Shown here in pieces: positions 1-64,000 of a stretch of DNA of 64,000 nt. The notes under the pieces were generated by a model. The model worked only from the letters and a program-made list of their open reading frames with translations. It did no database searches and was not told where the DNA came from. The first letter of the stretch is position 1. Every line of letters begins with the position of its first letter. A program made the position numbers and the translations under genes. Origin of the DNA: Streptomyces sp. CB02366 (GTDB lineage: Bacteria > Actinomycetota > Actinomycetes > Streptomycetales > Streptomycetaceae). Where the stretch lies: contig NZ_LIVT01000001.1 in the NCBI RefSeq assembly GCF_001905905.1, forward strand, positions 186,001-250,000, written 5' to 3'.

Positions 1-1
1 G

Positions 2-1099
2 GAGGAGTCCGACGCGGCGGAGGTCGACGCCGAAACCGCCCTCGCCGCGCCCGAGGCCCCCGAGAGCGTCGTCGCCCTCCTGCGCGAGCTGCAGACCCGC
101 TACCGGGAGGCGGAGGAGGCGACCGAGGCCTACAACGCCACCGCCGAGAAGCTGAAGCAGCGGACCGCCCGGCTCAAGAAGGTGAACGCCGACCTGGCGA
201 AGGCCCGGGCGGCGCTGGAGTCGAGCCGCCGGGACGCGGGGCGGCTGGCCCGCGAGCAGTACCAGGGGCACACCGAGTTCTCCGCGTACCTCCGGCTGCT
301 GCTGGCCCGCGACCCCCAGCAGGCCCTGGACCGGAGCCACGTCGTGGGGCGGCTCGCCGCGAACCGCGCCGCGACGGTGGAGCGGCTGACCGGCGCCGCC
401 CGGCGGGCCGACCGGCTGGCCGCCGCCTCCCGCAAGGCCCTGGACCAGCAGAAGAAGCTGGCCGCGCGGCAGAAGAAGGAGCGCGACGCCGTGAGCGGCA
501 GGCTGAGGGAGGTCGAGGGGCTGCTCGCCACGCTCTCCGAGGATCAGCTCACCCGGCTCGCCGCCCTCGAACAGAAGGGCGTGGACAGGGCCCAGCGCGA
601 GCTGGTGGCCTCCGGAGCGCTCTCCTCCACCCGGCGGACCCCGACCCGGCAGGGCGGTGACGCCGTGGCGTACGCGGTCCGGCAGATCGGCAAGCCGTAC
701 GTGTGGGGGGCCGAGGGCCCCGACTCCTTCGACTGCTCCGGGCTGACCTCCGCGGCCTGGTCGGCGGCGGGGCGGACGATTCCGCGCACCTCGCAGGAGC
801 AGTGGAAGCGCCTCCCGAGGGTGCCCCTCTCCGCGCTGCGCCCGGGGGACCTGGTGGTCTACTTCCCCAAGGCGACCCATGTGGCGCTGTACATCGGCGA
901 CGGCCTGGTGGTGCAGGCGCCCCGCCCCGGCGCCGAGGTGAAGGTCTCCCCCCTGGCGTCGAACCCGGTGCTGGGGGCCGTCCGCCCCGACCCGGGCGGT
1001 GCGCCGCTGTCCGCGTACACCCGCCCGGAGCTCCCCGAGGGCGCCCGCGACGGCGCGGACACCGGCTACTCCGCGGACACCGCGCCGGACGCCCCGTAG
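2..1099 (+). CDS. C40 family (NlpC/P60) peptidase, 5' end outside window
   Basis: The open frame runs in from the left edge, so the start and any signal peptide are missing; 365 residues are visible. Residues ~15-205 are a charged, Ala/Glu/Lys/Arg-rich helical region, probably coiled coil, as in secreted RipA/CwlO-type hydrolases. The NlpC/P60 domain follows: nucleophile Cys in DSFDCSGL (codon at 734-736), His in ATHVALYIG, and a Gln where the third polar residue normally sits (VVQAP). Family knowledge: these enzymes cleave D-Glu-diaminopimelate type bonds of peptidoglycan stem peptides outside the cell. It ends in a hydrophilic tail after the catalytic domain. It converges with the flavoprotein gene, with a palindromic element between them. 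The domain call is secure; the substrate is inferred. Confidence 0.9.
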   Translation, partial: EESDAAEVDAETALAAPEAPESVVALLRELQTRYREAEEATEAYNATAEKLKQRTARLKKVNADLAKARAALESSRRDAGRLAREQYQGHTEFSAYLRLLLARDPQQALDRSHVVGRLAANRAATVERLTGAARRADRLAAASRKALDQQKKLAARQKKERDAVSGRLREVEGLLATLSEDQLTRLAALEQKGVDRAQRELVASGALSSTRRTPTRQGGDAVAYAVRQIGKPYVWGAEGPDSFDCSGLTSAAWSAAGRTIPRTSQEQWKRLPRVPLSALRPGDLVVYFPKATHVALYIGDGLVVQAPRPGAEVKVSPLASNPVLGAVRPDPGGAPLSAYTRPELPEGARDGADTGYSADTAPDAP

Positions 1100-1184
1100 G
1101 ACCGGCCGGACCGCCCGCGGGGCGGCGGAGGACGGCCCGCGGACACCGGTGCTCCCTCGCGACGGCCGCTGCTCCGCGGGACGG

Positions 1185-1248
1185 TCCTCAGGGCGTGTCG
1201 TCGCACCGCCGCCCGCCGGGCGACGACGGCGGTGCGACGGCAGACCTT
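1185..1248. repeat. Dispersed palindromic element, copy 1
   Basis: About 64 bp lying between two convergent genes. It carries the perfect 12-bp inverted repeat GTCGCACCGCCG / CGGCGGTGCGAC around a 15-nt loop. A closely similar element in inverted orientation lies at 52683-52746, sharing the core CGCCCGCCGGGCGACGACGG and flanks of the CTCAGGGC type. It may act as a bidirectional terminator. Confidence 0.7.
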
Positions 1249-1250
1249 GC

Positions 1251-2489
1251 TCAGGAGGCCCCGGAGACCGACGCCAGGTACGCGTTGGTCTTCTCCGGGT
1301 CGTAGAAGAAGTTCTCGAAGTCCGCCGGGTTGTTGAAGCCGTTGGCGAAGCGGTCGGCGACGGGCTGGAGCCGGCCGGCCGCGCCGATCAGGTTCAGCAC
1401 GTGCTCCGGCGGGGCGCCGAGCATCGCGTTGGTCCACTTCGTGACGTGCTGCGCGGTCTCCCAGTAGCGGTCGAACGTGGACTGCATCCACGCCGCGTCG
1501 AACTCCTTCTCACCGTGCTCGACGATCGAGTCCAGGTAGGAGTTGGCGCACTTGGACGCCGAGTTGGAGCCCTGGCCGGTGACCGGGTCGTTGGCCACGA
1601 CGACGTCGGCGACGCCGAGGACCAGGCCGCCGCCGGGCAGCCGCCCGATCGGCTTGCGGACCGTGGGGGCGTAGCGGCCGGCGAGGGTGCCGTTGGCGTC
1701 GGTCAGTTCGACCTTGGTGGCGCGGGCGTACTCCCACGGCGTGAACCGCTCCATGAGTTCCAGCGTCTTCGCCAGGTGCTCGGCGGGGTCCTTGATGCCC
1801 TGGAACGCGTCCAGCGGGCCGCCGGGGATGCCCTCCCAGAACAGGATGTCGGCGCGGCCGGAGGTGGTGAGCGTCGGCATGACGAACAGCTCGCCGACGC
1901 CCGGCACCAGGTTGCAGCGGACCGCGTCGAACTCCGGGTGCTCCGGGCGGGGGCCCATGCCGTGGACGTAGGCGACGGCCAGCGCGCGCTGCGGGGCGTC
2001 GAACGGCGAACGGGCGGCGTCCCGGCCGAACATGGAGACCAGCTCGCCCTTGCCGGCCGAGACCATCACCAGGTCGTAGGTGCGGGAGAAGTAGTCCAGG
2101 TCGGAGACGGCCGCCCCGTGGATGACCAGCTGTCCGCCGCGCTGGGCGAAGGTCTCCATCCAGCCGGCCATCTTCACGCGCTGGTCGACGGACTGGGCGT
2201 AACCGTCCAGCTTGCCGACCCAGTCGATGACGCGCGAGGAGTCCGGGCCGGCGACGGAGACGCCGAGCCCCTCGATCTTCGGGGCCTGGGACTCCCAGAA
2301 GTTCAGCCGGTAGTCCCGCTCGTGCTGGAGGGCGGTGTGGAACATGCACTGCGTGGACATGACCCGGCCGGTACGGATCTCGTCGGCGGTGCGGTTGGAC
2401 ATGAGCGTGACTTCGTAGCCCTTGGACTGCAGCCCCAGGGCGAGCTGGAGACCGGACTGGCCGGCTCCGACTATGAGTATCTTCCGCAT
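1251..2489 (-). CDS. Styrene/indole monooxygenase-like FAD-dependent oxidoreductase
   Basis: 412 residues from the ATG at 2489; the frame stays open upstream, but the dinucleotide-binding motif GAGQSGLQ at residues 8-15 fixes this start. Matches the two-component flavoprotein monooxygenase (StyA) group by the N-terminal Rossmann GxGxxG, the mid-protein segment around VMVSAGKGELVSMF, and a flavin-binding region near residues 305-330 (ANDPVTGQGSN). Such enzymes use FADH2 from a separate reductase to epoxidise or hydroxylate aromatic alkenes or indole; no reductase gene is visible here. It lies 32 nt downstream of the conservon GTPase on the same strand, so it is probably the last gene of that operon, in the place where some conservons carry a cytochrome P450. 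Family is confident, substrate unknown. Confidence 0.85.
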   Translation of the reverse strand: MRKILIVGAGQSGLQLALGLQSKGYEVTLMSNRTADEIRTGRVMSTQCMFHTALQHERDYRLNFWESQAPKIEGLGVSVAGPDSSRVIDWVGKLDGYAQSVDQRVKMAGWMETFAQRGGQLVIHGAAVSDLDYFSRTYDLVMVSAGKGELVSMFGRDAARSPFDAPQRALAVAYVHGMGPRPEHPEFDAVRCNLVPGVGELFVMPTLTTSGRADILFWEGIPGGPLDAFQGIKDPAEHLAKTLELMERFTPWEYARATKVELTDANGTLAGRYAPTVRKPIGRLPGGGLVLGVADVVVANDPVTGQGSNSASKCANSYLDSIVEHGEKEFDAAWMQSTFDRYWETAQHVTKWTNAMLGAPPEHVLNLIGAAGRLQPVADRFANGFNNPADFENFFYDPEKTNAYLASVSGAS

Positions 2490-2521
2490 CGCGGCTCTCC
2501 GTTGTGTGTGATCAGGGCGGT

Positions 2522-3172
2522 TCAGTCGGGGGTGACGTCGAGAGCATGGCCCACCAGGGCCAGCAGCGACTCCACGACCGTGATCCTGTTGCGCGCATCC
2601 ATGATCACTATGGGCACCCGCGGGGGCACGGTCAGGGCCTCCCTGACGTCCTCGGCCTCGTAACCGGGCGTGCCCTCGAAGTGGTTGACGGCCACGATGT
2701 ACGGCAGCCCGCAGCTCTCGAAGTAGTCGAGCGCGGGGAAGCAGTCCTCCAGCCGCCGGGTGTCGGCGAGGACCACCGCGCCGATCGCCCCGCGCACCAG
2801 GTCGTCCCACATGAACCAGAAGCGCTGCTGGCCCGGCGTGCCGAAGACGTACAGGACGAGGTCGTCCTCCAGCGTGAGCCGGCCGAAGTCCATGGCCACC
2901 GTCGTGGTGGTCTTCTCGGGCGTCGCGGAGAGGTCGTCGGTCTCCTCGCTGGCCTGGGTCATCAGCGCTTCGGTCTGGAGCGGAGTGATCTCGGAGACCG
3001 AGCCGACGAACGTCGTCTTGCCGACGCCGAACCCGCCCGCCACCACGATCTTGGTGGCGATGGGTGCGCGGGTGTGGTCGAGCTGCCAGGGCTGCGGGGC
3101 CTCCTCGGTCTGCACCCGGGGCCCCGGCTGACGCGGGGCGAAGAGCGGCGCCTCAGAGACGGCGGAGTCCAT
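2522..3172 (-). CDS. Conservon GTPase (CvnD-type, MglA-like)
   Basis: 216 residues. Small Ras-like GTPase: P-loop GGFGVGKT at 46-53, a segment with consecutive Thr near 88-92 acting as switch I, GTPGQQ at 111-116 (the DxxGQ region with Gly-Thr replacing Asp), and NHFE at 163-166 at the NKxD position. The N-terminal ~35 residues are a Pro/Gln-rich extension. In conservons the GTPase associates at the membrane with the roadblock and DUF742 proteins, downstream of the kinase-like protein. It overlaps the DUF742 gene by 20 nt, indicating translational coupling. The two degenerate nucleotide-specificity motifs are usual for this family. Confidence 0.92.
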   Translation of the reverse strand: MDSAVSEAPLFAPRQPGPRVQTEEAPQPWQLDHTRAPIATKIVVAGGFGVGKTTFVGSVSEITPLQTEALMTQASEETDDLSATPEKTTTTVAMDFGRLTLEDDLVLYVFGTPGQQRFWFMWDDLVRGAIGAVVLADTRRLEDCFPALDYFESCGLPYIVAVNHFEGTPGYEAEDVREALTVPPRVPIVIMDARNRITVVESLLALVGHALDVTPD

Positions 3173-3569
3173 TGAGCACCCTTTCGAGCAGTGCGCGGTC
3201 GGGCTGACCGGTGCCGTGACCGGTCCCGTACACGCGGATCTTTCCTTGGTCGGCCAGGTCGCTGAGCAGCACCCGGACGACTCCGAGCGGCATCTTCAGC
3301 AGGGCCGAGATCTCCGCGACCGTACGCATCCGGCGGCAGAGTTCGACGATGGCGCGCAGCTCCGGCATGACCCGGGAGGCGAGGTTGCCGTTGGTGAGCT
3401 CGCGGCGCTCGTCGGGTGCTTCGAGAGCGGCGACGAACGTCTCGACCAGCAGGACGTGCCCGAACCGGGTGCGCCCGCCGGTGAGAGAGTACGGGCGGAC
3501 GCGGGCGGGGCGTTTGCCGGCCCCCCGCACGGGGAGCCGGGGGGCGGGTTCTGCGGCGGCGGACGTCAC
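3153..3569 (-). CDS. DUF742 family protein (CvnC-type)
   Basis: 138 residues from a GTG at 3569 that overlaps the stop of the roadblock gene (GTGA). The frame is open far upstream but runs antisense-like through neighbouring genes, so the coupled GTG is preferred. Family hallmarks: VRPYSLTGGRTR near the N terminus, then a winged-helix-like region with TVAEISALLKMPLGVVRVLL, then a C-terminal LERVLNGLRRL helix. In conservons this protein is part of the membrane-associated complex with the roadblock protein and the GTPase; a DNA- or protein-binding role is suggested by the fold, not shown here. Confidence 0.9.
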   Translation of the reverse strand: MTSAAAEPAPRLPVRGAGKRPARVRPYSLTGGRTRFGHVLLVETFVAALEAPDERRELTNGNLASRVMPELRAIVELCRRMRTVAEISALLKMPLGVVRVLLSDLADQGKIRVYGTGHGTGQPDRALLERVLNGLRRL

Positions 3570-4045
3570 TGGGCGCTCTCCATCGATGTGCGCAGCTCGC
3601 TGCGGAGTTCGGGGGTGAGGACGTGTCCGGCCCGCCCGACGAAGAGGGCCATGTGGTACGCGACGACGCTCATGTCGCAGTCCGGGGCGGCGTGGACGCC
3701 GAGGAGCGAGCCATCGCTGATCGACATGACGAAGAGGCTGCCCTCGTCCATGGCGACCATCGTCTGTTTGACGCCGCCGCCGTCCATCAGTTTGGCCGCG
3801 CCGACCGTCAGCGAACCGACGCCGGAGACGATGGTGGCCAGGTCGGCGCTGGAGCCCTTGGGACCGTTCGGCGTGCCTGCCGCCTTCGGGCTGTGGTGGC
3901 CGGGGTCGGAGGAGAGCAGCATCAGGCCGTCGGACGAGACGACGGTGACCGAGTGGACCCCTGGCACCTCCTCCACGAGATTGCTCAGCAACCAGTGAAG
4001 GTTCCGGGCCTCGGTACTCAGCCCGAATGTGCTGGGCGCAGTCAA
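3566..4045 (-). CDS. Roadblock/LC7 domain protein (CvnB-type)
   Basis: 159 residues; the ATG at 4045 overlaps the kinase stop (ATGA) and its own stop overlaps the DUF742 start (GTGA). It is a single roadblock/LC7 fold: N-terminal helix LHWLLSNLVEEVPGV, strand VTVVSSDGLMLLSS, middle helix ADLATIVSGVGSLT, and strands ending in the alpha helix around VVAYHMALFV. Roadblock proteins act as GTPase-activating or scaffold partners of MglA-type GTPases, which fits the GTPase two genes downstream. A 12-residue Gly/Pro/Lys-rich insertion lies around residue 55. Confidence 0.92.
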   Translation of the reverse strand: MTAPSTFGLSTEARNLHWLLSNLVEEVPGVHSVTVVSSDGLMLLSSDPGHHSPKAAGTPNGPKGSSADLATIVSGVGSLTVGAAKLMDGGGVKQTMVAMDEGSLFVMSISDGSLLGVHAAPDCDMSVVAYHMALFVGRAGHVLTPELRSELRTSMESAQ

Positions 4046-7000
4046 CTGCGTGCCTCCTCGACTGTGTCCCCCGTCTCTTCGTTCCGGCCGTCCGCCCGGC
4101 CGCCGGTCGTGGCGTTCCGTGCGGTGCTTGCGTCCTGCGTGGTGTTCCGTGCGCCCGGTCCGGCGCCCGTGGTGGGTGCGGTGTTCTCGTGCCCCGTACG
4201 CCCGGCGGGTACGCGTCCGGGTTCGGCGACGGTGATGCCGCCGGTCTCGGCGAGCTCCGCCTCGACGTCGCGCCGCCCCTCCTTCGCCGCCTGGTGGAAG
4301 CTGCCGAGCCGGCGGCGCAGGGCGTCCCGGTCGAGGCTGCCGGTGCGCCCGGGGGCGGGCGTCGAGTCGGGCCGGACCACCTTGGGCGTGCGCTTCGGCA
4401 GCCCCTTGTCGGTGACCGGGCGGCGGGGGGCGGGCACGGTGTCGGCGGGGGCGGCCCCGGAGGCCGGGGCGAGGTCCGCGGCGGCCTGCGCGTGGGGCGC
4501 GGGACGGGAGTCGGGGCCGTCGTCCGGGCCCTGGCCGCCCGGCGCGGTCTCCGCGGGCCGCTCGTGGCGGTCGGGGCCGATCGCGTACGGGTCGGGGGCG
4601 TCCGCCGCCGGGGCGGCGGGGCGTGCCCCCGCGGACGGGGCCGCGTCGTCGGCCGGTGCCGCGGGGGGCTTCGGCAGGCGGACCTGCATCGTGATCTCGG
4701 ATTCCGCTTCGGGGGCGGCGCCGGGCCCCGTCTCCATCTCCGCGACCGGCTGTCGCGTCTGCGGCTCCTGCTCCTGTTCCTGTTCCCGCTCGGGTACGGC
4801 GGTGGCTTCCGGGGCCGCCTCGGCCTCGGCCGCGTCCGCTTCGGCCGCCTTCTCGGTGGCGGCGTTCTCACGGAGTGTCCGCTCGGCCGCGGCGATCATG
4901 GGGTCGGCGGCGGGCAGGGGTTCGGGGGCGGCTTCCGCGGCGGGCTCCTGGACCTCCTCGGCGTCCGGCTCGGCCGCTCCCGCCTCCGGCGCCGGTACTG
5001 CGTCGGCTTCCGCACCCGCGTCCGTGTCCGCGTCCGGCTCGGGCTCCGCGGAGGCGGGCGTCGACGAACGGCTGGGCAGGGCGTTGGAGTTGGCCTCCGC
5101 GACCGAGCCCGGCAGGTTGAGCGCCGGGGCGTCGCCGGACATCTGCACGGCGGGGGGCGGGCCGGCGGGGAGGGAGTGCGGCAGCAGGGCCTGGGGCAGG
5201 ACGACGACGGCCGTCACACCACTCCCCTTCTGCTCGCGCAGTTGGACCCGTACTCCGTGCCGGGCGGCCAGCAGCGAGGTGACCTGGAGACCGAGTCCGG
5301 CCCCGGCGACGTCGGCGTGCCGCTCCCCGGGCTCGAACGAGGCGGGGTCCGCCAGCCTGGCATTGAGCTCGCCCATCCGGGCCGCCGACATGCCGATGCC
5401 CTCGTCCGACACGGAGAGCATCACCTCGCCGTTCTCCAGGAGCCAGCCGGACAGCTCGACGGGGGAGTCGGGCGGTGAGAAGGAGGTGGCGTTCTCCAGG
5501 AGTTCGGCCAGCAGGTGGCTGAGGTCGTCGGCGGCGAACCCGGCGATCTGGGCGTGCGGCGGCAGGGACTGGATGGTGACCCGCTCGTACCGCTCGATCT
5601 CGCTGACGGCGGCGCGCGCCACGTCGACCAGCGGGATCGGCCCGGCGTGGCCGTTGCTGTGCTCGGCGCCGGCGAGGACGAGCATGTTCTCGCTGTGCCG
5701 GCGCATGACCGTGGCCATGTGGTCCAGCTTGAACAGGGTGGCCAGGCGCTCCGGGTCCTGTTCGCGCTCCTCCAGGCTCTCGATGACGCCGAGCTGGCGC
5801 TCGACCAGCCCGAGGGTGCGCAGGGAGAGGTTGACGAAGGTGTGGTCGACCGTGCCGCGCAGCTGCTCCAGCTCGGTGGCCAGTTCGGTGACGTGCGCCT
5901 GGAGTTCGGCCCGCTGGGCGACCAGGGCCTGCCGGCCCTCGATCAGCTTGGTCCGTTCGCCGGAGAGGTCCTCGACCCGGCCGGTGACCTCCTGGTGCAG
6001 CGCGGTGAACCTGCCGTGCAGGGTGTTCAGCGACCGGACGACCTGGGCGAACTCGTCGTTGCGGCCGGTGTAGCGGACCGGTTCGGCGCTCGAAGGGTCC
6101 TCGGCGAGGCGGGCGGCCCCGATGCGCAGGACGGCGAGCGGCTGGGTGAGGGTGCGGGCGACGGCGGTGGAGACGCCGACCGCGAGCAGGAAACAGCCGC
6201 CGAGCAGGGCGATGCCCAGTTCGAGGGCGGTGACGTCGTCGTCGCGCAGCCCCTCCAGGTCGCGGACCTGGCCGGTGGTCAGGGCGGACTCGACGCCGCG
6301 CATCCGGTCGACCCGGGCGGAGAGCGCGGCCTCCAGCTTCTTCGGGTCGGTCCGGCGCTCCGCCTCCGACAGCTCGGGGCGGTCGGTGAGGCGGGTGAGG
6401 TACTTCTCCGCGTCGTTGACCTCGGAGCCGGTGACGGTGGCGGAGAGCTTGTCGCGGGCGTCCGGGTCCGCCGCCTGGTCGAAGTCGGCGAGCGCGGCCA
6501 GCTCCCGTACGCGGGCCTGCTGGGCGGCGGCGCTCAGCTCGTCGCGTTCGCGGGCGGCCCGGCTGTCGCCCTCGTCCCGGGTCTGGACGGGCAGCCCGGT
6601 GAAGGGGTCGGTCTGCGGCGCCGTCGGCTCGGCGCCCGGCACGGCGAGCGCGGCCAGGAGGAGCCCGCGGGTGGCGGCCGCCTGCTCGGAGGCGCTGCCG
6701 AGGGTGAGCGGGGCGCGGGTGGCCTCGGCGCGCGGCGGGGTCCTCTGGGCCAGCTCGGCGGCGATGCCGTGCAGCTTGGCGATGACGTCGGAGTACGCCT
6801 GGTGCGCTTCCAGGGCCGAGCCCTTGCCGGTCAGGGCGTCGCGGCGCAGGGAGGCCACCGTCGAGAGATCGCGGCGCAGGGAGGCGGAGGCCGCTTCGTG
6901 GATCTCGTCGATCTGCTGGTCGACGCGGGTGGCGCGGGCCGCGCGGTTCTTGGCGCCGTCGCCGTCGTCGGCCTTCTCGTCGCGGCCCGCGGCGATGTAC

Positions 7001-7308
7001 GCGGTGACGGCGTCACGCTCGTCGGCGAGGGAGTGCCCGAGGGCGACCGCCTGCTGGTTCAGCTCGGCGAGGGTGACCAGCCGCTGGGATTCGGTCAGAT
7101 CGGCGGAGGCGCCGAGCACGGCGGGGGCGCCCGCCGCCACGACGATGACGCCGACGAACGCCACACCGGCGACCAGTCGGCTGCGCACCCGCACGGTCCG
7201 CTTCTCCGCGCCGGGCTCCGGAGGCGTCGCCCCGGAACCGTCGCGCGTCGTGCCCTTGCTCCGCGGCCGCTTCTTCTGCACCGGTGCTCGCAATCTTGAC
7301 TCGTCCAC
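4042..7308 (-). CDS. Nitrate/nitrite-sensing-domain sensor histidine kinase (CvnA-type)
   Basis: 1088 residues from a GTG at 7308 with only a weak AAGG upstream. Layout: cytoplasmic basic N-tail, TM1 ~44-66, an extracytoplasmic helical NIT-type sensor ~70-358, TM2 ~361-385, HAMP ~386-445, coiled coil, then a histidine-kinase-like ATPase at ~590-700 (N box LLENATSFSPPDSP, DEGIGM, GAGLGLQVT). The last ~380 residues are a low-complexity Ala/Pro/Glu-rich tail. The dimerisation region has no obvious H-E-L-R/K phosphorylation box, which is typical of conservon kinases that signal through the roadblock/DUF742/GTPase set. First gene of the operon; a cluster of inverted half-sites lies ~110 nt upstream. 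Confidence 0.9.
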   Translation of the reverse strand: MDESRLRAPVQKKRPRSKGTTRDGSGATPPEPGAEKRTVRVRSRLVAGVAFVGVIVVAAGAPAVLGASADLTESQRLVTLAELNQQAVALGHSLADERDAVTAYIAAGRDEKADDGDGAKNRAARATRVDQQIDEIHEAASASLRRDLSTVASLRRDALTGKGSALEAHQAYSDVIAKLHGIAAELAQRTPPRAEATRAPLTLGSASEQAAATRGLLLAALAVPGAEPTAPQTDPFTGLPVQTRDEGDSRAARERDELSAAAQQARVRELAALADFDQAADPDARDKLSATVTGSEVNDAEKYLTRLTDRPELSEAERRTDPKKLEAALSARVDRMRGVESALTTGQVRDLEGLRDDDVTALELGIALLGGCFLLAVGVSTAVARTLTQPLAVLRIGAARLAEDPSSAEPVRYTGRNDEFAQVVRSLNTLHGRFTALHQEVTGRVEDLSGERTKLIEGRQALVAQRAELQAHVTELATELEQLRGTVDHTFVNLSLRTLGLVERQLGVIESLEEREQDPERLATLFKLDHMATVMRRHSENMLVLAGAEHSNGHAGPIPLVDVARAAVSEIERYERVTIQSLPPHAQIAGFAADDLSHLLAELLENATSFSPPDSPVELSGWLLENGEVMLSVSDEGIGMSAARMGELNARLADPASFEPGERHADVAGAGLGLQVTSLLAARHGVRVQLREQKGSGVTAVVVLPQALLPHSLPAGPPPAVQMSGDAPALNLPGSVAEANSNALPSRSSTPASAEPEPDADTDAGAEADAVPAPEAGAAEPDAEEVQEPAAEAAPEPLPAADPMIAAAERTLRENAATEKAAEADAAEAEAAPEATAVPEREQEQEQEPQTRQPVAEMETGPGAAPEAESEITMQVRLPKPPAAPADDAAPSAGARPAAPAADAPDPYAIGPDRHERPAETAPGGQGPDDGPDSRPAPHAQAAADLAPASGAAPADTVPAPRRPVTDKGLPKRTPKVVRPDSTPAPGRTGSLDRDALRRRLGSFHQAAKEGRRDVEAELAETGGITVAEPGRVPAGRTGHENTAPTTGAGPGARNTTQDASTARNATTGGRADGRNEETGDTVEEARS

Positions 7309-7644
7309 CCTTGAAGCAGAGGTGACGCACGGTCACATGGAAGGGCGCCCCGCTCCTGGTACGGCTTCCGACCATTCCAGCGCTTTTGAGAGGGGGGCGC
7401 GCATCAACCGCTCCGCCACTCGAAGGAGTGAACATCACTCCGGAGTTGGCGAACAAGTCTCCCCCGGCGCGTCCCTGACCATGCGTGGGGCGCCGGGTGG
7501 AACTTCCGCTCCGCCTTTGGCAGGATGCGCGCCCGCACCCTCCACGGAGCCTCCCCTTCCGCTCGGCGCGCCGCTTTGACCTGCTGGTACAGGCCATATC
7601 CGGCCGCGTGCGGAGATGGTGAAGGGGTCGTGCAGACTGGCGGC
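7309..7644. other. Divergent intergenic region, conservon / PP2C-like gene
   Basis: 336 nt between the divergent conservon kinase and the phosphatase-like gene. It holds the half-site cluster at 7417-7446. No convincing open frame. A TTGACC at about 7576-7581 could be a -35 for the rightward gene, but no -10 at good spacing follows. Confidence 0.5.
7417..7446. promoter_or_regulatory. Inverted half-site cluster upstream of conservon
   Basis: Reads CACTC-N3-GGAGTG-N5-CACTCC-GGAGT. The central part GGAGTGA-ACA-TCACTCC is a perfect 7-bp inverted repeat, and the right part ACTCCGGAGT is itself a perfect 10-bp palindrome. It sits ~110 nt upstream of the conservon kinase start. It is a candidate binding site for a dimeric regulator; the regulator is unknown. 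Confidence 0.5.
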
Positions 7645-8439
7645 ATGCGCCTAGAACTCGCCTCCGCGCCCGGCAGCCCCGAACGCCCCAACGAGGACTG
7701 GGTCTGCGGGGCCCTTCCCGCCTCCGGCCAGGGTGGCGTCCTGGTCCTGCTCGACGGCGTCACCCCGCCGCCGGGGGACGACGGTTGTGTGCACTCGGTC
7801 CCGTGGTTCACCGCCCGGCTGGGCGGTGCGCTGATGGAACTGTCCGGTTCCCGCCCTGATCTGCCCCTCACGGAGGTCCTGGCCGAAGCCGTCTCCCGTA
7901 CAGCCGACGCCCATCGGGTCACCTGTGACCTTTCTCACGTGCGCACCCCTCAGGCGACCGTGGTCCTGGCGCGTTGGGGCGGCGACGCCGTGGAGCATCT
8001 GGTGCTCTCCGACTCGGCCCTGCTGCTGGAGGCGGGCGACGGCACGGTCCGGGCCGTCCTCGACGACCGGCTGGACCGGTTGCCGCCGGGTTCGCTCGCC
8101 TCGAACGAGATCGCCGACGCCACGGTGCGCAACCGGGAGGGCGGTTTCTTCACGGCCGCCGCCGACCCGTCGGTGGCCTCACGCGCGGTGACGGGCAGCA
8201 CCCCGGCGGCCGGCGTGCGGGCCATCGCCGCGCTCACGGACGGGGCGGCCCGCTGGACGGAGATGTTCGGCGAGGGCGGTTGGGCGGACGCGCTGGGGCT
8301 GCTGCGGAAGGCGGGACCGCAGGGGTTGATCGACCGGGTACGGGAGCTGGAGGCGGCCGACGCGGCGGCGGGGCGCATACGGCTGGGGCGCGGCAAGACG
8401 CACGACGACGCCACGGCGCTCCTGGTGGAGCTGGGCTGA
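7645..8439 (+). CDS. PP2C-like (PPM-type) phosphatase domain protein
   Basis: 264 residues from the ATG at 7645. A GTG at 7630 is in frame; the purine-rich GAAGGGG at 7621-7627 sits too near the GTG and rather far from the ATG, so the start is uncertain by five codons. The fold resembles metal-dependent Ser/Thr phosphatases: ERPNEDW near the N terminus in place of the usual R-x-x-N-E-D motif, VLVLLDGVT as the metal-binding Asp-Gly strand, and KTHDDATALLVEL at the C terminus for the last D-D. It is shorter than classical PP2C and may have altered metal coordination. A cytoplasmic signalling or damage-response role is inference only. Confidence 0.7.
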   Translation: MRLELASAPGSPERPNEDWVCGALPASGQGGVLVLLDGVTPPPGDDGCVHSVPWFTARLGGALMELSGSRPDLPLTEVLAEAVSRTADAHRVTCDLSHVRTPQATVVLARWGGDAVEHLVLSDSALLLEAGDGTVRAVLDDRLDRLPPGSLASNEIADATVRNREGGFFTAAADPSVASRAVTGSTPAAGVRAIAALTDGAARWTEMFGEGGWADALGLLRKAGPQGLIDRVRELEAADAAAGRIRLGRGKTHDDATALLVELG

Positions 8440-8579
8440 CGGCGGACCGCGCCGCGGCCGGATCGCGCGGCGGACGGACCGGGCCGACCGGGTCCGCGGC
8501 GGGGCGGCGGTTCCGGGGGGCCCGGGGGTTCCGGGGGGCCGGGGGTCCGGGGGAAGCGTTCGCGGACCAGCCGTCCGGT
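8440..8579. other. G-rich convergent spacer
   Basis: 140 nt between convergent genes. A run of near-repeats of the type GGTTCCGGGGGGCC occupies 8505-8560. It may serve as transcription stop or G-rich structure; no gene seen. Confidence 0.4.
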
Positions 8580-9062
8580 TCAGCTCTCCGCGCCGCTGTT
8601 CAGCTGGTGCAGGAGCCGGGCCAGCTCGGCGACCTCGGCCGGGTTCCAGCCGGCCAGCTTGCGCCGGTAGCTCTCCCGGCGGGCGTCCCGGACGCCGCGG
8701 AAGCGGTCCAGGCCCTCCGGGGTGAGGCCGACGAGCCAGGCACGCCCGTCGGCCGGGTCGGGTTCGCGGGCCACCAGCCCGAGGTTCTCCAGGGAGTGGA
8801 GCTGGCGGCTCATCGTGGCTTTGCCGACGCCGAAGTAGGCGGCCAGTCCGGTGGCCCGCTGCCGCCCCGCCTCCTCCAGCCGGACGAGCAGGCCGTAGGC
8901 GGCGGGCTCCAGTTCGGGGTGGACCTCCCGGGCCATCTCGCCCGAGGTGGCCCGGGCCCGGCGCAGGAACACCGCCAGCTCCCGCTCCAGCGCCAGGAAT
9001 TCCTGGTCCACGCCGTCCCCGTCCGCCGGGCCCGGCTCCGGCCCGCTGTCGCTCCCGCGCAC
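8580..9062 (-). CDS. MarR family transcriptional regulator
   Basis: 160 residues from a GTG at 9062, preceded by GAGGGG at 7-nt spacing; longer in-frame extensions lack a ribosome site. A winged helix-turn-helix occupies ~55-120: the recognition region is ATGLAAYFGVGKATMSRQLHSL and the wing has the family signature DPADGRAWLVGLT (D-x-R-G/A). N- and C-terminal helices form the expected dimer interface. MarR proteins usually repress a divergent or adjacent gene in response to small ligands or oxidants; here the divergent neighbour is the lipoprotein polysaccharide deacetylase, and their starts are 356 nt apart. Ligand not predictable. Confidence 0.9.
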   Translation of the reverse strand: MRGSDSGPEPGPADGDGVDQEFLALERELAVFLRRARATSGEMAREVHPELEPAAYGLLVRLEEAGRQRATGLAAYFGVGKATMSRQLHSLENLGLVAREPDPADGRAWLVGLTPEGLDRFRGVRDARRESYRRKLAGWNPAEVAELARLLHQLNSGAES

Positions 9063-9418
9063 GTCAGTACCCCTCGTACGGTTTCCTGCCGATGAAAGTT
9101 TCCTCCGCGAACGGTCAACGCCGCAGTTCGGCCAGTATTTCGCAGGAGTAGGCCCACGGCGGCCCCGCCGGCGGCCACGACCGCTTCCCCGGCGCCCTCG
9201 ACCGCGCACCGGCGCCGGCCCCCGGCCCCCCGCCCCGCCCGCCGCCCGCCCCCGCGATCGGCGCCCCTCCCGCTCCGTCCGCCCGGCGACCGCCCCCGGG
9301 CCACCGGGTTCCGGCCCGTTCGGAACCCCACTATGCACCCCGCGTATACACGCTGGGTATAGTCCTCGGCGTACCGCACATCTGTGCGGGTTTCCCCCAC
9401 GCAGAGGAGCGATACGCC
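9063..9418. other. Divergent intergenic region, MarR / deacetylase
   Basis: 356 nt. Most is GC-rich without a gene. Near the right end are a TATAGT (9358-9363) that could be a -10 box for the deacetylase, the symmetric GCGT-ATAC-ACGC just left of it, and the palindrome CCGCACA-TC-TGTGCGG (9374-9389). These are possible MarR or promoter sites; the -35 is not clear. Confidence 0.4.
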
Positions 9419-10183
9419 GTGCCGAGAAAGATGCCGCCGTCCGGGATCGGGTTGACCGCCGCGCTGGTGACGGCGCTCACACTCGCGCTGAGCGGCTGCT
9501 CGATGGAGACGACGGCCCCGGCTTCGGCGCGCGGGGAGGCCGCGTCGGACGCCAAGGGGACGTTCGGGCCGGTGGACTGCCGCAAGGCCAAGTGCATCGC
9601 GCTGACCTTCGACGCGGGGCCGGGCAAGGACACCCCCCGGCTGCTGGACATCCTCGAGGAGAAGAAGGTGCACGCCACCTTCTTCCTGCTCGGCAAGGAC
9701 CACGTCCTCACGTACCCCGACGTGGTGCGGCGCATCGAGGACGAGGGCCACGAGGTCGCCAACCACACCTGGACGCACAAGGTCCTCACCGATCAGGAGC
9801 CGGACGCGATACGGGCCGAGCTGGAGAAGACCCAGACCGCCATCGAGAAGATCACCGGCAAGAAGCCCCGGCTGATGCGTCCGCCGCAGGGCCGCACCGA
9901 CGACACGGTCTCCGGGATCAGCAAGGACCTCGGCCTCTCCCAGGTGCTGTGGAGCGCCACCGCCAAGGACTACTCGACGAACGACTCCGCGTTGATCGAG
10001 AAGCGCATCCTGGAGCAGGCGAGCAAGGACGGCGTCATCCTGCTGCACGACATCTACAAGGGCACCGTCCCCGCCGTGCCCGGAATCATCGACGCGCTCC
10101 AAAAGGACGGCTACACCTTCGTGACCGTCCCCGAGCTGATGGCGCCCGCCGAGCCGCAGCCGGGCACGGTCTACCGCCCCTGA
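9419..10183 (+). CDS. Lipoprotein polysaccharide deacetylase (CE4/NodB domain)
   Basis: 254 residues from a GTG with GAGGAG upstream. Type II signal peptide with lipobox LSGC (Cys ~25), so it is probably anchored on the outer face of the membrane. NodB domain ~55-240: motif 1 ALTFDAGPG, motif 2 NHTWTH (two zinc-binding His), motif 3 RPPQGRTDD, and a C-terminal ILLHDI motif with the His. Family: metal-dependent removal of N- or O-acetyl groups from peptidoglycan, chitin oligomers or xylan. Motif 1 has Ala where the canonical TFDDGP places its second, metal-binding Asp, so activity or metal site may differ. Convergent with lon across a strong hairpin. Confidence 0.9.
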   Translation: MPRKMPPSGIGLTAALVTALTLALSGCSMETTAPASARGEAASDAKGTFGPVDCRKAKCIALTFDAGPGKDTPRLLDILEEKKVHATFFLLGKDHVLTYPDVVRRIEDEGHEVANHTWTHKVLTDQEPDAIRAELEKTQTAIEKITGKKPRLMRPPQGRTDDTVSGISKDLGLSQVLWSATAKDYSTNDSALIEKRILEQASKDGVILLHDIYKGTVPAVPGIIDALQKDGYTFVTVPELMAPAEPQPGTVYRP

Positions 10184-10199
10184 CGGCTCCCCGCGCACA

Positions 10200-10238
10200 G
10201 AACGGCCCGCCCCCGCCGAAGCGGGAAGCGGGCCGTTC
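10200..10238. terminator. Bidirectional terminator hairpin
   Basis: Perfect 11-bp inverted repeat GAACGGCCCGC / GCGGGCCGTTC with a 17-nt loop, between the convergent deacetylase and lon genes. Confidence 0.8.
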
Positions 10239-10272
10239 CGGCCTACGAGCCGGGGAGCCGGTGTACGGCCGG

Positions 10273-12693
10273 TCAGGCCGCTGCCGGAATCCTCTCCTCC
10301 GCCCCGGCCGAGGCCGGGGTGAGAGCGATCTCCAGCACCTGGCGGACGTCGGTGACCGGGCGGACGTCCAGCTTCTCCAGCACCTCGGCCGGGACGTCGT
10401 CCAGATCGGCCTCGTTGCGCTGCGGGATCACCACCGTGGTGATGCCCGCCCGGTGCGCGGCCAGCAGCTTCTGCTTGAGGCCGCCGATCGGCAGCACCCG
10501 TCCGGTCAGCGACACCTCGCCGGTCATCGCCACGTCCGTGCGGACGAGGCGGCCGGAGAGCAGCGAGGCCAGCGCGGTCGTCAGGGTGATACCGGCGCTG
10601 GGACCGTCCTTGGGGACCGCGCCCGCCGGGAAGTGGATGTGCACGCCCCGGTCCTTGAGGTCCCCGACCGGCAGCTCCAGCTCCGCGCCGTGCGACCGCA
10701 GGAAGCTCAGCGCGATCTGCGCCGACTCCTTCATGACGTCCCCGAGCTGACCGGTCAGAGTCAGTCCGGAGGCCCCGGTCTCGGGATCGGCGAGCGACGC
10801 CTCGACGAAGAGGACGTCGCCGCCCGCCCCGGTCACCGCGAGCCCGGTGGCCACGCCCGGCACCGCGGTGCGGCGCTCGGCCGGGTCCTGGGCGGACTCG
10901 GGCACGTGGTGCGGCCGGCCGATCAGCCCGCGCAGCTCCGCGTCGCTCACGGTGAAGGGCAGCTCGCGGTCGCCCAGTTCGTGCTGGGCCGCGACCTTGC
11001 GGAGCAGCCGGGCGACGGACCGCTCCAGGTTCCGTACGCCCGCCTCGCGGGTGTACTCGCCGGCCAGCTTGCGCAGCGCCGACTCCTCCAGGACGACCTC
11101 GCCCTTCTCCAGACCGGCCCGCTCCAGCTGGCGCGGGACCAGGTGGTCGCGGGCGATGACCACCTTCTCGTCCTCGGTGTAGCCGTCGAGGCGGACCAGC
11201 TCCATACGGTCGAGCAGGGCCTCCGGGATGGCTTCGAGGACGTTGGCCGTGGCCAGGAAGACGACGTCGCTGAGGTCGAGCTCGACCTCCAGGTAGTGGT
11301 CGCGGAAGGTGTGGTTCTGCGCCGGGTCGAGGACTTCGAGGAGGGCGGCGGCCGGGTCGCCCCGGAAGTCGGAGCCAACCTTGTCGATCTCGTCCAGCAG
11401 GACGACCGGGTTCATCGAACCGGCCTCCTTGATGGCCCGCACGATCCGTCCGGGCAGGGCGCCGACGTACGTACGCCGGTGGCCGCGGATCTCCGCCTCG
11501 TCCCGGACGCCGCCGAGCGCGACGCGGACGAACTCACGGCCCATGGCGTGCGCGACGGACTCGCCGAGCGAGGTCTTGCCGACGCCGGGCGGGCCGACGA
11601 GGGCGAGGACCGCGCCGCCGCGCCGTCCGCCGACGACGCCGAGGCCCCGGTCGGCCCGGCGCTTGCGCACCGCGAGGTACTCGGTGATGCGCTCCTTCAC
11701 GTCCTTGAGCCCGGCGTGCTCGGCGTCCAGGACCTCCTGGGCGCCGCGGATGTCGTAGGCGTCCTCGGTCCGCACGGTCCAGGGCAGTTCGAGGACGGTG
11801 TCCAGCCAGGTCCGGATCCAGGAGCCCTCGGGCGACTGGTCGCTGGAGCGCTCCAGCTTCTCGACCTCCTTGAGCGCGGCCTCCCGGACGTGCTCGGGGA
11901 GGTCGGCGGCCTCGACGCGGGCCCGGTAGTCGTCGGACTCGCCCTCGGGGTCGCCGTTGAGCTCGGACAGCTCCTTGCGCACGGCCTCCAGCTGGCGGCG
12001 CAGCAGGAACTCCCGCTGCTGCTTGTCCACGCCGTCCTGGACGTCCTTGGCGATGGCCTCGGCCACGTCCTGCTCGGCGAGGTGCTCGCTCAGCCACTGG
12101 ATGGCGAGCTTCAGCCGGGCGACCGGGTCCACGGTCTCCAGGAGCTGGACCTTCTGGGCGGTGGTGAGGAACGGCGAGTACCCGGAGTTGTCGGCGAGCG
12201 CGGAGACGTCGTCGATCTGCTGGACGCGGTCCACGACCTGCCAGGCGCCGCGCTTCTTCAGCCAGGAGGTGGCGAGCGCCTTGTACTCCTTGACCAGCTC
12301 GGCGGCGGAGCCGGGCAGCGGGTCGGGCGCGGCGGTGCGGAGCACGGTCCCCTCGACCCAGAGCGCACGGCCCGGACCGCTGGTCCCCGCGCCGATGCGG
12401 ACGCGGTCGCGGGCCCGGATGAGGGCGCCCGGGTCGCCGTCCGAGAGGCGTCCGACCTGCTCGACGGTGCCGAGGACGCCGGTCCCCGTGTACGTCCCGT
12501 CGATCCGCGGGACCAGCAGCACCTCGGGCTTGCCGCCGCCGGGGCGGGCGGCGGCCTGCGCCGCCTCGACGGCGGCGCGCACCTCGGCGTCGGACAGGTC
12601 GAGCGGCACCACCATGCCGGGCAGGACGACCTCGTCGTCGAGCGGCAGCACGGGCAGGTCGATCGGAGTGAACGCCTCGGACTCGTGAGTCAT
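10273..12693 (-). CDS. lon: ATP-dependent protease Lon
   Basis: 806 residues from the ATG at 12693 (AAGGGGAG just upstream); a TTG seven codons earlier is less likely. Domains: N-terminal substrate-binding LON domain ~10-205 (LPVLPLDDEVVLPGMV), coiled-coil linker, AAA+ module with Walker A GPPGVGKTS and Walker B VVLLDEIDK, sensor regions, then the serine protease domain with the Ser in PKDGPSAGIT and the Lys in GLKQKLLAAHRAG forming the catalytic dyad. Length is typical for LonA. It degrades misfolded and regulatory proteins in the cytoplasm. A HAIR-like inverted repeat sits 22 nt upstream of the start, matching the known HspR control of actinomycete lon. Single-gene transcription unit, convergent with the deacetylase. 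Confidence 0.97.
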   Translation of the reverse strand: MTHESEAFTPIDLPVLPLDDEVVLPGMVVPLDLSDAEVRAAVEAAQAAARPGGGKPEVLLVPRIDGTYTGTGVLGTVEQVGRLSDGDPGALIRARDRVRIGAGTSGPGRALWVEGTVLRTAAPDPLPGSAAELVKEYKALATSWLKKRGAWQVVDRVQQIDDVSALADNSGYSPFLTTAQKVQLLETVDPVARLKLAIQWLSEHLAEQDVAEAIAKDVQDGVDKQQREFLLRRQLEAVRKELSELNGDPEGESDDYRARVEAADLPEHVREAALKEVEKLERSSDQSPEGSWIRTWLDTVLELPWTVRTEDAYDIRGAQEVLDAEHAGLKDVKERITEYLAVRKRRADRGLGVVGGRRGGAVLALVGPPGVGKTSLGESVAHAMGREFVRVALGGVRDEAEIRGHRRTYVGALPGRIVRAIKEAGSMNPVVLLDEIDKVGSDFRGDPAAALLEVLDPAQNHTFRDHYLEVELDLSDVVFLATANVLEAIPEALLDRMELVRLDGYTEDEKVVIARDHLVPRQLERAGLEKGEVVLEESALRKLAGEYTREAGVRNLERSVARLLRKVAAQHELGDRELPFTVSDAELRGLIGRPHHVPESAQDPAERRTAVPGVATGLAVTGAGGDVLFVEASLADPETGASGLTLTGQLGDVMKESAQIALSFLRSHGAELELPVGDLKDRGVHIHFPAGAVPKDGPSAGITLTTALASLLSGRLVRTDVAMTGEVSLTGRVLPIGGLKQKLLAAHRAGITTVVIPQRNEADLDDVPAEVLEKLDVRPVTDVRQVLEIALTPASAGAEERIPAAA

Positions 12694-13049
12694 GATCTCC
12701 CCTTCGGCAGGCAAGTTGAGCTATGTGGACTCAATGCTTGTGAGTCGCCGTATGTTCCCGAGCCGGTGTTCGCTCTGAGCGATCAGACCCCGCCCCGTCG
12801 CGCCCGGGGCCGCCGGAGCTTCCGCGCCCCGGCCCCGGGAGCTTTCACCGCGGGACGCCCCGCGGCCTTCGCCACAGGCCCGCCGACCGCGGTGGAGGCA
12901 CCCTCCGGTTGCCTGAGCGCCCCGCGCTTCCCGGTTGTTCCCGCCCGCGTCCCTCACCCCTCGGAGGGAAAGGGGCTGGCCCCCCTCTCCGGCGGCGGCC
13001 AGGATGGGCGGACCCCGACCGCCATGACCGGAGACCGGAGAGCCCCAGC
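12694..13049. other. Divergent intergenic region, lon / spermidine synthase-like gene
   Basis: 356 nt. Contains the HAIR operator next to lon, a small hairpin CCGCGGG-N4-CCCGCGG at 12848-12865, and otherwise GC-rich sequence with no supported gene. Confidence 0.5.
12715..12735. promoter_or_regulatory. HAIR (HspR-associated inverted repeat) upstream of lon
   Basis: On the lon strand it reads ATTGAGT-N7-GCTCAAC, against the consensus CTTGAGT-N7-ACTCAAG: 11 of 14 positions match, with the exact 7-nt spacing. It lies 22 nt upstream of the lon ATG, so HspR bound here would block initiation. Family knowledge: HspR represses dnaK and, in Streptomyces, clpB and lon; release on heat shock raises Lon. 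Confidence 0.75.
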
Positions 13050-13784
13050 ATGTCCGCGACGACCGCCCCCGATCCCAGGGCAGCGATGCCCGCCGTGCCG
13101 CTGCCGACGCGTCTCCCCGACGCCCCCGTCGTCCTCGACCGCCGCGAGGGTCCCTTCGGCGAGGTCGTCCTGCGGGAGCGCGGGGAGCACTTCGAGATCA
13201 TCGCCAACGGGTGCTTCCTGATGGACACCGCCGACGGGCGGTCCGAGCGGCTGCTGATCGACGCCGCGCTGGCCGCGCTGCCCGCCGGGCGGAGGGCCCC
13301 CTCGGTGCTGATCGGCGGCCTGGGCGTCGGGTTCTCCCTGGTGCGGGCCGCCGAGGAGGAGCGCTGGGGCCGGATCACGGTGGTGGAGCGGGAGCAGGCC
13401 ATCGTGGACTGGCACCGGGAAGGTCCGCTGGACCGGATCTCCGGACCGGCGCTGGCCGACCCCCGGACCGCGATCCTGCGTACGGATCTGGTCGCCCACC
13501 TCCGTACGGGCACGGAGCGTTACGACGCGCTCTGCCTGGACATCGACAACGGGCCCGACTGGACCGTCACCGAGGACAACGGAAGCCTCTACTCCCCCGC
13601 CGGACTGGCGCACTGCCACGACCGGCTGACCCCGGGCGGGGTGCTCGCCGTCTGGTCCGCGCAGCCGTCGCCGGCCTTCGAGCAGGCCCTGCGGAATGCC
13701 GGGTTCAGCGGCGTTCGGACCGAAGAAGTGGCTGTTGCCCGAGGTGTGCCCGACGTGGTCCATCTCGCACTCCGGGCCGCCTGA
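13050..13784 (+). CDS. Spermidine synthase-like / SAM-dependent methyltransferase-fold protein
   Basis: 244 residues from the ATG at 13050, with GGAGAG about 10 nt upstream. Rossmann-like SAM-binding fold: VLIGGLGVGFSL (glycine-rich loop), ITVVEREQAIVDWH (acidic end of strand 2), and CLDIDNGPDWT (the D-x-D-N-G strand seen in spermidine synthase-like proteins). The N terminus has a GEVVLRERGEHFEII segment like the beta domain of the polyamine family. Active-site aspartates of true spermidine synthase are not all evident, so an aminopropyl- or methyltransferase function is only inferred. Stands alone between lon and the two-component system. Confidence 0.75.
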   Translation: MSATTAPDPRAAMPAVPLPTRLPDAPVVLDRREGPFGEVVLRERGEHFEIIANGCFLMDTADGRSERLLIDAALAALPAGRRAPSVLIGGLGVGFSLVRAAEEERWGRITVVEREQAIVDWHREGPLDRISGPALADPRTAILRTDLVAHLRTGTERYDALCLDIDNGPDWTVTEDNGSLYSPAGLAHCHDRLTPGGVLAVWSAQPSPAFEQALRNAGFSGVRTEEVAVARGVPDVVHLALRAA

Positions 13785-13822
13785 ACCCCTCCCCGGGCGC
13801 CCGGCCCGAGGACGCCCGGGGC

Positions 13823-13851
13823 CAACCGGCACAAGGGCGACGATCCGGTTG
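13823..13851. terminator. Hairpin after spermidine synthase-like gene
   Basis: Inverted repeat CAACCGG / CCGGTTG (7 bp, 15-nt loop), 39 nt after the stop codon. Possible terminator, modest strength. Confidence 0.45.
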
Positions 13852-14015
13852 CCCGGACGCGTCGGACGCGGCCCCCGGGACGCCACCCTGCGTAGCCGGA
13901 AGCCCTCCTCTGCCTTTACGCTGCTGAGCGGCACACGGGATCACCCACGAAATCCACGAGCGAGAACCGTGCCTTGCGGGGATTGGCCCCCGCGAGAACG
14001 GGCAGGGGCGGGGCG

Positions 14016-14753
14016 ATGGAACAGACACACACCACCCACAACGGCGTCGCGGCCACCCCAGGGGCTCAGCGCCGGGTGCTGGTGGTCGAGGACGACGCGA
14101 CGATCGTCGACGCCATTTCCGCCCGGCTGCGGGCGGAGGGCTTCCTCGTGCAGACCGCGCTGGACGGCCCCGCGGCCGTGGACGCGGCCGAGGCGTGGCA
14201 GCCCGACCTGATGGTGCTCGACATCATGCTTCCCGGCTTCGACGGCCTGGAGGTCTGCCGCCGGGTGCAGGCGTCGCGCCCCGTGCCGGTGCTGATGCTC
14301 ACCGCACGCGACGACGAGACCGACATGCTGGTCGGGCTCGGGGTCGGCGCCGACGACTACATGACCAAGCCGTTCTCCATGCGCGAGCTGGCCGCCCGGG
14401 TGCACGTGCTGCTGCGCCGCGTCGAGCGGGCCGCCCTGGCGGCGGTCACCCCGCGCAGCGGGATACTGCGCCTGGGCGAGCTGGAGATCGACCACGCCCA
14501 GCGCCGCGTGCGGGTCCGCACCGAGGACGTCCACCTCACACCGACCGAGTTCGACCTGCTGGTCTGCCTCGCCAACACCCCGCGCGCGGTGCTCTCCCGC
14601 GAGCAGCTGCTGGCCGAGGTCTGGGACTGGGCGGACGCCTCCGGCACCCGCACGGTCGACAGCCACATCAAGGCGCTGCGCCGCAAGATCGGCGCGGAGC
14701 GCATCCGTACCGTGCACGGCGTGGGCTACGCCCTGGAGACCCCCGCGCCATGA
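14016..14753 (+). CDS. OmpR/PhoB-family response regulator
   Basis: 245 residues from the ATG at 14016, with a GGGGCGGGG-type site upstream. Receiver domain ~20-135: acidic pair VEDDAT, phosphoacceptor Asp in MVLDIMLPG, Thr in LMLTARDD and Lys in YMTKPFSMREL. The C-terminal winged-helix DNA-binding domain ~150-243 has the TPTEFDLLVCLA and RTVDSHIKALRRKIG motifs. The partner kinase overlaps by ATGA. Located upstream of kgd; whether it controls kgd is unknown. Confidence 0.93.
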   Translation: MEQTHTTHNGVAATPGAQRRVLVVEDDATIVDAISARLRAEGFLVQTALDGPAAVDAAEAWQPDLMVLDIMLPGFDGLEVCRRVQASRPVPVLMLTARDDETDMLVGLGVGADDYMTKPFSMRELAARVHVLLRRVERAALAAVTPRSGILRLGELEIDHAQRRVRVRTEDVHLTPTEFDLLVCLANTPRAVLSREQLLAEVWDWADASGTRTVDSHIKALRRKIGAERIRTVHGVGYALETPAP

Positions 14754-15826
14754 CCCGGCCAGGGTCCGGACTGCGGCCCTTCTCGATCAAGGCCAAGCTC
14801 GGCACACTCGTCGTGGTCTCGGTCTTCATCACCACCGGGCTGCTGATCGTCGCCCTGCGGACCCGTACGGAGTTCCGCTTCATCACGGTGTTCTCGGTGA
14901 TCGCCACACTGCTGATCACCCAGTTCGTGGCGCACGGCCTGACCGCGCCGCTGGACGAGATGAGAGCGGTGGCCCGGTCCATCTCGCACGGCGACTACAC
15001 CCGCCGGGTGAGCGGCGCCGGGCGGCGGGACGAGCTGGGCGACCTGGCGCAGACGATCAACCGCATGGCGGACGACCTGGAGGCGGAGGACCGGCATCGA
15101 AAAGAGCTGGTCGCCAACGTCAGCCATGAACTGCGCACCCCCATCGCGGCGCTGAGAGCCGTGCTGGAGAACGTGGTGGACGGGGTGTCCGCCGCCGATC
15201 CGGAGACGATGCGCACGGCCCTGAAGCAGACGGAGCGGCTGGGCCGGCTGGTCGAGACTCTGCTGGACCTCTCCCGGCTGGACAACGGGGTGGTGGAGCT
15301 GAGGGCCCGCCGTTTCGAGGTGTGGCCGTATCTGTCGGGCGTACTGAAGGAGGCCAACCTCGCCGCCTCGCAGCGACGCCTGTCGTCGGGTTCGGGCAAC
15401 CACTCCCGTACCGACGTCCACCTGCACCTGGACGTCTCGCCGTCGGACCTCACCGCGCACGCGGACGCGGAGCGGCTGCACCAGGTGGTCGCCAACCTCA
15501 TCGACAACGCGGTCAAGCACAGCCCGCCGCACGGCCGGGTGACGGTGCGGGCGCGGCGCGGGCCCTACCCGGAATCGCTGGAGCTGGAGGTCGTCGACGA
15601 GGGCCCGGGCATTCCGGAGGCGGAGCGCCACCGGGTGTTCGAGCGCTTCAACCGGGGCCAGGCGCCGTCCCCGCAGAGCCCGGGCAGCGACGGCGGCACC
15701 GGACTGGGGCTGGCCATCGCCCGCTGGGCGGTCGATCTGCACGGCGGCCGGATCGGGGTGGCCGAATCCGCTCGGGGCTGCCGCATCCAGGTCACTCTCC
15801 CGGGAATCCCCGAGCCGCGCGGTTGA
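14750..15826 (+). CDS. Sensor histidine kinase, partner of upstream regulator
   Basis: 358 residues; the ATG overlaps the regulator stop (ATGA). Two closely spaced membrane segments ~18-40 and ~45-65 with almost no extracytoplasmic loop, so it probably senses within the membrane or with a partner. HAMP ~66-118; HisKA with the phospho-His in [13 protein letters not shown] (~130); HATPase with N box [10 protein letters not shown]1 DEGPGI and G2 GTGLGLAIA. The last residues overlap, on the other strand, the small frame described at 15792-16010. Confidence 0.93.
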
Positions 15827-16010
15827 CGACCTCGTTGACATAGGGTCGAACCGGAAGGGCACGTTCATACGTGTCCAGCCAGCAGCGGATCTCCAGGGGG
15901 TACGGTCGCAGGACCGTCACCCACGGTCCTGCGTACCCGAAGTGCAGTGGAACCTCGCTTGTTTCCCGCCATTTCCTGCGCCGAAACCCGCCCTTCGATG
16001 TGATGTGCAC
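15792..16010 (-). CDS. Possible small conserved-looking protein (72 aa), antisense end of kinase gene
   Basis: Frame from a GTG at 16010 to the stop at 15792, overlapping the 3' end of the kinase gene in antisense. It reads as a plausible protein: [18 protein letters not shown], then [18 protein letters not shown], then a stretch rich in Trp/Tyr/Arg ending [13 protein letters not shown]. Composition (several Trp, Tyr, Ile, Asn) differs from the Arg/Pro/Ala-rich noise of shadow frames, and position-2 GC is the lowest of the three codon positions, as in coding DNA. Against it: no Shine-Dalgarno, moderate third-position GC, and a 10-bp perfect hairpin inside. Unrecognised; kept as a candidate. 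Confidence 0.4.
15907..15933. terminator. Hairpin between kinase gene and kgd
   Basis: Perfect 10-bp inverted repeat CGCAGGACCG / CGGTCCTGCG with a 7-nt loop, 80 nt past the kinase stop. It could terminate the two-component operon or be a structured part of the kgd leader. Confidence 0.55.
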
Positions 16011-16109
16011 GACGAAGCACCGGCCCGGCCTGCAAGGAACGGTTCGGGGGGCGTAGCCTTGATTTCCGCTGTCCATCACCTTGTGAAGCGGAAGAGGGCG
16101 GTTGCCGCC

Positions 16110-19100
16110 GTGTCGTCTCAGTCCCCCAGTAACTCGAGCATCTCGACCGACCAAGCCGGTCCGGGTACCAACCCGGCCGCCGCGTTCGGCGCCAATGAAT
16201 GGCTCGTCGACGAGATCTACCAGCAGTACCTCCAGGACCCCAGTTCGGTCGATCGCGCCTGGTGGGACTTCTTCGCCGACTACAAGCCGGGCGCGTCCGG
16301 CACGGCGGACAAGCCCGCTCCCGGCGCCGGGGCCTCGGGGGCCCCGGTGACCGAGGCCGCCGCGACTCCGGCGAAGGCCGCACCCGCCGCCGCCCCGGCC
16401 GCTCCCGCGCAGCCGGCCCCCGCCAAGGCCGCCCCGGCCCCGGCGAAGGCCGCCCCCGCCCCGGCGAAGCCCGCGCCGGAGAAGAAGCCCGCCGCCGCGC
16501 CCGCCAAGGCGAAGGCCGAGGAGTCCACCGAGGCCGCCGGCGGCCCGGAGTACGTGACGCTGCGCGGCCCCTCGGCCGCCGTCGCGAAGAACATGAACGC
16601 CTCGCTGGAGCTGCCGACGGCCACGTCCGTCCGCGCGGTCCCGGTGAAGCTGCTCTTCGACAACCGCATCGTCATCAACAACCACCTCAAGCGCGCCCGC
16701 GGCGGGAAGATCTCCTTCACGCACCTCATCGGGTACGCGATGGTGCAGGCCCTCAAGGCCATGCCGTCGATGAACTACTCCTTCGCGGAGAAGGACGGCA
16801 AGCCGACGCTGGTCAAGCCGGAGCACGTCAACCTGGGTCTGGCCATCGACCTGGTGAAGCCGAACGGCGACCGCCAGCTGGTCGTCGCGGCCATCAAGAA
16901 GGCCGAGACGCTCAACTTCTTCGAGTTCTGGCAGGCGTACGAGGACATCGTCCGGCGCGCCCGCATCGGCAAGCTCGGCATGGACGACTTCACCGGCGTC
17001 ACCGCCTCGCTGACCAACCCCGGCGGCATCGGCACCGTCCACTCCGTGCCCCGCCTGATGCCCGGTCAGGGCCTCATCATGGGCGTCGGCGCGATGGACT
17101 ACCCGGCGGAGTTCCAGGGCACCTCGCAGGACACCCTCAACAAGCTCGGCATCTCGAAGGTCATGACGCTCACGTCGACCTACGACCACCGGGTCATCCA
17201 GGGCGCCGCCTCCGGCGAGTTCCTGCGCGTCCTGTCCCAGCTGCTGCTCGGCGAGAACGACTTCTACGACGAGATCTTCAAGGCGCTGCGCATTCCCTAC
17301 GAGCCGGTCCGCTGGCTCAAGGACATCGACGCCTCGCACGACGACGACGTCACCAAGGCCGCGCGGGTCTTCGAGCTGATCCACTCCTACCGGGTCCGCG
17401 GCCACGTCATGGCCGACACCGACCCGCTGGAGTACCACCAGCGCAAGCACCCCGACCTGGACATCACCGAGCACGGCCTCACCCTGTGGGACCTGGAGCG
17501 GGAGTTCGCGGTCGGCGGGTTCGCCGGCAAGACGATGATGAAGCTCCGCGACATCCTCGGCGTGCTCCGCGAGTCGTACTGCCGCACCACCGGCATCGAG
17601 TTCATGCACATCCAGGACCCGAAGCAGCGCAAGTGGCTCCAGGACCGGGTCGAGCGCCCGCGTCCGAAGCCCGAGCGCGAGGAGCAGCTGCGCATCCTGC
17701 GCCGGCTGAACGCGGCCGAGGCGTTCGAGACCTTCCTGCAGACGAAGTACGTCGGCCAGAAGCGGTTCTCCCTGGAGGGCGGCGAGTCCGTCATCCCGCT
17801 GCTGGACGCCGTCCTCGACTCCGCCGCCGAGGCCCGCCTCGACGAGGTCGTCATCGGCATGGCCCACCGCGGCCGCCTGAACGTGCTGGCGAACATCGTC
17901 GGCAAGTCGTACGCGCAGATCTTCCGCGAGTTCGAGGGCAATCTCGACCCGCGTTCGATGCACGGCTCCGGCGACGTCAAGTACCACCTGGGCGCCGAGG
18001 GCACCTTCACCGGTCTGGACGGCGAGCAGATCAAGGTCTCGCTGGCCGCCAACCCCTCGCACCTGGAGGCGGTCGACCCGGTCCTGGAGGGCATCGCCCG
18101 CGCCAAGCAGGACATCATCAACAAGGGCGGCACGGACTTCACGGTCCTGCCGGTCGCGCTCCACGGCGACGCGGCCTTCGCGGGCCAGGGCGTCGTCGCC
18201 GAGACGCTCAACATGTCGCAGCTGCGCGGCTACCGCACCGGCGGCACCGTGCACGTGGTGATCAACAACCAGGTCGGCTTCACCGCCGCCCCGGAGTCCT
18301 CGCGCTCCTCGATGTACGCCACCGACGTGGCGCGCATGATCGAGGCGCCGATCATCCACGTCAACGGCGACGACCCGGAGGCCGTGGTCCGCGTCGCGCG
18401 GCTCGCCTTCGAGTTCCGGCAGGCGTTCAACAAGGACGTCGTGATCGACCTCATCTGCTACCGCCGCCGCGGTCACAACGAGGGCGACAACCCGGAGTTC
18501 ACCAACCCGCAGATGTACACCCTGATCGACAAGAAGCGCTCGGTGCGCAAGCTCTACACCGAGTCCCTCATCGGTCGCGGCGACATCACGCTGGAAGAGG
18601 CGGAGCAGGCGCTCCAGGACTTCCAGGGCCAGCTGGAGAAGGTGTTCGCCGAGGTCCGCGAGGCCACCTCGCAGCCGGCCGCCCCGCACGTGCCGGAGCC
18701 GCAGGCCGCGTTCCCGGTGCCCGTGGAGACGGCCGTCTCGGCCGAGGTCGTCAAGCGGATCGCCGAGTCGCAGGTCAACATCCCCGAGTCGATCACCGTC
18801 CACCCCCGTCTGATGCCGCAGATGCAGCGTCGCGCGGCCTCGGTGGAGAACGGCACGATCGACTGGGGCATGGGCGAGACCCTGGCCATCGGTTCGCTGC
18901 TGATGGAGGGCACCCCGGTCCGGCTCGCCGGCCAGGACAGCCGCCGCGGCACGTTCGGCCAGCGCCACGCGGTCCTGGTCGACCAGGTCACCGGCGAGGA
19001 CTACACCCCGCTGCTGTACCTGACGGAGGACCAGGCCCGGTACAACGTCTACGACTCGCTGCTCTCGGAGTACGCGGCGATGGGCTTCGAGTACGGCTAC

Positions 19101-19907
19101 TCGCTGGCCCGCCCGGAGTCGCTGGTCATCTGGGAGGCCCAGTTCGGCGACTTCGTCAACGGCGCGCAGACCGTCGTGGACGAGTTCATCTCCTCGGCCG
19201 AGCAGAAGTGGGGCCAGACCTCCGGCGTCACGCTGCTGCTGCCGCACGGCTACGAGGGCCAGGGGCCGGACCACAGCTCCGCGCGTCCCGAGCGCTTCCT
19301 CCAGATGTGCGCGCAGGACAACATGACGGTCGCGATGCCGACCCTGCCGTCGAACTACTTCCACCTGCTGCGCTGGCAGGTGCACAACCCGCACCACAAG
19401 CCGCTCATCGTCTTCACCCCGAAGTCGATGCTGCGTCTGAAGGCGGCGGCGTCCTCGATCGAGGAGTTCACCTCCGGCGGCTTCCGCCCGGTGATCGGCG
19501 ACTCGACGGTCAAGCCGGAGAACGTCCGCAAGGTCGTCTTCGTCTCGGGCAAGCTGTTCTACGACCTGGACGCCGAGCGGGAGAAGCGCGGCGACACGGA
19601 GACCGCGATCATCCGGCTGGAGCGGCTGTACCCGCTGCCGGGTGCGGAGATCCAGGCCGAGATCGCGAAGTACCCGAACGCCGAGAAGTACCTGTGGGCC
19701 CAGGAGGAGCCGGCGAACCAGGGTGCGTGGCCGTTCATCGCGCTCAACCTGATCGACCACCTGGACCTCGCGGTCGGCGCCGACGTGCCGCACGGCGAGC
19801 GCCTGCGCCGCATCTCCCGGCCGCGCGGCTCGTCCCCGGCGGTCGGTTCGGCCAAGCGCCACCAGGCCGAGCAGACGCAGCTGGTCGAGGAGGTCTTCGA
19901 GGCCTAG
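16110..19907 (+). CDS. kgd: Multifunctional 2-oxoglutarate dehydrogenase Kgd (E1/E2 fusion)
   Basis: 1265 residues from a GTG at 16110 (GGAAGAGGG ~11 nt upstream; an in-frame GTG at 16083 is the alternative). N-terminal small domain with [13 protein letters not shown], an Ala/Pro/Lys-rich flexible linker ~75-150, then the E2-type succinyltransferase domain ([10 protein letters not shown], catalytic His), then the thiamine-dependent E1 domain ([11 protein letters not shown], the [11 protein letters not shown] region, the C-terminal LYPLP and W-A-Q-E-E-P motifs). Decarboxylates 2-oxoglutarate and feeds succinyl groups to the TCA cycle with the shared E3; in actinobacteria it binds the FHA protein OdhI/GarA. 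Length and order match actinobacterial Kgd. Confidence 0.97.
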
Positions 19908-19950
19908 TCCTCCAGGACCGCACGGCCGCACGAGCGGCCCGTACGTCGCA

Positions 19951-19985
19951 GGGCCCGGTTCCGCGCTGGTCGCGGGGCCGGGCCC
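19951..19985 (+). terminator. Terminator after kgd
   Basis: 15-bp stem GGGCCCGG-TTCCGCG / CGCGGGG-CCGGGCCC in which the two apparent mismatches pair as G-U in RNA; 5-nt loop. Starts 44 nt past the stop. Confidence 0.8.
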
Positions 19986-20044
19986 TCGGCGTACCCGTGC
20001 GTCTGGCGTTCTCGCAGGTGTACGGGCCCCGATATCCTGGCCGC

Positions 20045-20230
20045 ATGTACTTCACGGACCGTGGCATCGAGGAACTGGAGAAGCGGCGCGGCGAGGAGGA
20101 GGTCACCTTCGAGTGGCTCGCCGAGCAGTTGCGGACGTTCGTCGACCTCAACCCCGACTTCGAGGTGCCCGTGGAGCGCCTCGCGACCTGGCTCGCCCGT
20201 CTGGACGACGAGGACGACGAGGACGCGTAG
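20045..20230 (+). CDS. Small acidic DUF6104-like protein
   Basis: 61 residues, ATG at 20045. Begins MYFTDRGIEELEKRRGEEE, continues with a predicted helix TFEWLAEQLRTFVDLNP and ends in a run of Asp/Glu (DDEDDEDA). This compact, strongly acidic family is conserved next to kgd in Streptomyces and is annotated as DUF6104; function unknown. The reading frame has the expected G/C third-position bias and the gene is followed by a strong hairpin. Too short to carry a catalytic domain; it may be a regulator or partner of a neighbouring enzyme, which is speculation. Confidence 0.8.
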   Translation: MYFTDRGIEELEKRRGEEEVTFEWLAEQLRTFVDLNPDFEVPVERLATWLARLDDEDDEDA

Positions 20231-20272
20231 GCTCCCGGCCCCCGGGCAGCTCCCGCGGGGCCCCGGCCTCAA

Positions 20273-20302
20273 GGGGCCCTCGGCCTTCCGGCCCAGGGCC
20301 CC
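20273..20302. terminator. Bidirectional terminator
   Basis: Nested palindrome GGGGCCCT-c-GGCC-TTCC-GGCC-c-AGGGCCCC between convergent genes. Confidence 0.8.
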
Positions 20303-20318
20303 GCTCCGCCTTCCGGTC

Positions 20319-21149
20319 TCAGGGCGCTTCCGCGCCGGCCCTGGCCCGCTCGTAGAGGAGCCCGAGCGCGCCCTGTGCCAGCAGCACCGCGCCGGCCGCC
20401 GCCCAGCCGCCGCTGCGCCGCCGGGCGCCCCACAGCAGCAGCGGAAGCCCGGCGGCGAGCTGGACGGCGGCGACGGCCCGCGCGCGGGGGCCGCGCACCC
20501 ACGGGCCCATCCGGCCGTTCTCGACCGCGTCCAGCTCCACGCGTACGGCGTCGCGCCAGCCGCCCCACTCGACGCGTTCCACCCCCCGCTGCACCGCCGC
20601 CACGGCGCGCAGCCGGTCGGCGCTCTCGCCCGGTGAGAGCCCGGCGGGCAGGGTCAGGCCGGTCCGGGTGAGGACGGCGAGCAGTCCGCGCAGCCGGGCC
20701 TCGGCGTCCGCTTCCGGGTCCGGGCGGGTCAGCTCCTCCAGCGTCTGCACGTCGAGTACGGGGTCGAGGCCGAGCCGCGCCGCGAAGGTGCGCATCGCCT
20801 CGTCCTCGCCCGCCGGGGTGCCGTCGGCCAGCCAGACGTAGCCCACGGGCCTCCGGAAACCGGCGGCGAGGGTGTATCCGGCCCGGTCGGCGTCCCACCA
20901 CAGGGCGAGCACCGGCCAGGGGGACCCCACGGCGAGCGCGGCGGCCCAGCCGCCGAGGACGCGGTCCACCGGCTCGGCCTCCTGCCCCGGACCCGCGCTC
21001 CGCCAGGGCTTCCCCTCCGGGACGAGCACGCTCCACTCCTCGCCCGCGCGGGCGAGGAACATCTGCTCGCGCAGCAGGTGGGCGAGCGGCCGTACGGTCT
21101 CGGGGTCGGCCCGGCACAGCAGGAGCGCCCCGGTCGGTGTCGCGTTCAT
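20319..21149 (-). CDS. Hypothetical protein with C-terminal membrane segments
   Basis: 276 residues from the ATG at 21149. The first ~210 residues are soluble, with Trp-rich strands (PVLALWWDADRAGY, VGYVWLADGT) and a long helical middle. The C terminus has two hydrophobic stretches, AVAAVQLAAGLPLLLWG and GWAAAGAVLLAQGALGLL, predicted to be a membrane hairpin. No catalytic motif recognised. Divergent from the DUF4097/PadR operon, sharing its ~210-nt upstream region. The family seems Streptomyces-restricted; no function proposed. Confidence 0.75.
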   Translation of the reverse strand: MNATPTGALLLCRADPETVRPLAHLLREQMFLARAGEEWSVLVPEGKPWRSAGPGQEAEPVDRVLGGWAAALAVGSPWPVLALWWDADRAGYTLAAGFRRPVGYVWLADGTPAGEDEAMRTFAARLGLDPVLDVQTLEELTRPDPEADAEARLRGLLAVLTRTGLTLPAGLSPGESADRLRAVAAVQRGVERVEWGGWRDAVRVELDAVENGRMGPWVRGPRARAVAAVQLAAGLPLLLWGARRRSGGWAAAGAVLLAQGALGLLYERARAGAEAP

Positions 21150-21292
21150 GGCTCACACGCTAAGGCAATTTGTCCGCATACGAGGCAGTTGGAGCCGTTC
21201 GGCCCCCACCGGAGCCCCGACGCTCCCCCTTCCCTGCCTTCCCGGCCTCCCCGGCCTTCCCCGCCCCGCGATGCCTTGACTTCCCCCATCCG

Positions 21293-21324
21293 CGATATAT
21301 CGTGTTCTCATCAAGACGCGATAT
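21293..21324. promoter_or_regulatory. Candidate PadR operator upstream of DUF4097-padR
   Basis: Perfect 10-bp palindrome CGATATATCG (21293-21302), with a related half CGCGATAT at 21317-21324; CGCGATAT occurs in both repeats, about 26 nt apart. This AT-rich island in a GC-rich region lies 36-67 nt upstream of the first gene. It may be the binding site of the PadR protein encoded second in the operon. Confidence 0.5.
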
Positions 21325-21359
21325 GTTGCGTCGTCACGCGTTTCCGGGAGGTCACATCC

Positions 21360-22217
21360 ATGCCTGTGTCGACATGGACCATCGCCGAGCCGCGCGAGCT
21401 CGTCCTCGACGATCCGGTGGAGGCGCTCCACGTGCGCGTCGTCGACGGCACGGTGAACGTGGTCGGGTCCGACGAGCCGCACGCCCGGCTGGAGATCTCC
21501 GCGATCGAGGGGCCGCCGCTGGTCGTGACCCACGAGGACGGCCGGCTCACCGTGGCCTACGAGGATCTGCCCTGGCAGGACTTTCTGCGCGCGTTCGCCT
21601 CGCGCAGCCGCCACCGCAGCGCGGTGGTCTCCCTGGTGGTGCCCACCGCCTCGTCCGTGGAGGTCGGCGTGGTCGGCGCCGAGGCCGTCGTCTCCAACAT
21701 CGGCGGACGTACGGAGATCCGGAGCGTCGGCGGCGACGCCACGCTCGTCGGGCTGACCGGCCCGGTGCGCGGGCACAGCGTCTCTGGCGCCCTGGAGGCC
21801 CAGGGCGTCACCGGAGACCTGCGCTTCCACTCCGTCTCGGGCGGTCTGACGGTGATCGACGGGGCGGGGCCCTCGGTGCGGGCGGATTCGGTCAGCGGCG
21901 ACATGGCGCTGGACCTGGCTCCCCTCGACACGCCCGCGAACGTCTGGCTGACCACGGTCACCGGAGAGATCGCGGTCCGGCTGCCGCACCCGGTGGACGC
22001 CAGGGTCGAGGCGAACACCGCGACGGGGTCCGTCTCCAACGCCTTCGAGGAGCTGCGGGTCGGGGGGCAGCTGAGCGCGAAGAAGATCACCGGCGCGCTG
22101 GGCGCCGGAAAGGGGGACCTGCGGGTGACGACCGTCTCCGGTTCGATCGCCCTGCTGCGCAGGCCGCCCGCCGAGGACGACATGTACGCCGCCGAACCGA
22201 CCGGAAAGGTTCTCTGA
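21360..22217 (+). CDS. DUF4097 beta-strand repeat protein
   Basis: 285 residues from the ATG at 21360, with GGGAGG at good spacing. Built of a right-handed ladder of short strands: repeated S-V-S/G units (IRSVGGDATLVGL, GHSVSGALEAQG, FHSVSGGLTVI, ADSVSGDMAL, TTVTGEIAV, TTVSGSIALL), typical of DUF4097/adhesin-like folds. No signal peptide, so it is probably cytoplasmic. Such genes commonly pair with PadR or with anti-sigma/LiaX-like proteins; here the PadR gene starts 1 nt after the stop, so they form an operon. A role in envelope-stress sensing is inferred from relatives only. Confidence 0.85.
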   Translation: MPVSTWTIAEPRELVLDDPVEALHVRVVDGTVNVVGSDEPHARLEISAIEGPPLVVTHEDGRLTVAYEDLPWQDFLRAFASRSRHRSAVVSLVVPTASSVEVGVVGAEAVVSNIGGRTEIRSVGGDATLVGLTGPVRGHSVSGALEAQGVTGDLRFHSVSGGLTVIDGAGPSVRADSVSGDMALDLAPLDTPANVWLTTVTGEIAVRLPHPVDARVEANTATGSVSNAFEELRVGGQLSAKKITGALGAGKGDLRVTTVSGSIALLRRPPAEDDMYAAEPTGKVL

Positions 22218-22218
22218 C

Positions 22219-23301
22219 ATGCCCCCCGTTTTCGCCCACGGCCGTCTGCGGCTGTACCTCCTCAAGCTCCTGGACGAGGCGCCCCGCCACGGCTACGAGA
22301 TCATCCGCCTGCTGGAGGAGCGCTTCCAGGGCCTGTACGCCCCGTCCGCCGGCACGGTCTACCCGCGCCTGGCCAAGCTGGAGGCCGAGGGCCTGGTCAC
22401 CCACGCCACCGAGGGGGGCCGCAAGGTCTACTCGATCACCGACGCCGGCCGCGAGGAGCTGGCGGGCCGCGGCGGCGAACTGGCCGATCTGGAGCTGGAG
22501 ATCCGCGACTCGCTCTCCGAGCTGGCCACGGAGATCCGCGACGACGTGCGAGGCGCGGCGGGCCGGCTCCGCAGCGACATGCGGGCGGCGGCGTCGGAGT
22601 CCCGGCAGGGTGCGAAGGCCGGGCCCGGGTCCGGGTCCGGGAGGGCGAAGAGCGGAGGGAAGGGCGCCCCGTCCTCCCCCTTCGGCGACTTCGCCGACTT
22701 CGGCGACTTCGGCAAGCTGGGCGACCTCGGCGAGAGCGAGACGTGGCGCACGGCGAAGGAGGAGCTGCGCCGGGCCCGCCACGAGTGGAAGGAGCAGGCC
22801 CGCCGGGCGAAGGACGAGTCCCGGCGCGCCCGCGAGGACGCCGAGCAGGCCCGCCGTCAGGCCAAGGAGGCTCAGGAGAAGGCGCAGGAGAAGGCGCGCG
22901 AGCAGATGCAGGCCGCCGTCCGCCAGGTGCAGGAGCGCTTCGCGCGGGGCGACTGGCCCTCCGGCGTACGGGAGGGGCTCGCGGAGATCACCGGCCAGCT
23001 CGGCGGCTTCGCCCGCACCGGCGTCTGGCCCCCGTTCGGCAAGCCCGAGCCGGACGCCTCCGAGCCCGCCCAGGAGGCGGCCCCCGGGGCTGACTGGGCA
23101 CGGGACGTGCCGTCGGCCGGGGATCCGGTGCGCGACCTGGACCGCCTGCTGGATCGTTTCCGCGATGGCGTCCGGGACGCGGCCCGCGACCACGGGGTGA
23201 CGGAGGACCAGCTCGGGGAGGCCCGCCGCCACCTGGGTGCGGCGGCGGCCCGGATCGAGGCGCTGCTGACGCCGGGCACGGGGGACGAGCGGAAGCCCTG
23301 A
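22219..23301 (+). CDS. PadR family regulator with long helical C-terminal region
   Basis: 360 residues. The N-terminal ~90 residues are the PadR winged helix: LYLLKLLDEAPRHGYEII, the recognition segment SAGTVYPRLAKLEAEGLV, and wing GRKVYSITDAGREEL. Ordinary PadR-s2 proteins are ~180 residues; this one continues with a Gly/Ser/Lys-rich linker and then a highly charged coiled coil (~175-235, Arg/Lys/Glu/Gln heptads), an amphipathic segment and a C-terminal helical bundle. The extension may mediate oligomerisation. It probably represses its own operon through the CGATATATCG region. Confidence 0.88.
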   Translation: MPPVFAHGRLRLYLLKLLDEAPRHGYEIIRLLEERFQGLYAPSAGTVYPRLAKLEAEGLVTHATEGGRKVYSITDAGREELAGRGGELADLELEIRDSLSELATEIRDDVRGAAGRLRSDMRAAASESRQGAKAGPGSGSGRAKSGGKGAPSSPFGDFADFGDFGKLGDLGESETWRTAKEELRRARHEWKEQARRAKDESRRAREDAEQARRQAKEAQEKAQEKAREQMQAAVRQVQERFARGDWPSGVREGLAEITGQLGGFARTGVWPPFGKPEPDASEPAQEAAPGADWARDVPSAGDPVRDLDRLLDRFRDGVRDAARDHGVTEDQLGEARRHLGAAAARIEALLTPGTGDERKP

Positions 23302-23354
23302 ACCGGCGGCCGGGACAGGGGCCTCCGCGCACGACGGGCAGCGCGCGGCGGGCG

Positions 23355-23384
23355 GGGGCTCCCCGAGCCGGAGGCGGGAGCCCC
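23355..23384. terminator. Hairpin between padR and the Clp-N gene
   Basis: GGGGCTCCC / GGGAGCCCC, 9-bp perfect stem with 12-nt loop, in the convergent spacer. Confidence 0.6.
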
Positions 23385-23506
23385 GCGACGGACGGGCCCC
23401 GGGGCCACGCGGACGCCGTAGGGGGGCCGCTCGCGTCGCGCACCCCTCCCCCGTACGGCGGGCGCGTACGCGACCGGCACGCGCGACTCGTCCGCCCGTC
23501 AGGCGC

Positions 23507-24082
23507 TCACCCCGCTCGGGCCCGGCCCTCGTCCGGGTCGGGGCCGTACATGGCGCGCCGCACGGTCGCGTAGGTCGCGCCGTGTTCGGCGAGGACGTCG
23601 GCGACGACTCCGGGTTTCGCGGTGAGGGCGAGCAGCAGGTGCTCCTCGCCGATGAACCGGTCACCGCGCCCCAGGGCGACCCGGAGCGCGTTCTCCAGCA
23701 CGCCCTTCGCCCCCGGGGTGAAAGGGCGGTGCCCCGACCACCACCGGCGGCCACCGCGGGCGGCGGACAGCGCCCCTTCCCCGTGGGTCCCCTCGACCCG
23801 GGAGACGATCGCGCCGACGTCGATCCCGAGGCCGGCGAGGGCGTCGGTGTCGGCCCTGGTCAGGCCGCCCCGGCGGCGGGCCTCGGTGAAGGAGGCGGCC
23901 AGGGAGGCGCGGCGGTCGCGGAGGCCGAGGGCGGTGAAGGCGAATGAGGCCCGGCCGCCCTCCTGGTCCAGCAGGGCGAGCAGCAGGTGCTCCTCGGTGA
24001 CCGTGTCGGCCCCGGCGCGCTCGGCCTGGACGACGGCGCCCTTCACGGCGGCGCGGGCGCCCCGGGTGAATCGCTCGAACAT
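23507..24082 (-). CDS. Clp N-terminal domain protein (ClpN, no AAA module)
   Basis: 191 residues; the ATG overlaps the HTH gene stop (ATGA). Two Clp-N repeats: FERFTRGARAAVKGAV...TEEHLLLALLDQEGG at ~1-60 and FTPGAKGVLENALRVA...IGEEHLLLALTAKPG at ~125-170, as in the adaptor/substrate-binding N domain of ClpA/ClpC, but with no ATPase domain. Probably a free adaptor or a substrate/antibiotic-binding protein. Co-transcribed with a small HTH protein; control by the twin TGTCAA-N6-TTGACA sites is likely. Confidence 0.88.
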   Translation of the reverse strand: MFERFTRGARAAVKGAVVQAERAGADTVTEEHLLLALLDQEGGRASFAFTALGLRDRRASLAASFTEARRRGGLTRADTDALAGLGIDVGAIVSRVEGTHGEGALSAARGGRRWWSGHRPFTPGAKGVLENALRVALGRGDRFIGEEHLLLALTAKPGVVADVLAEHGATYATVRRAMYGPDPDEGRARAG

Positions 24083-24291
24083 CAACGCCTCCCGTACTTC
24101 TTGTGCACGGCCTGCCGGCTGACGCCCAGCTCGGCGGCGATCTCCTGCCACGACCAGCCCTGCACGCGCGCACTGCGCACCTGTACGGCTTCGAGCTGTT
24201 CCAGCAGTCGCCGCAGCGCGGCCACCGCCCGCAGCCCGACGCGCGGGTCGCGGTCACCGGCACGGGCGGCCAGATCCGTTGCTTCGGTCAT
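24082..24291 (-). CDS. Small helix-turn-helix protein, partner of Clp-N gene
   Basis: 69 residues. N-terminal amphipathic helix with RLLEQLEAVQVRSARVQG and a C-terminal HTH: WSWQEIAAELGVSRQAVHKKYG, close to the region-4/ HTH-23 fold. First gene of the pair with the Clp-N protein. The start codon is 6 nt after a good -10 box, so the message is probably leaderless. Two perfect palindromes overlap its promoter, and the simplest reading is that this protein binds them and represses its own operon. Confidence 0.88.
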   Translation of the reverse strand: MTEATDLAARAGDRDPRVGLRAVAALRRLLEQLEAVQVRSARVQGWSWQEIAAELGVSRQAVHKKYGRR

Positions 24292-24293
24292 GA

Positions 24294-24311
24294 TGTCAAT
24301 CTACGTTGACA
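24294..24311. promoter_or_regulatory. Operator 1, TGTCAA-N6-TTGACA
   Basis: Perfect 6-bp inverted repeat. It overlaps the -10 hexamer (24298-24303, TAGATT on the minus strand) just upstream of the HTH gene. Confidence 0.8.
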
Positions 24312-24326
24312 AACCTTCCGTGTCAA
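24298..24326 (-). promoter_or_regulatory. SigA-type promoter of HTH/Clp-N operon
   Basis: Minus strand: -35 TTGACA (24326-24321), 17-nt spacer, -10 TAGATT (24303-24298), then 6 nt to the ATG at 24291. Initiation at or next to the ATG is expected, giving a leaderless mRNA. Confidence 0.75.
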
Positions 24327-24338
24327 TCGAAGTTGACA
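24321..24338. promoter_or_regulatory. Operator 2, TGTCAA-N6-TTGACA
   Basis: Second perfect copy, 27 nt from the first. It covers the -35 box and extends into the 3' end of the GNAT gene. Confidence 0.8.
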
Positions 24339-24862
24339 TCGTCGTCGGCCAGGCGCGCGTGGCGCTCCACGTCGTAGCGGACGTCGCCGTACCGCAGCTT
24401 GCCCCGCTCGATGCCCTCGGGCGCGAAGCCGGACCGCCGGGCGACCCGGCAGGAGGCGGTGTTGTCGGTGCGGTGCCCCAGCTCCAGCCGGTACAGACCG
24501 AGTTCGCCGAACGCCCAGCGTGCCAGCGTCCGCACCCCGGCCGGGGCGACGCCCCGGCCGCGGGCCGACTCGATGGTCCAGTAGGAGACCCAGCCGAGCT
24601 GATGGACCGGGTTGACGACGGTGAGCGCCACACAGCCGAGCACCTCGCCCTCCTCCCCCACGACGGCCCAGGAGTAGCCGGTGCGCGCCCCCCGTTCGCG
24701 CACGCGTTCCGCGATCCAGGCCAGCGCCCCGAGCCGGTCGTCCACGGGCCGGTCCGTCTGGCGGTCCATCTCCTCCGGGGCGAAGGCCCGGAGCACCGCC
24801 GAGGCGTCGTCGGGATGCCAGGGCCGCAGCAGAAATCCTTCAGGGGCGGTCAGTTCGTCCAT
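24323..24862 (-). CDS. GNAT family N-acetyltransferase (RimJ/RimL-like)
   Basis: 179 residues from the ATG at 24862. Acetyltransferase fold: N-terminal FLLRPWHPDDASAVLRAF, strand-4 region LGCVALTVVN, YWTIESARGRGVAPAGVRTLARWAF (acetyl-CoA pyrophosphate loop R-G-R-G-V-A), and LYRLELGHRTDNTASCRVARRSGF (typical of RimJ/L: N-x-x-S-x-x-V-A-x-x-x-G-F). Transfers acetyl to an amine of a protein N terminus or small molecule; substrate unknown. Its start lies within the 3' end of the GH5 gene (23-nt overlap), so it is translated downstream of that gene. Confidence 0.88.
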   Translation of the reverse strand: MDELTAPEGFLLRPWHPDDASAVLRAFAPEEMDRQTDRPVDDRLGALAWIAERVRERGARTGYSWAVVGEEGEVLGCVALTVVNPVHQLGWVSYWTIESARGRGVAPAGVRTLARWAFGELGLYRLELGHRTDNTASCRVARRSGFAPEGIERGKLRYGDVRYDVERHARLADDDVNFD

Positions 24863-26303
24863 GCGGGCCAGCTTCCCGCACGGTGACGACCACCGGGGCC
24901 CCGGGACGCGCCAGCACGAGGGGCCGTGCGCCCGGGGTGGTCCTGCCGAGCACCCGGGCCGGGCCGGTGACGGAGACCCGCCAGCCCCGGGCGGACGGCG
25001 GAAGGGACAGCTCCGTCACGCCGGGACGCGCCGAGGCCCGGTAGGCGAGGCGCCAGGAGCGGGTGTCCGCGTCGTACGTCTCGGAGCGGACGGTTCCCGC
25101 GACGGCCGGGGCGTACGGGGTGGCCGTCCGCTCCTTGTTCGTACGGAAGCGGCCCCGCTCGTCGACCGCGCAGTAGCCGCCGCCGTAGCACCACACGTAC
25201 CCGGCCCAGCCGGAGCTGTAGCGGTTCATGGAGTCGACGGCCTCGCGGTAGAAACGGCCCATGCTCGGGAGCGAGTTGTTCAGCGGCCCCCACTCGCCGA
25301 CGACGACGGGCATCCGGTGGCGGGCCGGGTAGGCGGTGACGGCTGCCTCGTACGCCTCGATCCAGCCGGCTCCGGGGTCGTAGTCCGCGCCCGCCTCCAT
25401 GGCGGTGTTGTAGAAGTGCGGGGCGTACACGGTCCGCCGGTCCTCGATGCGGCCGAGGCCCGTGGGCACGCCCTCGCCGACGATGGGGGTGGGCTCGACG
25501 AAGAGCCAGGTGTCGCGGTCCTTCGCCCGTACGGCCCGGGCGAGCCGGTTGTACATCGGCGTGAGGTGCCGGGCCTCGATGCGGCGGGCGGCGGTCGGCA
25601 GGTCCTCGCCCTCGCGCAGCTCCCCCATCGGCTCGTTGATCAGGTCGTAGCCGATGACGGCGGGGTGGCCGCCGAACCGCTGGGCGAGGAGCTGCCACAT
25701 GGCGGCCTGGGCGCGCTGGAGGTCGGGGTCCTCGTAGAGGTGGGTGAAGGCCCGCTGGACGGCCGGTTCGAAGTACTCGGAGAACCAGTCGTCGGGGTTG
25801 GGGGTGAACGGCAGCCCGTCCGTCCTGGTGGCCCATGCCGGGATGCCCCGGTGGCCGAACGCGGGCCCGAAGACGTCCTGGTGGGCGTCGATGAGGACGT
25901 GGACGCGATGCTCGCGGGCCCAGTCCAGGATGCGCTCGATCCGCCGCAGGTACCGCTCGCTGTACCGGCTGCGCGTGGGCTCCAGGTCGTCCCAGAAGAC
26001 CAGCAGCCGGGCGAAGTTGAAGCCGTGGGCCCGCAGGTCGCGGAAGTGCCGCTCGGTGATGGCGCCGAGGGCGTCCTCGCCCCGGTTCGCCTTGTCCTCG
26101 ACGTTCCAGCCGCGCAGGGTGAGGGTGCGCCCCCGGTCGTCGGTGAGCGGCGGGATGGATCCTTGGTACGAGGCCGGGACCGGGGACGCCGCCGGGGCGG
26201 GGCCGGTGTGGGGGGCGGGGCGCGCCGAGGCGGCGGGGGCGAGGGCCCCCGCCGCGAGCACGGACGCGACGACGACTGCCATGAGTGCTCTGCCCATTCG
26301 CAT
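24840..26303 (-). CDS. Secreted GH5 family glycoside hydrolase (endoglycoceramidase-like)
   Basis: 487 residues from the ATG at 26303; no clear Shine-Dalgarno, and in-frame starts at 26351 (GTG) or 26297 (ATG) cannot be excluded. Signal peptide: MRMGRALMAVVVAS with an AxA-type site near residue 30. TIM barrel with DAHQDVFG and YDLINEPMGEL (acid/base Glu), and PVVVGEWGPLNN (nucleophile Glu); C-terminal beta domain from ~400 (SWRLAYRASARPG). Layout matches endoglycoceramidase-related GH5 enzymes that hydrolyse the bond between oligosaccharide and ceramide or similar beta-glucosides. Operon-like with the GNAT gene. Confidence 0.88.
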   Translation of the reverse strand: MRMGRALMAVVVASVLAAGALAPAASARPAPHTGPAPAASPVPASYQGSIPPLTDDRGRTLTLRGWNVEDKANRGEDALGAITERHFRDLRAHGFNFARLLVFWDDLEPTRSRYSERYLRRIERILDWAREHRVHVLIDAHQDVFGPAFGHRGIPAWATRTDGLPFTPNPDDWFSEYFEPAVQRAFTHLYEDPDLQRAQAAMWQLLAQRFGGHPAVIGYDLINEPMGELREGEDLPTAARRIEARHLTPMYNRLARAVRAKDRDTWLFVEPTPIVGEGVPTGLGRIEDRRTVYAPHFYNTAMEAGADYDPGAGWIEAYEAAVTAYPARHRMPVVVGEWGPLNNSLPSMGRFYREAVDSMNRYSSGWAGYVWCYGGGYCAVDERGRFRTNKERTATPYAPAVAGTVRSETYDADTRSWRLAYRASARPGVTELSLPPSARGWRVSVTGPARVLGRTTPGARPLVLARPGAPVVVTVREAGPHGRTDRP

Positions 26304-26380
26304 GGGGCAGATCTCACAGCAAAGGTGAACATCCCTCAAGTCTTTGCGCACGACTGTTTTCCCGAGGGGCTGGTGGAGCC

Positions 26381-27349
26381 TCAGGCGGCCGGCGTGAACA
26401 CGATCTTCCCGAAGAGATCGCCGGACTCCAGCCTGCGGAACCCCTCCCTCGCCCGGTCCAGCGGCATCACCTCGTCGATGACCGGGCGCACCCCGGTGGT
26501 CGCGCAGAACGCGAGCAGGTCCTCCAGCTCGTCCTTGGAGCCCATCGTGGAGCCGACGACCTTCAGCTCCAGGAAGAAGATCCGGGTCAGTTCGGCGTGC
26601 GAGGGACGGTCGCCGCTGGTGGCGCCGGATATGACGAGGGCGCCGCCGGGGCGCAGCGACTTCACGGAGTGGGACCAGGTGGCGGCCCCCACGGTCTCGA
26701 TGACGGCGTCCATCCGCTGCGGCAGCCGGGCGCCGGGCTCGTACGCCTCCAGCGCGCCGAGCTCGACCGCCCGCTCGCGCTTGGCCCGGTCCCGGCTGGT
26801 GGCGAAGATCCGCAGCCCGGCGGCCTTGCCGAGGACGATGGCCGCGGTGGCGACCCCGCCGCCCGCGCCCTGGACGAGCACCGAGTCACCGGGCCGCACC
26901 CCGGCGTTGGTGAACAGCATCCGGTACGCGGTGAGCCAGGCCGTCGGCAGGCAGGCGGCCTCCGCGAAGGAGAGCTCCTTCGGCTTGGGCAGCACGTTCC
27001 AGGTGGGGACGGCGACCTGCTCGGCGAAGGCGCCCTGGTAGCGCTCGGTGAGGATGGAGCGCGGCTCCTTCGGCCCGACGCCGTGCCCGGACTGGCCGAT
27101 GACGGAGTGCAGGACGACCTCGTTGCCGTCCTGGTCGACACCGGCCGCGTCACAGCCGAGGATCATCGGCAGCCGGTCCTGCGGGAGGCCCACCCCCCGC
27201 AGGGACCAGAGGTCGTGGTGGTTGAGGGAGGCGGCCCGGACGGTGACGGTGGTCCACCCGGGGCGCGCCTCGGGGGCCGGGCGGTCGCCCAGCTCCAGGC
27301 CGTCGAGGGGCTGGTCGGGATCGGTGCGGGCTGCGTAGGCGGCGAACAT
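26381..27349 (-). CDS. Zinc-type alcohol dehydrogenase / quinone oxidoreductase (MDR superfamily)
   Basis: 322 residues from the ATG at 27349. GroES-like N domain: VRAASLNHHDLWSLRGVG, ILGCDAAGV; nucleotide-binding domain with SVLVQGAGGGVATAAIVLGKAAG and FATSRDRAKRERAVELGA. The conserved catalytic-zinc Cys/His set and the four structural Cys of classical ADH are absent, placing it in the zinc-independent MDR group (NADPH-dependent reduction of quinones or enones). Ends FGKIVFTP, typical of the family. Follows malic enzyme on the same strand with a hairpin between, so probably its own unit. Confidence 0.88.
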   Translation of the reverse strand: MFAAYAARTDPDQPLDGLELGDRPAPEARPGWTTVTVRAASLNHHDLWSLRGVGLPQDRLPMILGCDAAGVDQDGNEVVLHSVIGQSGHGVGPKEPRSILTERYQGAFAEQVAVPTWNVLPKPKELSFAEAACLPTAWLTAYRMLFTNAGVRPGDSVLVQGAGGGVATAAIVLGKAAGLRIFATSRDRAKRERAVELGALEAYEPGARLPQRMDAVIETVGAATWSHSVKSLRPGGALVISGATSGDRPSHAELTRIFFLELKVVGSTMGSKDELEDLLAFCATTGVRPVIDEVMPLDRAREGFRRLESGDLFGKIVFTPAA

Positions 27350-27448
27350 GGCTCGACGATAGGCGCGGCGCGGCGGGGACGTAACCGCCTGCGCGTGTGA
27401 CGCACGCCAACCCGCCCGCCCCCGCGAGCGGCGCCCGCCGGACGAGAA

Positions 27449-27480
27449 GCGGGCGGGGCCCGACCCACGGACCCCGCCCT
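27449..27480 (-). terminator. Terminator downstream of malic enzyme
   Basis: GGGCGGGGCCC / GGACCCCGCCC, an ~11-bp stem with one G-U-type pair and a short loop, ~47 nt beyond the malic enzyme stop. Confidence 0.6.
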
Positions 27481-27526
27481 TGGAACACACGGCTCGACCC
27501 GGCCTCGGCGCCGGCTCGACGCGGCG

Positions 27527-28780
27527 TCAGCGCCGGGCCACGCCCTCCGCCCGCGCCGCCGCCGCGACCGCGGCCGTGACGGCCGGGGCGACCCGCTCGT
27601 CGAACGGGGACGGGATCACGTAGTCGGCGGCCAGCTCGTCGCCGACCACGTCGGCCAGCGCGTTCGCCGCGGCGATCTTCATGCCCTCGGTGATCCGGGA
27701 GGCCCGGACCTGGAGCGCACCGGCGAAGATGCCCGGGAACGCCAGCACGTTGTTGATCTGGTTCGGGAAGTCCGACCGCCCGGTCGCCACGACGGCCGCG
27801 TACTTGTGCGCGACCTCCGGGTGGACCTCGGGGTTCGGGTTGGCCATGGCGAAGACGTACGCGCCGGGGGCCATCGAGGCCACCGCCGCCTCCGGGACCG
27901 TACCGCCGGAGACGCCGATGAAGACGTCCGCGCCGGCGAGCGCCTGCTCCAGCGAGCCGGACAGGCCCGCCCGGTTGGTCAGCTCGGCCAGTTCGCGCTT
28001 GACCTCGGTGAGGTCGTCGCGGTCGCGGCTGACGATGCCCTTGCGGTCGGCCACCGCGACGTCGCCGATCCCCGCCTCCAGCAGGAACTTGGCGATGGCC
28101 ACGCCCGCCGCGCCGGCTCCGGAGATGACGCCGCGCAGGTCGCCCAGGGTCCGCCCGGAGAGCTTCGCGGCGTTGCGCAGGGCGGCGAGGGTGACGACCG
28201 CGGTGCCGTGCTGGTCGTCGTGGAAGACCGGGATGTCCAGCCGCTCCTGGAGCTTGCGCTCGATCTCGAAGCAGCGGGGCGCCGAGATGTCCTCCAGGTT
28301 GACCCCGCCGAAGGAGGGGGCGAGCCGGACGACGGTGTCGACGATCTCGTCGGCGTCGGTGGTCGCGAGCGCGATCGGCACCGCGTCGACGCCGCCGAAC
28401 TGCTTGAAGAGGATGGCCTTGCCCTCCATCACGGGGAGGGACGCCTCGGGCCCGATGTCGCCCAGGCCGAGCACGGCGGTGCCGTCCGTCACGACGGCCA
28501 CCACCTGGGACTTCCAGGTGTAGTCGTGGACGAGTTCGGGATGGTCCGCGATGGCGCTGCACACCTTCGCCACTCCCGGCGTGTACGCCAGGGAGAGGTC
28601 GTCCTTGTCCCGGATCGGGACGGTGGCCTGCACGGCCATCTTCCCGCCCCGGTGGAGGGCGAAGGCCGGGTCGAAGGGCTCCTCGGCCCCCGTGTCCCCG
28701 ACGCCGGTGGGCCGGACGCCACGGTCGGTGGCGCTGTCGATGGTGCTGTCGCTGCGAGGATTGACGATCTCCGCTGCCAT
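27527..28780 (-). CDS. NAD(P)-dependent malic enzyme
   Basis: 417 residues, ATG at 28780 with AGGGG 9 nt upstream. Short bacterial malic enzyme: LAYTPGVAKVCSAI (malate-binding Tyr region), VTDGTAVLGLGDIGP, Lys in MEGKAILFKQFGG, metal site NLEDISAPRCFEIE and FHDDQHGTAVV, dinucleotide fold ISGAGAAGVAIAK, and ANPNPEVHP. Converts malate to pyruvate plus CO2 with NAD(P)+ reduction. No phosphotransacetylase-like C-domain. In Streptomyces one such enzyme links the TCA cycle to storage-lipid and antibiotic precursors. Cofactor preference cannot be read with certainty from the sequence. Confidence 0.95.
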   Translation of the reverse strand: MAAEIVNPRSDSTIDSATDRGVRPTGVGDTGAEEPFDPAFALHRGGKMAVQATVPIRDKDDLSLAYTPGVAKVCSAIADHPELVHDYTWKSQVVAVVTDGTAVLGLGDIGPEASLPVMEGKAILFKQFGGVDAVPIALATTDADEIVDTVVRLAPSFGGVNLEDISAPRCFEIERKLQERLDIPVFHDDQHGTAVVTLAALRNAAKLSGRTLGDLRGVISGAGAAGVAIAKFLLEAGIGDVAVADRKGIVSRDRDDLTEVKRELAELTNRAGLSGSLEQALAGADVFIGVSGGTVPEAAVASMAPGAYVFAMANPNPEVHPEVAHKYAAVVATGRSDFPNQINNVLAFPGIFAGALQVRASRITEGMKIAAANALADVVGDELAADYVIPSPFDERVAPAVTAAVAAAARAEGVARR

Positions 28781-29305
28781 GGTGTTGACCCCTTAAGTCT
28801 TCATCGTTTGAGGGTGGCCACTCCTGGTTGAGGAGGGGTGGGCGGGCACCGCGTACGCGCCCCGCACCGGACGGTTGGCCCGTCCCGGCGGGGAGGAGGT
28901 ACATACGCGCGGGCGCGCCGCACACGCGCCCTGAGCCCCGGATGAGGGGTGTAAACGTCTTTCTTACCGGACGAACGGGGTTACGGACGAGTCCATATCG
29001 ACGCGGTGACGTGACTCATAGTCGAATATCTGGACAAGTCGGCAAACCGTCATAAATGCCGCCCACCGGTCGAGACATGCCGAAGATTCTCCGGCGAGGG
29101 GAATCGATCCCCACAGATGGTCCGGTCGTCGCGTACCGGCCGTTGATGTTCGGGGGTCTCCCGTTATCCGATTTTGACATGGCCGGACCCCTGAATGGGC
29201 CAGTCCCAATGGCAGGATGCCGTCATCACACAAGGTGGCGACACTCGAAGGTGCGTGCCAAGCCGCCCGCCAGCACCTCTCCCTCACCTGCCGGAGGATC
29301 CCGAC
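28781..29305. other. Divergent intergenic region, malic enzyme / amino-acid ABC operon
   Basis: 525 nt. No supported gene. The part 28930-29250 is clearly less GC-rich than its surroundings, with several AT-rich stretches (around 28945-28960 and 29015-29060) and a TTGACA at 29174-29179, but I could not assemble a -35/-10 pair with proper spacing. Likely holds the promoters of both operons and regulator sites (nitrogen or carbon control is possible but unproven). Confidence 0.5.
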
Positions 29306-30268
29306 ATGACCGCAAGCCCCACGCGTCGTACGACCGCCAAGTCCCGGATCGCGGCGATCGGCGCCATCGCGGTCGCCGGCTCCCTGCTGCTCACCGCCTG
29401 TGGGGACCAGACGGAGAGCGCTTCCCAGGAGGGCGGCAGCGGCAAGGAGACCAAGAGCGGTGCGCCGCTGTTCTCCAAGCTGCCGGAGAAGTACCAGAAG
29501 TCCGGTGTGATCAAGGTCGGCACGAATGCCGAATACGCGCCGATGGAGTCCGTGGAGAACGGGAAGATCGTGGGCGTCGACCCCGACCTCGCGGAGGCCC
29601 TCGGCAAGCAGCTGGGCGTGAAGTTCGAGTTCACCTCGGGCTCCTTCGACGGTCTGATCACCGCCCTGAACTCCGGGCGCCACGACATCGCGATGTCGTC
29701 CATCACGGACAACAAGCAGCGCCAGGAGGGCCTGGACGACTCCGGCAAGAAGCTGGGCGAGGGCGTCGACTTCGTCGACTACTTCCTCGCCGGCACGGCC
29801 GTGTACACGAAGAAGGGCAACCCGCAGAACATCAAGTCCATCGAGGACCTGTGCGGGAAGCCCGCGGCGGTGCAGCGCGGCACCACGTACGAGGAGGCCC
29901 TCAAGAAGCAGTCGAAGGCCTGTACGGACGGCGGCGAGAAGGCCATCAAGATCGAGTCGTTCGAGAACGACACCGAGGCCCAGACCCGCGTGAAGTCGGG
30001 CGGTTCGGTGGCCGGCGTCAACGACTACCCGGTCGCGGTCGACCTGGCCCGCAAGGCGGACGGCGGCAAGGCGTTCGAGGTCGTGGGCGAGCAGGTCGAC
30101 GCCGGCCCGTTCGGTATCGCGGTCAAGAAGTCCAATACCGGCCTGCGCGACGCCCTGAAGGAGGCTGTCGACGCGATCATCGCGGACGGTTCGTACCAGA
30201 AGGTGCTCGACAAGTGGGGCGCCGGAACGGGAGCGATCGACAAGGCCGCCATCAACGGCGGCAAGTGA
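29306..30268 (+). CDS. Glutamate-type ABC transporter substrate-binding lipoprotein
   Basis: 320 residues from the ATG at 29306 (GGAGGA 8 nt upstream). Lipoprotein signal: SLLLTACG lipobox with Cys ~32, followed by a Ser/Gly/Lys-rich tether. SBP_bac_3 fold: IKVGTNAEYAPMES, VGVDPDLAEALGKQLG, FDGLITALNSGRHDIAMSSI, and C-terminal GPFGIAVKKSNTGLRDAL. The Arg and Asp that bind the amino-acid carboxylate and amine appear in the SGRHD/ANDYP regions. Captures polar amino acids outside the membrane and delivers them to the permease encoded 28 nt downstream. Exact ligand not determined. Confidence 0.95.
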   Translation: MTASPTRRTTAKSRIAAIGAIAVAGSLLLTACGDQTESASQEGGSGKETKSGAPLFSKLPEKYQKSGVIKVGTNAEYAPMESVENGKIVGVDPDLAEALGKQLGVKFEFTSGSFDGLITALNSGRHDIAMSSITDNKQRQEGLDDSGKKLGEGVDFVDYFLAGTAVYTKKGNPQNIKSIEDLCGKPAAVQRGTTYEEALKKQSKACTDGGEKAIKIESFENDTEAQTRVKSGGSVAGVNDYPVAVDLARKADGGKAFEVVGEQVDAGPFGIAVKKSNTGLRDALKEAVDAIIADGSYQKVLDKWGAGTGAIDKAAINGGK

Positions 30269-30296
30269 CCGGACGCTCCACTGAAGGGCAGTCACC

Positions 30297-31261
30297 ATGA
30301 CTGACAAGTTCGACAAGGCGCCGGCCGGTTCACCGGCGGCCCCGGCGCCGGTCTCCAAGGGCGCCACCCCGGCCCCGGAGAACATCAAGGCCATCCCGGT
30401 CCGCCACGTCGGCCGCTGGATCAGCGGCGTCGTGGTCATCGGCCTCCTCGCCGCCCTCGGGTACGCCTTCTCGCAGGGCAACATCCAGTGGCACGCCGTG
30501 GGCGACAAACTGTTCGACAGCACCGTCGTCGCCGGCGCCGGCCGCACGCTGCTGATCAGCGTCCTGGCGATGGTGCTCGGCGTGATCCTCGGCGTCGTGC
30601 TCGCCGTGATGCGGCTGTCGAAGAACCCGGTCACCAGCTGGGTGGCCTGGCTGTACATCTGGTTCTTCCGGGGCACCCCGGTCTACGTGCAGCTGCTGCT
30701 CTGGTTCAACCTGGCGCTGATCTTCCCGGTCCTGAACATCCCGTTCGTCTACAAGGACGAGATGACGGACGTCATGACCCCGTTCATGTGCGCCCTGCTG
30801 GGGCTCGCGCTGAACGAGGCGGCCTACATGGCGGAGATCTGCCGGGCCGGCATCCAGTCCGTCGACGAGGGCCAGACCGAGGCCTCGCACGCGCTGGGCA
30901 TGACCCAGGGCAGGACCATGCGCCGCGTGGTCCTCCCCCAGGCGCTGCGGGTCATCATCCCGCCGACCGGCAACGAGTTCATCAACATGCTGAAGACCTC
31001 CTCGCTGGTGTACGCGGTCACGTACAACGAACTGCTCCGCTCCACCTCGCAGATCGGCTCCACGTCGTACGCGGTGATGGAGATGCTGTTCGTCGCGTCC
31101 ATCTGGTACATCGTGATGACCAGCGTGTTCAGCGTCGGCCAGTACTACCTGGAGCGCCGCTTCGCCCGCGGCTCCCTGCGCTCGCTGCCGCTCACGCCGC
31201 TGCAGCGCATCAAGGTCAACCTCGCCGCGTTCAGCAACCGGCCCTCCGGAGGTGTCTCCGC

Positions 31262-31265
<4 letters not shown>
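30297..31265 (+). CDS. Amino-acid ABC transporter permease
   Basis: 322 residues. Cytoplasmic Pro/Ala-rich N-tail ~1-40, then membrane segments from ~43 ([18 protein letters not shown]); the HisM/GlnP-type permease core includes [39 protein letters not shown] and the EAA loop [25 protein letters not shown] region that docks the ATPase. A single permease gene serves, so it presumably forms a homodimer. Its stop overlaps the ATPase start (ATGA). Confidence 0.95.
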
Positions 31266-32026
<761 letters not shown>

Positions 32027-32051
32027 GGCCTGCCGCAGGGCCCGCTCACGC

Positions 32052-32086
32052 GAGGCGCCCCGGACCGAACCGGTTCGGGGCGCCTC
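32052..32086 (+). terminator. Terminator of amino-acid ABC operon
   Basis: GAGGCGCCCCG / CGGGGCGCCTC with an ACC/GGT extension around a short loop; 25 nt past the ATPase stop. Confidence 0.8.
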
Positions 32087-32087
32087 C

Positions 32088-32138
32088 GCGTACCCGTGCG
32101 AACTCCGTACCCGTGCCTACTCCGTACCCGTGCCTACT
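32088..32138. repeat. Short tandem repeat at methyltransferase stop
   Basis: Three near-copies of a ~17-bp unit CCGTACCCGTGCCTACT; the last overlaps the stop codon of the methyltransferase gene, so its CTA (stop, minus strand) is duplicated. Confidence 0.6.
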
Positions 32139-32895
32139 TCACGGCGAGGACGAGGGTGTCCGAGGGCGAGGCCCACACCGCGCGGGCCTCGCCGAAGCCG
32201 GAGGCGAGAAGGGTGCGGGCGTGCCAGTCGGCGGAGGGCATGTCCCCGTCCGCGTGCTCCCCGTAGATCGCGAAGCGCTCGGCGGTGGGCCCGGCGAGGA
32301 CCGGGTCCTTCGCGGCGAGCGCCCACCACTGGGCCCAGTCCAGCGCCCCGGCGGCCTTGGCCCGGTCCATCGCGGCGTGCCGGTGGGCGCGTTCGGCGGC
32401 GTTGATGCGGGGGGTGGCCGGGTCGATCGTGCGGTCGGCGTTCATGAAGACCCCGCCGTCCCGGACGAGCCCGCCGAGCTGCCCGTACAGGGCGGCCAGG
32501 GGCTCGCTGTGCAGCCAGTGCAGGGCGGTGGCGGTGAGGACGGCGTCGTACGACGTGTGGGGCAGCCGGGCCGTCCAGTCGGGGTCCTTCAGGTCGGCGG
32601 TGACGAAGGCGACGCGGTCGTCGCCGTCGAAGGTGCCGCGGGCGATGGCCAGGAGCGCGGGGTCGAGGTCGACGCCGGTGCTCGTGGCGTTCGGGAACCG
32701 CTTGAGGAGCCGGTCCGTGATACTTCCCGTACCGCACGCGAGGTCGAGCACGCGGGGTTCCGGTCCCACGACCGCTTCGACCATGTCCAGCATCACCCGG
32801 AACCGCTCCTCGCGGTCGGGCATGTACCACTCCTGCTGCCGGTCCCAGCTCTCCTGCCAGGACTGCCAGTCGGTGCCCGTAGCCGTCTCCGTCAT
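32134..32895 (-). CDS. Class I SAM-dependent methyltransferase
   Basis: 253 residues from the ATG at 32895; GGAGG six nt upstream decides this over the GTG at 32907, which lies in that ribosome site. Motif I VLDLACGTGSIT, motif II acidic GVDLDPALLAIA, DDRVAFVTADLKD, and the post-I segment YDAVLTATALHWLH typical of methyltransferase domain 25/11 (UbiE/trans-aconitate type). Likely methylates a small molecule. Divergent from the CGNR gene, sharing an 88-nt promoter region. Confidence 0.9.
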   Translation of the reverse strand: MTETATGTDWQSWQESWDRQQEWYMPDREERFRVMLDMVEAVVGPEPRVLDLACGTGSITDRLLKRFPNATSTGVDLDPALLAIARGTFDGDDRVAFVTADLKDPDWTARLPHTSYDAVLTATALHWLHSEPLAALYGQLGGLVRDGGVFMNADRTIDPATPRINAAERAHRHAAMDRAKAAGALDWAQWWALAAKDPVLAGPTAERFAIYGEHADGDMPSADWHARTLLASGFGEARAVWASPSDTLVLAVK

Positions 32896-32983
32896 CCCAA
32901 CCTCCACGTAAGGCCCATATCCGCAAACCGACCATTACACTGACCGGTGCCCCGACTTTAGACCGACACCGTAAGGACTACAA

Positions 32984-33604
32984 GTGGAACTGGCCTATTA
33001 CTCGGACTACGCCGTGCGCCTGGTCAACACCGAGGAGCCGGCCCGTGGCAAGGACGCCCTCACCTCCGTCGAGGCGGTACGGGAGCTGTTCGGCGCGAAC
33101 CGGCAGGCGGCGCGCCGGACGACGGACGCGGACGTGACCCGGTTCCGTTCCGTACGGGCACGGCTGCGCGCGGTCTTCGAGGCGGCGGACGGCGGCGAGG
33201 AGACGCTCGCGGTCGACCTGCTGAACTCGCTGCTGCTGGAGTTCCCGGTGAGCCCGCAGATCTCGGGGCACGACGTGCGCGACGAGGACGGCAGGCCGGA
33301 CTGGCACATGCACCTGGCGGACCATCCGTCGAACGCGACCGCCGGCTACGCGGCCATCGCGGCCATGGGCCTGGCCTTCCACCTCACCGAGCACGGCGTG
33401 GACCGGCTCGGGCTGTGCGAGGCCTCGCCCTGCCGCAACGCCTACCTGGACACCTCCACCAACCGCTCCCGGCGCTACTGCTCGGACCGCTGCGCCACCC
33501 GCGCGAACGTGGCCGCCTACCGGGCCCGCAAGCGCGAGGAGGCCGAGCGCACCGGCCGCAGCGCGGAGACCGCCCACCCCAGCACCGCCGACACCGAGCG
33601 CTGA
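32984..33604 (+). CDS. CGNR zinc-finger DNA-binding protein
   Basis: 206 residues from a GTG at 32984 (AAGGA upstream). N-terminal ABATE-type domain ~1-150 (YSDYAVRLVNTEEP, RFRSVRARLRAVFEA) and a C-terminal zinc finger GLCEASPCRNAYLDTS...RRYCSDRCATRANVAAYRAR; the four Cys and the C-[GR]-N-R-like turn match the CGNR class, here with S-P-C-R-N. A probable stress-type transcription regulator. Its 3' end overlaps the convergent SodX gene by 88 nt, so both can base-pair as antisense transcripts. Confidence 0.88.
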   Translation: MELAYYSDYAVRLVNTEEPARGKDALTSVEAVRELFGANRQAARRTTDADVTRFRSVRARLRAVFEAADGGEETLAVDLLNSLLLEFPVSPQISGHDVRDEDGRPDWHMHLADHPSNATAGYAAIAAMGLAFHLTEHGVDRLGLCEASPCRNAYLDTSTNRSRRYCSDRCATRANVAAYRARKREEAERTGRSAETAHPSTADTER

Positions 33605-33945
33605 CCCTTCGCCAGGGGCCGGTAGCGGGCCAGCACCCGGGCGAGCACGAGCTCCTCGGGCACGACCCCGTAGTCCGTGCTGTCCCCACCCGCGAAGGTG
33701 TTGTCCCCGCGCACCCACCAGCCGCCGGGCCGCCGCTCGACGGCCCGCTTGACCACCAGCAGGTCCTGCTGGAAGGGGTGCCGCAGGATCACCACGTCCC
33801 CGGGGCGCACGGCTGCCCCGTACTGCACGAGCAGCAGGTCGCCGTGGTAGAGCGTGGGCACCATCGAGGGCCCGGTCACCTCCACCACCTGCAACGGACG
33901 GCGCGTCACCCGCCCGCCCCCGGACACCTGTCGCCGCTCCGGCAT
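33517..33945 (-). CDS. sodX: Nickel-type superoxide dismutase maturation protease SodX (S26 family)
   Basis: 142 residues from the ATG at 33945 (GGGAGGT 8 nt upstream). S26 signal-peptidase-like: catalytic Ser in EVTGPSMVPTL, Lys in VVILRHPFQQDLLVVKRAV, and the later WWVRGDNTFAGGDSTDYG strand. No membrane anchor at the N terminus, unlike LepB. Family role: removes the short N-terminal propeptide of Ni-SOD so that His1/Cys2/Cys6 can bind nickel; the target gene sodN is divergently adjacent. Overlaps the CGNR gene tail-to-tail. Confidence 0.92.
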   Translation of the reverse strand: MPERRQVSGGGRVTRRPLQVVEVTGPSMVPTLYHGDLLLVQYGAAVRPGDVVILRHPFQQDLLVVKRAVERRPGGWWVRGDNTFAGGDSTDYGVVPEELVLARVLARYRPLAKGQRSVSAVLGWAVSALRPVRSASSRLRAR

Positions 33946-34133
33946 CTTGGGCACCTCCCGCTCCTCCTCCAGCACATCGCCAGTACATCGCGCCGCGTAC
34001 GGATCCGTACATTCGGCCGACGGCCCGACACCCACCCCGGACTTTTGGCCTAAGCCCCTGGGGCAGCCGCGGAAAGCGGCGCTCCACGGAGTAATGTCCC
34101 ACCTGAGAAGACGATCACGAGGAGGACAGCTCC

Positions 34134-34529
34134 ATGCTTTCCCGCCTGTTTGCCCCCAAGCTGAAGGTCAGCGCCCACTGCGACCTGCCCTGCGGCGTCT
34201 ACGACCCGGCCCAGGCCCGCATCGAGGCCGAGTCGGTCAAGGCCGTCCAGGAGAAGTACCAGGCCAACGAGGACGCGGACTTCCGCACCCGCGCGATCCT
34301 GATCAAGGAGCAGCGCGCCGAGCTCGCGAAGCACCACATCTCGGTGCTCTGGAGCGACTACTTCAAGCCCCCGCACTTCGAGAAGTACCCGGAGCTGCAC
34401 CAGCTGGTCAACGACACCCTGAAGGCGCTCTCCGCGGCCAAGGGCTCGAACGACCCGAAGACGGGCCAGAAGGCCCTGGACCTCATCGCCGAGGTCGACC
34501 GGATCTTCTGGGAGACCAAGAAGGCTTGA
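34134..34529 (+). CDS. sodN: Superoxide dismutase, nickel type
   Basis: 131 residues. The 14-residue leader MLSRLFAPKLKVSA is followed by the nickel hook HCDLPCGVYDP, in which the mature His1, Cys2 and Cys6 bind Ni; mature length 117. The rest is the four-helix bundle (IEAESVKAVQEKY, FRTRAILIKEQRAEL, LHQLVNDTLKAL, KALDLIAEVDRIFWETKKA). It dismutates superoxide in the cytoplasm as a homohexamer. Transcription in Streptomyces normally depends on nickel supply; no Nur box was identified with confidence. GAGGAC precedes the ATG. Confidence 0.97.
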   Translation: MLSRLFAPKLKVSAHCDLPCGVYDPAQARIEAESVKAVQEKYQANEDADFRTRAILIKEQRAELAKHHISVLWSDYFKPPHFEKYPELHQLVNDTLKALSAAKGSNDPKTGQKALDLIAEVDRIFWETKKA

Positions 34530-34714
34530 TCCGGACGGGCAGGCCGACTCGGCCGCCAGCGGCCGGTGACGCCGCTCGTTCGACCGCGCCCGGTTCGCGG
34601 GTCGCCGATCTCGGCGGCCGGCGGACCGGGTTTTTCTTGCGTCCAAACGTTGAGGAACACGGGCTTACCAGACGTGCACGGCACGTGACCCCGCATACTC
34701 GGCTTCAGCATGAC

Positions 34715-34724
34715 GGGGGGGGGG
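34715..34724 (+). repeat. G10 homopolymer
   Basis: Ten consecutive G, preceded by TGAC. Long G tracts are length-unstable and could vary between cells or be a sequencing artefact. Confidence 0.9.
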
Positions 34725-34960
34725 CCGACGGCAGGGCCCCGGAAAGGGAAGCGGGCGCTCTTCGCCCTCTTCCACCGGATCCGTACCAGGCGAAACCGCC
34801 CGGACCGGCTTCGTCGGGGCCGGTCGAGGATCGGAGCACCGATGTCAGCGCCCCGCCCCGTTGCTACGATTCTCGTTCTGCTCCCTGAGAGACCGATGCG
34901 ACGCCCGACCGCTCGTGCGGGTCGCAACGCGCCTGCGGAGCAGCAGGTTTCGGCGAGGCA

Positions 34961-34972
34961 GTTCACGTGAAC
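34961..34972. promoter_or_regulatory. Palindrome GTTCACGTGAAC before island operon
   Basis: Perfect 12-bp palindrome, ending 14 nt before the ATG at 34987 and abutting its AGGGGG ribosome site. Good geometry for an operator or translational block of the defence-like operon. Confidence 0.6.
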
Positions 34973-34986
34973 CAGGGGGCAGTCGT

Positions 34987-35832
34987 ATGGGCGCAGAGGA
35001 CGCCGCACCGTGTCGTCACGCGGGAGCGCCGCCCCCGGAGGTCGTCGAGAGGGTTTCGGGCCTGATCCGCCGTCTGGGGGCGGAGACAGAACTGCTGGAG
35101 CGTAGCGGCGTCACCGCGGAGGAATTCCGGGACGCGCTGCCGATGGCGATCCAGAAGATGCGCGGCAGTATGAGCGCCAGCAACGCCGAGCGCCGGGAGT
35201 TCGTCCGAGACGTGCTCGGCCTACTGGTCGCCGAGGGCTTGGCGGACCGCCTCGACGAGCCGACGTACGGCGACGATACCGTGTACCGCCTTTCCGTCCC
35301 CGGCATGGATCGCGACGTCGCCGTCATCCAGAAGGGATGCCCTGACGGGGCTCACAGCAGCACTCGATGGTCGGCGCCGGAGTGGGCGGGCGAGGTCTAC
35401 CTGTGGTGGGTATGCGACAACATGGGTTTCCAGCCGGGGGAGCACGTCTCCAAAGGAGTCAACCGGCTTTTCAAGCGTTTGACCGACGGGGGACGTGATC
35501 GACTCGCCGGCGTGATCTTCCACAGCAGTCCCTGCGGTGGGGCCGCCCGCGTCTGTCCGAAGGCTGACCGGTCCGTCACGATCGGTGGCCGCGAGGTGCC
35601 GCCGCCGTGCGTCTACGTGTTCCCTGACCCAGATCCGTCGGCGAGCGAGTGGAACTGGCGCGGAGGCCAAGAACGTCGTTTCCCCGCCGTCCTGCTCAAG
35701 GCTTTCCGCATCCCCGAGGAGCAGGCGCCGCATTTCGTCGGAGACATCGGTTACCGGTTGGTCGGCGGTCGGCGAAAGACCCACATCGTTTCGCGTGCCG
35801 GCCTCGGCCGCACGACTTCGCACAGGAGCTGA
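34987..35832 (+). CDS. Island protein 1, unknown function (possible nuclease-like)
   Basis: 281 residues from the ATG at 34987 (AGGGGG 6 nt before). Not recognised. N-terminal ~100 residues are helical, with VVERVSGLIRRLGAE and EFRDALPMAIQKMRG. The middle is beta-rich: YRLSVPGMDRDVAVIQKGC, then WAGEVYLWWVCDNMG and LAGVIFHSSPCGG. The DxxVIQKG and V-Y-L-W-W-V-C pattern resembles the core of restriction-endonuclease-like folds, but no complete PD-(D/E)xK set is visible. Three of its Cys lie in SSPCGGAARVC and PPPC. First gene of a tightly packed four-gene operon (5 nt to the next), so it likely acts with the ParB-like and SNF2-like proteins, perhaps as target-recognition or effector subunit. Confidence 0.75.
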   Translation: MGAEDAAPCRHAGAPPPEVVERVSGLIRRLGAETELLERSGVTAEEFRDALPMAIQKMRGSMSASNAERREFVRDVLGLLVAEGLADRLDEPTYGDDTVYRLSVPGMDRDVAVIQKGCPDGAHSSTRWSAPEWAGEVYLWWVCDNMGFQPGEHVSKGVNRLFKRLTDGGRDRLAGVIFHSSPCGGAARVCPKADRSVTIGGREVPPPCVYVFPDPDPSASEWNWRGGQERRFPAVLLKAFRIPEEQAPHFVGDIGYRLVGGRRKTHIVSRAGLGRTTSHRS

Positions 35833-35837
35833 CGCCC

Positions 35838-37172
35838 ATGCACGTTCCGGTCCCCGCCCTCGACCCGAACCGGTCCGTCTACCTGGCGGCCCGCCTGGGC
35901 GACTCGCCTCGAACCATGCCGGTACCCGCGTGGCCGCGCCCCGACAAGGAGCTGCCCGTCGTCAATCTCGAAGTCGCCTGGGTGTGTTTCTCCACCATCA
36001 ACCATCGCACCAAGGCGGAGCAGATCCGCGAGCGTCGCAAGAGCGGCCGCGACGATCTGTTCGAACGCAGCCCGCTCGGGAAAGAGGCGCAGGACGCCCA
36101 GTACAACATCTTGCGTGGGCAGGAGGGCTTCGCCGAGCTCAAGGAAGACTTGAAGACGCGGGGGCAGCAGGAGCCGGCCATCGTCACCGCCGACGGTGTG
36201 CTCATCAACGGCAACCGCCGTTCCGCAGCCATGCGGTCCCTGTTCGTCGACGATGACGTGCGCGGCGCGCGTTATGTGCGGTGCCTGGTCCTTCCCGCAG
36301 ACGCCACGGCCGCGGAGCTGGTGGATCTCGAGACGGAACTCCAAGTCGCCAAGGACTTCAAGCAGGACTACTCGTGGATCAATGAGGCCTTGTTGATCGA
36401 AGAGCTGTATGAGCGCGAGAACAAGAACTTCAAGCGGGTGGCAGAGCGGGTACACCGCACCGTGGCCGATGTCCGCGCGTACTACGACAAGATCCAGCAG
36501 GTCCACCAGCTCGTGGCCATATCGAAGGGCACCCGAGAGTATGTGGACTTCATCCCCAACGAGTCCGCGTTCGACGAGCTCGCGAAACACATCAAGAACA
36601 AGAGCGAATCCGAGGCGCAGAGCGTCAAGGATGTGTATTTCATCGGCACGCTGACCGGCGTGGAGTACCGGAACCTGCGTCATCTACGCCGTCCCGACGC
36701 CGCCGCGCTGGTGCTCGACGAGATCAGGAGCGACTCCAGGCTGGAGGCGGTGCTCGATGAGGCGGCCAAGAGCCCGGACGCCGAGGAGAAGGACGACGAC
36801 CTTCTGGACGCCTTCCTCGACGACGGTCCCAGCGCCTCCGAGCCGCTCAGTGGTCTCCTGCGGCTCGTTGCAGCCACGGACAAGGAGGGGACCGTCAAGC
36901 TCGGCGACGGTCCGCCGATGGAGGCGAGCCAGTTGCTCAGCGGACTTCGGCGGTCGATCACCAACGCCGCGACCGAGGCGAAGGAGGACACACGGGACCG
37001 CAAGGAGGTCACGGCGCCGTTCGAGCGGGCGGACGCGGCCATCGGCGAACTCAACCGCATGATCCATGCGCTGCCGCGAGCCCGCCGGTACGACGACTGG
37101 AACGAGGCGGCGTTCACGGCCAAGGTGGAGCAGCTTGAGGAACTCCTGCTGAAGGTCAAGGGGCGGCCTTGA
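35838..37172 (+). CDS. Island protein 2, ParB/sulfiredoxin-like domain protein
   Basis: 444 residues from the ATG at 35838 (AGGAG 10 nt upstream). ParB/Srx-type N domain ~35-165: LKTRGQQEPAIV at ~105-116 and VLINGNRRSAAMRSL at ~121-135, in which GNRR corresponds to the GxRR nucleotide-binding motif of ParB-like proteins. A following helical part (NKNFKRVAERVHRTVADVRAYY, ~196-216) looks like a helix-turn-helix. The C-terminal half is acidic and helical. ParB-like folds in defence loci (DndB, DUF262 proteins) bind nucleotides or sense modified DNA, so a DNA-sensing or NTP-dependent regulatory role is plausible. Partition is unlikely: no ParA gene is near. Stop overlaps the next start. Confidence 0.8.
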   Translation: MHVPVPALDPNRSVYLAARLGDSPRTMPVPAWPRPDKELPVVNLEVAWVCFSTINHRTKAEQIRERRKSGRDDLFERSPLGKEAQDAQYNILRGQEGFAELKEDLKTRGQQEPAIVTADGVLINGNRRSAAMRSLFVDDDVRGARYVRCLVLPADATAAELVDLETELQVAKDFKQDYSWINEALLIEELYERENKNFKRVAERVHRTVADVRAYYDKIQQVHQLVAISKGTREYVDFIPNESAFDELAKHIKNKSESEAQSVKDVYFIGTLTGVEYRNLRHLRRPDAAALVLDEIRSDSRLEAVLDEAAKSPDAEEKDDDLLDAFLDDGPSASEPLSGLLRLVAATDKEGTVKLGDGPPMEASQLLSGLRRSITNAATEAKEDTRDRKEVTAPFERADAAIGELNRMIHALPRARRYDDWNEAAFTAKVEQLEELLLKVKGRP

Positions 37173-39049
37173 TCTACGCCGAGTTGTACGGGGCTCCTCG
37201 GCCCGTCGTCGTTCTGGAGAAGCGCGCCGACACGGGACTGGGTGCGTGGGCGAGCATCCAGGAGACGCTCGCGCGGGGCATCGTCGGTGGTGCGAGCGAC
37301 CGAACCGAAGTGCGGGTAGAGGTGTTCCTCGCCGAGCTCCACGTCATCGGAGCCGTCCGCAACCGCTACCGCGAGAAGTTGGACTTTGGCCCGGCTCTGA
37401 AACAGCAGGTTCAGGCCCTGCTGTCGGACCAGCGGCAGCGGCAGGCGGCCCTGGACGATCCCGGCGCCGTCGACACTCCGGCGGATCTCGAGGAATTGCT
37501 CGCGCAAGCCGGATTCATCCGCCGCCTGAAATCCTTCCAGTTGGAGAACCTCGCGCGGATCGTACGGCTGCCGCATGCAGCGGACTTCTCGGTGCCCGGC
37601 GCCGGCAAGACGACGGTGGCCCTGGCCAATCACGCCATCGCGTGCGCTCGGGGCCAGGTCGAGCAGATGCTGGTTATCGCCCCGCTCGCGGCCTTCGCTG
37701 CCTGGAAGGAAGAGGTCAAGGCGTGTCTCGAGCCCGCTCCGCGGCTCACGGTCTACCAGGGCGCCGGTTCGCTGATCCCGCAGAGCACACAGATCCTGCT
37801 GACGAACTACAACCGGGCCGCCACCGATTACGACCGTATCCGCGACTTCGTGGCGCGTCGTCCCACCCAGGTCGTTCTGGACGAGGCACACCGCATCAAG
37901 CGGGGTTCCGGCGGGGTTCACGGGCGTGCTGTCCTCGACCTCGCCTACGCGGCACGCCGACGCGACGTACTGACCGGTACGCCTGCCCCGCAGGGCGCGC
38001 ACGACCTGGTGGCTCCGATCCGGTTCCTGTACCCGGGGCAGGACCGGAAGATCCTGCCGCAGAGCGCGTACAACGAGCGCAACGGCCGTGACGAGGATGT
38101 GGTCCGGGACACGGGCGAGGCGATCGCGAAGTATTTCGTCCGGACGCCCAAGGCCCGGCTCCAGTTGCCGCGGACGGAGATCGTCGTGGAACCGACGGAG
38201 ACCAGGCCCATCCAGAAGGCGATCTACGAGGCGCTCCTGGGCCGTTACCGTGGAGAGTTCGCGCTGGCGACGAAAGACCGCCGGGACTTCGACCGGCTCG
38301 GGCGGATCGTCATGTATCTGCTGGAGGCGGCGACCAACCCGGGCCTGTTGGTGGCGGGTTCGGACAAGGACGACGAGACGGGATTCGCCCATCCCCCCTT
38401 GCAGGTGGCGAGTGACGAGCCCCTGATGCGGCTGCTGAACTCGTATCAGGCGCACGAGGTTCCCTGGAAGTACGACCGCGTGCGGGAGATCGTCGCGAAG
38501 GAGGCCGCGCGCGGACAGAAAGTGCTCGTGTGGTCGACGTTCGTGCGCAATCTCAAAATTCTGCGCGGATTCCTCGAGGAATACCGGCCCGCGGTGGTGC
38601 ACGGCGGCGTGCCCGCCGCGGACGGAGCGTCTGCGGGCGCGGTAACCAGGGAGAGCGAGTTCGACCGTTTCCGCACCGACCCGGATTGCAAGGTGCTGCT
38701 CGCGAATCCGGCCGCGTGCGGCGAGGGCATCAGTCTGCAGCACTGGTGCCACCACGCGGTCTATCTGGACCGGACCTTCAATGCCGGCCACTACCTGCAG
38801 AGCCAGGACCGCATCCACCGCATCGGTCTCGCAGAAGGCACCCTCACGAAATTCACGCTCCTGTTGAGCCGGGGCACGATCGACGAGACGGTGGACGGCC
38901 GGCTTCGTGACAAGATCGAGGCGATGGCGAAGCTGATGAACGATCCCGGGCTCGTCCGGGTGTCGCTTCCGGAGCCCGATGAGCAGGTCGGAGGGTCCGC
39001 CGCTGCGGACGACGACATGCAGGTCGTGGCGGCCATGCTGCGCGGGTGA
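37169..39049 (+). CDS. Island protein 3, SNF2-type helicase/ATPase
   Basis: 626 residues from a TTG that overlaps the previous stop (TTGA), with AAGGGGCGG upstream. N-terminal ~130 residues are specific to this protein. RecA-1: Walker A VPGAGKTT 142-149, motif II LDEAH 237-241, motif III TGTPAPQG ~269-276. RecA-2: KVLVWSTF, motif V-like NPAACGEGISLQH and motif VI QSQDRIHRIG, the SNF2/Rad54 signature. SNF2 proteins translocate on double-stranded DNA using ATP and do not fully unwind it; in restriction-like systems they move along DNA or remodel bound complexes. Very likely the motor of this operon. Confidence 0.9.
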   Translation: MIYAELYGAPRPVVVLEKRADTGLGAWASIQETLARGIVGGASDRTEVRVEVFLAELHVIGAVRNRYREKLDFGPALKQQVQALLSDQRQRQAALDDPGAVDTPADLEELLAQAGFIRRLKSFQLENLARIVRLPHAADFSVPGAGKTTVALANHAIACARGQVEQMLVIAPLAAFAAWKEEVKACLEPAPRLTVYQGAGSLIPQSTQILLTNYNRAATDYDRIRDFVARRPTQVVLDEAHRIKRGSGGVHGRAVLDLAYAARRRDVLTGTPAPQGAHDLVAPIRFLYPGQDRKILPQSAYNERNGRDEDVVRDTGEAIAKYFVRTPKARLQLPRTEIVVEPTETRPIQKAIYEALLGRYRGEFALATKDRRDFDRLGRIVMYLLEAATNPGLLVAGSDKDDETGFAHPPLQVASDEPLMRLLNSYQAHEVPWKYDRVREIVAKEAARGQKVLVWSTFVRNLKILRGFLEEYRPAVVHGGVPAADGASAGAVTRESEFDRFRTDPDCKVLLANPAACGEGISLQHWCHHAVYLDRTFNAGHYLQSQDRIHRIGLAEGTLTKFTLLLSRGTIDETVDGRLRDKIEAMAKLMNDPGLVRVSLPEPDEQVGGSAAADDDMQVVAAMLRG

Positions 39050-39059
39050 ATGAGGGTTC

Positions 39060-39995
39060 GTGAATCTGCTGCCTCGTCACGGCGTCGTATATGCGACGGT
39101 GCTGCTCGCCCATGTGGCGCGAATTTCGCCGCGCAAGGGGGTCGACGCGTGGGTGGCGGCCGCGCGACAGCACGGCTCCTACCTCGCCACCGCGACTGAC
39201 CTGAGCACGCCTGCCCGAGCGCTTGTCGCGGCGGGGCTCGCCTGCGTGGGTGAAGAAGGAAGCATAGGGCTGGCGCGTCCGCTGGAAGCGCTGGCCGCGT
39301 CGCGCGATTATCAGCGCGCCATGCACCATGCGGCGGTCACACTGCTGGCTGCTCAGCCGCCTGCATGGTTGTGGGTCGCCGTGGGGAGCGAGGGCGTCGA
39401 GCACGCGTACATCCCTCAGCCCGACCTCGATGCACTGAGCTGGCTGGGCGAGGACCTGGACGAAGTATTGGCCGAGGCCCGTCGGTTCCTCGGCGCCCGT
39501 CGGAGGGCGAACCTGGCCAAGGAGATCGGCGACACGGCAGAGGAGATCGTCGTAGCGGCGCTGAGGGCAGCAGGCCAAGAGCCGGTTCACGTCGCCCGGA
39601 TCTCCGACGCCTACGGCTACGACGTGGAGCTGCCCGAGGAGCCGATCCGGTTTCTGGAGGTGAAGGCGGCAGGACCGCAGACGGCCGATCGCTTCCATCT
39701 CTCCCGCAACGAATTCGACACGTGTGTACGCCGCGGGGACGCGTGGCGGATCGTTCAGGTGGTGTTCAAGGCGAGCGCGTTCGTCGCGGACCCGATCACG
39801 GCGGCGGACGTCTGCGAGATACGGGAGCTGTCCGCCGCTGCGGTACACGACCTCGTACCCGGGGACACCTCCGGGTTCAGATGGGAGACGTCGGCGGTCC
39901 TCACTCCGTCCGCGTCACTGTGGCGACCGAGCGGTCTGGTACCTGATCCCGGCTTTCTACGGCCGGGCTTCGACCCGCACGCCGCCGACGGCTGA
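39060..39995 (+). CDS. Island protein 4, DUF3883 (PD-(D/E)xK-like) domain protein
   Basis: 311 residues from a GTG with GAGGG 3 nt upstream; 10 nt after the helicase stop. N-terminal ~150 residues are helical, with ARISPRKGVDAWVAAARQ. C-terminal DUF3883 domain: helix KEIGDTAEEIVVAAL (Glu 161/162), YGYDVEL (Asp 188), FLEVKAAG (Glu 200-Val-Lys 202), FHLSRNEFDTC and WRIVQVVF. D-x(11)-E-x-K is the metal-binding layout of restriction-endonuclease-like nucleases, so this protein is the best candidate for the DNA-cutting subunit. DUF3883 proteins recur in phage-defence loci beside helicases. Tail-to-tail with the cytosine methyltransferase gene. Confidence 0.85.
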   Translation: MNLLPRHGVVYATVLLAHVARISPRKGVDAWVAAARQHGSYLATATDLSTPARALVAAGLACVGEEGSIGLARPLEALAASRDYQRAMHHAAVTLLAAQPPAWLWVAVGSEGVEHAYIPQPDLDALSWLGEDLDEVLAEARRFLGARRRANLAKEIGDTAEEIVVAALRAAGQEPVHVARISDAYGYDVELPEEPIRFLEVKAAGPQTADRFHLSRNEFDTCVRRGDAWRIVQVVFKASAFVADPITAADVCEIRELSAAAVHDLVPGDTSGFRWETSAVLTPSASLWRPSGLVPDPGFLRPGFDPHAADG

Positions 39996-40026
39996 GCCCG
40001 GCCCCGCGGTCTCGGGTTCTCGGCGA

Positions 40027-41217
40027 TCAGCGACTCTTCTGCTCCGCGATGAGCGGCTTCAAGTAGTGTTCGGCGAGCCAGGCGACCGCATCGACGCAAA
40101 CGGCGTCGCCGAAGCCCATCAGCGCCTGATTCGTCCGGGCCGGAAGCGTGTAGTCGTCCGCCCCCATCAGGCAGGCGTACTCGTGCGCCGTCATCCACCG
40201 GGTCCGCAGGCCTTTCGGGCCGATCTCCACGACGGCCTGCTTCGAGGAGCCGCCGCCGGTGGTACGCAAACAGCCCGCGATATCGTCCGCTCGGATCTCC
40301 CAGGCCGGCTTTCCGCCACGTGTGCGGCGATAGGCGGTCCGGTAGACGGTCGAGCCTTTCTCCTTCAGCTGCGCGATGCGCTGGAGCTGGATCTCGGAAA
40401 GCTGCTCCTCGAACTTCCTCTGCCGCTGCTCGTCCCACCAGACGTCGTCGGGGACGGGATCATTCTTCTCGATAAGCGTCGTCCAGCCTTCTACGCGGTG
40501 AGAGGGGGGACTGGGCAAGGCTGCGCGGTGGGTGCGCAGGTCTTCGTCATCGAATACGGGATCCAGCCAGGACGGACGCAAGAAGGCGTTCCGGCTCTCA
40601 GGGTCCTCTTCCACCGGAGCGTGGCGTGCTCCGACGAGGAAAAGGCGCGGGCGTGACTGCGGAACCCAACTGCGAGCGTCCAACGTCAGAACGTCCAGCG
40701 AGTACCCGAGACGGTTGAGCTCCTGGACTGCCGCCCGGAGGTCTGCCCCGCCGTGACTGGTGGCGAACCCGTTGACGTTCTCGAGTGCGACCACCGCGGG
40801 ACGGTCGCTCTCACCGAGGTTCTCCAGAATCTTGGTGAAATCCCAGAACGTCCCGGAGTGCTTGCCCGCAAGACCTTTTCGTCCGCCGGCGAGCGAAAGG
40901 TCCGTGCAGGGGAAGGAAGCCCAGGCGAGATCGAGATCACGCGGCAGACCTGGCGCACTCTCGTCCTCAGCGATCTTCTTGATGTCGCCGAGCTGGTAGT
41001 GGTCGTGCTCGTCCGCGAAGTGCCCGTTGTACATGTCTCGCTTGTCGGAGGACATGTCGTTCGCCCACACGACCTTCAGGTTCGCCCTCTCCAGCCCCAG
41101 CCGCGCCAGTCCGATGCCGGCGAAGAACTCCGCCACGGCGGGGGCGGCCGGGGCGCCGTCCTGCTCGGAGGACGCTGCAGGAGGGGGCACAGGGGCTACG
41201 ACGGGCGCGAGAGTCAC
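40027..41217 (-). CDS. DNA (cytosine-5-)methyltransferase
   Basis: 396 residues if started at the GTG at 41217, giving a normal N terminus; an ATG at 41427 with a good GGAG site would add 70 Ala/Arg-rich residues. A TAGGAT box 7 nt before the GTG would make a leaderless message and supports the short form. C5-MTase motifs: I FFAGIGLARLG (~31-41), IV SFPCTDLSLAGG (catalytic Cys ~104), VI ALENVNGF, VIII QSRPRLFLVG, then a target-recognition region and C-terminal IX/X (NQALMGFGDAVC). Methylates cytosine in a specific site; specificity is not deducible. Divergent from vsr; probably protects host DNA from the GIY-YIG nuclease. Confidence 0.92.
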   Translation of the reverse strand: MTLAPVVAPVPPPAASSEQDGAPAAPAVAEFFAGIGLARLGLERANLKVVWANDMSSDKRDMYNGHFADEHDHYQLGDIKKIAEDESAPGLPRDLDLAWASFPCTDLSLAGGRKGLAGKHSGTFWDFTKILENLGESDRPAVVALENVNGFATSHGGADLRAAVQELNRLGYSLDVLTLDARSWVPQSRPRLFLVGARHAPVEEDPESRNAFLRPSWLDPVFDDEDLRTHRAALPSPPSHRVEGWTTLIEKNDPVPDDVWWDEQRQRKFEEQLSEIQLQRIAQLKEKGSTVYRTAYRRTRGGKPAWEIRADDIAGCLRTTGGGSSKQAVVEIGPKGLRTRWMTAHEYACLMGADDYTLPARTNQALMGFGDAVCVDAVAWLAEHYLKPLIAEQKSR

Positions 41218-41580
41218 GTCCCGGATCCTAGAACACGCCTCCGCCTCGAATGCGTCCGCCCGCCTGGGACCGGACTCCGGGCGGAGGAGGCCCGTGCTGT
41301 TCGCGGCGGTACCGCGCCGTACGGCTCCTTCGCCGCCGTTGCTCGCTTCGGCGGGCGATTCGTGCCCGTCGCACGCTCGCCCGACCAACGGCGCGTCGAC
41401 GGCCGGCACAGCCGTTCGGTCGTTCATGATCTCGCTCCAGACGCCCAGGCCCCGAGGACCTATCCGGCCTGGCTCTCCCAGGCGGCACTTCGGTCACAGC
41501 ATCGCCAAGGTAACCGGGGCCACTGACATCACCGTCGGCCCGTCAACGATCGTAAGGCGGGAAGCGCCATAATCGTCTAT
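41218..41580. other. Divergent promoter region, methyltransferase / vsr
   Basis: 363 nt (153 nt if the methyltransferase starts at 41427). Holds TAGGAT at 41225-41230 (minus strand) as a possible -10 for the methyltransferase and CATAAT at 41568-41573 for vsr, plus the palindrome ACGATCGT at 41546-41553. Confidence 0.5.
41568..41573 (+). promoter_or_regulatory. -10 box of vsr, probable leaderless start
   Basis: CATAAT followed by 7 nt and then the GTG start at 41581, the spacing expected if transcription begins at the start codon. No Shine-Dalgarno is present. A weak -35 (around TCAACG, 41543-41548) is possible. Confidence 0.5.
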
Positions 41581-42015
41581 GTGACTCATTCGGGCGAATC
41601 GTGGGCCTCGACACCCGGCACTCGGGCCAGCATGCAGGCGAACCGTAGCCGAGACACCAAGCCGGAGCTGGCACTGCGCAGGGCCGTGCACGCCCGGGGC
41701 CTCCGCTACCGGGTCGCGACCCGCCCCTTGCCGGCGCTGCGTCGCACCGCCGACCTCGTGTTCCCGCGGCAGAAAGTCGCGGTCTTCCTCGACGGCTGCT
41801 TCTGGCACGGCTGCCCCGAGCACCACACGAAGGCGGCACGGAACTCTGAGTACTGGAAGGCGAAGGTTCGGCGCAATCGCGAGCGCGACGTGGACACCAC
41901 CGAACGCCTGACCGGCGAGGGGTGGGTCGTGATTCGGTTCTGGGAACACGAGGACCCCCTCGCCGCGGCGCTGATCGTCGAGAGGGCCGTTAAGGACCGC
42001 AACGCCTCTCGCTAG
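41581..42015 (+). CDS. vsr: Very short patch repair endonuclease (Vsr)
   Basis: 144 residues from a GTG. Vsr hallmarks: N-terminal RSRDTKPELALRRAVHARGLRYRV, Asp in RTADLVFP (~58, equivalent to the catalytic Asp51 of the E. coli enzyme), and FLDGCFWHGCPEHH (~69-82, with zinc and catalytic His/Cys). Nicks 5' of the T in T:G mismatches that arise when 5-methylcytosine deaminates within the methyltransferase target site, so it partners the adjacent cytosine methyltransferase. Divergent from it, tail-to-tail (13 nt) with the GIY-YIG gene. Confidence 0.93.
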   Translation: MTHSGESWASTPGTRASMQANRSRDTKPELALRRAVHARGLRYRVATRPLPALRRTADLVFPRQKVAVFLDGCFWHGCPEHHTKAARNSEYWKAKVRRNRERDVDTTERLTGEGWVVIRFWEHEDPLAAALIVERAVKDRNASR

Positions 42016-42028
42016 CAGCGGGGATCCG

Positions 42029-42805
42029 TCAGTCCAGGTCCACGCCTTCGTCATCGATTTCCGGTTGCCCGGAGTGCTCCTGGAAAAGAGTTCCCACCAA
42101 GCCTTCGATGTCGATCGCGTCGGCCGACGGTTCAGGCCGCCCCTCGGCGTGCGCGAGTCGTGCAGCGGCCAGGTGAGCGAGACGTGCCGCCTGGATGACG
42201 ACCACTCGACGCAGGCCCGGAGACACGGCGCCCCGTTCATGGGCGACTGCGGTCAGCCGGGAGAGCGTCTCGGCCCGGCGAGCGATGCGGGTGTCGTCAT
42301 GCCCGCGCTCTCGACGAGTCTCAGCGCTCACCAGCTCGAAGCGCCGAGACGGAGGAAGCTGCACGAGAGAGGAACGGGGAGGAATCTTCTCATTGAGTAT
42401 CGCGTGGAATCGGCTTCCCTTGATCGCCTGGACATAAGCCGAGTACTCGACTGCGTTGAGCAGGCTTCGGGCGTCATCGTCCTTGGCACTCGCGTTCTCA
42501 AGATCCCAAAGCGGCCACAGTTCCATCTCTGCGACTTCGAAGACGTCCAGGATGCGCATCGCCACGGCATCGGTCCGCTGATTGGTGAGATGTCTGCGAA
42601 CTCGCGTCCGCAACTTCTCATTGGTCTGGCCAACGTAGATCGGCTCGCCGTCATAGTCATAGAAGGCGTAGCAACCCCATTTGGCGTAGGACCATTTACG
42701 CCCTGCGGAGTCTGTCGCCTCCAATGCCTTATCAAGGAGGTTCCGGAAATCCTGGACCAGAGGGGCGGGCAGGTCTGAGCGCTTCGGCGCGGGGGGCGGG
42801 GTCAT
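42029..42805 (-). CDS. GIY-YIG nuclease, probable cognate restriction endonuclease
   Basis: 258 residues from the ATG at 42805 (GAGGACC ~10 nt upstream). GIY-YIG core: CYAFYDYDGEPIYVGQTN (~45-62, Tyr and Y-V-G), LRTRVRRHL (catalytic Arg ~66-70), NAVEYSAYV (metal-binding Glu ~120) and FHAILNEKIP (Asn ~138). This is the residue set of GIY-YIG enzymes, including the Eco29kI/Cfr42I type II restriction endonucleases. The C-terminal ~100 residues are helical and unique, with RRERGHDDTRIARRAETLSR and a second, alanine-rich helix. Next to a cytosine methyltransferase and vsr, a restriction role is the best inference. A 14-bp palindrome lies 37 nt upstream. Confidence 0.85.
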   Translation of the reverse strand: MTPPPAPKRSDLPAPLVQDFRNLLDKALEATDSAGRKWSYAKWGCYAFYDYDGEPIYVGQTNEKLRTRVRRHLTNQRTDAVAMRILDVFEVAEMELWPLWDLENASAKDDDARSLLNAVEYSAYVQAIKGSRFHAILNEKIPPRSSLVQLPPSRRFELVSAETRRERGHDDTRIARRAETLSRLTAVAHERGAVSPGLRRVVVIQAARLAHLAAARLAHAEGRPEPSADAIDIEGLVGTLFQEHSGQPEIDDEGVDLD

Positions 42806-42841
42806 AAGGGATCGAGGTCCTCAGGGGGTCAGATGAATATC

Positions 42842-42855
42842 AGCAAGATCTTGCT
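42842..42855. promoter_or_regulatory. Palindrome AGCAAGATCTTGCT upstream of GIY-YIG gene
   Basis: Perfect 14-bp palindrome, 37 nt from the GIY-YIG start and next to a possible -10 GATATT (minus strand). Candidate operator delaying nuclease expression. Confidence 0.6.
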
Positions 42856-43061
42856 TCCTGGGATTCCTATCACGCCCCGCATCGGCCCTCCGCCCGAGGC
42901 CTCGGGAGACAGCACGGGGAAGGCGTGGCCGACACCACACCGATCACCCTCGGAGCAGGGGGAGGCCGAGCCATGCGCCTCGCGCGCTGCACGCGGGACG
43001 GAGGCTTTCTTTCTTGCCCCCCTGGCGGCTTGCCCGGTCGTGCGCTACGGTCGCCACATAA

Positions 43062-43083
43062 CGAGACGCAACGTTTCGTCTCG
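43062..43083. promoter_or_regulatory. Inverted repeat CGAGACG-N8-CGTCTCG
   Basis: Perfect 7-bp arms around an AT-containing core (CAACGTTT), 27 nt upstream of the alpha/beta hydrolase start. Typical of a TetR-family operator; no tetR gene is adjacent. Confidence 0.6.
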
Positions 43084-43109
43084 CGTCTATCGGAACAGTG
43101 GGGTCCACC

Positions 43110-43982
43110 ATGGAACGCTTCGTCGACGTCGCCCCCGGCGTGCGCCTCTGGGCGGAGGAGCACGGCGCGCCCGGCGCTCCCGCCCTCCTCCTGGTCATGG
43201 GGGCCCAGGCGTCCGGGCTCGGGTGGCCCGACGAGCTGGTGGAGGTGTTGGCCGTACGGCACCGGGTGATCCGGTACGACCACCGGGACACCGGCCGCTC
43301 CACCGCCTCCTTCGACGAACAGCCCTACCCGCTCACCGCGTTGGCGGAGGACGCCGTCGCCGTCCTGGACGCGTTCGGGGTGGAGCGGGCGCACGTCGTG
43401 GGGATGTCGTTGGGCGGCATGCTGACGCAGTTGCTCGTCGCTGACCACCCCGACCGGCTCCTCAGCGCCACCGTCATCGGGACCACCGCGCTCAGCTCCA
43501 CCCCGTACACGGCGCCGGACGGCCGCCGGGTACCGCCGGAGGAGCTGCCCGGCGTCTCCGCGGAGCTGATGGAGCTGTGGTCGCGGCCCGTGGAGGAGCT
43601 GGGGCCGGAGGCCGAGCTGGAACGGCGGGTCGAGCACTGGCGGGTGCTGGGCGGCGGTCTGATCCCGTTCGACGCCGAGTACGCCCGCGAGTCGGAGCGC
43701 CGCATCATCGCCCACACCGGGCACCACCGCGCCGGGACCGCGCACGCCCGCGCCGACCACTCCGGCATGGAGCGCACCGGGCAGCTCGCCGCCACCGAGG
43801 TGCCCACGCTGATCATCTCGGCCCCCGCCGAACCGGTCGCGCCCGCCCCGCACGCCGAGCACCTGGCCCAGGTGATCCGCGGCGCCCGGGTCGTCGAGAT
43901 CCCCGGGATGGGGCACGCCCTCCCCCGCGAGGTCCACGCCCCGCTGGCCGCCGCGATCCTGGACCACACCGGGCGGAGCTGA
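43110..43982 (+). CDS. Alpha/beta fold hydrolase
   Basis: 290 residues from the ATG at 43110 (GGGG upstream; GTG at 43098 is the alternative). Fold: LLLVMGAQASGLGW (oxyanion region), RYDHRDTGRSTA, nucleophile elbow VVGMSLGGMLTQ (Ser ~96), and terminal His in GMGHALPREV. The acid position reads APAEPVAP, with Glu where Asp is usual. Similar to esterases such as the RdmC type and to haloperoxidase-like proteins; the MGAQ start is typical. Cytoplasmic; likely induced by the ligand of a TetR repressor through the upstream inverted repeat. Substrate unknown. Confidence 0.85.
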   Translation: MERFVDVAPGVRLWAEEHGAPGAPALLLVMGAQASGLGWPDELVEVLAVRHRVIRYDHRDTGRSTASFDEQPYPLTALAEDAVAVLDAFGVERAHVVGMSLGGMLTQLLVADHPDRLLSATVIGTTALSSTPYTAPDGRRVPPEELPGVSAELMELWSRPVEELGPEAELERRVEHWRVLGGGLIPFDAEYARESERRIIAHTGHHRAGTAHARADHSGMERTGQLAATEVPTLIISAPAEPVAPAPHAEHLAQVIRGARVVEIPGMGHALPREVHAPLAAAILDHTGRS

Positions 43983-44358
43983 CCCCGGCCCGCGTCCCGG
44001 CGGGTCGGGCCGGGCGTTCCCCCACCGCCCTCCGCGGGTGGGGTCGGGCGCTCCCGCGCCGCCGTCCGCCCTGATCCTGGACCAGGCGGCCCGAAACGGC
44101 CCCGCCCCGTCCTCCCGGCTGACGGAACTCCTCGCTCCCGCCCTCCGTCTTCCGGCAGGCGGGCCTTCCCGTCCCGTCTCCCGGCAGACGGGACTTCCCG
44201 CCTCTCTTCCCTCCTGCCGGTCCCCGCCGCGTACCCCGTGTCATACCTGAGAGCCACCCCTCAGGTGCGCTCCGCGGAGGGACGCCAACTACCGGCCCCC
44301 GTCCATAGCTTCTGTACCGCAAGCACGCAGTGCCCCCGGTACGGAAGGAACTCGCCCC
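43983..44358. other. Intergenic region before exported hydrolase operon
   Basis: 376 nt. Contains a terminator-like hairpin CCCCACC / GGTGGGG at 44021-44044, a pair of ~27-bp direct near-repeats (CCGTCTTCCGGCAGGCGGG / CCGTCTCCCGGCAGACGGG types) at 44146-44200, and an inverted repeat at 44245-44266. No gene. Confidence 0.5.
44245..44266. promoter_or_regulatory. Inverted repeat ACCTGAG-N8-CTCAGGT
   Basis: Perfect 7-bp arms, ~93 nt upstream of the operon that ends in the NarL-type two-component genes; a possible site for that response regulator (autoregulation). Confidence 0.5.
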
Positions 44359-45324
44359 ATGGCGGACCGCCCCCGCAGACGTCGCATCCGTCGCACCCTG
44401 CTCGCCGCCCTCGTCACCTTCGCGGTGGCCGTGCCGGTGTCCGGTGCGGCCCGGCCCGCGGCCGTGCCCGCCCCCGCGCCGACCGCCCTCGGGCCGCTGC
44501 GGGAGGCGAGCCCGGCGGCCCTCGCCCCGCGGTACGCGGTGAGCCGGCAGGACATCCGGGCGGCCGAGCGGGCGGCGGAGGACCACGGCCACCTGCGACG
44601 GGCGGCCTCGCTGCGGGAGTTCGCCGCGCCGGGGCGGCAGTTCCTGTCCTTCGACGGGCGGGACGGCGGCCGGAGCGTGGAGGTCGTCGGCGACCTGGCC
44701 GCCGCCCGGCGGATCGCGGTGCTGGTGCCCGGAGCGGGCGTCGGCCTGGACGCGTACGGGCGGCTGAGGCGCGATGCGTCCGCGCTGCGCGGGGAGTTGG
44801 GCGCGGGCGGGGCCGTGGCGATCTGGCTCGGCTACCGTTCGCCCGCCACCGTCAGCACCGCCGTACTCACCACCGAGCGGGCCGACGAGGCCGCGCCGCT
44901 GCTGCGCGCGCTGGTGGACGGGTTGCGCGCGGTGCGGCCCGCCGCCCGGATCAGCCTGCTCTGCCATTCCTACGGGTCGGTGGTCTGCGCCCGGTCCGCC
45001 TCGGGGACCGCCGCCGACGCCCTCGTGTTCTACGGCAGCCCCGGGGTCGGCGTGGAGGACGCCGAGGCGCTGCGCACCCGGGCGCGGGTGTGGGCGGGGC
45101 GGGGTCGTGGGGACTGGATCGCCCGGGTGCCCCATGTCCGGGTGCGGTTGCCGCTCCTCGCGGCCGTGGGGTTCGGGACCGATCCGGTGGCCGCCCGTTT
45201 CGGGGCCGAGGTGTTCGACGCGGGCAACGGCGGCCACAGCGACTACCTGCTGCGCGGCTCGCGTTCGCTGGCGAACCTCGCCCGGATCGTGGCCGGCGCC
45301 GAGCCGGTGGGGGCGTCCCGATGA
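44359..45324 (+). CDS. Exported alpha/beta hydrolase (DUF1023-like)
   Basis: 321 residues. N-terminal Arg-rich region then a hydrophobic stretch LLAALVTFAVAVPVSG ending in A-x-A, a signal peptide. The hydrolase part (~95-310) has RIAVLVPGAGVGLDAYG, the nucleophile elbow LLCHSYGSVVC (Ser ~197, HSYGS), LVFYGSPGVGV and the late His in GNGGHSDYL. Matches the DUF1023 alpha/beta family of actinobacteria, which is usually extracellular. First gene of an apparent four-gene operon with an acyltransferase and a two-component system. Substrate not predictable. Confidence 0.87.
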   Translation: MADRPRRRRIRRTLLAALVTFAVAVPVSGAARPAAVPAPAPTALGPLREASPAALAPRYAVSRQDIRAAERAAEDHGHLRRAASLREFAAPGRQFLSFDGRDGGRSVEVVGDLAAARRIAVLVPGAGVGLDAYGRLRRDASALRGELGAGGAVAIWLGYRSPATVSTAVLTTERADEAAPLLRALVDGLRAVRPAARISLLCHSYGSVVCARSASGTAADALVFYGSPGVGVEDAEALRTRARVWAGRGRGDWIARVPHVRVRLPLLAAVGFGTDPVAARFGAEVFDAGNGGHSDYLLRGSRSLANLARIVAGAEPVGASR

Positions 45325-46694
45325 GGGGGCGTCTCGCCCGGATCGCGGCGGGTGCCGAACCCCTGCGGCCTCCCGCGCACAGGGCCGTGGGCGGGGCCGC
45401 CGAACCGCTGCTGCGACCCGCGCCCGGGGCTGTACGCGAGGGAGCCGAACCCTTGCTACGCCCCGTACGCAGGGCCGTGCGCGGGGGAGCCGAACCCTTG
45501 CCGCGGCCCGTACGCAGGGCCGTGCACGAGGGTGTCGCCCGTATCGAGGCCGCCACCCCGCCCGGCCGGGACCGGGCCCTCGACGGCCTGCGGGCCCTGG
45601 CGATCCTGGGCGTGGTGGGCGGGCACTGGCTGGTCACCGCACTGGTCGCCGACAGCGGCACGGTGCGCGGGGCGAGCCCGCTGAGCGCCATGCCCCGACT
45701 GGCCCCCGTCTCCTGGGCGTTCCAGACCCTCGCCGTGTTCTTCCTGGTGGGCGGGCAGGTGGCGGCCGGGAGTTGGGCCTCGGCGTGCCGGCGGGGCGTG
45801 CCGTACGGAGTGTGGGTGGGCGGCCGGCTGGCCCGCCTGTTCCGGCCGGTGGCGGTGGTGGTCGCGGTGTGGACGCTCGCGGCGGCCGTCATGCTGGCGG
45901 CCGGGGTGGGCGCGGCGACGGTCCGGACGCTGGCCAAGCTGGTCTGGTCCCCGCTGTGGTTCCTGCTGGTCTTCGCCGTCCTGACCGCGCTGACGCCGCT
46001 GGTGGCACGCCTGCATCCGCTGTGGCCGCTCGTGGTGGTGCTTCACGTCGACCTCGTACGCCTCGGGCTCGGCGGCCCCGATGAGCTGGGGTGGATCAAC
46101 GTGGTGGCGGGCTGGCTGACGCCCTACTGCCTGGGCTCGCTGGTGGCCCGGGGCGGGCTGCGCGGCCGGACGGTCCGCTGGGGTCTGCTGCTCGGCGGGG
46201 CCTCGGCGGCGGCCGGGCTCGTGCTGTGGGCCGGGTACCCGGCCTCCATGGTCGGCGTTCCGGGCGGCCGGATGTCCAATCTGGACCCGCCGTCCCTGGC
46301 CGCCGTGGTGTTCGGGCTGGCCCAGTGCGGGGCGGCGCTGCTGCTGCTCGGGCCGCTGCGGCGGGCCCTGCGCCGGCCCGCGCTGTGGGCGGCGGTGGCG
46401 GTGGTGAACCTGGCGGCGATGACCGTCTTCCTCTGGCACCAGACCGCGATGATCATCGTCACGGCGAGCGCGCTGCTGCTCGCGGGCGTTCCGCTGCCCG
46501 GGTTGCACACCGTGCCCGACGGCCCCGGCTGGGTGGTCGCCCGGCTGTTCTGGCTGCCGGTGTTCGCGCTGGCGCTGGCGGGGTGCTGGGCGGCGTTCCG
46601 AGGTCATGAACAGGGCGGACGGCGGACGGGTGGGGCCTCCCTCCTCGTACGGGAGTCCGCCCCCGGGCGGAAGGGGTGGGCGCGTCGTGCCTAG
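45321..46694 (+). CDS. Membrane acyltransferase (acyltransferase-3 family)
   Basis: 457 residues; the ATG overlaps the previous stop (ATGA). The first ~75 residues hold four ~15-residue repeats of the type GAEPLLRPVRRAVRG. The catalytic domain begins at RDRALDGLRALAILGVVGGHW (membrane segment 1, with the His typical of the family) and continues with about ten hydrophobic segments to residue ~430 (LFWLPVFALALAGCW). Acyltransferase-3 enzymes move acyl groups from cytoplasmic acyl-CoA to polysaccharides or small molecules at the membrane. Ends inside the start of the kinase gene. Confidence 0.88.
   Translation: MRGRLARIAAGAEPLRPPAHRAVGGAAEPLLRPAPGAVREGAEPLLRPVRRAVRGGAEPLPRPVRRAVHEGVARIEAATPPGRDRALDGLRALAILGVVGGHWLVTALVADSGTVRGASPLSAMPRLAPVSWAFQTLAVFFLVGGQVAAGSWASACRRGVPYGVWVGGRLARLFRPVAVVVAVWTLAAAVMLAAGVGAATVRTLAKLVWSPLWFLLVFAVLTALTPLVARLHPLWPLVVVLHVDLVRLGLGGPDELGWINVVAGWLTPYCLGSLVARGGLRGRTVRWGLLLGGASAAAGLVLWAGYPASMVGVPGGRMSNLDPPSLAAVVFGLAQCGAALLLLGPLRRALRRPALWAAVAVVNLAAMTVFLWHQTAMIIVTASALLLAGVPLPGLHTVPDGPGWVVARLFWLPVFALALAGCWAAFRGHEQGGRRTGGASLLVRESAPGRKGWARRA
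45345..45534 (+). repeat. 45-bp tandem coding repeats
   Basis: Four degenerate ~45-48-bp units encoding GAEPLRPPAHRAVG, GAAEPLLRPAPGAVRE, GAEPLLRPVRRAVRG and GAEPLPRPVRRAVHE, at the cytoplasmic N terminus of the acyltransferase. Confidence 0.85.
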
Positions 46695-48150
46695 TCTGGG
46701 GAAGAGCGGAGCCGAGGGGGCGGTGGGGGCGGTGGCGTCATCGGGGGCGGTACGCCTGCGGGCGGCGGTGCGCCGTGTGCCGCGTGCCCTGTACGAGGAG
46801 TTGTGGGCCGCTCCGGCGGACCGGGTGCCGCGCATGGAGGAGCCGAACGTGCCGGTGTGGCGGCCGGTGTTCCTGGTGCTGCTGGTGATCGCCTCGGTCG
46901 GTATCGCGGTGGTCCGTACCGGGGAACTCACCCCGTACGGAGCTCCGGTCAGCGGCCTCGCGGTGCTGGTGGCCGTCGCCCAGTCCGCGGTGTTGGTGGC
47001 GGGGATGTTCCGGCCGGTGGGAGCCTGGTGGTCGATGACCGCGCTGGCCGTCGTGGCGCTGCTGTTCACGGTGGCCGCCGCGCCCCGCGGCCACGCGGCC
47101 CAGTGGCTCCACGGCCTCCCCATGAGCCCCGACCTCCTGTATCCCGTGCCCTTCGCCGGGATCGCTTCGCAGGCCGGCACCCTGTTCCTGCTGGCGCTGC
47201 GGGTGGCGCCCCGCCGTGCGGCGCTCGCGCTGGCGCTCTCGCTGGCGCCGACGCTGTTCGCCGCCCTGCGCACACCGCCGCTGCCGCAGGTGAGCCCGCC
47301 CGTCGCCCTGCTCGTGCTCGCCACCGCCGTGGTCGTCGGCGCCGCTCTGCGCAGCCTGCGCCTGGCCCGTAAGGACCTCGTCCTCCAGGCAGGGCTGACC
47401 GCGGAGGAGCGGGCCCGGCGCACCCTGCTGGAGGAGCGCAACCGGATCGCCCGGGAGCTGCACGACGTGGTCGCCCACCACATGTCGGTGATCTCCATCC
47501 AGGCCCAGGTGGCCCCGCACCTGGTGGAGCACCCCACCGACGAGTTGCGGGAGAACCTGGCCGGCATCCGCGAGAACGCCCTCGAAGCCCTCGCCGAGCT
47601 GCGCCGGGTGCTGGGCGTCCTGCGCTCGGAGGACGCCCCCGGCCGGGGCGAGGAGACCCGGCACGCCCCGCAGCCGGGGCTCGACGGGCTCGACGGGCTC
47701 CTCGCCACCGTGCGCTCCGCCGGTCTCGGCGTCACCGCCTCCACCAGCGGCGAACCCCGTCCCCTGCCGCCGGGCGTCGAGCTGTCCGCGTACCGCATCG
47801 TGCAGGAGGCGCTGAGCAACGTGATGCGGCACGCGCCCGGAGCGAGCGCCGAGGTGGTGCTCGACCATCGGCCCGCCGGGCTGGCCGTCCGGATCGTCAA
47901 CAGCGCGCCGGAGCACCCGGTCGCCCCCTCCCCCGGCGTACGCCACGGTCTGCTCGGGATGCGCGAGCGCGCGGCGATGCTCGGCGGCGAGCTGGCCACC
48001 GGGCCGACGCCCGGGGGAGGCTGGGAGGTCACCGCCCTCCTGCCCGCCGCCGCCCCCCTCCCCGGCGCCGCGGCCCCCACCGCGACGACAACCACGACAA
48101 CGACGCCAACAACCACGACGACGACCACGACCACCGAGGACGCCCGATGA
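46687..48150 (+). CDS. Sensor histidine kinase, NarL-type (HisKA_3)
   Basis: 487 residues from a GTG at 46687 (GGAAGGGGTGGG upstream); it overlaps the acyltransferase stop by 8 nt. A start at 46606 is in frame but would overlap by 89 nt. Membrane part ~55-215 with five or so segments (PVFLVLLVIASVGIAV, VAQSAVLVAGMF, MTALAVVALLFTVAA, TLFLLALRVA, ALLVLATAVVVGAAL). HisKA_3 at ~250: RNRIARELHDVVAHHMSVI (phospho-His). HATPase: AYRIVQEALSNVMRHA, GLLGMRERAAMLGGEL. The C terminus is an almost pure Thr tail. Partner regulator overlaps by ATGA. Confidence 0.92.
   Translation: MPSLGKSGAEGAVGAVASSGAVRLRAAVRRVPRALYEELWAAPADRVPRMEEPNVPVWRPVFLVLLVIASVGIAVVRTGELTPYGAPVSGLAVLVAVAQSAVLVAGMFRPVGAWWSMTALAVVALLFTVAAAPRGHAAQWLHGLPMSPDLLYPVPFAGIASQAGTLFLLALRVAPRRAALALALSLAPTLFAALRTPPLPQVSPPVALLVLATAVVVGAALRSLRLARKDLVLQAGLTAEERARRTLLEERNRIARELHDVVAHHMSVISIQAQVAPHLVEHPTDELRENLAGIRENALEALAELRRVLGVLRSEDAPGRGEETRHAPQPGLDGLDGLLATVRSAGLGVTASTSGEPRPLPPGVELSAYRIVQEALSNVMRHAPGASAEVVLDHRPAGLAVRIVNSAPEHPVAPSPGVRHGLLGMRERAAMLGGELATGPTPGGGWEVTALLPAAAPLPGAAAPTATTTTTTTPTTTTTTTTTEDAR
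48061..48138 (+). repeat. ACN-type microsatellite encoding a Thr tail
   Basis: Consecutive ACA/ACG/ACC codons (with a few GCG/CCA) make TATTTTTTTP then nine Thr, at the extreme C terminus of the kinase. Confidence 0.85.
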
Positions 48151-48821
48151 CCCCGCCCATCCGCGCCGTGATCGCCGACGACCAGATGATGGTCCGGCAG
48201 GGCTTCTCGGTCCTGTTGAACGCCGAACCGGACATCGAGGTGGTCGGCCAGGCCGTCAACGGGCTCGACGCGATCGACAAGGTCGCCGAACTCGCCCCGG
48301 ACGTCGTCCTGATGGACATCCGCATGCCGGAGCTGGGAGGCATCGAGGCGACCCGGCGGATCACCTCCCCCGAGGGCTCCGCGGTGAAGGTGCTCGTGCT
48401 GACCACCTTCGACCTCGACGAGTACGTGTACGAGGCGTTGCGCGCCGGCGCGTCGGGCTTCCTGCTGAAGGACGCCTCGGCCGATGAACTCGCCCATGCG
48501 GTACGGGTGGTGGCGGCGGGCGACGCGCTGCTCTCGCCGAACATCACCAAGCGGTTGATCGTGGAGTTCTCCCGGACGGCCGGAGCCCCGCGTCCGCCGC
48601 TCAAGGCGCGGATCGGGGAGCTGACCGAGCGCGAGACGGAGGTGCTGACGCTGATCGCGGGCGGTCTGTCGAACGCGGAGATCGCCCGGGAGATCATCGT
48701 GGCGGAGCAGACGGTGAAGACCCATGTGGGCCGCATCCTGGTCAAGTTGGGCGTGCGCGACCGGACCCAGGCGGCGGTGTTCGCGTACGAGTCGGGTCTG
48801 GTGCGCCCGGCCGGACGCTGA
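48147..48821 (+). CDS. NarL/FixJ-family response regulator
   Basis: 224 residues. Receiver ~5-125: acidic pair ADDQMM, Asp in VVLMDIRMPEL, Thr in VLTTFDLDEYV, Lys in GFLLKDASADEL. LuxR-type HTH ~155-218: LTERETEVLTLIAGGLSNAEIA and VAEQTVKTHVGRILVKLG. Dimer-binding activator or repressor; the inverted repeat at 44245-44266 is a candidate site. Last gene of the operon. Confidence 0.95.
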   Translation: MTPPIRAVIADDQMMVRQGFSVLLNAEPDIEVVGQAVNGLDAIDKVAELAPDVVLMDIRMPELGGIEATRRITSPEGSAVKVLVLTTFDLDEYVYEALRAGASGFLLKDASADELAHAVRVVAAGDALLSPNITKRLIVEFSRTAGAPRPPLKARIGELTERETEVLTLIAGGLSNAEIAREIIVAEQTVKTHVGRILVKLGVRDRTQAAVFAYESGLVRPAGR

Positions 48822-48862
48822 CCGCCCGGTGCGGTGCGGGGCCCGTTCCGTAGGATCGGCCC

Positions 48863-50125
48863 GTGACGACGGGGACGACGGCGGGGATGCCGCCAGGACG
48901 TGGCGGGGGCGGGGCGGGCGCGCCGGGACGGGAAAGCGGGGCCGCGGCGCCGGGCGCGGCGGAACAGGCGGGCGGCGGCCGGGGGGCCGAGGCGCCCACC
49001 GAGGTCGAGCGCGAGCTGGCGGCGGCGCTGGCGGACGGTGGTCAGGACGCGGTCCTCGACGTCCTGGCCCGCACCCGGCTCTACGTGCTCGTCCCGCGCC
49101 TGCACGCGGACGTCCCGGGCGGGACGGCCCCACTGCCCACCTTCCGGGACGGGGCGAGCCGGCGGATCTGCGTACCGGTGCTGACCCCCGGCCTGCTGCC
49201 GCCCTGGCACCCGGAGTGGGTGTTCCGGGCGGTGGACCTCGGCGAACTCGCCCGGATCTGGCCGTACGACGCCCGCCGCCTCGCCGTGAACCACGGCACC
49301 CCCCTCGCCGCCCTGATCGGCGCCGGGCCCCGGCGGCTGCGGTCCTGGCAGAGCGCCGGCGCCCGGTCCGGCGCGGCCCGCCGGGGCCGGCTGCTCACCG
49401 ACGCCGCCGGACCCCTGCACGGGCCGCTCGCCCACGGCCTGGCGCTCGGCGCGCACCTCGCGGTCCACAACGGTCTCGTCTGGAACCGGCTGGGCGCGGT
49501 CTACCAGGACTACGCGACGGACCGGGCCCGGCTGCGCAGCCCCTGGGGCGTCCGGCACCGGGCCGACTTCCGCAGGCGACTGGACTCCCTGATGAAGTAC
49601 CGGCTGGTGGGACGGGTCCAGGAAACGGTGTTGCGGGCCCGCCACACCCTGGCCGACCGGCTGGGGCGCACGCCGACGCGCGCCGAGTGGACCGAGGCGG
49701 TGGAACGCGCGTTCGCGGCGCGCGACGCCGAGGACCGTGCGGAGGCGCACCGGGCGCTGCACCGTTCCGTCCGGTACGAGGAGCGCTTCCGGGCCGACGG
49801 GGTGCTCGCCCCCGACCGGCGGATCGACACGCTCGCCGCGTTCGACCTGGGGCGGGCGGTCAACCTCGTACGGCTCGCGCTGGGCGCCCGCCTCACCGAA
49901 CCCCGGGAAGCCGAGCAGGACGTGCTGCGCCTGGTCGAACCGGCCCGCCGGGCGTATCCCTCCTGGGCCGACTTCTCCCTCGGCTACGCCCTGGCCCGCC
50001 TGGTCCACGGCGACGACGCGGACGGCACGCCCGGCGAGGAGCTGTTGTACCGGCAGTCGCTGGCGCAGCACCGCATCCTCACCCAGGACCCCACCAGCCC
50101 CTACCGGAACATCCCCTGGTCATGA
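48863..50125 (+). CDS. SseB-like/DUF1266 domain protein, paralogue 1
   Basis: 420 residues from a GTG. The first ~45 residues are Gly/Ala-rich. SseB-like region ~45-130: VERELAAALADGGQDAVLDVLARTRLYVLVPRL and LPPWHPEWVFRAVDLGELA. DUF1266 region ~220-415: LGAVYQDYATDRARLRSPWGV, VRYEERFRADGVLAPDRRI, AFDLGRAVNLVRLALGA, SFSLGYALARL region and the terminal SPYRNIPW. Function of DUF1266 proteins is unknown; they recur with surface or toxin-immunity genes. Tandem with a paralogue sharing the same ends (ATGA overlap). Confidence 0.85.
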   Translation: MTTGTTAGMPPGRGGGGAGAPGRESGAAAPGAAEQAGGGRGAEAPTEVERELAAALADGGQDAVLDVLARTRLYVLVPRLHADVPGGTAPLPTFRDGASRRICVPVLTPGLLPPWHPEWVFRAVDLGELARIWPYDARRLAVNHGTPLAALIGAGPRRLRSWQSAGARSGAARRGRLLTDAAGPLHGPLAHGLALGAHLAVHNGLVWNRLGAVYQDYATDRARLRSPWGVRHRADFRRRLDSLMKYRLVGRVQETVLRARHTLADRLGRTPTRAEWTEAVERAFAARDAEDRAEAHRALHRSVRYEERFRADGVLAPDRRIDTLAAFDLGRAVNLVRLALGARLTEPREAEQDVLRLVEPARRAYPSWADFSLGYALARLVHGDDADGTPGEELLYRQSLAQHRILTQDPTSPYRNIPWS

Positions 50126-51324
50126 ACCCGAATCCGCCCGCCGCCACTCCCCCGGCCCCCGGCGCCCCGGCCCCGTGGACCCCCACCCCCTGGGCGCCGC
50201 CGTCCGAGACCGAGCAACTCCTCCACGAGGCCGCGCTGCGCGGTGACGTACGGGGTCAACTGGCCGCGCTGGCCGGGGCCGAGCTGTACATCCCGGCTCC
50301 CCGTGCCGAGGTGGACGCGGACCCGGAGACCGTGATCTGGCGTCGGCACGTCGATCCCGCGGGCTTCGTCTGCCGTCCGCTCCTGACCAGGGGGATGCTG
50401 CCCGCCTGGCATCCGGACTGGGTCTTCCGCGGGGTGACGCTGCGGTGGGTCGCCGAGTTCGGCTGGTCCGATCCGCAGGTGTGGCTGGGTGTGAACGTGG
50501 GAACGCCCGGTCAACTGCTGCTGCCCGCCGCCCCGCCCGACCTGGCGCTGTGGCAGCGGGCCTACGCGGAGAACGACCGGGCGCCGAACAACCGCCTCGT
50601 CGCGCTGCGGCACGGCGCGCTGCACGGGCCGCTGGCGTACGGCCTGGCCTGCGGGGTGCATCTGGCGATCCGGAACGCGGTGCCGTGGAACGAGATCGGC
50701 ACCGTCTACCGCGAGTACGTCGAGGAACGCGAGCAGCTCCGCGACTCCTGGGGCATCACCGACCACGCGGGATGGCGCGTCCAGCTGGACGCCCTGCTGG
50801 ACGCGCGGAACAGCCCGCCGGAGCCGGACTTCGTGCTGCGCGCCCGCGAGCAGTTGGCGGCGGCCACGGGCGAACTGCCCTCGGCCGATCTGTGGCGGGA
50901 GACGGCCGCCGGTCACGCCCAGGACCTCGGGGCCGACGCCGCGACGGTCAGGGGCATCGAGGAGCTGGTGCGCCGGGTCGTGCGGTACGAGGCCCGGTTC
51001 CGCGCGGACGGGCTGCTGCCGCCGGACGGCCGGGTGCGCACGACGGTCGCGTACGACTACGGGCGGGCGGTGAACCTGGCGCGCTGGGGGCTGTCGGCAC
51101 GGTTCTGCGGACCGGCGGACGCGGAGGCGGCGATCGTGTACGCCGGGGCGCTGAGCAAGTCGGCCCACCGTTCCTGGGAGGAGTTCTCCGCGGGGTACGC
51201 GCTGGGGCGGGTGCTGCGGTTCGACGAGGAGGAGTACGGGCCGTTCTACGAGCAGAACGTCGTCGCCCACCGGCTGCTGACCCGGAGCGAGGGCAGCCCC
51301 TGGAAGCACATCCCGTGGCGGTGA
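50122..51324 (+). CDS. SseB-like/DUF1266 domain protein, paralogue 2
   Basis: 400 residues. Same layout as the gene before: Pro-rich start, TEQLLHEAALRGDVRGQLAALAGAELYIPAPRA, LPAWHPDWVFRGVTLRWVAEF, then DUF1266 with IGTVYREYVEEREQLRDSWGI, VRYEARFRADGLLPPDGRV, AYDYGRAVNLARWGLSA and final SPWKHIPWR. The two share the spacing of these blocks throughout, so they arose by duplication. ATG overlaps the previous stop. Followed by a terminator hairpin. Confidence 0.85.
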   Translation: MNPNPPAATPPAPGAPAPWTPTPWAPPSETEQLLHEAALRGDVRGQLAALAGAELYIPAPRAEVDADPETVIWRRHVDPAGFVCRPLLTRGMLPAWHPDWVFRGVTLRWVAEFGWSDPQVWLGVNVGTPGQLLLPAAPPDLALWQRAYAENDRAPNNRLVALRHGALHGPLAYGLACGVHLAIRNAVPWNEIGTVYREYVEEREQLRDSWGITDHAGWRVQLDALLDARNSPPEPDFVLRAREQLAAATGELPSADLWRETAAGHAQDLGADAATVRGIEELVRRVVRYEARFRADGLLPPDGRVRTTVAYDYGRAVNLARWGLSARFCGPADAEAAIVYAGALSKSAHRSWEEFSAGYALGRVLRFDEEEYGPFYEQNVVAHRLLTRSEGSPWKHIPWR

Positions 51325-51333
51325 GGCGGCGGG

Positions 51334-51354
51334 CCCCGGCCGGTTTCGCCGGGG
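51334..51354. terminator. Hairpin between DUF1266 and NmrA-like genes
   Basis: CCCCGGC-N7-GCCGGGG, 7-bp perfect stem 9 nt past the stop, between convergent genes. Confidence 0.7.
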
Positions 51355-51421
51355 AGCCCGCCGCGGGGAGGGGGGCGGCCGCCGGGGTGCGGGAGGCGGC
51401 GGGCCGGGGCGGGCCCGCCCG

Positions 51422-52303
51422 TCAGCCGCCGGGGAGCAGGTGGCGGTAGCTGTCCGGGTTCGCCGCCAGGAACGCGGCGAAGCCCGTCGCCGGGCGGCCG
51501 GTGAGCGTGGGCACCGCGTCGGAGACGGCGGCCAGCTCCCCGTTGGCGATGGCCTCGTACGAGGTGACCCAGCCGGCCACCTCCCAGTCCGGGGCGCCGT
51601 AGCCGGCCCGGGAGGCGTAGGCCTCCTCGCGGGTCTCGGGAACGTAGACGACGGGACGCCCGGTGGCCCGGCTCAGCTCCTCGGCCGCCTCCGCGAGGGT
51701 GAACGCCTCGGGCCCGGTGAGGTCGTAGGCCAGCCCGTCGTGGTCCGTGCCCGACTCCAGCAGGACGGCTGCCGCCGCGTCGGCGATGTCCTCGTGGGTG
51801 ACGGCCGCGACCCGTCCGTCGCCCGCCGGTCCGCGCAGGACGCCGTCGGTCCCGGTCATGGCGGGCAGCCCGGCCTGGTACCAGTTGTCCCGCAGGAAGG
51901 TGTGTCGGACACCGGCCGTACGGAGGTGGGCCTCGGTGTCCCAGTGGTCGCGGGCGAAGGTGAACGTGGCGTCCGGGGCGGCCCCCTGGAAGGACACGTA
52001 CACGATCCGCTCCACGCCCACCGCCACGGCCGCGTCGATCGCCGTGGTGTGCTCGCGGACCCGGTCGGGGCTCTCGTGAGCGGAGACGAGGAACAGGGTG
52101 TGGGCCCCGTCGAGGGCGCGGCGCATGGCCTCCCCGTCGCCGTAAGGGGCGGCGGGGGCGCGGTCGGCGCCGGGTACGTCGGGCAGGCGAGCGGGGTCGC
52201 GGCCGAGGAGCCGCACGGGCACGCCGGTCCGGGCGAGTCGCCGGGCGACCCGGCCGCCGACCGCTCCGCTCGCTCCGGTCACCGCGGTGAGGGGGGCGTT
52301 CAT
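51422..52303 (-). CDS. NAD(P)H-binding NmrA-like oxidoreductase
   Basis: 293 residues; the ATG at 52303 overlaps the DUF952 stop (ATGA). Rossmann start LTAVTGASGAVGGRVARRLA (GxxGxxG), VRLLGRDPARL after strand 2, AHTLFLVSAHE, VERIVYVSFQGAA, FLRDNWYQAGLP and the HEDIADAAAAVLLE region match atypical short-chain dehydrogenases of the NmrA / quinone-reductase-2 (QorB) group. No Tyr-x3-Lys catalytic pair, so it may be a quinone reductase or NAD(P) sensor. Second gene of a two-gene operon. Confidence 0.88.
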   Translation of the reverse strand: MNAPLTAVTGASGAVGGRVARRLARTGVPVRLLGRDPARLPDVPGADRAPAAPYGDGEAMRRALDGAHTLFLVSAHESPDRVREHTTAIDAAVAVGVERIVYVSFQGAAPDATFTFARDHWDTEAHLRTAGVRHTFLRDNWYQAGLPAMTGTDGVLRGPAGDGRVAAVTHEDIADAAAAVLLESGTDHDGLAYDLTGPEAFTLAEAAEELSRATGRPVVYVPETREEAYASRAGYGAPDWEVAGWVTSYEAIANGELAAVSDAVPTLTGRPATGFAAFLAANPDSYRHLLPGG

Positions 52304-52671
52304 GGGGTTTCGTCTTCCTCTCGTCGTGCGGGGCGCCAGTCCTCCAGGGGCCGCACCTCGACGACCGCGTCCACCGGGAGCGGTCCGTACAGGTGCGGGA
52401 ACTCCTCGCCGCCGGGCTCCAACGCCTCGAACCGGACGGGGTCGGCGAGGCGGGCGGGGTCGACGACGAGGACCACCAGGGCGTGTTGCGAAAGTCCCGC
52501 GGCCTCCCCGTACAGCATCCGGGCCACGCCGGGGAGTTGGCGGGGCAGCGAGAGGTGGATGAAGCCCTCCTCCCGGAGGGTGCGGCCGCGGGTGGACATC
52601 TCGTACGTCCCGGTCCCGCGGGCCGCCTCCCACAGCGGTGCTTCGGTGAGGTGCAGCAGGGGTTCGGTCAT
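52300..52671 (-). CDS. DUF952 family protein
   Basis: 123 residues from the ATG at 52671. Compact DUF952 fold: LLHLTEAPLWEAARGTGTY, GFIHLSLPRQLPGVA (I-H-x-S), LVVLVVDPARL, VRFEALEPGGEEFPHLYGPLPVDAV (F-P-H-I/L-Y-G is diagnostic). DUF952 proteins are small, structurally related to ADP-ribosyltransferase-like folds; function unknown. Head of the operon with the NmrA-like gene. Confidence 0.9.
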   Translation of the reverse strand: MTEPLLHLTEAPLWEAARGTGTYEMSTRGRTLREEGFIHLSLPRQLPGVARMLYGEAAGLSQHALVVLVVDPARLADPVRFEALEPGGEEFPHLYGPLPVDAVVEVRPLEDWRPARREEDETP

Positions 52672-52682
52672 GGGCCCACGCT

Positions 52683-52746
52683 AAGGGCTGTCGTCAGCCT
52701 GCCGTCGTCGCCCGGCGGGCGGCAGTTCGACGACAGGCCCTGAGGG
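52683..52746. repeat. Dispersed palindromic element, copy 2 (inverted)
   Basis: Minus-strand copy of the element at 1185-1248. Stem CTGTCGTC-GAA-CTGCCG / CGGCAG-GCT-GACGACAG around the same 15-nt loop type; arms differ from copy 1 but stay complementary. Lies at the 3' side of the sortase-anchored gene. Confidence 0.7.
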
Positions 52747-52762
52747 CTCTCCCGGAGCGCGG

Positions 52763-54223
52763 TCAGTGGTCGCGGCGGCGAGCCCGGCGCGTGGCGACGA
52801 GGACCGTGCCGCCGGCGGCCACCAGCGCCGCCGCGATGGACCCGAGGACCCATTCGCCGCCCCGGGCCCCGGTGCCGGGCAGTTCGCCGGGCCGGCTCGG
52901 CGAGGGCGTGGGGTGCGGGGTGTGGCCGGTGGGGGCCGGGGTGGGTTCGGTGGGGCCGGGCGTGGGGTCCGTGGGGGTGGGCGTGGGGTCCGTGGGACCG
53001 GGCGTGGGCTCGGTGGGGCCGGGCGTCGGGTCCGTGGGGGTCGGCGTCGGGTCGGTCGGCGTCGGCGTGGGGTCCGTGGGGGTCGGCGTCGGATCGGTCG
53101 GCGTCGGCGTCGGATCCGTGGGCGTCGGCGTGGGATCGGTCGGCGTCGGCGTGGGTTCGGGGGTGCACGACGGCAGGTCGCCGTTGAAGGGGTACGCGTG
53201 GATCTCCTGGCCGCCCGACTGGCCCGCCGAGGTGTGGGTGAGGGAACCCGCCGTGTAGAAACGGCCGTTGGTGCCGCTCATGTCGAGCGTGGTGGTGCTC
53301 GACGGCCGGCCCACCAGCACGCTGCCCTGGAACTGCGCCGGTCCCGTCAGGGCGAGGTCGGTGGCGTCCGGGAAGTTCCACAGCAGGTTCTCGCGCAGGC
53401 GGGGGTCGGAGAAGGCCCCCATGTACGTGGCGATGCGGCGCGAGGCCCCGTAGACGTTGACCAGGACGGTCGCCCCGTCGGGGATGCCGGCGAAGACGAT
53501 GCCCGTGTTGCCGCCGTTCGCCGCCGCCAGGTCGGCGTCCACGTCGAAGATCTGGATCGCGGACGTGCCGTCCCCGATGAAGGTGGTGACGTCGCCGACC
53601 ACCCGCCAGGTGCCCGTGGCCGCCCGGTGCTCGTCGCCGTCGTACGCGTAACAGCGGCTGGCCTCGGTGAGCTGCGGGCGCAGTCCGGTGTACGGGTCGG
53701 CCGCGTCCTCGTCGAAGCGGGGGGCCGTGGCGGGGTTCACCGTGCCGGTGAGCTCTCCCGCGTACGCGACGCGGCCGGAGTGCGTGCCCTCCTCCGCCAG
53801 GAGGCGCTGGCCCGCGGCGATGGTCACGTCCCCGCCCACCGTCAGGTAGTCGGAGCCATCCGGCGGCGGCACTCGCGAACCGACGCCCGCGACGCCGACG
53901 TTGTAGACCTGCGAGGCGCCCGCCCGCTTCTCCATGTCGAACCGGCCGAGGGTGACGATCTTCCCCTCCGCCTCGGCCGCCGCCTGCCGGACCAGGAAGT
54001 CCCCGCCGACGTACACGTTGATGTTGCTGTCGTAGCCGACGACCGGGCCGTTGTCGGGTTCGTTCCAGCTGGGCGGGCAGGAGCCGCCGAGGCAGGGCCC
54101 CAGCCCGCCCGGGAGGGGGTCGGCGCCCGCGGCCGGGGCCAGCACGCCCACCATCGCCGCGGCCGTCGCCACTGTCACTGCCGCCCGGATTGCGTTGCCG
54201 CGTCTGCGCGCCTTCTGTTCCAT
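52763..54223 (-). CDS. Choice-of-anchor-A, LPXTG-anchored surface protein
   Basis: 486 residues from the ATG at 54223; there is no Shine-Dalgarno and a CATATT lies 8 nt upstream, so the message may be leaderless. Signal peptide ~1-37 ([20 protein letters not shown]). The choice-of-anchor A domain ~60-350 has [25 protein letters not shown] and a closing [17 protein letters not shown] strand set. Then ~80 residues of Pro-Thr repeats (PTPTDPT), the sorting motif LPGTG, a hydrophobic helix [15 protein letters not shown] and ARRARRR. A sortase would attach it to peptidoglycan. A possible surface adhesin or matrix protein. Confidence 0.9.
52920..53165. repeat. Pro-Thr coding minisatellite
   Basis: Tandem 24-bp units (plus-strand GTCGGCGTCGGCGTGGGATC type) encoding the wall-spanning PTPTDPTP repeat of the LPXTG protein. 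Likely variable in copy number. Confidence 0.85.
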
Positions 54224-54365
54224 GCCGCGCAATATGCATGGTCATCACTTTGTCGTTTTGTATGACACGCCGCACTTATGCGGTTCTGTAGACCTATGGG
54301 AGGTTTTTCCGCCGCGACACGCACGGGAAGGCCTCTCCGGGCCCCTATCTGTGCGCGGCGGCACC

Positions 54366-55364
54366 TCAGAGCCCCAGCAGTTTCGCCTCCCGTTCGGGGT
54401 CGAGGCCCACGGGCGGGCGGTCGGGCCGCCGGGGCGCTGTGCCGCCCAGGGAGCGCAGCCAGCTCCAGGTGTCCGCGACGGTCTCCTCGACCGGGCGGCA
54501 GCGCAGCCCCGCGGCGTACGCCTTGGTGTGGCCGCCCCGGTGCAGGGTGTCGTAGAGCTCTCCCGGGGGCAGCCAGATCGGCAGGTCGCTCCAGGGCTCG
54601 ATCCCCGCGGCGAGCAGGGTATCCGCGTCGGTCCAGCGCAGCTCGGCGTCGGACCCGGTGGCCGCCACGCAGGCGGCCAGCAGCTCCCCCATGGTCGCGT
54701 GACCGGGTCGGCTGACCGTGTTGTACGCACCGTGCAACCCGCGCGCCCCCGCGTCCAGCAACCACCGGGCCAGGTCGCGGACGTCGATGTACTGGAGCTC
54801 CGCCCCGGGGCTGCCGGGGGCGACCACCGGACCGCCCCGGGCGATCCGGGACAGCCACCAGGGCAGCCGCCCGATGTTCTCCCCGGGGCCGAGGATCAGC
54901 CCGGCCCGCGCCAGCAGGGCCCGGTCCCCGAAGGCGTCGAGGGCGGCCAGTTCGCCGCCGCGCTTGGCCCGGTCGTACGGCACGTCCCCGCCGTCGTCGG
55001 GGGAAGCGCCACCCACCAGCGGGCCGTCCTCGTCCAGCCCGGCGGCGGCCGGGTAGGCGTACACCGAGCGGCTGGAGACGTAACCGAAGTGCCCGGCCCG
55101 GCCGGAGAGCAGCCGGGCCGCGTCCCGGACGGCGGCGGGCGCCCCGCTCCAGGTGTCGACGACCAGGTCCCACTCCCGCGGGTCCTCCGCGAGCGCGGCG
55201 AGCCCCCGCGTGCCGTGGGTCCGGTCCCCGGTCAGCGCGGTCGCCCCGGGCGGGGGCGCGTGCAGACCCCGGTGGAACACCGTGACCTCCCAACCCCTCT
55301 CCAGCGCGGCCTCGGTGACGGCCCGTCCGACGAATTCCGTACCGCCCAGCATCAGCAGTCTCAT
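54366..55364 (-). CDS. NAD-dependent epimerase/dehydratase-like reductase
   Basis: 332 residues from the ATG at 55364. Extended SDR: LMLGGTEFVGRAVTEAAL (GGTxFVG), VTVFHRGLH after strand 2, WDLVVDTWSG, FGYVSSRSVYAYP (the Ser), VPYDRAKRGGELAAL (Tyr-x3-Lys pair as Y-D-R-A-K), and LIWL-type sugar-region strands. Close to the GGTxFVG group that includes isoflavone-reductase- and epimerase-like enzymes of unknown substrate. Monocistronic, 104 nt upstream of the convergent-facing regulator snpR. Confidence 0.88.
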   Translation of the reverse strand: MRLLMLGGTEFVGRAVTEAALERGWEVTVFHRGLHAPPPGATALTGDRTHGTRGLAALAEDPREWDLVVDTWSGAPAAVRDAARLLSGRAGHFGYVSSRSVYAYPAAAGLDEDGPLVGGASPDDGGDVPYDRAKRGGELAALDAFGDRALLARAGLILGPGENIGRLPWWLSRIARGGPVVAPGSPGAELQYIDVRDLARWLLDAGARGLHGAYNTVSRPGHATMGELLAACVAATGSDAELRWTDADTLLAAGIEPWSDLPIWLPPGELYDTLHRGGHTKAYAAGLRCRPVEETVADTWSWLRSLGGTAPRRPDRPPVGLDPEREAKLLGL

Positions 55365-55465
55365 GGCACGACCCTGCCCCGCGGAGGACGGCGGGACAAC
55401 CCGGCCACGCTGACGGCGGAACCGGGAACTCCCGGCCCCGGGCGCGGAGTTCGAAGGCCCGGGAG

Positions 55466-56419
55466 TCAGGGTGTGCGGGCCAGCGGGGAGCGGTGGCGCA
55501 CCAGCCACTCGTGGTAGCCGCTCGCCCGTCGCGCGGCGTCCCGGTAGGCGTCCTCCAACTGCGCGTACACCACGTCGATGTCGGTTCCGGGCCGGAAGGC
55601 CAGGAGGAGGCGCACCGCGAGCGGGTCGCCCGCCAAAGGGCGGATGACCATGTCGTCGCGCGGGCCCGAGGTCGGCTGGCAGGGGGCCACGGCCTCGCCG
55701 AGCACGACCAGGGAGGCGGCGGTGAGGTAGTCGCCGTGCAGGACCGGCGGGTTCAGCCCGGCCGCGCCCAGCACCCGGCGCACCCCGTCCCACTCGCCGT
55801 CCACCGTCGGATCGACCATCCACGGGTCGCCGGCCAGGTCCCCCAGCTCCACCACGCGGCGGCGGGCGGCCGGATGGTCCCGGGAGAGCGAGATGAACTG
55901 CGGTTCCCGGTCCACGAGTACGCGCCGCTCCAGCCCGTCGGGCACGGCGAGCGGGAAGCCCTCCACCTCGTGCACGAAGGCGACGTCCAGCCGGCCCGCC
56001 TCCACCGAGCGCAGCAGGGCGTGGGCGGAGACGTCGACCCGCAGGGAGATGGCGGTGCCGGGCAGGGCGACGCGCAGTCGGCGCAGCCAGCCGCCGACGA
56101 CCCGGCTCGCGGTGGAGCCGATGCGCAGCCGGGAGCCGCCGGGGCGGGCGGCCTCAGCCTCCGCGAGCGCGTCGGCGACCAGGTCGTTCATGCCCTGGAC
56201 GAGGGGGCGGGCCCGGTCGAGGACGGCCCGCCCCAGGGAGGTCGGCCGGCAGCCGGTCCGTTCGCGGCGGAAGAGTTCGGCGCCCAGCACGTTCTCGATC
56301 CGCCGCAGTTGGGTGGTCAGCGAGGGCTGACTCACGCCGAGCCGGCGAGCCGCCTGGTGCAGGCTGCCCGCCTCCGCGATGGCGCACAGCGCCCTGAGGT
56401 GTCTCACCTCCAGCTCCAT
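55466..56419 (-). CDS. snpR: LysR-type regulator SnpR (activator of snapalysin gene)
   Basis: 317 residues from the ATG at 56419. LysR HTH ~1-60: LEVRHLRALCAIAEAGSLHQAARRLGVSQPSLTTQLRRIE. Ligand-binding domain ~95-295 with RIGSTASRVVGGWL and the PRDDMVIRPLAGDPL closing part. Identified as SnpR because it is divergent from a secreted snapalysin gene; in Streptomyces the two are a known regulator/target pair, SnpR binding the intergenic region (T-N11-A) and activating snpA. The pairing is clear from synteny, and the ligand is unknown. Confidence 0.85.
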   Translation of the reverse strand: MELEVRHLRALCAIAEAGSLHQAARRLGVSQPSLTTQLRRIENVLGAELFRRERTGCRPTSLGRAVLDRARPLVQGMNDLVADALAEAEAARPGGSRLRIGSTASRVVGGWLRRLRVALPGTAISLRVDVSAHALLRSVEAGRLDVAFVHEVEGFPLAVPDGLERRVLVDREPQFISLSRDHPAARRRVVELGDLAGDPWMVDPTVDGEWDGVRRVLGAAGLNPPVLHGDYLTAASLVVLGEAVAPCQPTSGPRDDMVIRPLAGDPLAVRLLLAFRPGTDIDVVYAQLEDAYRDAARRASGYHEWLVRHRSPLARTP

Positions 56420-56816
56420 GCAGCGGAGACTAGGGCCGCCACCCACCGCGCACCAGATGCCGCAACCCCACCAAAGCGCGTCATTTCAGAGGGTGTTGGG
56501 CCTGGAGAGATGTGGCGATGCGATGTACATGACGTGAGCATGACGTGAAGGGGGACGGTCGACGCCCCCGGGGCGGGAGGGCGGCCCGGGGTGGGGGCGG
56601 CCCAAGGTGAGGGGCGGCCCGGCGCGGGAGGCGGACCGGGGCGACGGCCGCCCGGCGCGGGAGGCGGACCGGGGATAGGGCGGCGCTATCGCCGTTCGGC
56701 ATCATCCCGGCGGCCGTGCGCTGCCCCACACTCTTCCCCGTACCACCCCGCGCCCCGTCCGTTCAACGGACACCCCCACGGCGCGGGTTCGATCGGACAG
56801 GTAGGAGAAATCCCCC
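56420..56816. other. snpR-snpA intergenic region
   Basis: 397 nt. Near snpR, 56500-56545 has repeats CATGACGTGAG and ATGACGTGAAG, plausible LysR half-sites. Then a GC-rich tract 56560-56700 with direct repeats: a 24-bp perfect repeat (CCCGGCGCGGGAGGCGGACC plus GGGG) at 56618-56641 and 56651-56674. The snpA start is preceded by AGGAGA. Confidence 0.55.
56618..56674. repeat. 24-bp direct repeat, period 33, in snpA leader
   Basis: Two identical 24-bp copies, 56618-56641 and 56651-56674. Confidence 0.85.
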
Positions 56817-57473
56817 ATGAGACACCTCAGGACCGCCGTCGCCACCGCCGCCGCCGGCCTCGGACTCCTCGCCGCACTGGGTACCGCTCCCGTCGTCGCC
56901 GCCTCCCCGGCCCCCGCCGCGGGCTCCGCCTCCGCGACCATCGCCGCGTACAACGGTTCGGGCGAGAACGCCGCCGCGAACCGCGCCTTCCTCGACGCGG
57001 TCATGAAGTCGGTCGCCGAGAAGCGCGCCGCCAACCCTGGCGCCCAGGCGGTCACCGTCACCTACAACGCGTCGAGGGCCCCGAGCTTCCGCAGCCAGAT
57101 AGCCCGCAGCACCCAGATCTGGAACAGCTCGGTCACCAACGTCCGCCTGCAGGAAGGAACCACCGCGGACTTCACCTACCGCGAGGGCAACGACTCGCGT
57201 GGTTCGTACGCGAGCACCGACGGGCACGGCCGCGGCTACATCTTCCTGGACTACCGGCAGAACCAGCAGTACGACTCGGTCCGCGTCACCACCCACGAGA
57301 CCGGACACGTGCTGGGCCTCCCCGACACCTACTCCGGCCCGTGCAGCCAGTTGATGTCCGGCGGCGGCCCCGGCCCGTCCTGCACCAACGCCATCCCGGA
57401 CGCCAACGAGCGGTCCCGGGTGAACCAGTTGTGGCGCTACGGCCTGGCAGCGGCGGCCCGCTCCGCTTCCTGA
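56817..57473 (+). CDS. snpA: Snapalysin (secreted small neutral protease)
   Basis: 218 residues from the ATG at 56817 (AGGAG upstream). Signal peptide ~1-29 ([18 protein letters not shown]), a short propeptide, mature domain from ~42. Zinc site [11 protein letters not shown] at 160-170 (His160, Glu161, His164, Asp170), the HExxHxxGxxD of snapalysins (M7). Two Cys pairs near the C terminus ([16 protein letters not shown]). Cleaves proteins with aromatic P1' in the medium, active in milk-protein hydrolysis in known homologues. Controlled by the divergent LysR protein. Confidence 0.95.
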
Positions 57474-57600
57474 CCTGCCGGGGGACGCCGGGACCGCCGA
57501 CGGCGCCGCGGGCGGCGGCGCCGGTTCCGGCGGCCCGCACGTACGGAAGAGGCCCGGCCGCCCCTCCTCCCCAGGGCCGGCCGGCCCCTTCACCCGCACG

Positions 57601-57634
57601 GCGAAGGGCCCTTCCGTGCGGAAGGGCCCTTCGC
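57601..57634. terminator. Strong bidirectional terminator
   Basis: GCGAAGGGCCCTTC-CGTGCG-GAAGGGCCCTTCGC, perfect 14-bp stem, between convergent snpA and the GntR gene. Confidence 0.85.
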
Positions 57635-57657
57635 GCGGTCCCCGGCGCCTCCCGCCG

Positions 57658-58014
57658 TCAGGCGCCGAGTTCGGCGCGGACGAGGGCGATCAGTTCGTCC
57701 TCGGTCATACCCAGGCCGCGGGCGTCCGCGACCGCTTCGCGGACCCGTTCCAGCAGCCTGGCCCGCCGTGGGGAGGCGTTCGCGGTGATCGCCGCGCCCC
57801 GTCCGCGCCGGAGCTCGATGAGCCCCTCCTCGCGCAGCCGCTGGTAGCCGCGCAGCACGGTGTGGACGTTCACGCCGAGGGATTCGGCGAGCACCCGGGC
57901 GGCCGGCAGCCGCTCACCCGGGGACACCGCGCCCTCGGCCACCGCGCGCCGCACGGCGGCGGCGATCTGGTCCCCGAGCGGCACGGTGGAGGTCGGATCG
58001 ACCCTGAAGAGCAT
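57658..58014 (-). CDS. GntR-family regulator (YtrA-type)
   Basis: 118 residues from the ATG at 58014. HTH ~10-75: VPLGDQIAAAVRRAVAEGAVSPGERLPAARVLAESLGVNVHTVLRGYQRLREEGLIE, with the full GntR winged helix. Only a short C-terminal helix (MTEDELIALVRAELG) follows, which puts it in the YtrA subgroup that lacks a ligand-binding domain. Second gene after the DUF1648 protein (2 nt gap). Likely autoregulates the pair through the TGTT-N5-AACA palindrome upstream. Confidence 0.92.
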   Translation of the reverse strand: MLFRVDPTSTVPLGDQIAAAVRRAVAEGAVSPGERLPAARVLAESLGVNVHTVLRGYQRLREEGLIELRRGRGAAITANASPRRARLLERVREAVADARGLGMTEDELIALVRAELGA

Positions 58015-58016
58015 GG

Positions 58017-58985
58017 TCAGCGCCCCGTCCGCTGCCGGTCGAGCAGGGTGTTGAGCAGGGCGGAGCCGGTGGCCGAGTCGTCGACGGTGACGGCGAACTC
58101 GCGCCCGCCCGCCAGGCTGACCACGATGGCCTCTCCCGATCGGGTGATGACGCCGCTGCGGCCGGGTCGGATGCGGTAGCCCCAACCGCCGTACTCCGCT
58201 ACGGCGTTGACGCTCCGGCTCTCCGCCCCCTCCATCCGCTCCAGCGGCACCCGCACCCGGGGCCTCGGCAGCAGACCGGAGACGGTGAGGCCGCGCCGGT
58301 CCACGGTGACGTGGGGACGGCAGAAGGTGCCGACCACCAGGGCGAGGACGGCCGGCGGCCCGCCGATGAACCAGCTCAGCTCCCGGCCGACCACGGCGGC
58401 GGACGCCAGCAGGACCAGCGCGGCGAGCGGGGCCCACCACGCGCCGATCCCGCGTGCCCAGCCGGCCACCTCGCCGTCCGCGAGGGCGATGCGCTCCCGG
58501 CTCGCCGGGCCCTCGCCGCCGGGTTCGCCGGAGACGGGGACCAGCCGGGACAGCAGGACGCCCAGCGCCCAGGCGACGGCCCCGGCGCCGGACGCCACCG
58601 CGAGGTGCCGGAGCGGGAAGTCGTCCACCGGTCCCCCCTCGGGCGTGTCCGCGTTGACGAGGGGGATGGCGATCAGCAGGTAGCCGAGGAAGGCGGCGAG
58701 GGCGAACCCGCCCCCGGTCGACCGGGCCCGAGCACGGCCGTGGAGCTCACCGGCGACCGCGACGAAGGTCCACAGCCCCCCGATGGCGAGCAGCAGGGAA
58801 AGCGCGCAGAGGAGGTAGGCGGTGGAGCCCAGGTACCGGTCGGCGGACCCGTCGGCGGCGAAATGGACGGCCAGCCGGCCGGGCAGTCGGTCCCGGACGG
58901 CCAGATAGAGGACGAGGTCGACGAGGAGTGCGACCACAAAGGGCGAGGCCGCGAGCGTGGCACGGCCAAGGTTCTTGCTTGTCAT
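58017..58985 (-). CDS. DUF1648 membrane protein, operon with GntR
   Basis: 322 residues from the ATG at 58985. DUF1648 region at the N terminus: ATLAASPFVVALLVDLVLYL then RLPGRLAVHFAADGSADRYLG (L-P-x-x-h-x-x-H-F). Six or so membrane segments to ~240, then a soluble C-terminal ~80 residues with an FCRPHVTVDRRGLTV and VRVPLERMEGAES set resembling the bacterial PH-like domains. YtrA-controlled membrane proteins often sense or transport; no substrate assigned. Confidence 0.85.
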   Translation of the reverse strand: MTSKNLGRATLAASPFVVALLVDLVLYLAVRDRLPGRLAVHFAADGSADRYLGSTAYLLCALSLLLAIGGLWTFVAVAGELHGRARARSTGGGFALAAFLGYLLIAIPLVNADTPEGGPVDDFPLRHLAVASGAGAVAWALGVLLSRLVPVSGEPGGEGPASRERIALADGEVAGWARGIGAWWAPLAALVLLASAAVVGRELSWFIGGPPAVLALVVGTFCRPHVTVDRRGLTVSGLLPRPRVRVPLERMEGAESRSVNAVAEYGGWGYRIRPGRSGVITRSGEAIVVSLAGGREFAVTVDDSATGSALLNTLLDRQRTGR

Positions 58986-59000
58986 GGAAAACCTCCGTTG

Positions 59001-59026
59001 TTCGCATGTTAGTAGAACAATGCGAA
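59001..59026. promoter_or_regulatory. GntR/YtrA-type operator
   Basis: Nested palindrome: outer arms TTCGCAT / ATGCGAA (perfect 7 bp) and inner TGTT-N5-AACA (AGTAG centre). Sits 16 nt upstream of the DUF1648 ATG, overlapping its likely promoter. Confidence 0.75.
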
Positions 59027-59143
59027 GAGGGCAACGGACCGCGCGACGACACACGTCCGCCCCGCACCGGGCTGCGGTGCGGGGCGGTGAGGGGGGTGGG
59101 GCGGGGGCCAGGAGGGGCGGAGCCCACGGCCGCTCCGGGCCGG

Positions 59144-59815
59144 TCAGGCGTGCTCCAGCGGGACGGCGTCCCCGCGGTCGGCGCCGAGCACCTCGGCCGG
59201 GCCCGCCTCGAACTCGCGGCAGCTCCATATCTCCTGCACCGTTCCGGACCGCCGGTCCCACAGGTCCAGGACGCCGCCCTCGCCGGCCGCCCGGCCCCGG
59301 TAGGCGTCCTTGGCCTCCCGGAAGCAGGCGAGCGTGCCGGAGAGGCCGCGTCCGGGGGCCGGGAAAGGGCCGGAGAAGGCGCAGGCGCTACAGGTCTGGA
59401 GCCGGACGTCCTCCGGCAGGCCCCGCCGCAGGGCGGCCAGGGCCGTGGCGAAGTCGCGTTCGGCGCGGGCCGATTCATACACCGCGCCGTCGAGATGGAG
59501 GGCGAGGTGGAGGGCCGGGTCGTCCCGGCGCAGCGAGAGCAGGCAGCCGAGCGTGGCGTGGCGGAGCGCGCCCGCCACGAGGACGGGCAGCGGCAGGTCC
59601 CACTCCAGTACGCAGTCGGTGAGCGTGCCGCCTGCCGGGCCGGGCCCGCCGCCCTCCGGCAGGCCACCGGCGACCGGGCGGAGGCCGTCGAAGCTCTCGC
59701 CCTCGAAGTCGGCCCCGCGGACGCGGACCCGCAGCCGCTGCCCGTCCGTGGTGAGGACGACGGCCTCGGAACCCCTGGCGTCCCGGTACCAGCCGGACCA
59801 CGACTCATCTGTCAT
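59144..59815 (-). CDS. DUF6304-like protein
   Basis: 223 residues. Starts MTDESWSGWYRDARGSE. Beta-rich first half (VVLTTDGQRLRVRVRGADFEGES, CVLEWDLPLPVLVAGAL, ALHLALHLDGAVYES) and a second half with a CSACAFSG motif and FREAKDAYRG. The CxxC may bind a metal. The pattern resembles the DUF6304 family of Streptomyces; function unknown. Monocistronic. Confidence 0.65.
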   Translation of the reverse strand: MTDESWSGWYRDARGSEAVVLTTDGQRLRVRVRGADFEGESFDGLRPVAGGLPEGGGPGPAGGTLTDCVLEWDLPLPVLVAGALRHATLGCLLSLRRDDPALHLALHLDGAVYESARAERDFATALAALRRGLPEDVRLQTCSACAFSGPFPAPGRGLSGTLACFREAKDAYRGRAAGEGGVLDLWDRRSGTVQEIWSCREFEAGPAEVLGADRGDAVPLEHA

Positions 59816-59915
59816 GGGCAGGGACTGTAGCCCCTGCCTCGCAGGAGGTTCCCGGAGGGGTCCGCGCCCCCTCCCCGGGCGGCTCCGGCGCTCCTCCGCC
59901 GCCCGGTCGGGCGGC

Positions 59916-60512
59916 TCAACCCGGTTGCGGGTCCCGCCACATGGGGTACATCGGCGGCCCGTCCGGGAGGTCGACCGTACGACCGAGGAAGCGGAAACCG
60001 AGCCGTTCGTACAGCCTCCGGCTCCGGGCGCTGCTCGCCTCCAGGTAGGCCGGCAGCCCCTCCCGGTCGCAGCGCTCCAGCTCCGCCCGGATCATCTCCG
60101 CCCCGATGCCCTCGCCCTGGCGGTCCGGTGCGACGCCGATCATCAGCAGGTAGACGTGGGCCCGCTCATGCGGGTGGACGGCCCCGGTGAGCCTGCCCAC
60201 CAGTTCGCAGCGCTCGTTGTCCGGGTCGGCGGTCCGCCGCATCAGGGCGGGTGTGGGGTCCTCCTCGTCGGGGGCCCCGGCGGGCACCGGCAGCCACAGG
60301 GCCACCGCGGCCCCGTCCTCGGCGATGTCGATACGGCCTTCGGCGAGGGCGACGTCGACGAAGACGCCGAGGAACCTGCCGTGCACCGCGCGGCGGTGGT
60401 CCTCGTCGGGGAACACCCACCTGCTGACCGGGTCGTGGTGGAACGCCTCCTCCATGACCGCGACGACCCGCTCCCGGTCGTGCCGCTCCGCCCGCTCGAT
60501 CCGTACGCCCAC
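59916..60512 (-). CDS. GNAT family N-acetyltransferase
   Basis: 198 residues from a GTG at 60512. Acetyltransferase core: VRIERAERHDRERVVAVMEEAFHHDP, AAVALWLPVPAG, VYLLMIGVAPDRQGEGIGAEMIRAELERC (pyrophosphate loop R-Q-G-E-G-I-G), YLEASSARSRRLYERLGFRFLG. Closest to the yeast Hpa2-like / GNAT group that acetylates small polyamine or drug amines. Substrate unknown. Upstream intergenic DNA has a TATTAT that may be a -10 for this gene. Confidence 0.9.
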   Translation of the reverse strand: MGVRIERAERHDRERVVAVMEEAFHHDPVSRWVFPDEDHRRAVHGRFLGVFVDVALAEGRIDIAEDGAAVALWLPVPAGAPDEEDPTPALMRRTADPDNERCELVGRLTGAVHPHERAHVYLLMIGVAPDRQGEGIGAEMIRAELERCDREGLPAYLEASSARSRRLYERLGFRFLGRTVDLPDGPPMYPMWRDPQPG

Positions 60513-60663
60513 GACCGTCCCGCCGCCTCTCCGTTTCCCCTCAACCAGCCTCCTGGATAATAGAGTTGAGCTTCACAGGCCGGTCGCGCACGGGGGCTCG
60601 GCCGACCGTGCGACGCGGTCCGGCCGGTCGCGGAGGGCAGCCCGACCGACCGCGCGGGGCGGC

Positions 60664-61707
60664 TCAGCTGGTACGTCGGGTGACGAATTCGGCCAGGGCC
60701 AGCAGGTCGCCCGCCGCGCCCGGGTCGGGGACCGCCCGGGAGAGGTGGTGGACCGCGCGGGCCATCCGGTCGGCGGCGCCGTCCTGGGCCCAGTCCCGGC
60801 CGCCGGCCCGGTCCACCGCGTCGGCCGCCCGGCTCACCTCGGCGGCGGTGTTCATGGGGCCCCGGTAGAGCGCGGCCAGTTCGGCGGCGGCCGGGGTGCC
60901 GGAGGTGAGGGCGGCGACCACGGGCAGGGACTTCTTGTGGGCGGACAGGTCGGCGCCGACGGGTTTGCCGGTGCGCTGCGGGTCGCCCCAGATGCCGATC
61001 AGGTCGTCGATGAGCTGGAACGAGAGCCCGGCCTCCCGTCCGAAGCCGTCCATGGCCCGGACCGCACGGTCCTCCGCGCCCGCGTAGAGCGCTCCGAGCG
61101 CGCAGGCGCAGCCGAGCAGGGCGCCGGTCTTGGCGGCCGCCATGGACAGGCACTCGTCGAGCGTGACCTCGTCGGGCCCGCGCTCCTCGAAGGCGCAGTC
61201 CGCCTGTTGGCCCGCGCACAGCTCGATGACGCAGGCGGAGAGACGGGCCATGGCGCGTGCGGCGGCCGGATGCGCGTCCTCGGCCAGCAGCCGCTGGGCG
61301 AGGGCGAGCAGGGCGTCGCCGGTGATGATGGCGTCCGGGACGCCGAAGACCGCCCAGGCGGTGGGCCGGTGCCGGCGGGTGGTGTCCTCGTCGATGACGT
61401 CGTCGTGGAGCAGGGTGAAGTTGTGGGCGAGTTCGACGGCGACGGCGGCCCGGAGGGCCTGGCCCGGATCGCCGCCCAGCGCCCGGGCGGCGGCCAGCAC
61501 GAGGGCGGGCCTGATGGCCTTCCCCGCCTGGCCGGCGGCCGGGGTTCCGTCGGCGTTCTGCCAGCCGAAGTGGTACATCGCGATCCGGCGTATTCCGCCC
61601 GGCAGCGTCTCGACGGCCGCCCGCAGATGCGGGTCGACGACGGCGCGGGTGCGCTCCAGGAGCGCCGCGGCCTCGTGCCCTTCCGTCGCTGCGTCCGTAC
61701 TGGTCAT
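60664..61707 (-). CDS. Polyprenyl transferase, likely family 2B encapsulin cargo
   Basis: 347 residues from the ATG at 61707; GTGs at 61713 and 61719 are alternatives, the first with AGGGAG at 5-nt spacing. Polyprenyl-synthetase fold: GKAIRPALV (~62-70), first Asp-rich motif LLHDDVIDEDT (DDxxD, ~102-106), second motif FQLIDDLIGIWGD. Condenses isopentenyl diphosphate with an allylic diphosphate. Directly follows the family 2B encapsulin shell gene, where such enzymes are the known cargo. The 31 codons between are open in this frame and Ala/Pro/Ser-rich, like cargo-loading segments. Confidence 0.9.
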   Translation of the reverse strand: MTSTDAATEGHEAAALLERTRAVVDPHLRAAVETLPGGIRRIAMYHFGWQNADGTPAAGQAGKAIRPALVLAAARALGGDPGQALRAAVAVELAHNFTLLHDDVIDEDTTRRHRPTAWAVFGVPDAIITGDALLALAQRLLAEDAHPAAARAMARLSACVIELCAGQQADCAFEERGPDEVTLDECLSMAAAKTGALLGCACALGALYAGAEDRAVRAMDGFGREAGLSFQLIDDLIGIWGDPQRTGKPVGADLSAHKKSLPVVAALTSGTPAAAELAALYRGPMNTAAEVSRAADAVDRAGGRDWAQDGAADRMARAVHHLSRAVPDPGAAGDLLALAEFVTRRTS

Positions 61708-61796
61708 GGTCACGGTCACTCCCTGGGGCGAGGCGGTGGGTGCGGACCCGGGGGTCGGGACGGCCGCCGCCGCCCCGGCCCCCGGGATGGCTCGGA

Positions 61797-63203
61797 TCAG
61801 TGCCAGCGGCTGACCTCGACGTTCTCCAGCACTCCGAGGGCGTCCGGTACCAGGATGGCGGCGGAGTAGTACGCCGTCACCAGGTAGGAGATGATCGCCT
61901 GTTCGTCGATGCCCATGAAGCGGACCGAGAGGCTCGGCTCGATCTCGTCGGGGATGCCGGTCTGCTGGAGGCCGATGACGCCCTGTTCGGCCTCCCCGGT
62001 CCTCATGCAGATGATGGAGGTGGTGCGGGCGTCGGAGATGGGGATCTTGTTGGAGGGGAAGATCGGCACCCCGCGCCAGGCGGGCACGTGGTGGCCGCCG
62101 ATGTCGACGCTCTCGGGGACGAGTCCGCGCCGGTTGCACTCGCGGCCGAAGGCGGCGATGGCCTTGGGGTGGGCGAGGAACAGCTTCGAGCCGCGGCGGC
62201 GCGAGAGCAGTTCGTCCAGGTCGTCGGGGCTGGGGGCGCCGTCGTGCGGCTGGATCCGCTGCCCGTAGTCGCAGTTGTTGAGCAGTCCGAACTCCTTGTT
62301 GTTGATGAGTTCGTGCTCCTGGCGCTCGCGCAGCGCCTCGACCGTGAGCCGCAACTGCTGCTCGGTCTGGTTCATCGGCTGGTTGTAGAGGTCGGCGACC
62401 CTGCTGTGCACCTTCAGCACCGTCTGGGCGACGCTCAGTTCGTACTCGCGGGGCGCGGCGTCGTAATCGACGAAGGTGTGCGGGACGACCGCCTCGCCGA
62501 CGTGTCCGGCGGAGAGGTCGATCGCCGCCTCGCCGTAGCGGTTGGTGCGCTGCTGCGGAATGGAGAGCAGACCGGTGAGGTGGCCCTGCAGGGACGCGGC
62601 GCGCTCCGCGAGGTTGTACACGTCGGCACGGCTCAGGGTGAGGAGCGTGCACGGGGTGACCGTCCGGGCGGTGTACTCCCAGACGGCGTCGCCGTCGACC
62701 AGGCTCTGGTCGCCGAAGTACGCGCCGTCCGCGAGGACTCCGAGGTCGGTCTCGTCCCCGTAGGGGCCGGCGCCGATCTTGGCGACCTTGCCGTGCGCCA
62801 GCAGGAAGACGCGATCCGCCGCGTCCCCCGAGGCGGCGAGCACCTCCCCCGCGGCCACGTCCCGCTGCTCGCACCGGCGGGCGAGCTCGGCGAGGACCTC
62901 CTCGTCGCCGAAGTCCCGCAGGGCGGGCAGTTCGCCCAGCTCCGCGGGGATCACGGACACCCGGTCCCCGGTCTGGACGAAGGTCACCCGCCCGTCGCCG
63001 ACCGCATAGCTGAGCCGGCGGTTCACCCGGTACGTGCCGCCCTGCACCTGCACCCAGGGCAGCATCTTCAACAGCCACCGGGAGGAGATCTCCTGCATCT
63101 GCGGCGCGGATTTGGTGGTCGTCGCGAGGTTCCGCGCGGCCGCCGTCCCCAGACTCTGCTGCGGCGGGGCCTGCGTGTCGCGAACCTCTTCACCAACGGA
63201 CAT
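61797..63203 (-). CDS. eshA: Family 2B encapsulin shell protein (EshA-type, cyclic-nucleotide-binding domain)
   Basis: 468 residues from the ATG at 63203 (AGAGGA 7 nt upstream). A flexible N-arm, HK97-like shell domain (residues ~30-90 and 205-468; [24 protein letters not shown] start and the late [26 protein letters not shown] end), with a cyclic-nucleotide-binding domain inserted at ~95-200 ([46 protein letters not shown]). This is the family 2B encapsulin layout, long known as EshA in Streptomyces and tied to morphology and secondary metabolism. The nanocompartment would enclose the polyprenyl transferase made from the next gene. Confidence 0.92.
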
Positions 63204-63342
63204 CTGACGTCCTCTCGATCTTGGGCTGACCTGCTGCACGAGCCTTTCAGCGCACAGCCCGGGCCGCCATTACACAAAAGAGTGCGACTAATCCCCCTTC
63301 GCGCGGGGCAGGTTGGGCCTCATCGCCGAACAGCCCCTTTAA

Positions 63343-63363
63343 TTTGCATCATCTATGCAACTT
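63343..63363. promoter_or_regulatory. NsrR box upstream of nsrR
   Basis: TTTGCATCATCTATGCAACTT, with TTGCAT / ATGCAA inverted arms around CATCT. Aligns with the hmpA box at 63875-63895 over GCATCAT and the CAA/TT end. It lies 16 nt upstream of the nsrR ATG, so NsrR probably represses its own gene. Confidence 0.75.
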
Positions 63364-63378
63364 ATCTACGCTGAGCCC

Positions 63379-63834
63379 ATGCGGTTGACGAGATTCACCG
63401 ACGTGGCCCTCCGCGTCCTCATGCGGCTGGCGGTCGCGAAGGCCGGGGAGGCGCCGACCACCCGCGAGGTGGCGGCCTCCATGCGGGTTCCGTACACGCA
63501 CGCCGCGAAGGTCGTCGCCCGGCTCCAGCACCTCGGCCTCCTCGACGCCCGGCGCGGCCGGGGCGGCGGGCTCGCCCTGACCTCCGCCGGCCACTCCGCG
63601 TCGATCGGCTCGCTGGTGCGGGAGCTGGAGGGGCCGGAGGAGGTCGTCGAGTGCGAGGGCGACACCCCCTGCCCCCTCCGCTCGGACTGTCGGCTGCGCG
63701 GCGCCCTGCGCCGGGCCCAGGACGCGTTCTACGCGACCCTGGAGCCGCTCACCGTCGCGGACCTCGTCGCCTCTCCCACCGGGCCGCTGCTCCTGGGCAT
63801 CGGCAGCGGACCGCCGCCCGGCCCGCCCTCCTGA
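63379..63834 (+). CDS. nsrR: Nitric-oxide-sensing Rrf2-family repressor NsrR
   Basis: 151 residues from the ATG at 63379; upstream MQLIYAEP codons of the open frame overlap the NsrR box and are excluded. Rrf2 winged helix MRLTRFTDVALRVLMRLAV, VPYTHAAKVVARLQHLGLL, RGRGGGLAL. Three cluster Cys at 92, 98, 104 (ECEGDTPCPLRSDC) and Asp8, the ligand set of the [4Fe-4S] in Streptomyces NsrR. NO destroys the cluster and releases target promoters, here its own and that of the adjacent hmpA. Confidence 0.95.
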   Translation: MRLTRFTDVALRVLMRLAVAKAGEAPTTREVAASMRVPYTHAAKVVARLQHLGLLDARRGRGGGLALTSAGHSASIGSLVRELEGPEEVVECEGDTPCPLRSDCRLRGALRRAQDAFYATLEPLTVADLVASPTGPLLLGIGSGPPPGPPS

Positions 63835-63838
63835 ACGC

Positions 63839-63857
63839 GCCCGCCGCACCGGCGGGC
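63839..63857 (+). terminator. Hairpin after nsrR
   Basis: GCCCGCCG-CAC-CGGCGGGC, 8-bp perfect stem with 3-nt loop, 4 nt after the stop. Confidence 0.7.
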
Positions 63858-63874
63858 CGCCTCGCGCCCAAAAA

Positions 63875-63895
63875 TACGCATCATTCGTACCAATT
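63875..63895. promoter_or_regulatory. NsrR box upstream of hmpA
   Basis: TACGCATCATTCGTACCAATT; same GCATCAT core and AATT-type end as the nsrR box. 38 nt upstream of the hmpA ATG. Confidence 0.75.
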
Positions 63896-63933
63896 AAATG
63901 TCCGGCACCACCCCTCCCCCGAGGAGCCCCTTC

Positions 63934-64000
63934 ATGCTCTCCGACCGTTCCGCCGCCACCGTCCGCGCCACCCTCCCCGCCGTCGGCGCGGCCATCGGGG
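63934..64000 (+). CDS. hmpA: Flavohaemoglobin Hmp, 5' fragment
   Basis: Only the first 22 codons are inside the window: ATG at 63934 with GAGGAG 8 nt upstream. The peptide MLSDRSAATVRATLPAVGA is the start of the globin domain of Streptomyces HmpA (NO dioxygenase: NO + O2 to nitrate using NAD(P)H). The adjacent nsrR and the NsrR box support the call. The rest lies beyond the right edge. Confidence 0.85.
   Translation, partial: MLSDRSAATVRATLPAVGAAIG

Follow-up and report, generated by a model that had tools for sequence, protein, structure and literature searches.

CglI is an NTP-dependent restriction endonuclease (REase) that pairs an endonuclease protein with a helicase-like ATPase, and it has been proposed to translocate (PMC5737866). 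In the systems described for CglI and NgoAVII, a methylase and an R protein are joined by a distinct helicase-like ATPase that requires NTP hydrolysis (PMC5737866, PMC4267653). This ATPase is of the DEAD family. In the MORC/paraMORC restriction operons, SWI2/SNF2, cytosine methylase, Vsr and REase-fold genes accompany a GHKL ATPase, and the accessible text describes no ParB protein (Iyer 2008, PMC2292703). SNF2-DUF3883 fusions, the DUF3883 portion of which was termed a novel REase domain, occur as single proteins in R-M operons, according to the text seen of another report (PMC3710099). DISARM, Zorya, BREX and Druantia also contain SNF2-type helicases, partly together with nucleases and methylases. 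The core set of DISARM is DrmA, DrmB and DrmC; Zorya is made up of ZorA and ZorB with ZorD or ZorE, BREX of PglZ, BrxC and PglX, and Druantia of DruE, a helicase, plus its partners. R.CglI carries a PLD nuclease.

We analysed a window of 64,000 nucleotides from Streptomyces sp. CB02366, in which all seven genes of a preliminary description were found at the positions it had assigned (Table 1).

Table 1. Genes of the locus, in window coordinates
Gene	Position	Strand	Assignment or source
Gene 1 (G1)	34987..35832	+	REase homologue without predicted catalytic acids; predicted sequence reader
Gene 2, ParB-type	35838..37172	+	Predicted CTPase N-domain, HTH domain and long C-terminal helix
Gene 3, SNF2-family ATPase, predicted dsDNA translocase	37169..39049	+	Pfam
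Gene 4, NOV_C/DUF3883 predicted nuclease	39060..39995	+	Pfam NOV_C
Dcm-type C5 cytosine methyltransferase (M)	40027..41427	-	Pfam, PADLOC
Vsr mismatch endonuclease (V)	41581..42015	+	NCBIfam
GIY-YIG nuclease, likely ordinary REase (R) of the cassette	42029..42805	-	Pfam

Like CglI and NgoAVII, the locus has a methylase and encodes its ATPase apart from the R protein. It differs from them, as far as the available descriptions go, in that the ATPase is of the SNF2 family, a ParB-type protein is added, and the predicted reader (a dead REase) and the nuclease reside on separate proteins. Membership in that group was rejected because the seven genes gave no PLD match and the best match of the ATPase was SNF2. 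A MORC-type operon was likewise rejected for want of a GHKL ATPase match in the seven genes, and a ParB-type gene is present here. The SNF2 and DUF3883 parts that are fused elsewhere are separate genes here, accompanied by gene 1 and the ParB-type gene. The earlier statement that no named system has this gene set held when DISARM, Zorya, BREX and Druantia were checked gene by gene (PADLOC, NCBIfam): none matched as a set, and their other core proteins are absent from the seven genes. The SNF2 gene fell far under the NCBIfam cut-offs for DrmD (30.7 of 610) and ZorD (22.3 of 1500). DISARM was represented only by low-scoring partial DrmA, DrmB and DrmD matches and by similarity of the methylase to DrmMII, Zorya only by partial ZorD helicase similarity, and BREX only by partial BrxH helicase similarity and a PglZ row of 10.7 bits. 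For Druantia, no protein other than DruM2 was among the matches listed for the seven genes; the Dcm protein scored 343 bits against DruM2 (PDLC00028) and higher, 461 bits, against plain MTase_II (PDLC03243, 8.4e-139). Searches of open-licence PMC papers turned up no description of the module, and a 2011 chapter on DNA methylation by Iyer and co-workers may mention parts of it.

The four-gene order was found again in 33 loci examined, some with gene losses, and genes 1-4 co-occur across two bacterial phyla. Dcm is present in 31/33 of these loci; in the two others, a contig end truncates one side. The expectation that genes 1-4 are conserved as a set near methyltransferases was borne out, and because the identical order recurs, some losses aside, the set goes beyond chance. 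Pairwise-distance correlations were 0.79-0.93 among genes 1-4 and 0.53-0.72 between these genes and Dcm, Vsr or GIY-YIG; within the cassette they were 0.88 (Dcm-Vsr), 0.68 (Dcm-GIY) and 0.67 (Vsr-GIY). The sequences show genes 1-4 recurring as a group whose members diverge in a correlated way. A sampled set of 392 genomes from the host's genus contained 68 with both ParB and SNF2, one with a marginal ParB only and three with SNF2 only. A scan of viral_contigs yielded one locus. Our favoured reading, to which we give a little less than an even chance, is that genes 1-4 give a type II R-M system a second, ATP-driven arm, consisting of a dead-REase reader, a clamp, a motor and a nuclease.

Gene 1, listed as unknown in the preliminary description, can now be described as a REase homologue (PADLOC REase_II PDLC03501, 8.9e-22) that lacks the predicted catalytic acids. 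The residues V99 and I114 occupy the predicted acid positions and, in an AlphaFold2 model (pLDDT 84.8), V99 and I114/K116 lie on successive strands. The two acids of the D and D/E-x-K catalytic pattern of PD-(D/E)XK enzymes are missing from 33/33 gene-1 copies, which have V/I in place of D and I/V in place of E, whereas relatives keep D in 125/125 and E in 123/125 cases; K116 (33/33) and other motifs are retained. A Foldseek search with the model gave no match at E<=0.001, a PDB sequence search returned no usable relative, and a PHROGs search placed gene 1 in a family of unknown function. Gene-1 relatives immediately adjoin Dcm in five loci (L004, L005, L006, L028 and L032). By its sequence, gene 1 is a REase homologue without predicted acidic metal ligands; it is the best candidate for a sequence reader, and its product is predicted to bind the site that Dcm protects. 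Alternatively, gene 1 might still be a nuclease that uses other residues, such as D120, E136 and K116, in which case the operon would be an ordinary REase with ATP-dependent helpers. The conservation of D120 (32/33 copies) and E136 (33/33), both also present in 125/125 relatives, and of K116 is consistent with this proposal, but the residues that were lost are the ones that fit D-x13-E-x-K and are near-invariant in relatives. Furthermore, a nuclease is already supplied by NOV, and three loci (L004, L028 and L032) hold an intact relative as well as gene 1. We consider an active gene 1 decidedly unlikely.

The motifs noted previously in genes 2-4 are all present: GNRR of gene 2 (as INGNRR), DEAH and DRIHRIG of gene 3 (LDEAH and SQDRIHRIG, beside VPGAGKT with K147) and D-x11-ExK of gene 4 (GYD-x11-EVK, with K202). 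The predicted structure of gene 2 shows a ParB-CTPase fold in an N-domain (~36-172), an HTH domain (~160-297) and then the long C-terminal helix; the GxxR P motif is kept, with G125 and R128 invariant across 45 aligned rows. Searching PDB sequences with the ParB profile likewise turned up no usable relative. Gene 2 resembles the CTP-dependent clamps ParB, KorB and Noc in the order of its domains and in the P motif, but differs from them in having a fixed SNF2 partner. A ParABS partition protein was rejected, since TIGR00180 scored only 12.8 against a cut-off of 58.45 bits and no ParA match was found among the seven genes. We predict that the gene 2 product belongs with ParB, KorB and Noc among the DNA clamps switched by NTP; the idea of a stand-alone sensor gives way to this predicted clamp.

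Gene 3 is an SNF2 ATPase (Pfam SNF2-rel_dom 1e-14, 54.8 versus a cut-off of 24.9 bits; Helicase_C 1.6e-8), and its Walker A, DEAH and motif VI residues are retained in 31/31 aligned copies. Gene 4 matches NOV_C (1.9e-9, 37.9 versus 22.1 bits), with all four residues of the predicted active site (E161, D188, E200 and K202) in 32/32 aligned copies. The pairing of an SNF2 motor with a DUF3883 nuclease, as first suggested, is supported by these intact residues. Their retention also bears on whether the ParB-type protein and the dead REase form a control module, one that regulates restriction and methylation or holds them in check instead of attacking DNA, for example to shield self DNA that has just been replicated or has just arrived. 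ParB-fold regulators do exist (KorB is titled a transcriptional repressor), DndB is proposed as a negative regulator in the text seen of PMC10853773, and four module copies are on plasmids, where restriction must be restrained. The motor and nuclease residues kept in the aligned copies speak against a controlling role, and we regard it as very unlikely.

The Dcm gene (Pfam DNA_methylase, 1.5e-38) has the features of a type II R-M methyltransferase, and Vsr (NCBIfam vsr, 1.9e-36) and GIY-YIG (Pfam, 7.5e-6) both score over their cut-offs. A PDB sequence search with the GIY-YIG protein found no usable relative; the GIY-YIG REases Eco29kI and Cfr42I cleave CCGC/GG, according to the available part of PMC4081073, which is only a lead here. 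A GIY-YIG relative is near the module in 15/33 loci and an apparently complete type II cassette in 26/33, and the R slot beside gene 1 holds GIY-YIG, REase, DUF4928 or HNH depending on the locus. With R-slot genes found beside it, the view that the module is everywhere the sole restriction activity was rejected. Dcm, Vsr and GIY-YIG look like an ordinary type II cassette with a locus-variable nuclease, and for this reason Dcm is more likely to protect self sites than to provide a mark for attack, contrary to the proposal that the ParB-like protein reads Dcm methylation.

The changing R families of these cassettes would also fit a helper that is independent of R chemistry: the ordinary REase (GIY-YIG here) would break the DNA, and genes 1-4 would process or degrade it. 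In this scheme the gene-1 protein would remain at the site or end, SNF2 would move and NOV would trim. We think this unlikely. No recognised R was seen among the neighbours scanned in five Dcm-bearing loci (L017, L021, L027, L034 and L033, the last a contig of only 4.5 kb), ParB-SNF2-NOV lies beside a different methylase in L115, where the three proteins scanned in addition to SNF2 included no REase, and end processing needs no sequence-reading REase relative. We tentatively favour the second-arm reading because gene 1 is homologous to REases, has relatives adjoining Dcm and has lost D and E but kept K; because motor and nuclease residues are kept, a ParB fold is predicted and correlations are higher among genes 1-4; because Dcm is nearly always present, gene 1 tracks one Dcm group and the R slot varies; and because ParB and SNF2 occur together and CglI offers a precedent. 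Gene 1 would read the unmethylated target site and load the ParB-type clamp and SNF2 motor there, NOV/DUF3883 would cleave away from the site, and invading unmethylated DNA would be destroyed in an energy-driven manner; the GIY-YIG enzyme would act as the cassette's ordinary R, which would need no ATP and would share the methylase. Complex formation, the order of steps, translocation and phage defence are what we infer from this arrangement.

Gene 1 pairs with a single broad group of Dcm proteins, against whose profile the best Dcm of each locus scores 317-715 bits (some gene-1 loci being themselves seeds of that profile), whereas a sister type with another first gene pairs with Dcms that score 18-49 bits against it. 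The sister Dcms form one clade, with 57-60% identity between L065, L067 and L070, and NaeI- or NgoMIV-type genes lie beside ParB-SNF2 in 6/17 sister loci opened. NaeI recognises the same site as NgoMIV. The site cleaved by NgoMIV is G/CCGGC, as given in the text seen of PMC4081073. The sister type is thus a single methylase clade and a single site with two REases. In the R-slot scan, which omitted L071, L075, L076 and L084, the neighbours scanned included no REase in L068, L073, L078, L079 and L083, and GmrSD_N proteins in L069 and L074. A more specific form of the second-arm reading, possible but doubtful, is that the dead REase provides specificity by loading a sliding clamp, ParB-type and switched by NTP, on unmethylated sites, that the clamp carries SNF2 and NOV along the DNA, and that exchange of reader and methylase retargets the ParB-SNF2 core, which works beside whichever ordinary REase cleaves the site; the exchangeable readers would be an HNH-like protein that lacks a conserved His and a dead REase of the PD-(D/E)XK-like kind. 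If the second arm is real, type II restriction enzymes can become specificity subunits of an ATP-driven machine, which would link the simple restriction systems of type II with the motor-driven ones (type I/III-like), and NTP clamps of the ParB type would have a part in DNA defence. The ParB-SNF2 pair is common in the host's genus, and textbook restriction systems may possess an overlooked second arm, given that NaeI- and NgoMIV-type genes adjoin it.

Scans of the locus gave 0 promoter and 3 terminator sites, both at shuffled level. The left flank is common to seven relatives only as far as window 34520-34631, the right flank in the best-aligning relatives is far from the left one or on another contig, and a search via both flanks for an empty insertion site gave no clean boundary. 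The repeats detected are short only. The overlap described earlier is correct for genes 2 and 3, the TTG start of the latter overlapping the TGA stop of the former (TTGA), whereas the supposed overlaps of 5-10 nt are gaps, 5 nt between genes 1 and 2 and 10 nt between genes 3 and 4. Third-position GC is lower than in the flanks, as previously noted: the range is 0.71-0.87 across the seven genes (with slightly longer ORFs used for genes 1 and 2) versus 0.925-0.970 in four neighbouring genes, with the ORF at 42833-43444 (0.578) excluded as an unlikely gene.

The seven genes were located where the preliminary description had placed them, and its observation of a depressed third-position GC was borne out (0.71-0.87 vs 0.925-0.970 in four neighbouring genes). 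Genes 1-4 are co-oriented and tightly spaced, with one TTGA overlap as described, but the spacings of 5 and 10 nt proved to be gaps rather than overlaps. The GC content of the 34-43 kb stretch is 0.66-0.69, most of the window being higher, and together with the third-position values this is the pattern expected of acquired DNA. The source genome comprises 7.37 Mb in 44 contigs; the nearest named relatives of the window ParB are from Streptomyces (89% identity).

Gene 1, a restriction endonuclease (REase) homologue that lacks both predicted catalytic acids, was found in 33 loci: 27 from the ParB-profile scan of genome_contigs, one from viral_contigs, four plasmids and the window (L002 and L024 represent one and the same species). 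ParB is present in all 33, SNF2 in 32 (the L033 contig stops before it) and DUF3883/NOV_C (NOV) in 29, given that L024, L029 and L033 stop before it and L018 is without it. The full set occurs in Actinomycetota and in alpha-, beta- and gammaproteobacteria; L033, a verrucomicrobial MAG contig, carries gene 1, a partial ParB, Dcm and Vsr. Dcm was detected in 31/33 loci, 30 by profile and plasmid L003 by its annotation, which places Vsr, Dcm and GIY-YIG just upstream, across the origin of the circle. In L015 and L024, which have neither a detected Dcm nor a recognised gene in the R slot (the place of an ordinary REase beside the module), a contig end cuts one side. Genes 1-4 co-occur near a methyltransferase in diverse genomes, an outcome that the preliminary description had named as support for its reading. 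The IMG/VR record (L034) holds genes 1-4 and Dcm.

The distance matrices of genes 1-4 correlate with one another at 0.79-0.93. Dcm and Vsr reach 0.88 together and 0.67-0.68 each with GIY, and values across the two groups are 0.53-0.72; the observed values were reached by 0-1 of 2000 permutations, and shared host ancestry and rate differences remain in them. From this pattern, genes 1-4 appear to be inherited as a single unit, with Dcm-Vsr forming a second one that is exchanged more freely.

In SNF2, the residues of Walker A, DEAH and motif VI are kept in 31/31 aligned proteins (of 32 found, duplicate L024 was omitted), and NOV residues E161, D188, E200 and K202 in 32/32 (28 of 29 copies beside gene 1, frame-split L003 being omitted, and four sister-type copies). 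The partners of the dead enzyme therefore look like a motor and a nuclease with intact active sites. Our leading, though tentative, hypothesis is that genes 1-4 form an ATP-driven second arm of a type II restriction-modification system, with the dead REase as reader. In this scheme, methylation by Dcm would label the cell's own sites. An unmethylated copy of the same site would be bound, but not cut, by gene 1, which would load a ParB-type clamp that recruits SNF2; ATP-driven movement would then bring NOV, which would cut away from the site. CglI offers a parallel, since translocation before cutting has been proposed for its endonuclease protein and helicase-like ATPase (PMC5737866). Alternatively, gene 1 might be a cryptically active nuclease, which we consider improbable. 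That genes 1-4 are a control module seems to us quite improbable.

An R-slot gene was recognised in 26/33 loci, and none in L017, L021, L027, L033 and L034, where part of the neighbours was scanned. With an ordinary REase so placed, genes 1-4 might instead process the ends of the DNA that it cuts; we think that this is unlikely.

R-slot genes beside gene 1, and other features with coordinates
Feature	Locus	Coordinates
R slot, GIY-YIG (15 loci)	14 by profile, L003 by annotation	
R slot, gene-1-like intact REase (3)	L004, L028, L032	
R slot, DUF4928-type REase (7)	L009, L013, L018, L030, L031 (PADLOC); L023; L001 (annotation)	
R slot, HNH gene (1)	L026	
REase with N-terminal DUF4928-family part joined to a Shedu SduA nuclease domain; Vsr and Dcm close by	L023	14126-15670
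NOV gene split over two frames, Kozakia plasmid	L003	4735-5662
IS481 transposase gene between SNF2 and NOV, Mesorhizobium	L002	13188-14135
DUF1156/N6-N4 methylase, divergent ParB-like, SNF2, NOV in a row	L115	4546-10877
SNF2 relative after 853-residue ORF (no Pfam match)	L113	4788-9565
SNF2 relative after 966-residue ORF (no Pfam match)	L114	4480-9239
GmrSD_N (DUF262) protein beside sister module	L069	4239-6296
GmrSD_N (DUF262) protein beside sister module	L074	12080-14116
Rfam RF02735 (Sernc350, Saccharopolyspora sRNA 350), 114.9 bits	window	62665-63172

Among 392 genomes of the host's genus, the ParB profile matched 69, the SNF2 protein 71 (E<=1e-20) and both 68; G240 had a marginal ParB only, and G122, G281 and G343 SNF2 only. 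SNF2 adjoined ParB in 30/30 short loci fetched. The window's type occurs in four of these genomes (E<=1e-176), the remaining matches being far weaker (1e-25 or weaker). Seventeen of the weaker-scoring loci were opened, and all carry ParB, SNF2, Vsr, Dcm and a common first gene other than gene 1; their Dcms score 18-49 bits against the window-type profile. NOV follows SNF2 in L067, L069, L070 and L074, where the first gene is divergent from ParB, and was not recognised in the other 13. The sister first gene (~230-265 residues) combines a winged-helix-like part with a C..C/C..C element. Across 132 sequences its four Cys are invariant, no His is conserved between the pairs (at most 19/132 among the positions listed), and a His stands directly before the first Cys in 69. 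Because some sources name it an HNH endonuclease but Pfam HNH does not match it, "dead HNH" is only a suggestion. A third type, L115, combines ParB-SNF2-NOV with a DUF1156/N6-N4 methylase and lacks gene 1; these three genes can thus go with another methylase and without that gene.

The sister R slot holds NaeI in L065, L066, L067, L072 (Pfam) and L077 (BLAST cluster), and NgoMIV in L070; the remaining 11 loci gave no recognised REase; of these, L068, L069, L073, L074, L078, L079 and L083 were scanned. The NaeI site is GCC|GGC. The Dcms of the NaeI and NgoMIV loci form one clade (L065-L070 59%, L065-L067 60%), others compared being more distant (~41%; L068, L078). NgoMIV cleaves G|CCGGC according to PMC4081073, where the NaeI site is printed as GCC|CCG, which we take as a misprint. 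Two different REases for one site, next to one methylase clade, are what would be expected of a shared site-specific cassette. The sister first genes, however, are out of step with the Dcm groups (L065-L078 59%, L065-L070 46%), which counts against a strict link. This mismatch slightly lowered our confidence in the second-arm hypothesis and also in a broader one, possible but doubtful, of a new machine class in which a dead REase loads a ParB-type clamp carrying SNF2 and NOV, with exchangeable readers and methylases.

The set is not described in the portions covered of the open-licence PMC papers that the searches brought up, including PMC12839542, PMC10853773, PMC2292703, PMC5512222, PMC3710099, PMC12704722, PMC12907096, PMC4081073 and PMC5737866. 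These portions do report SNF2-DUF3883 fusions within restriction-modification operons (PMC3710099) and MORC operons combining SNF2 with cytosine methylases and Vsr (PMC2292703). The ParB-SNF2 module beside NaeI- and NgoMIV-type REases (L065, L066, L067, L072, L070) finds no mention in the part of the REase review available.
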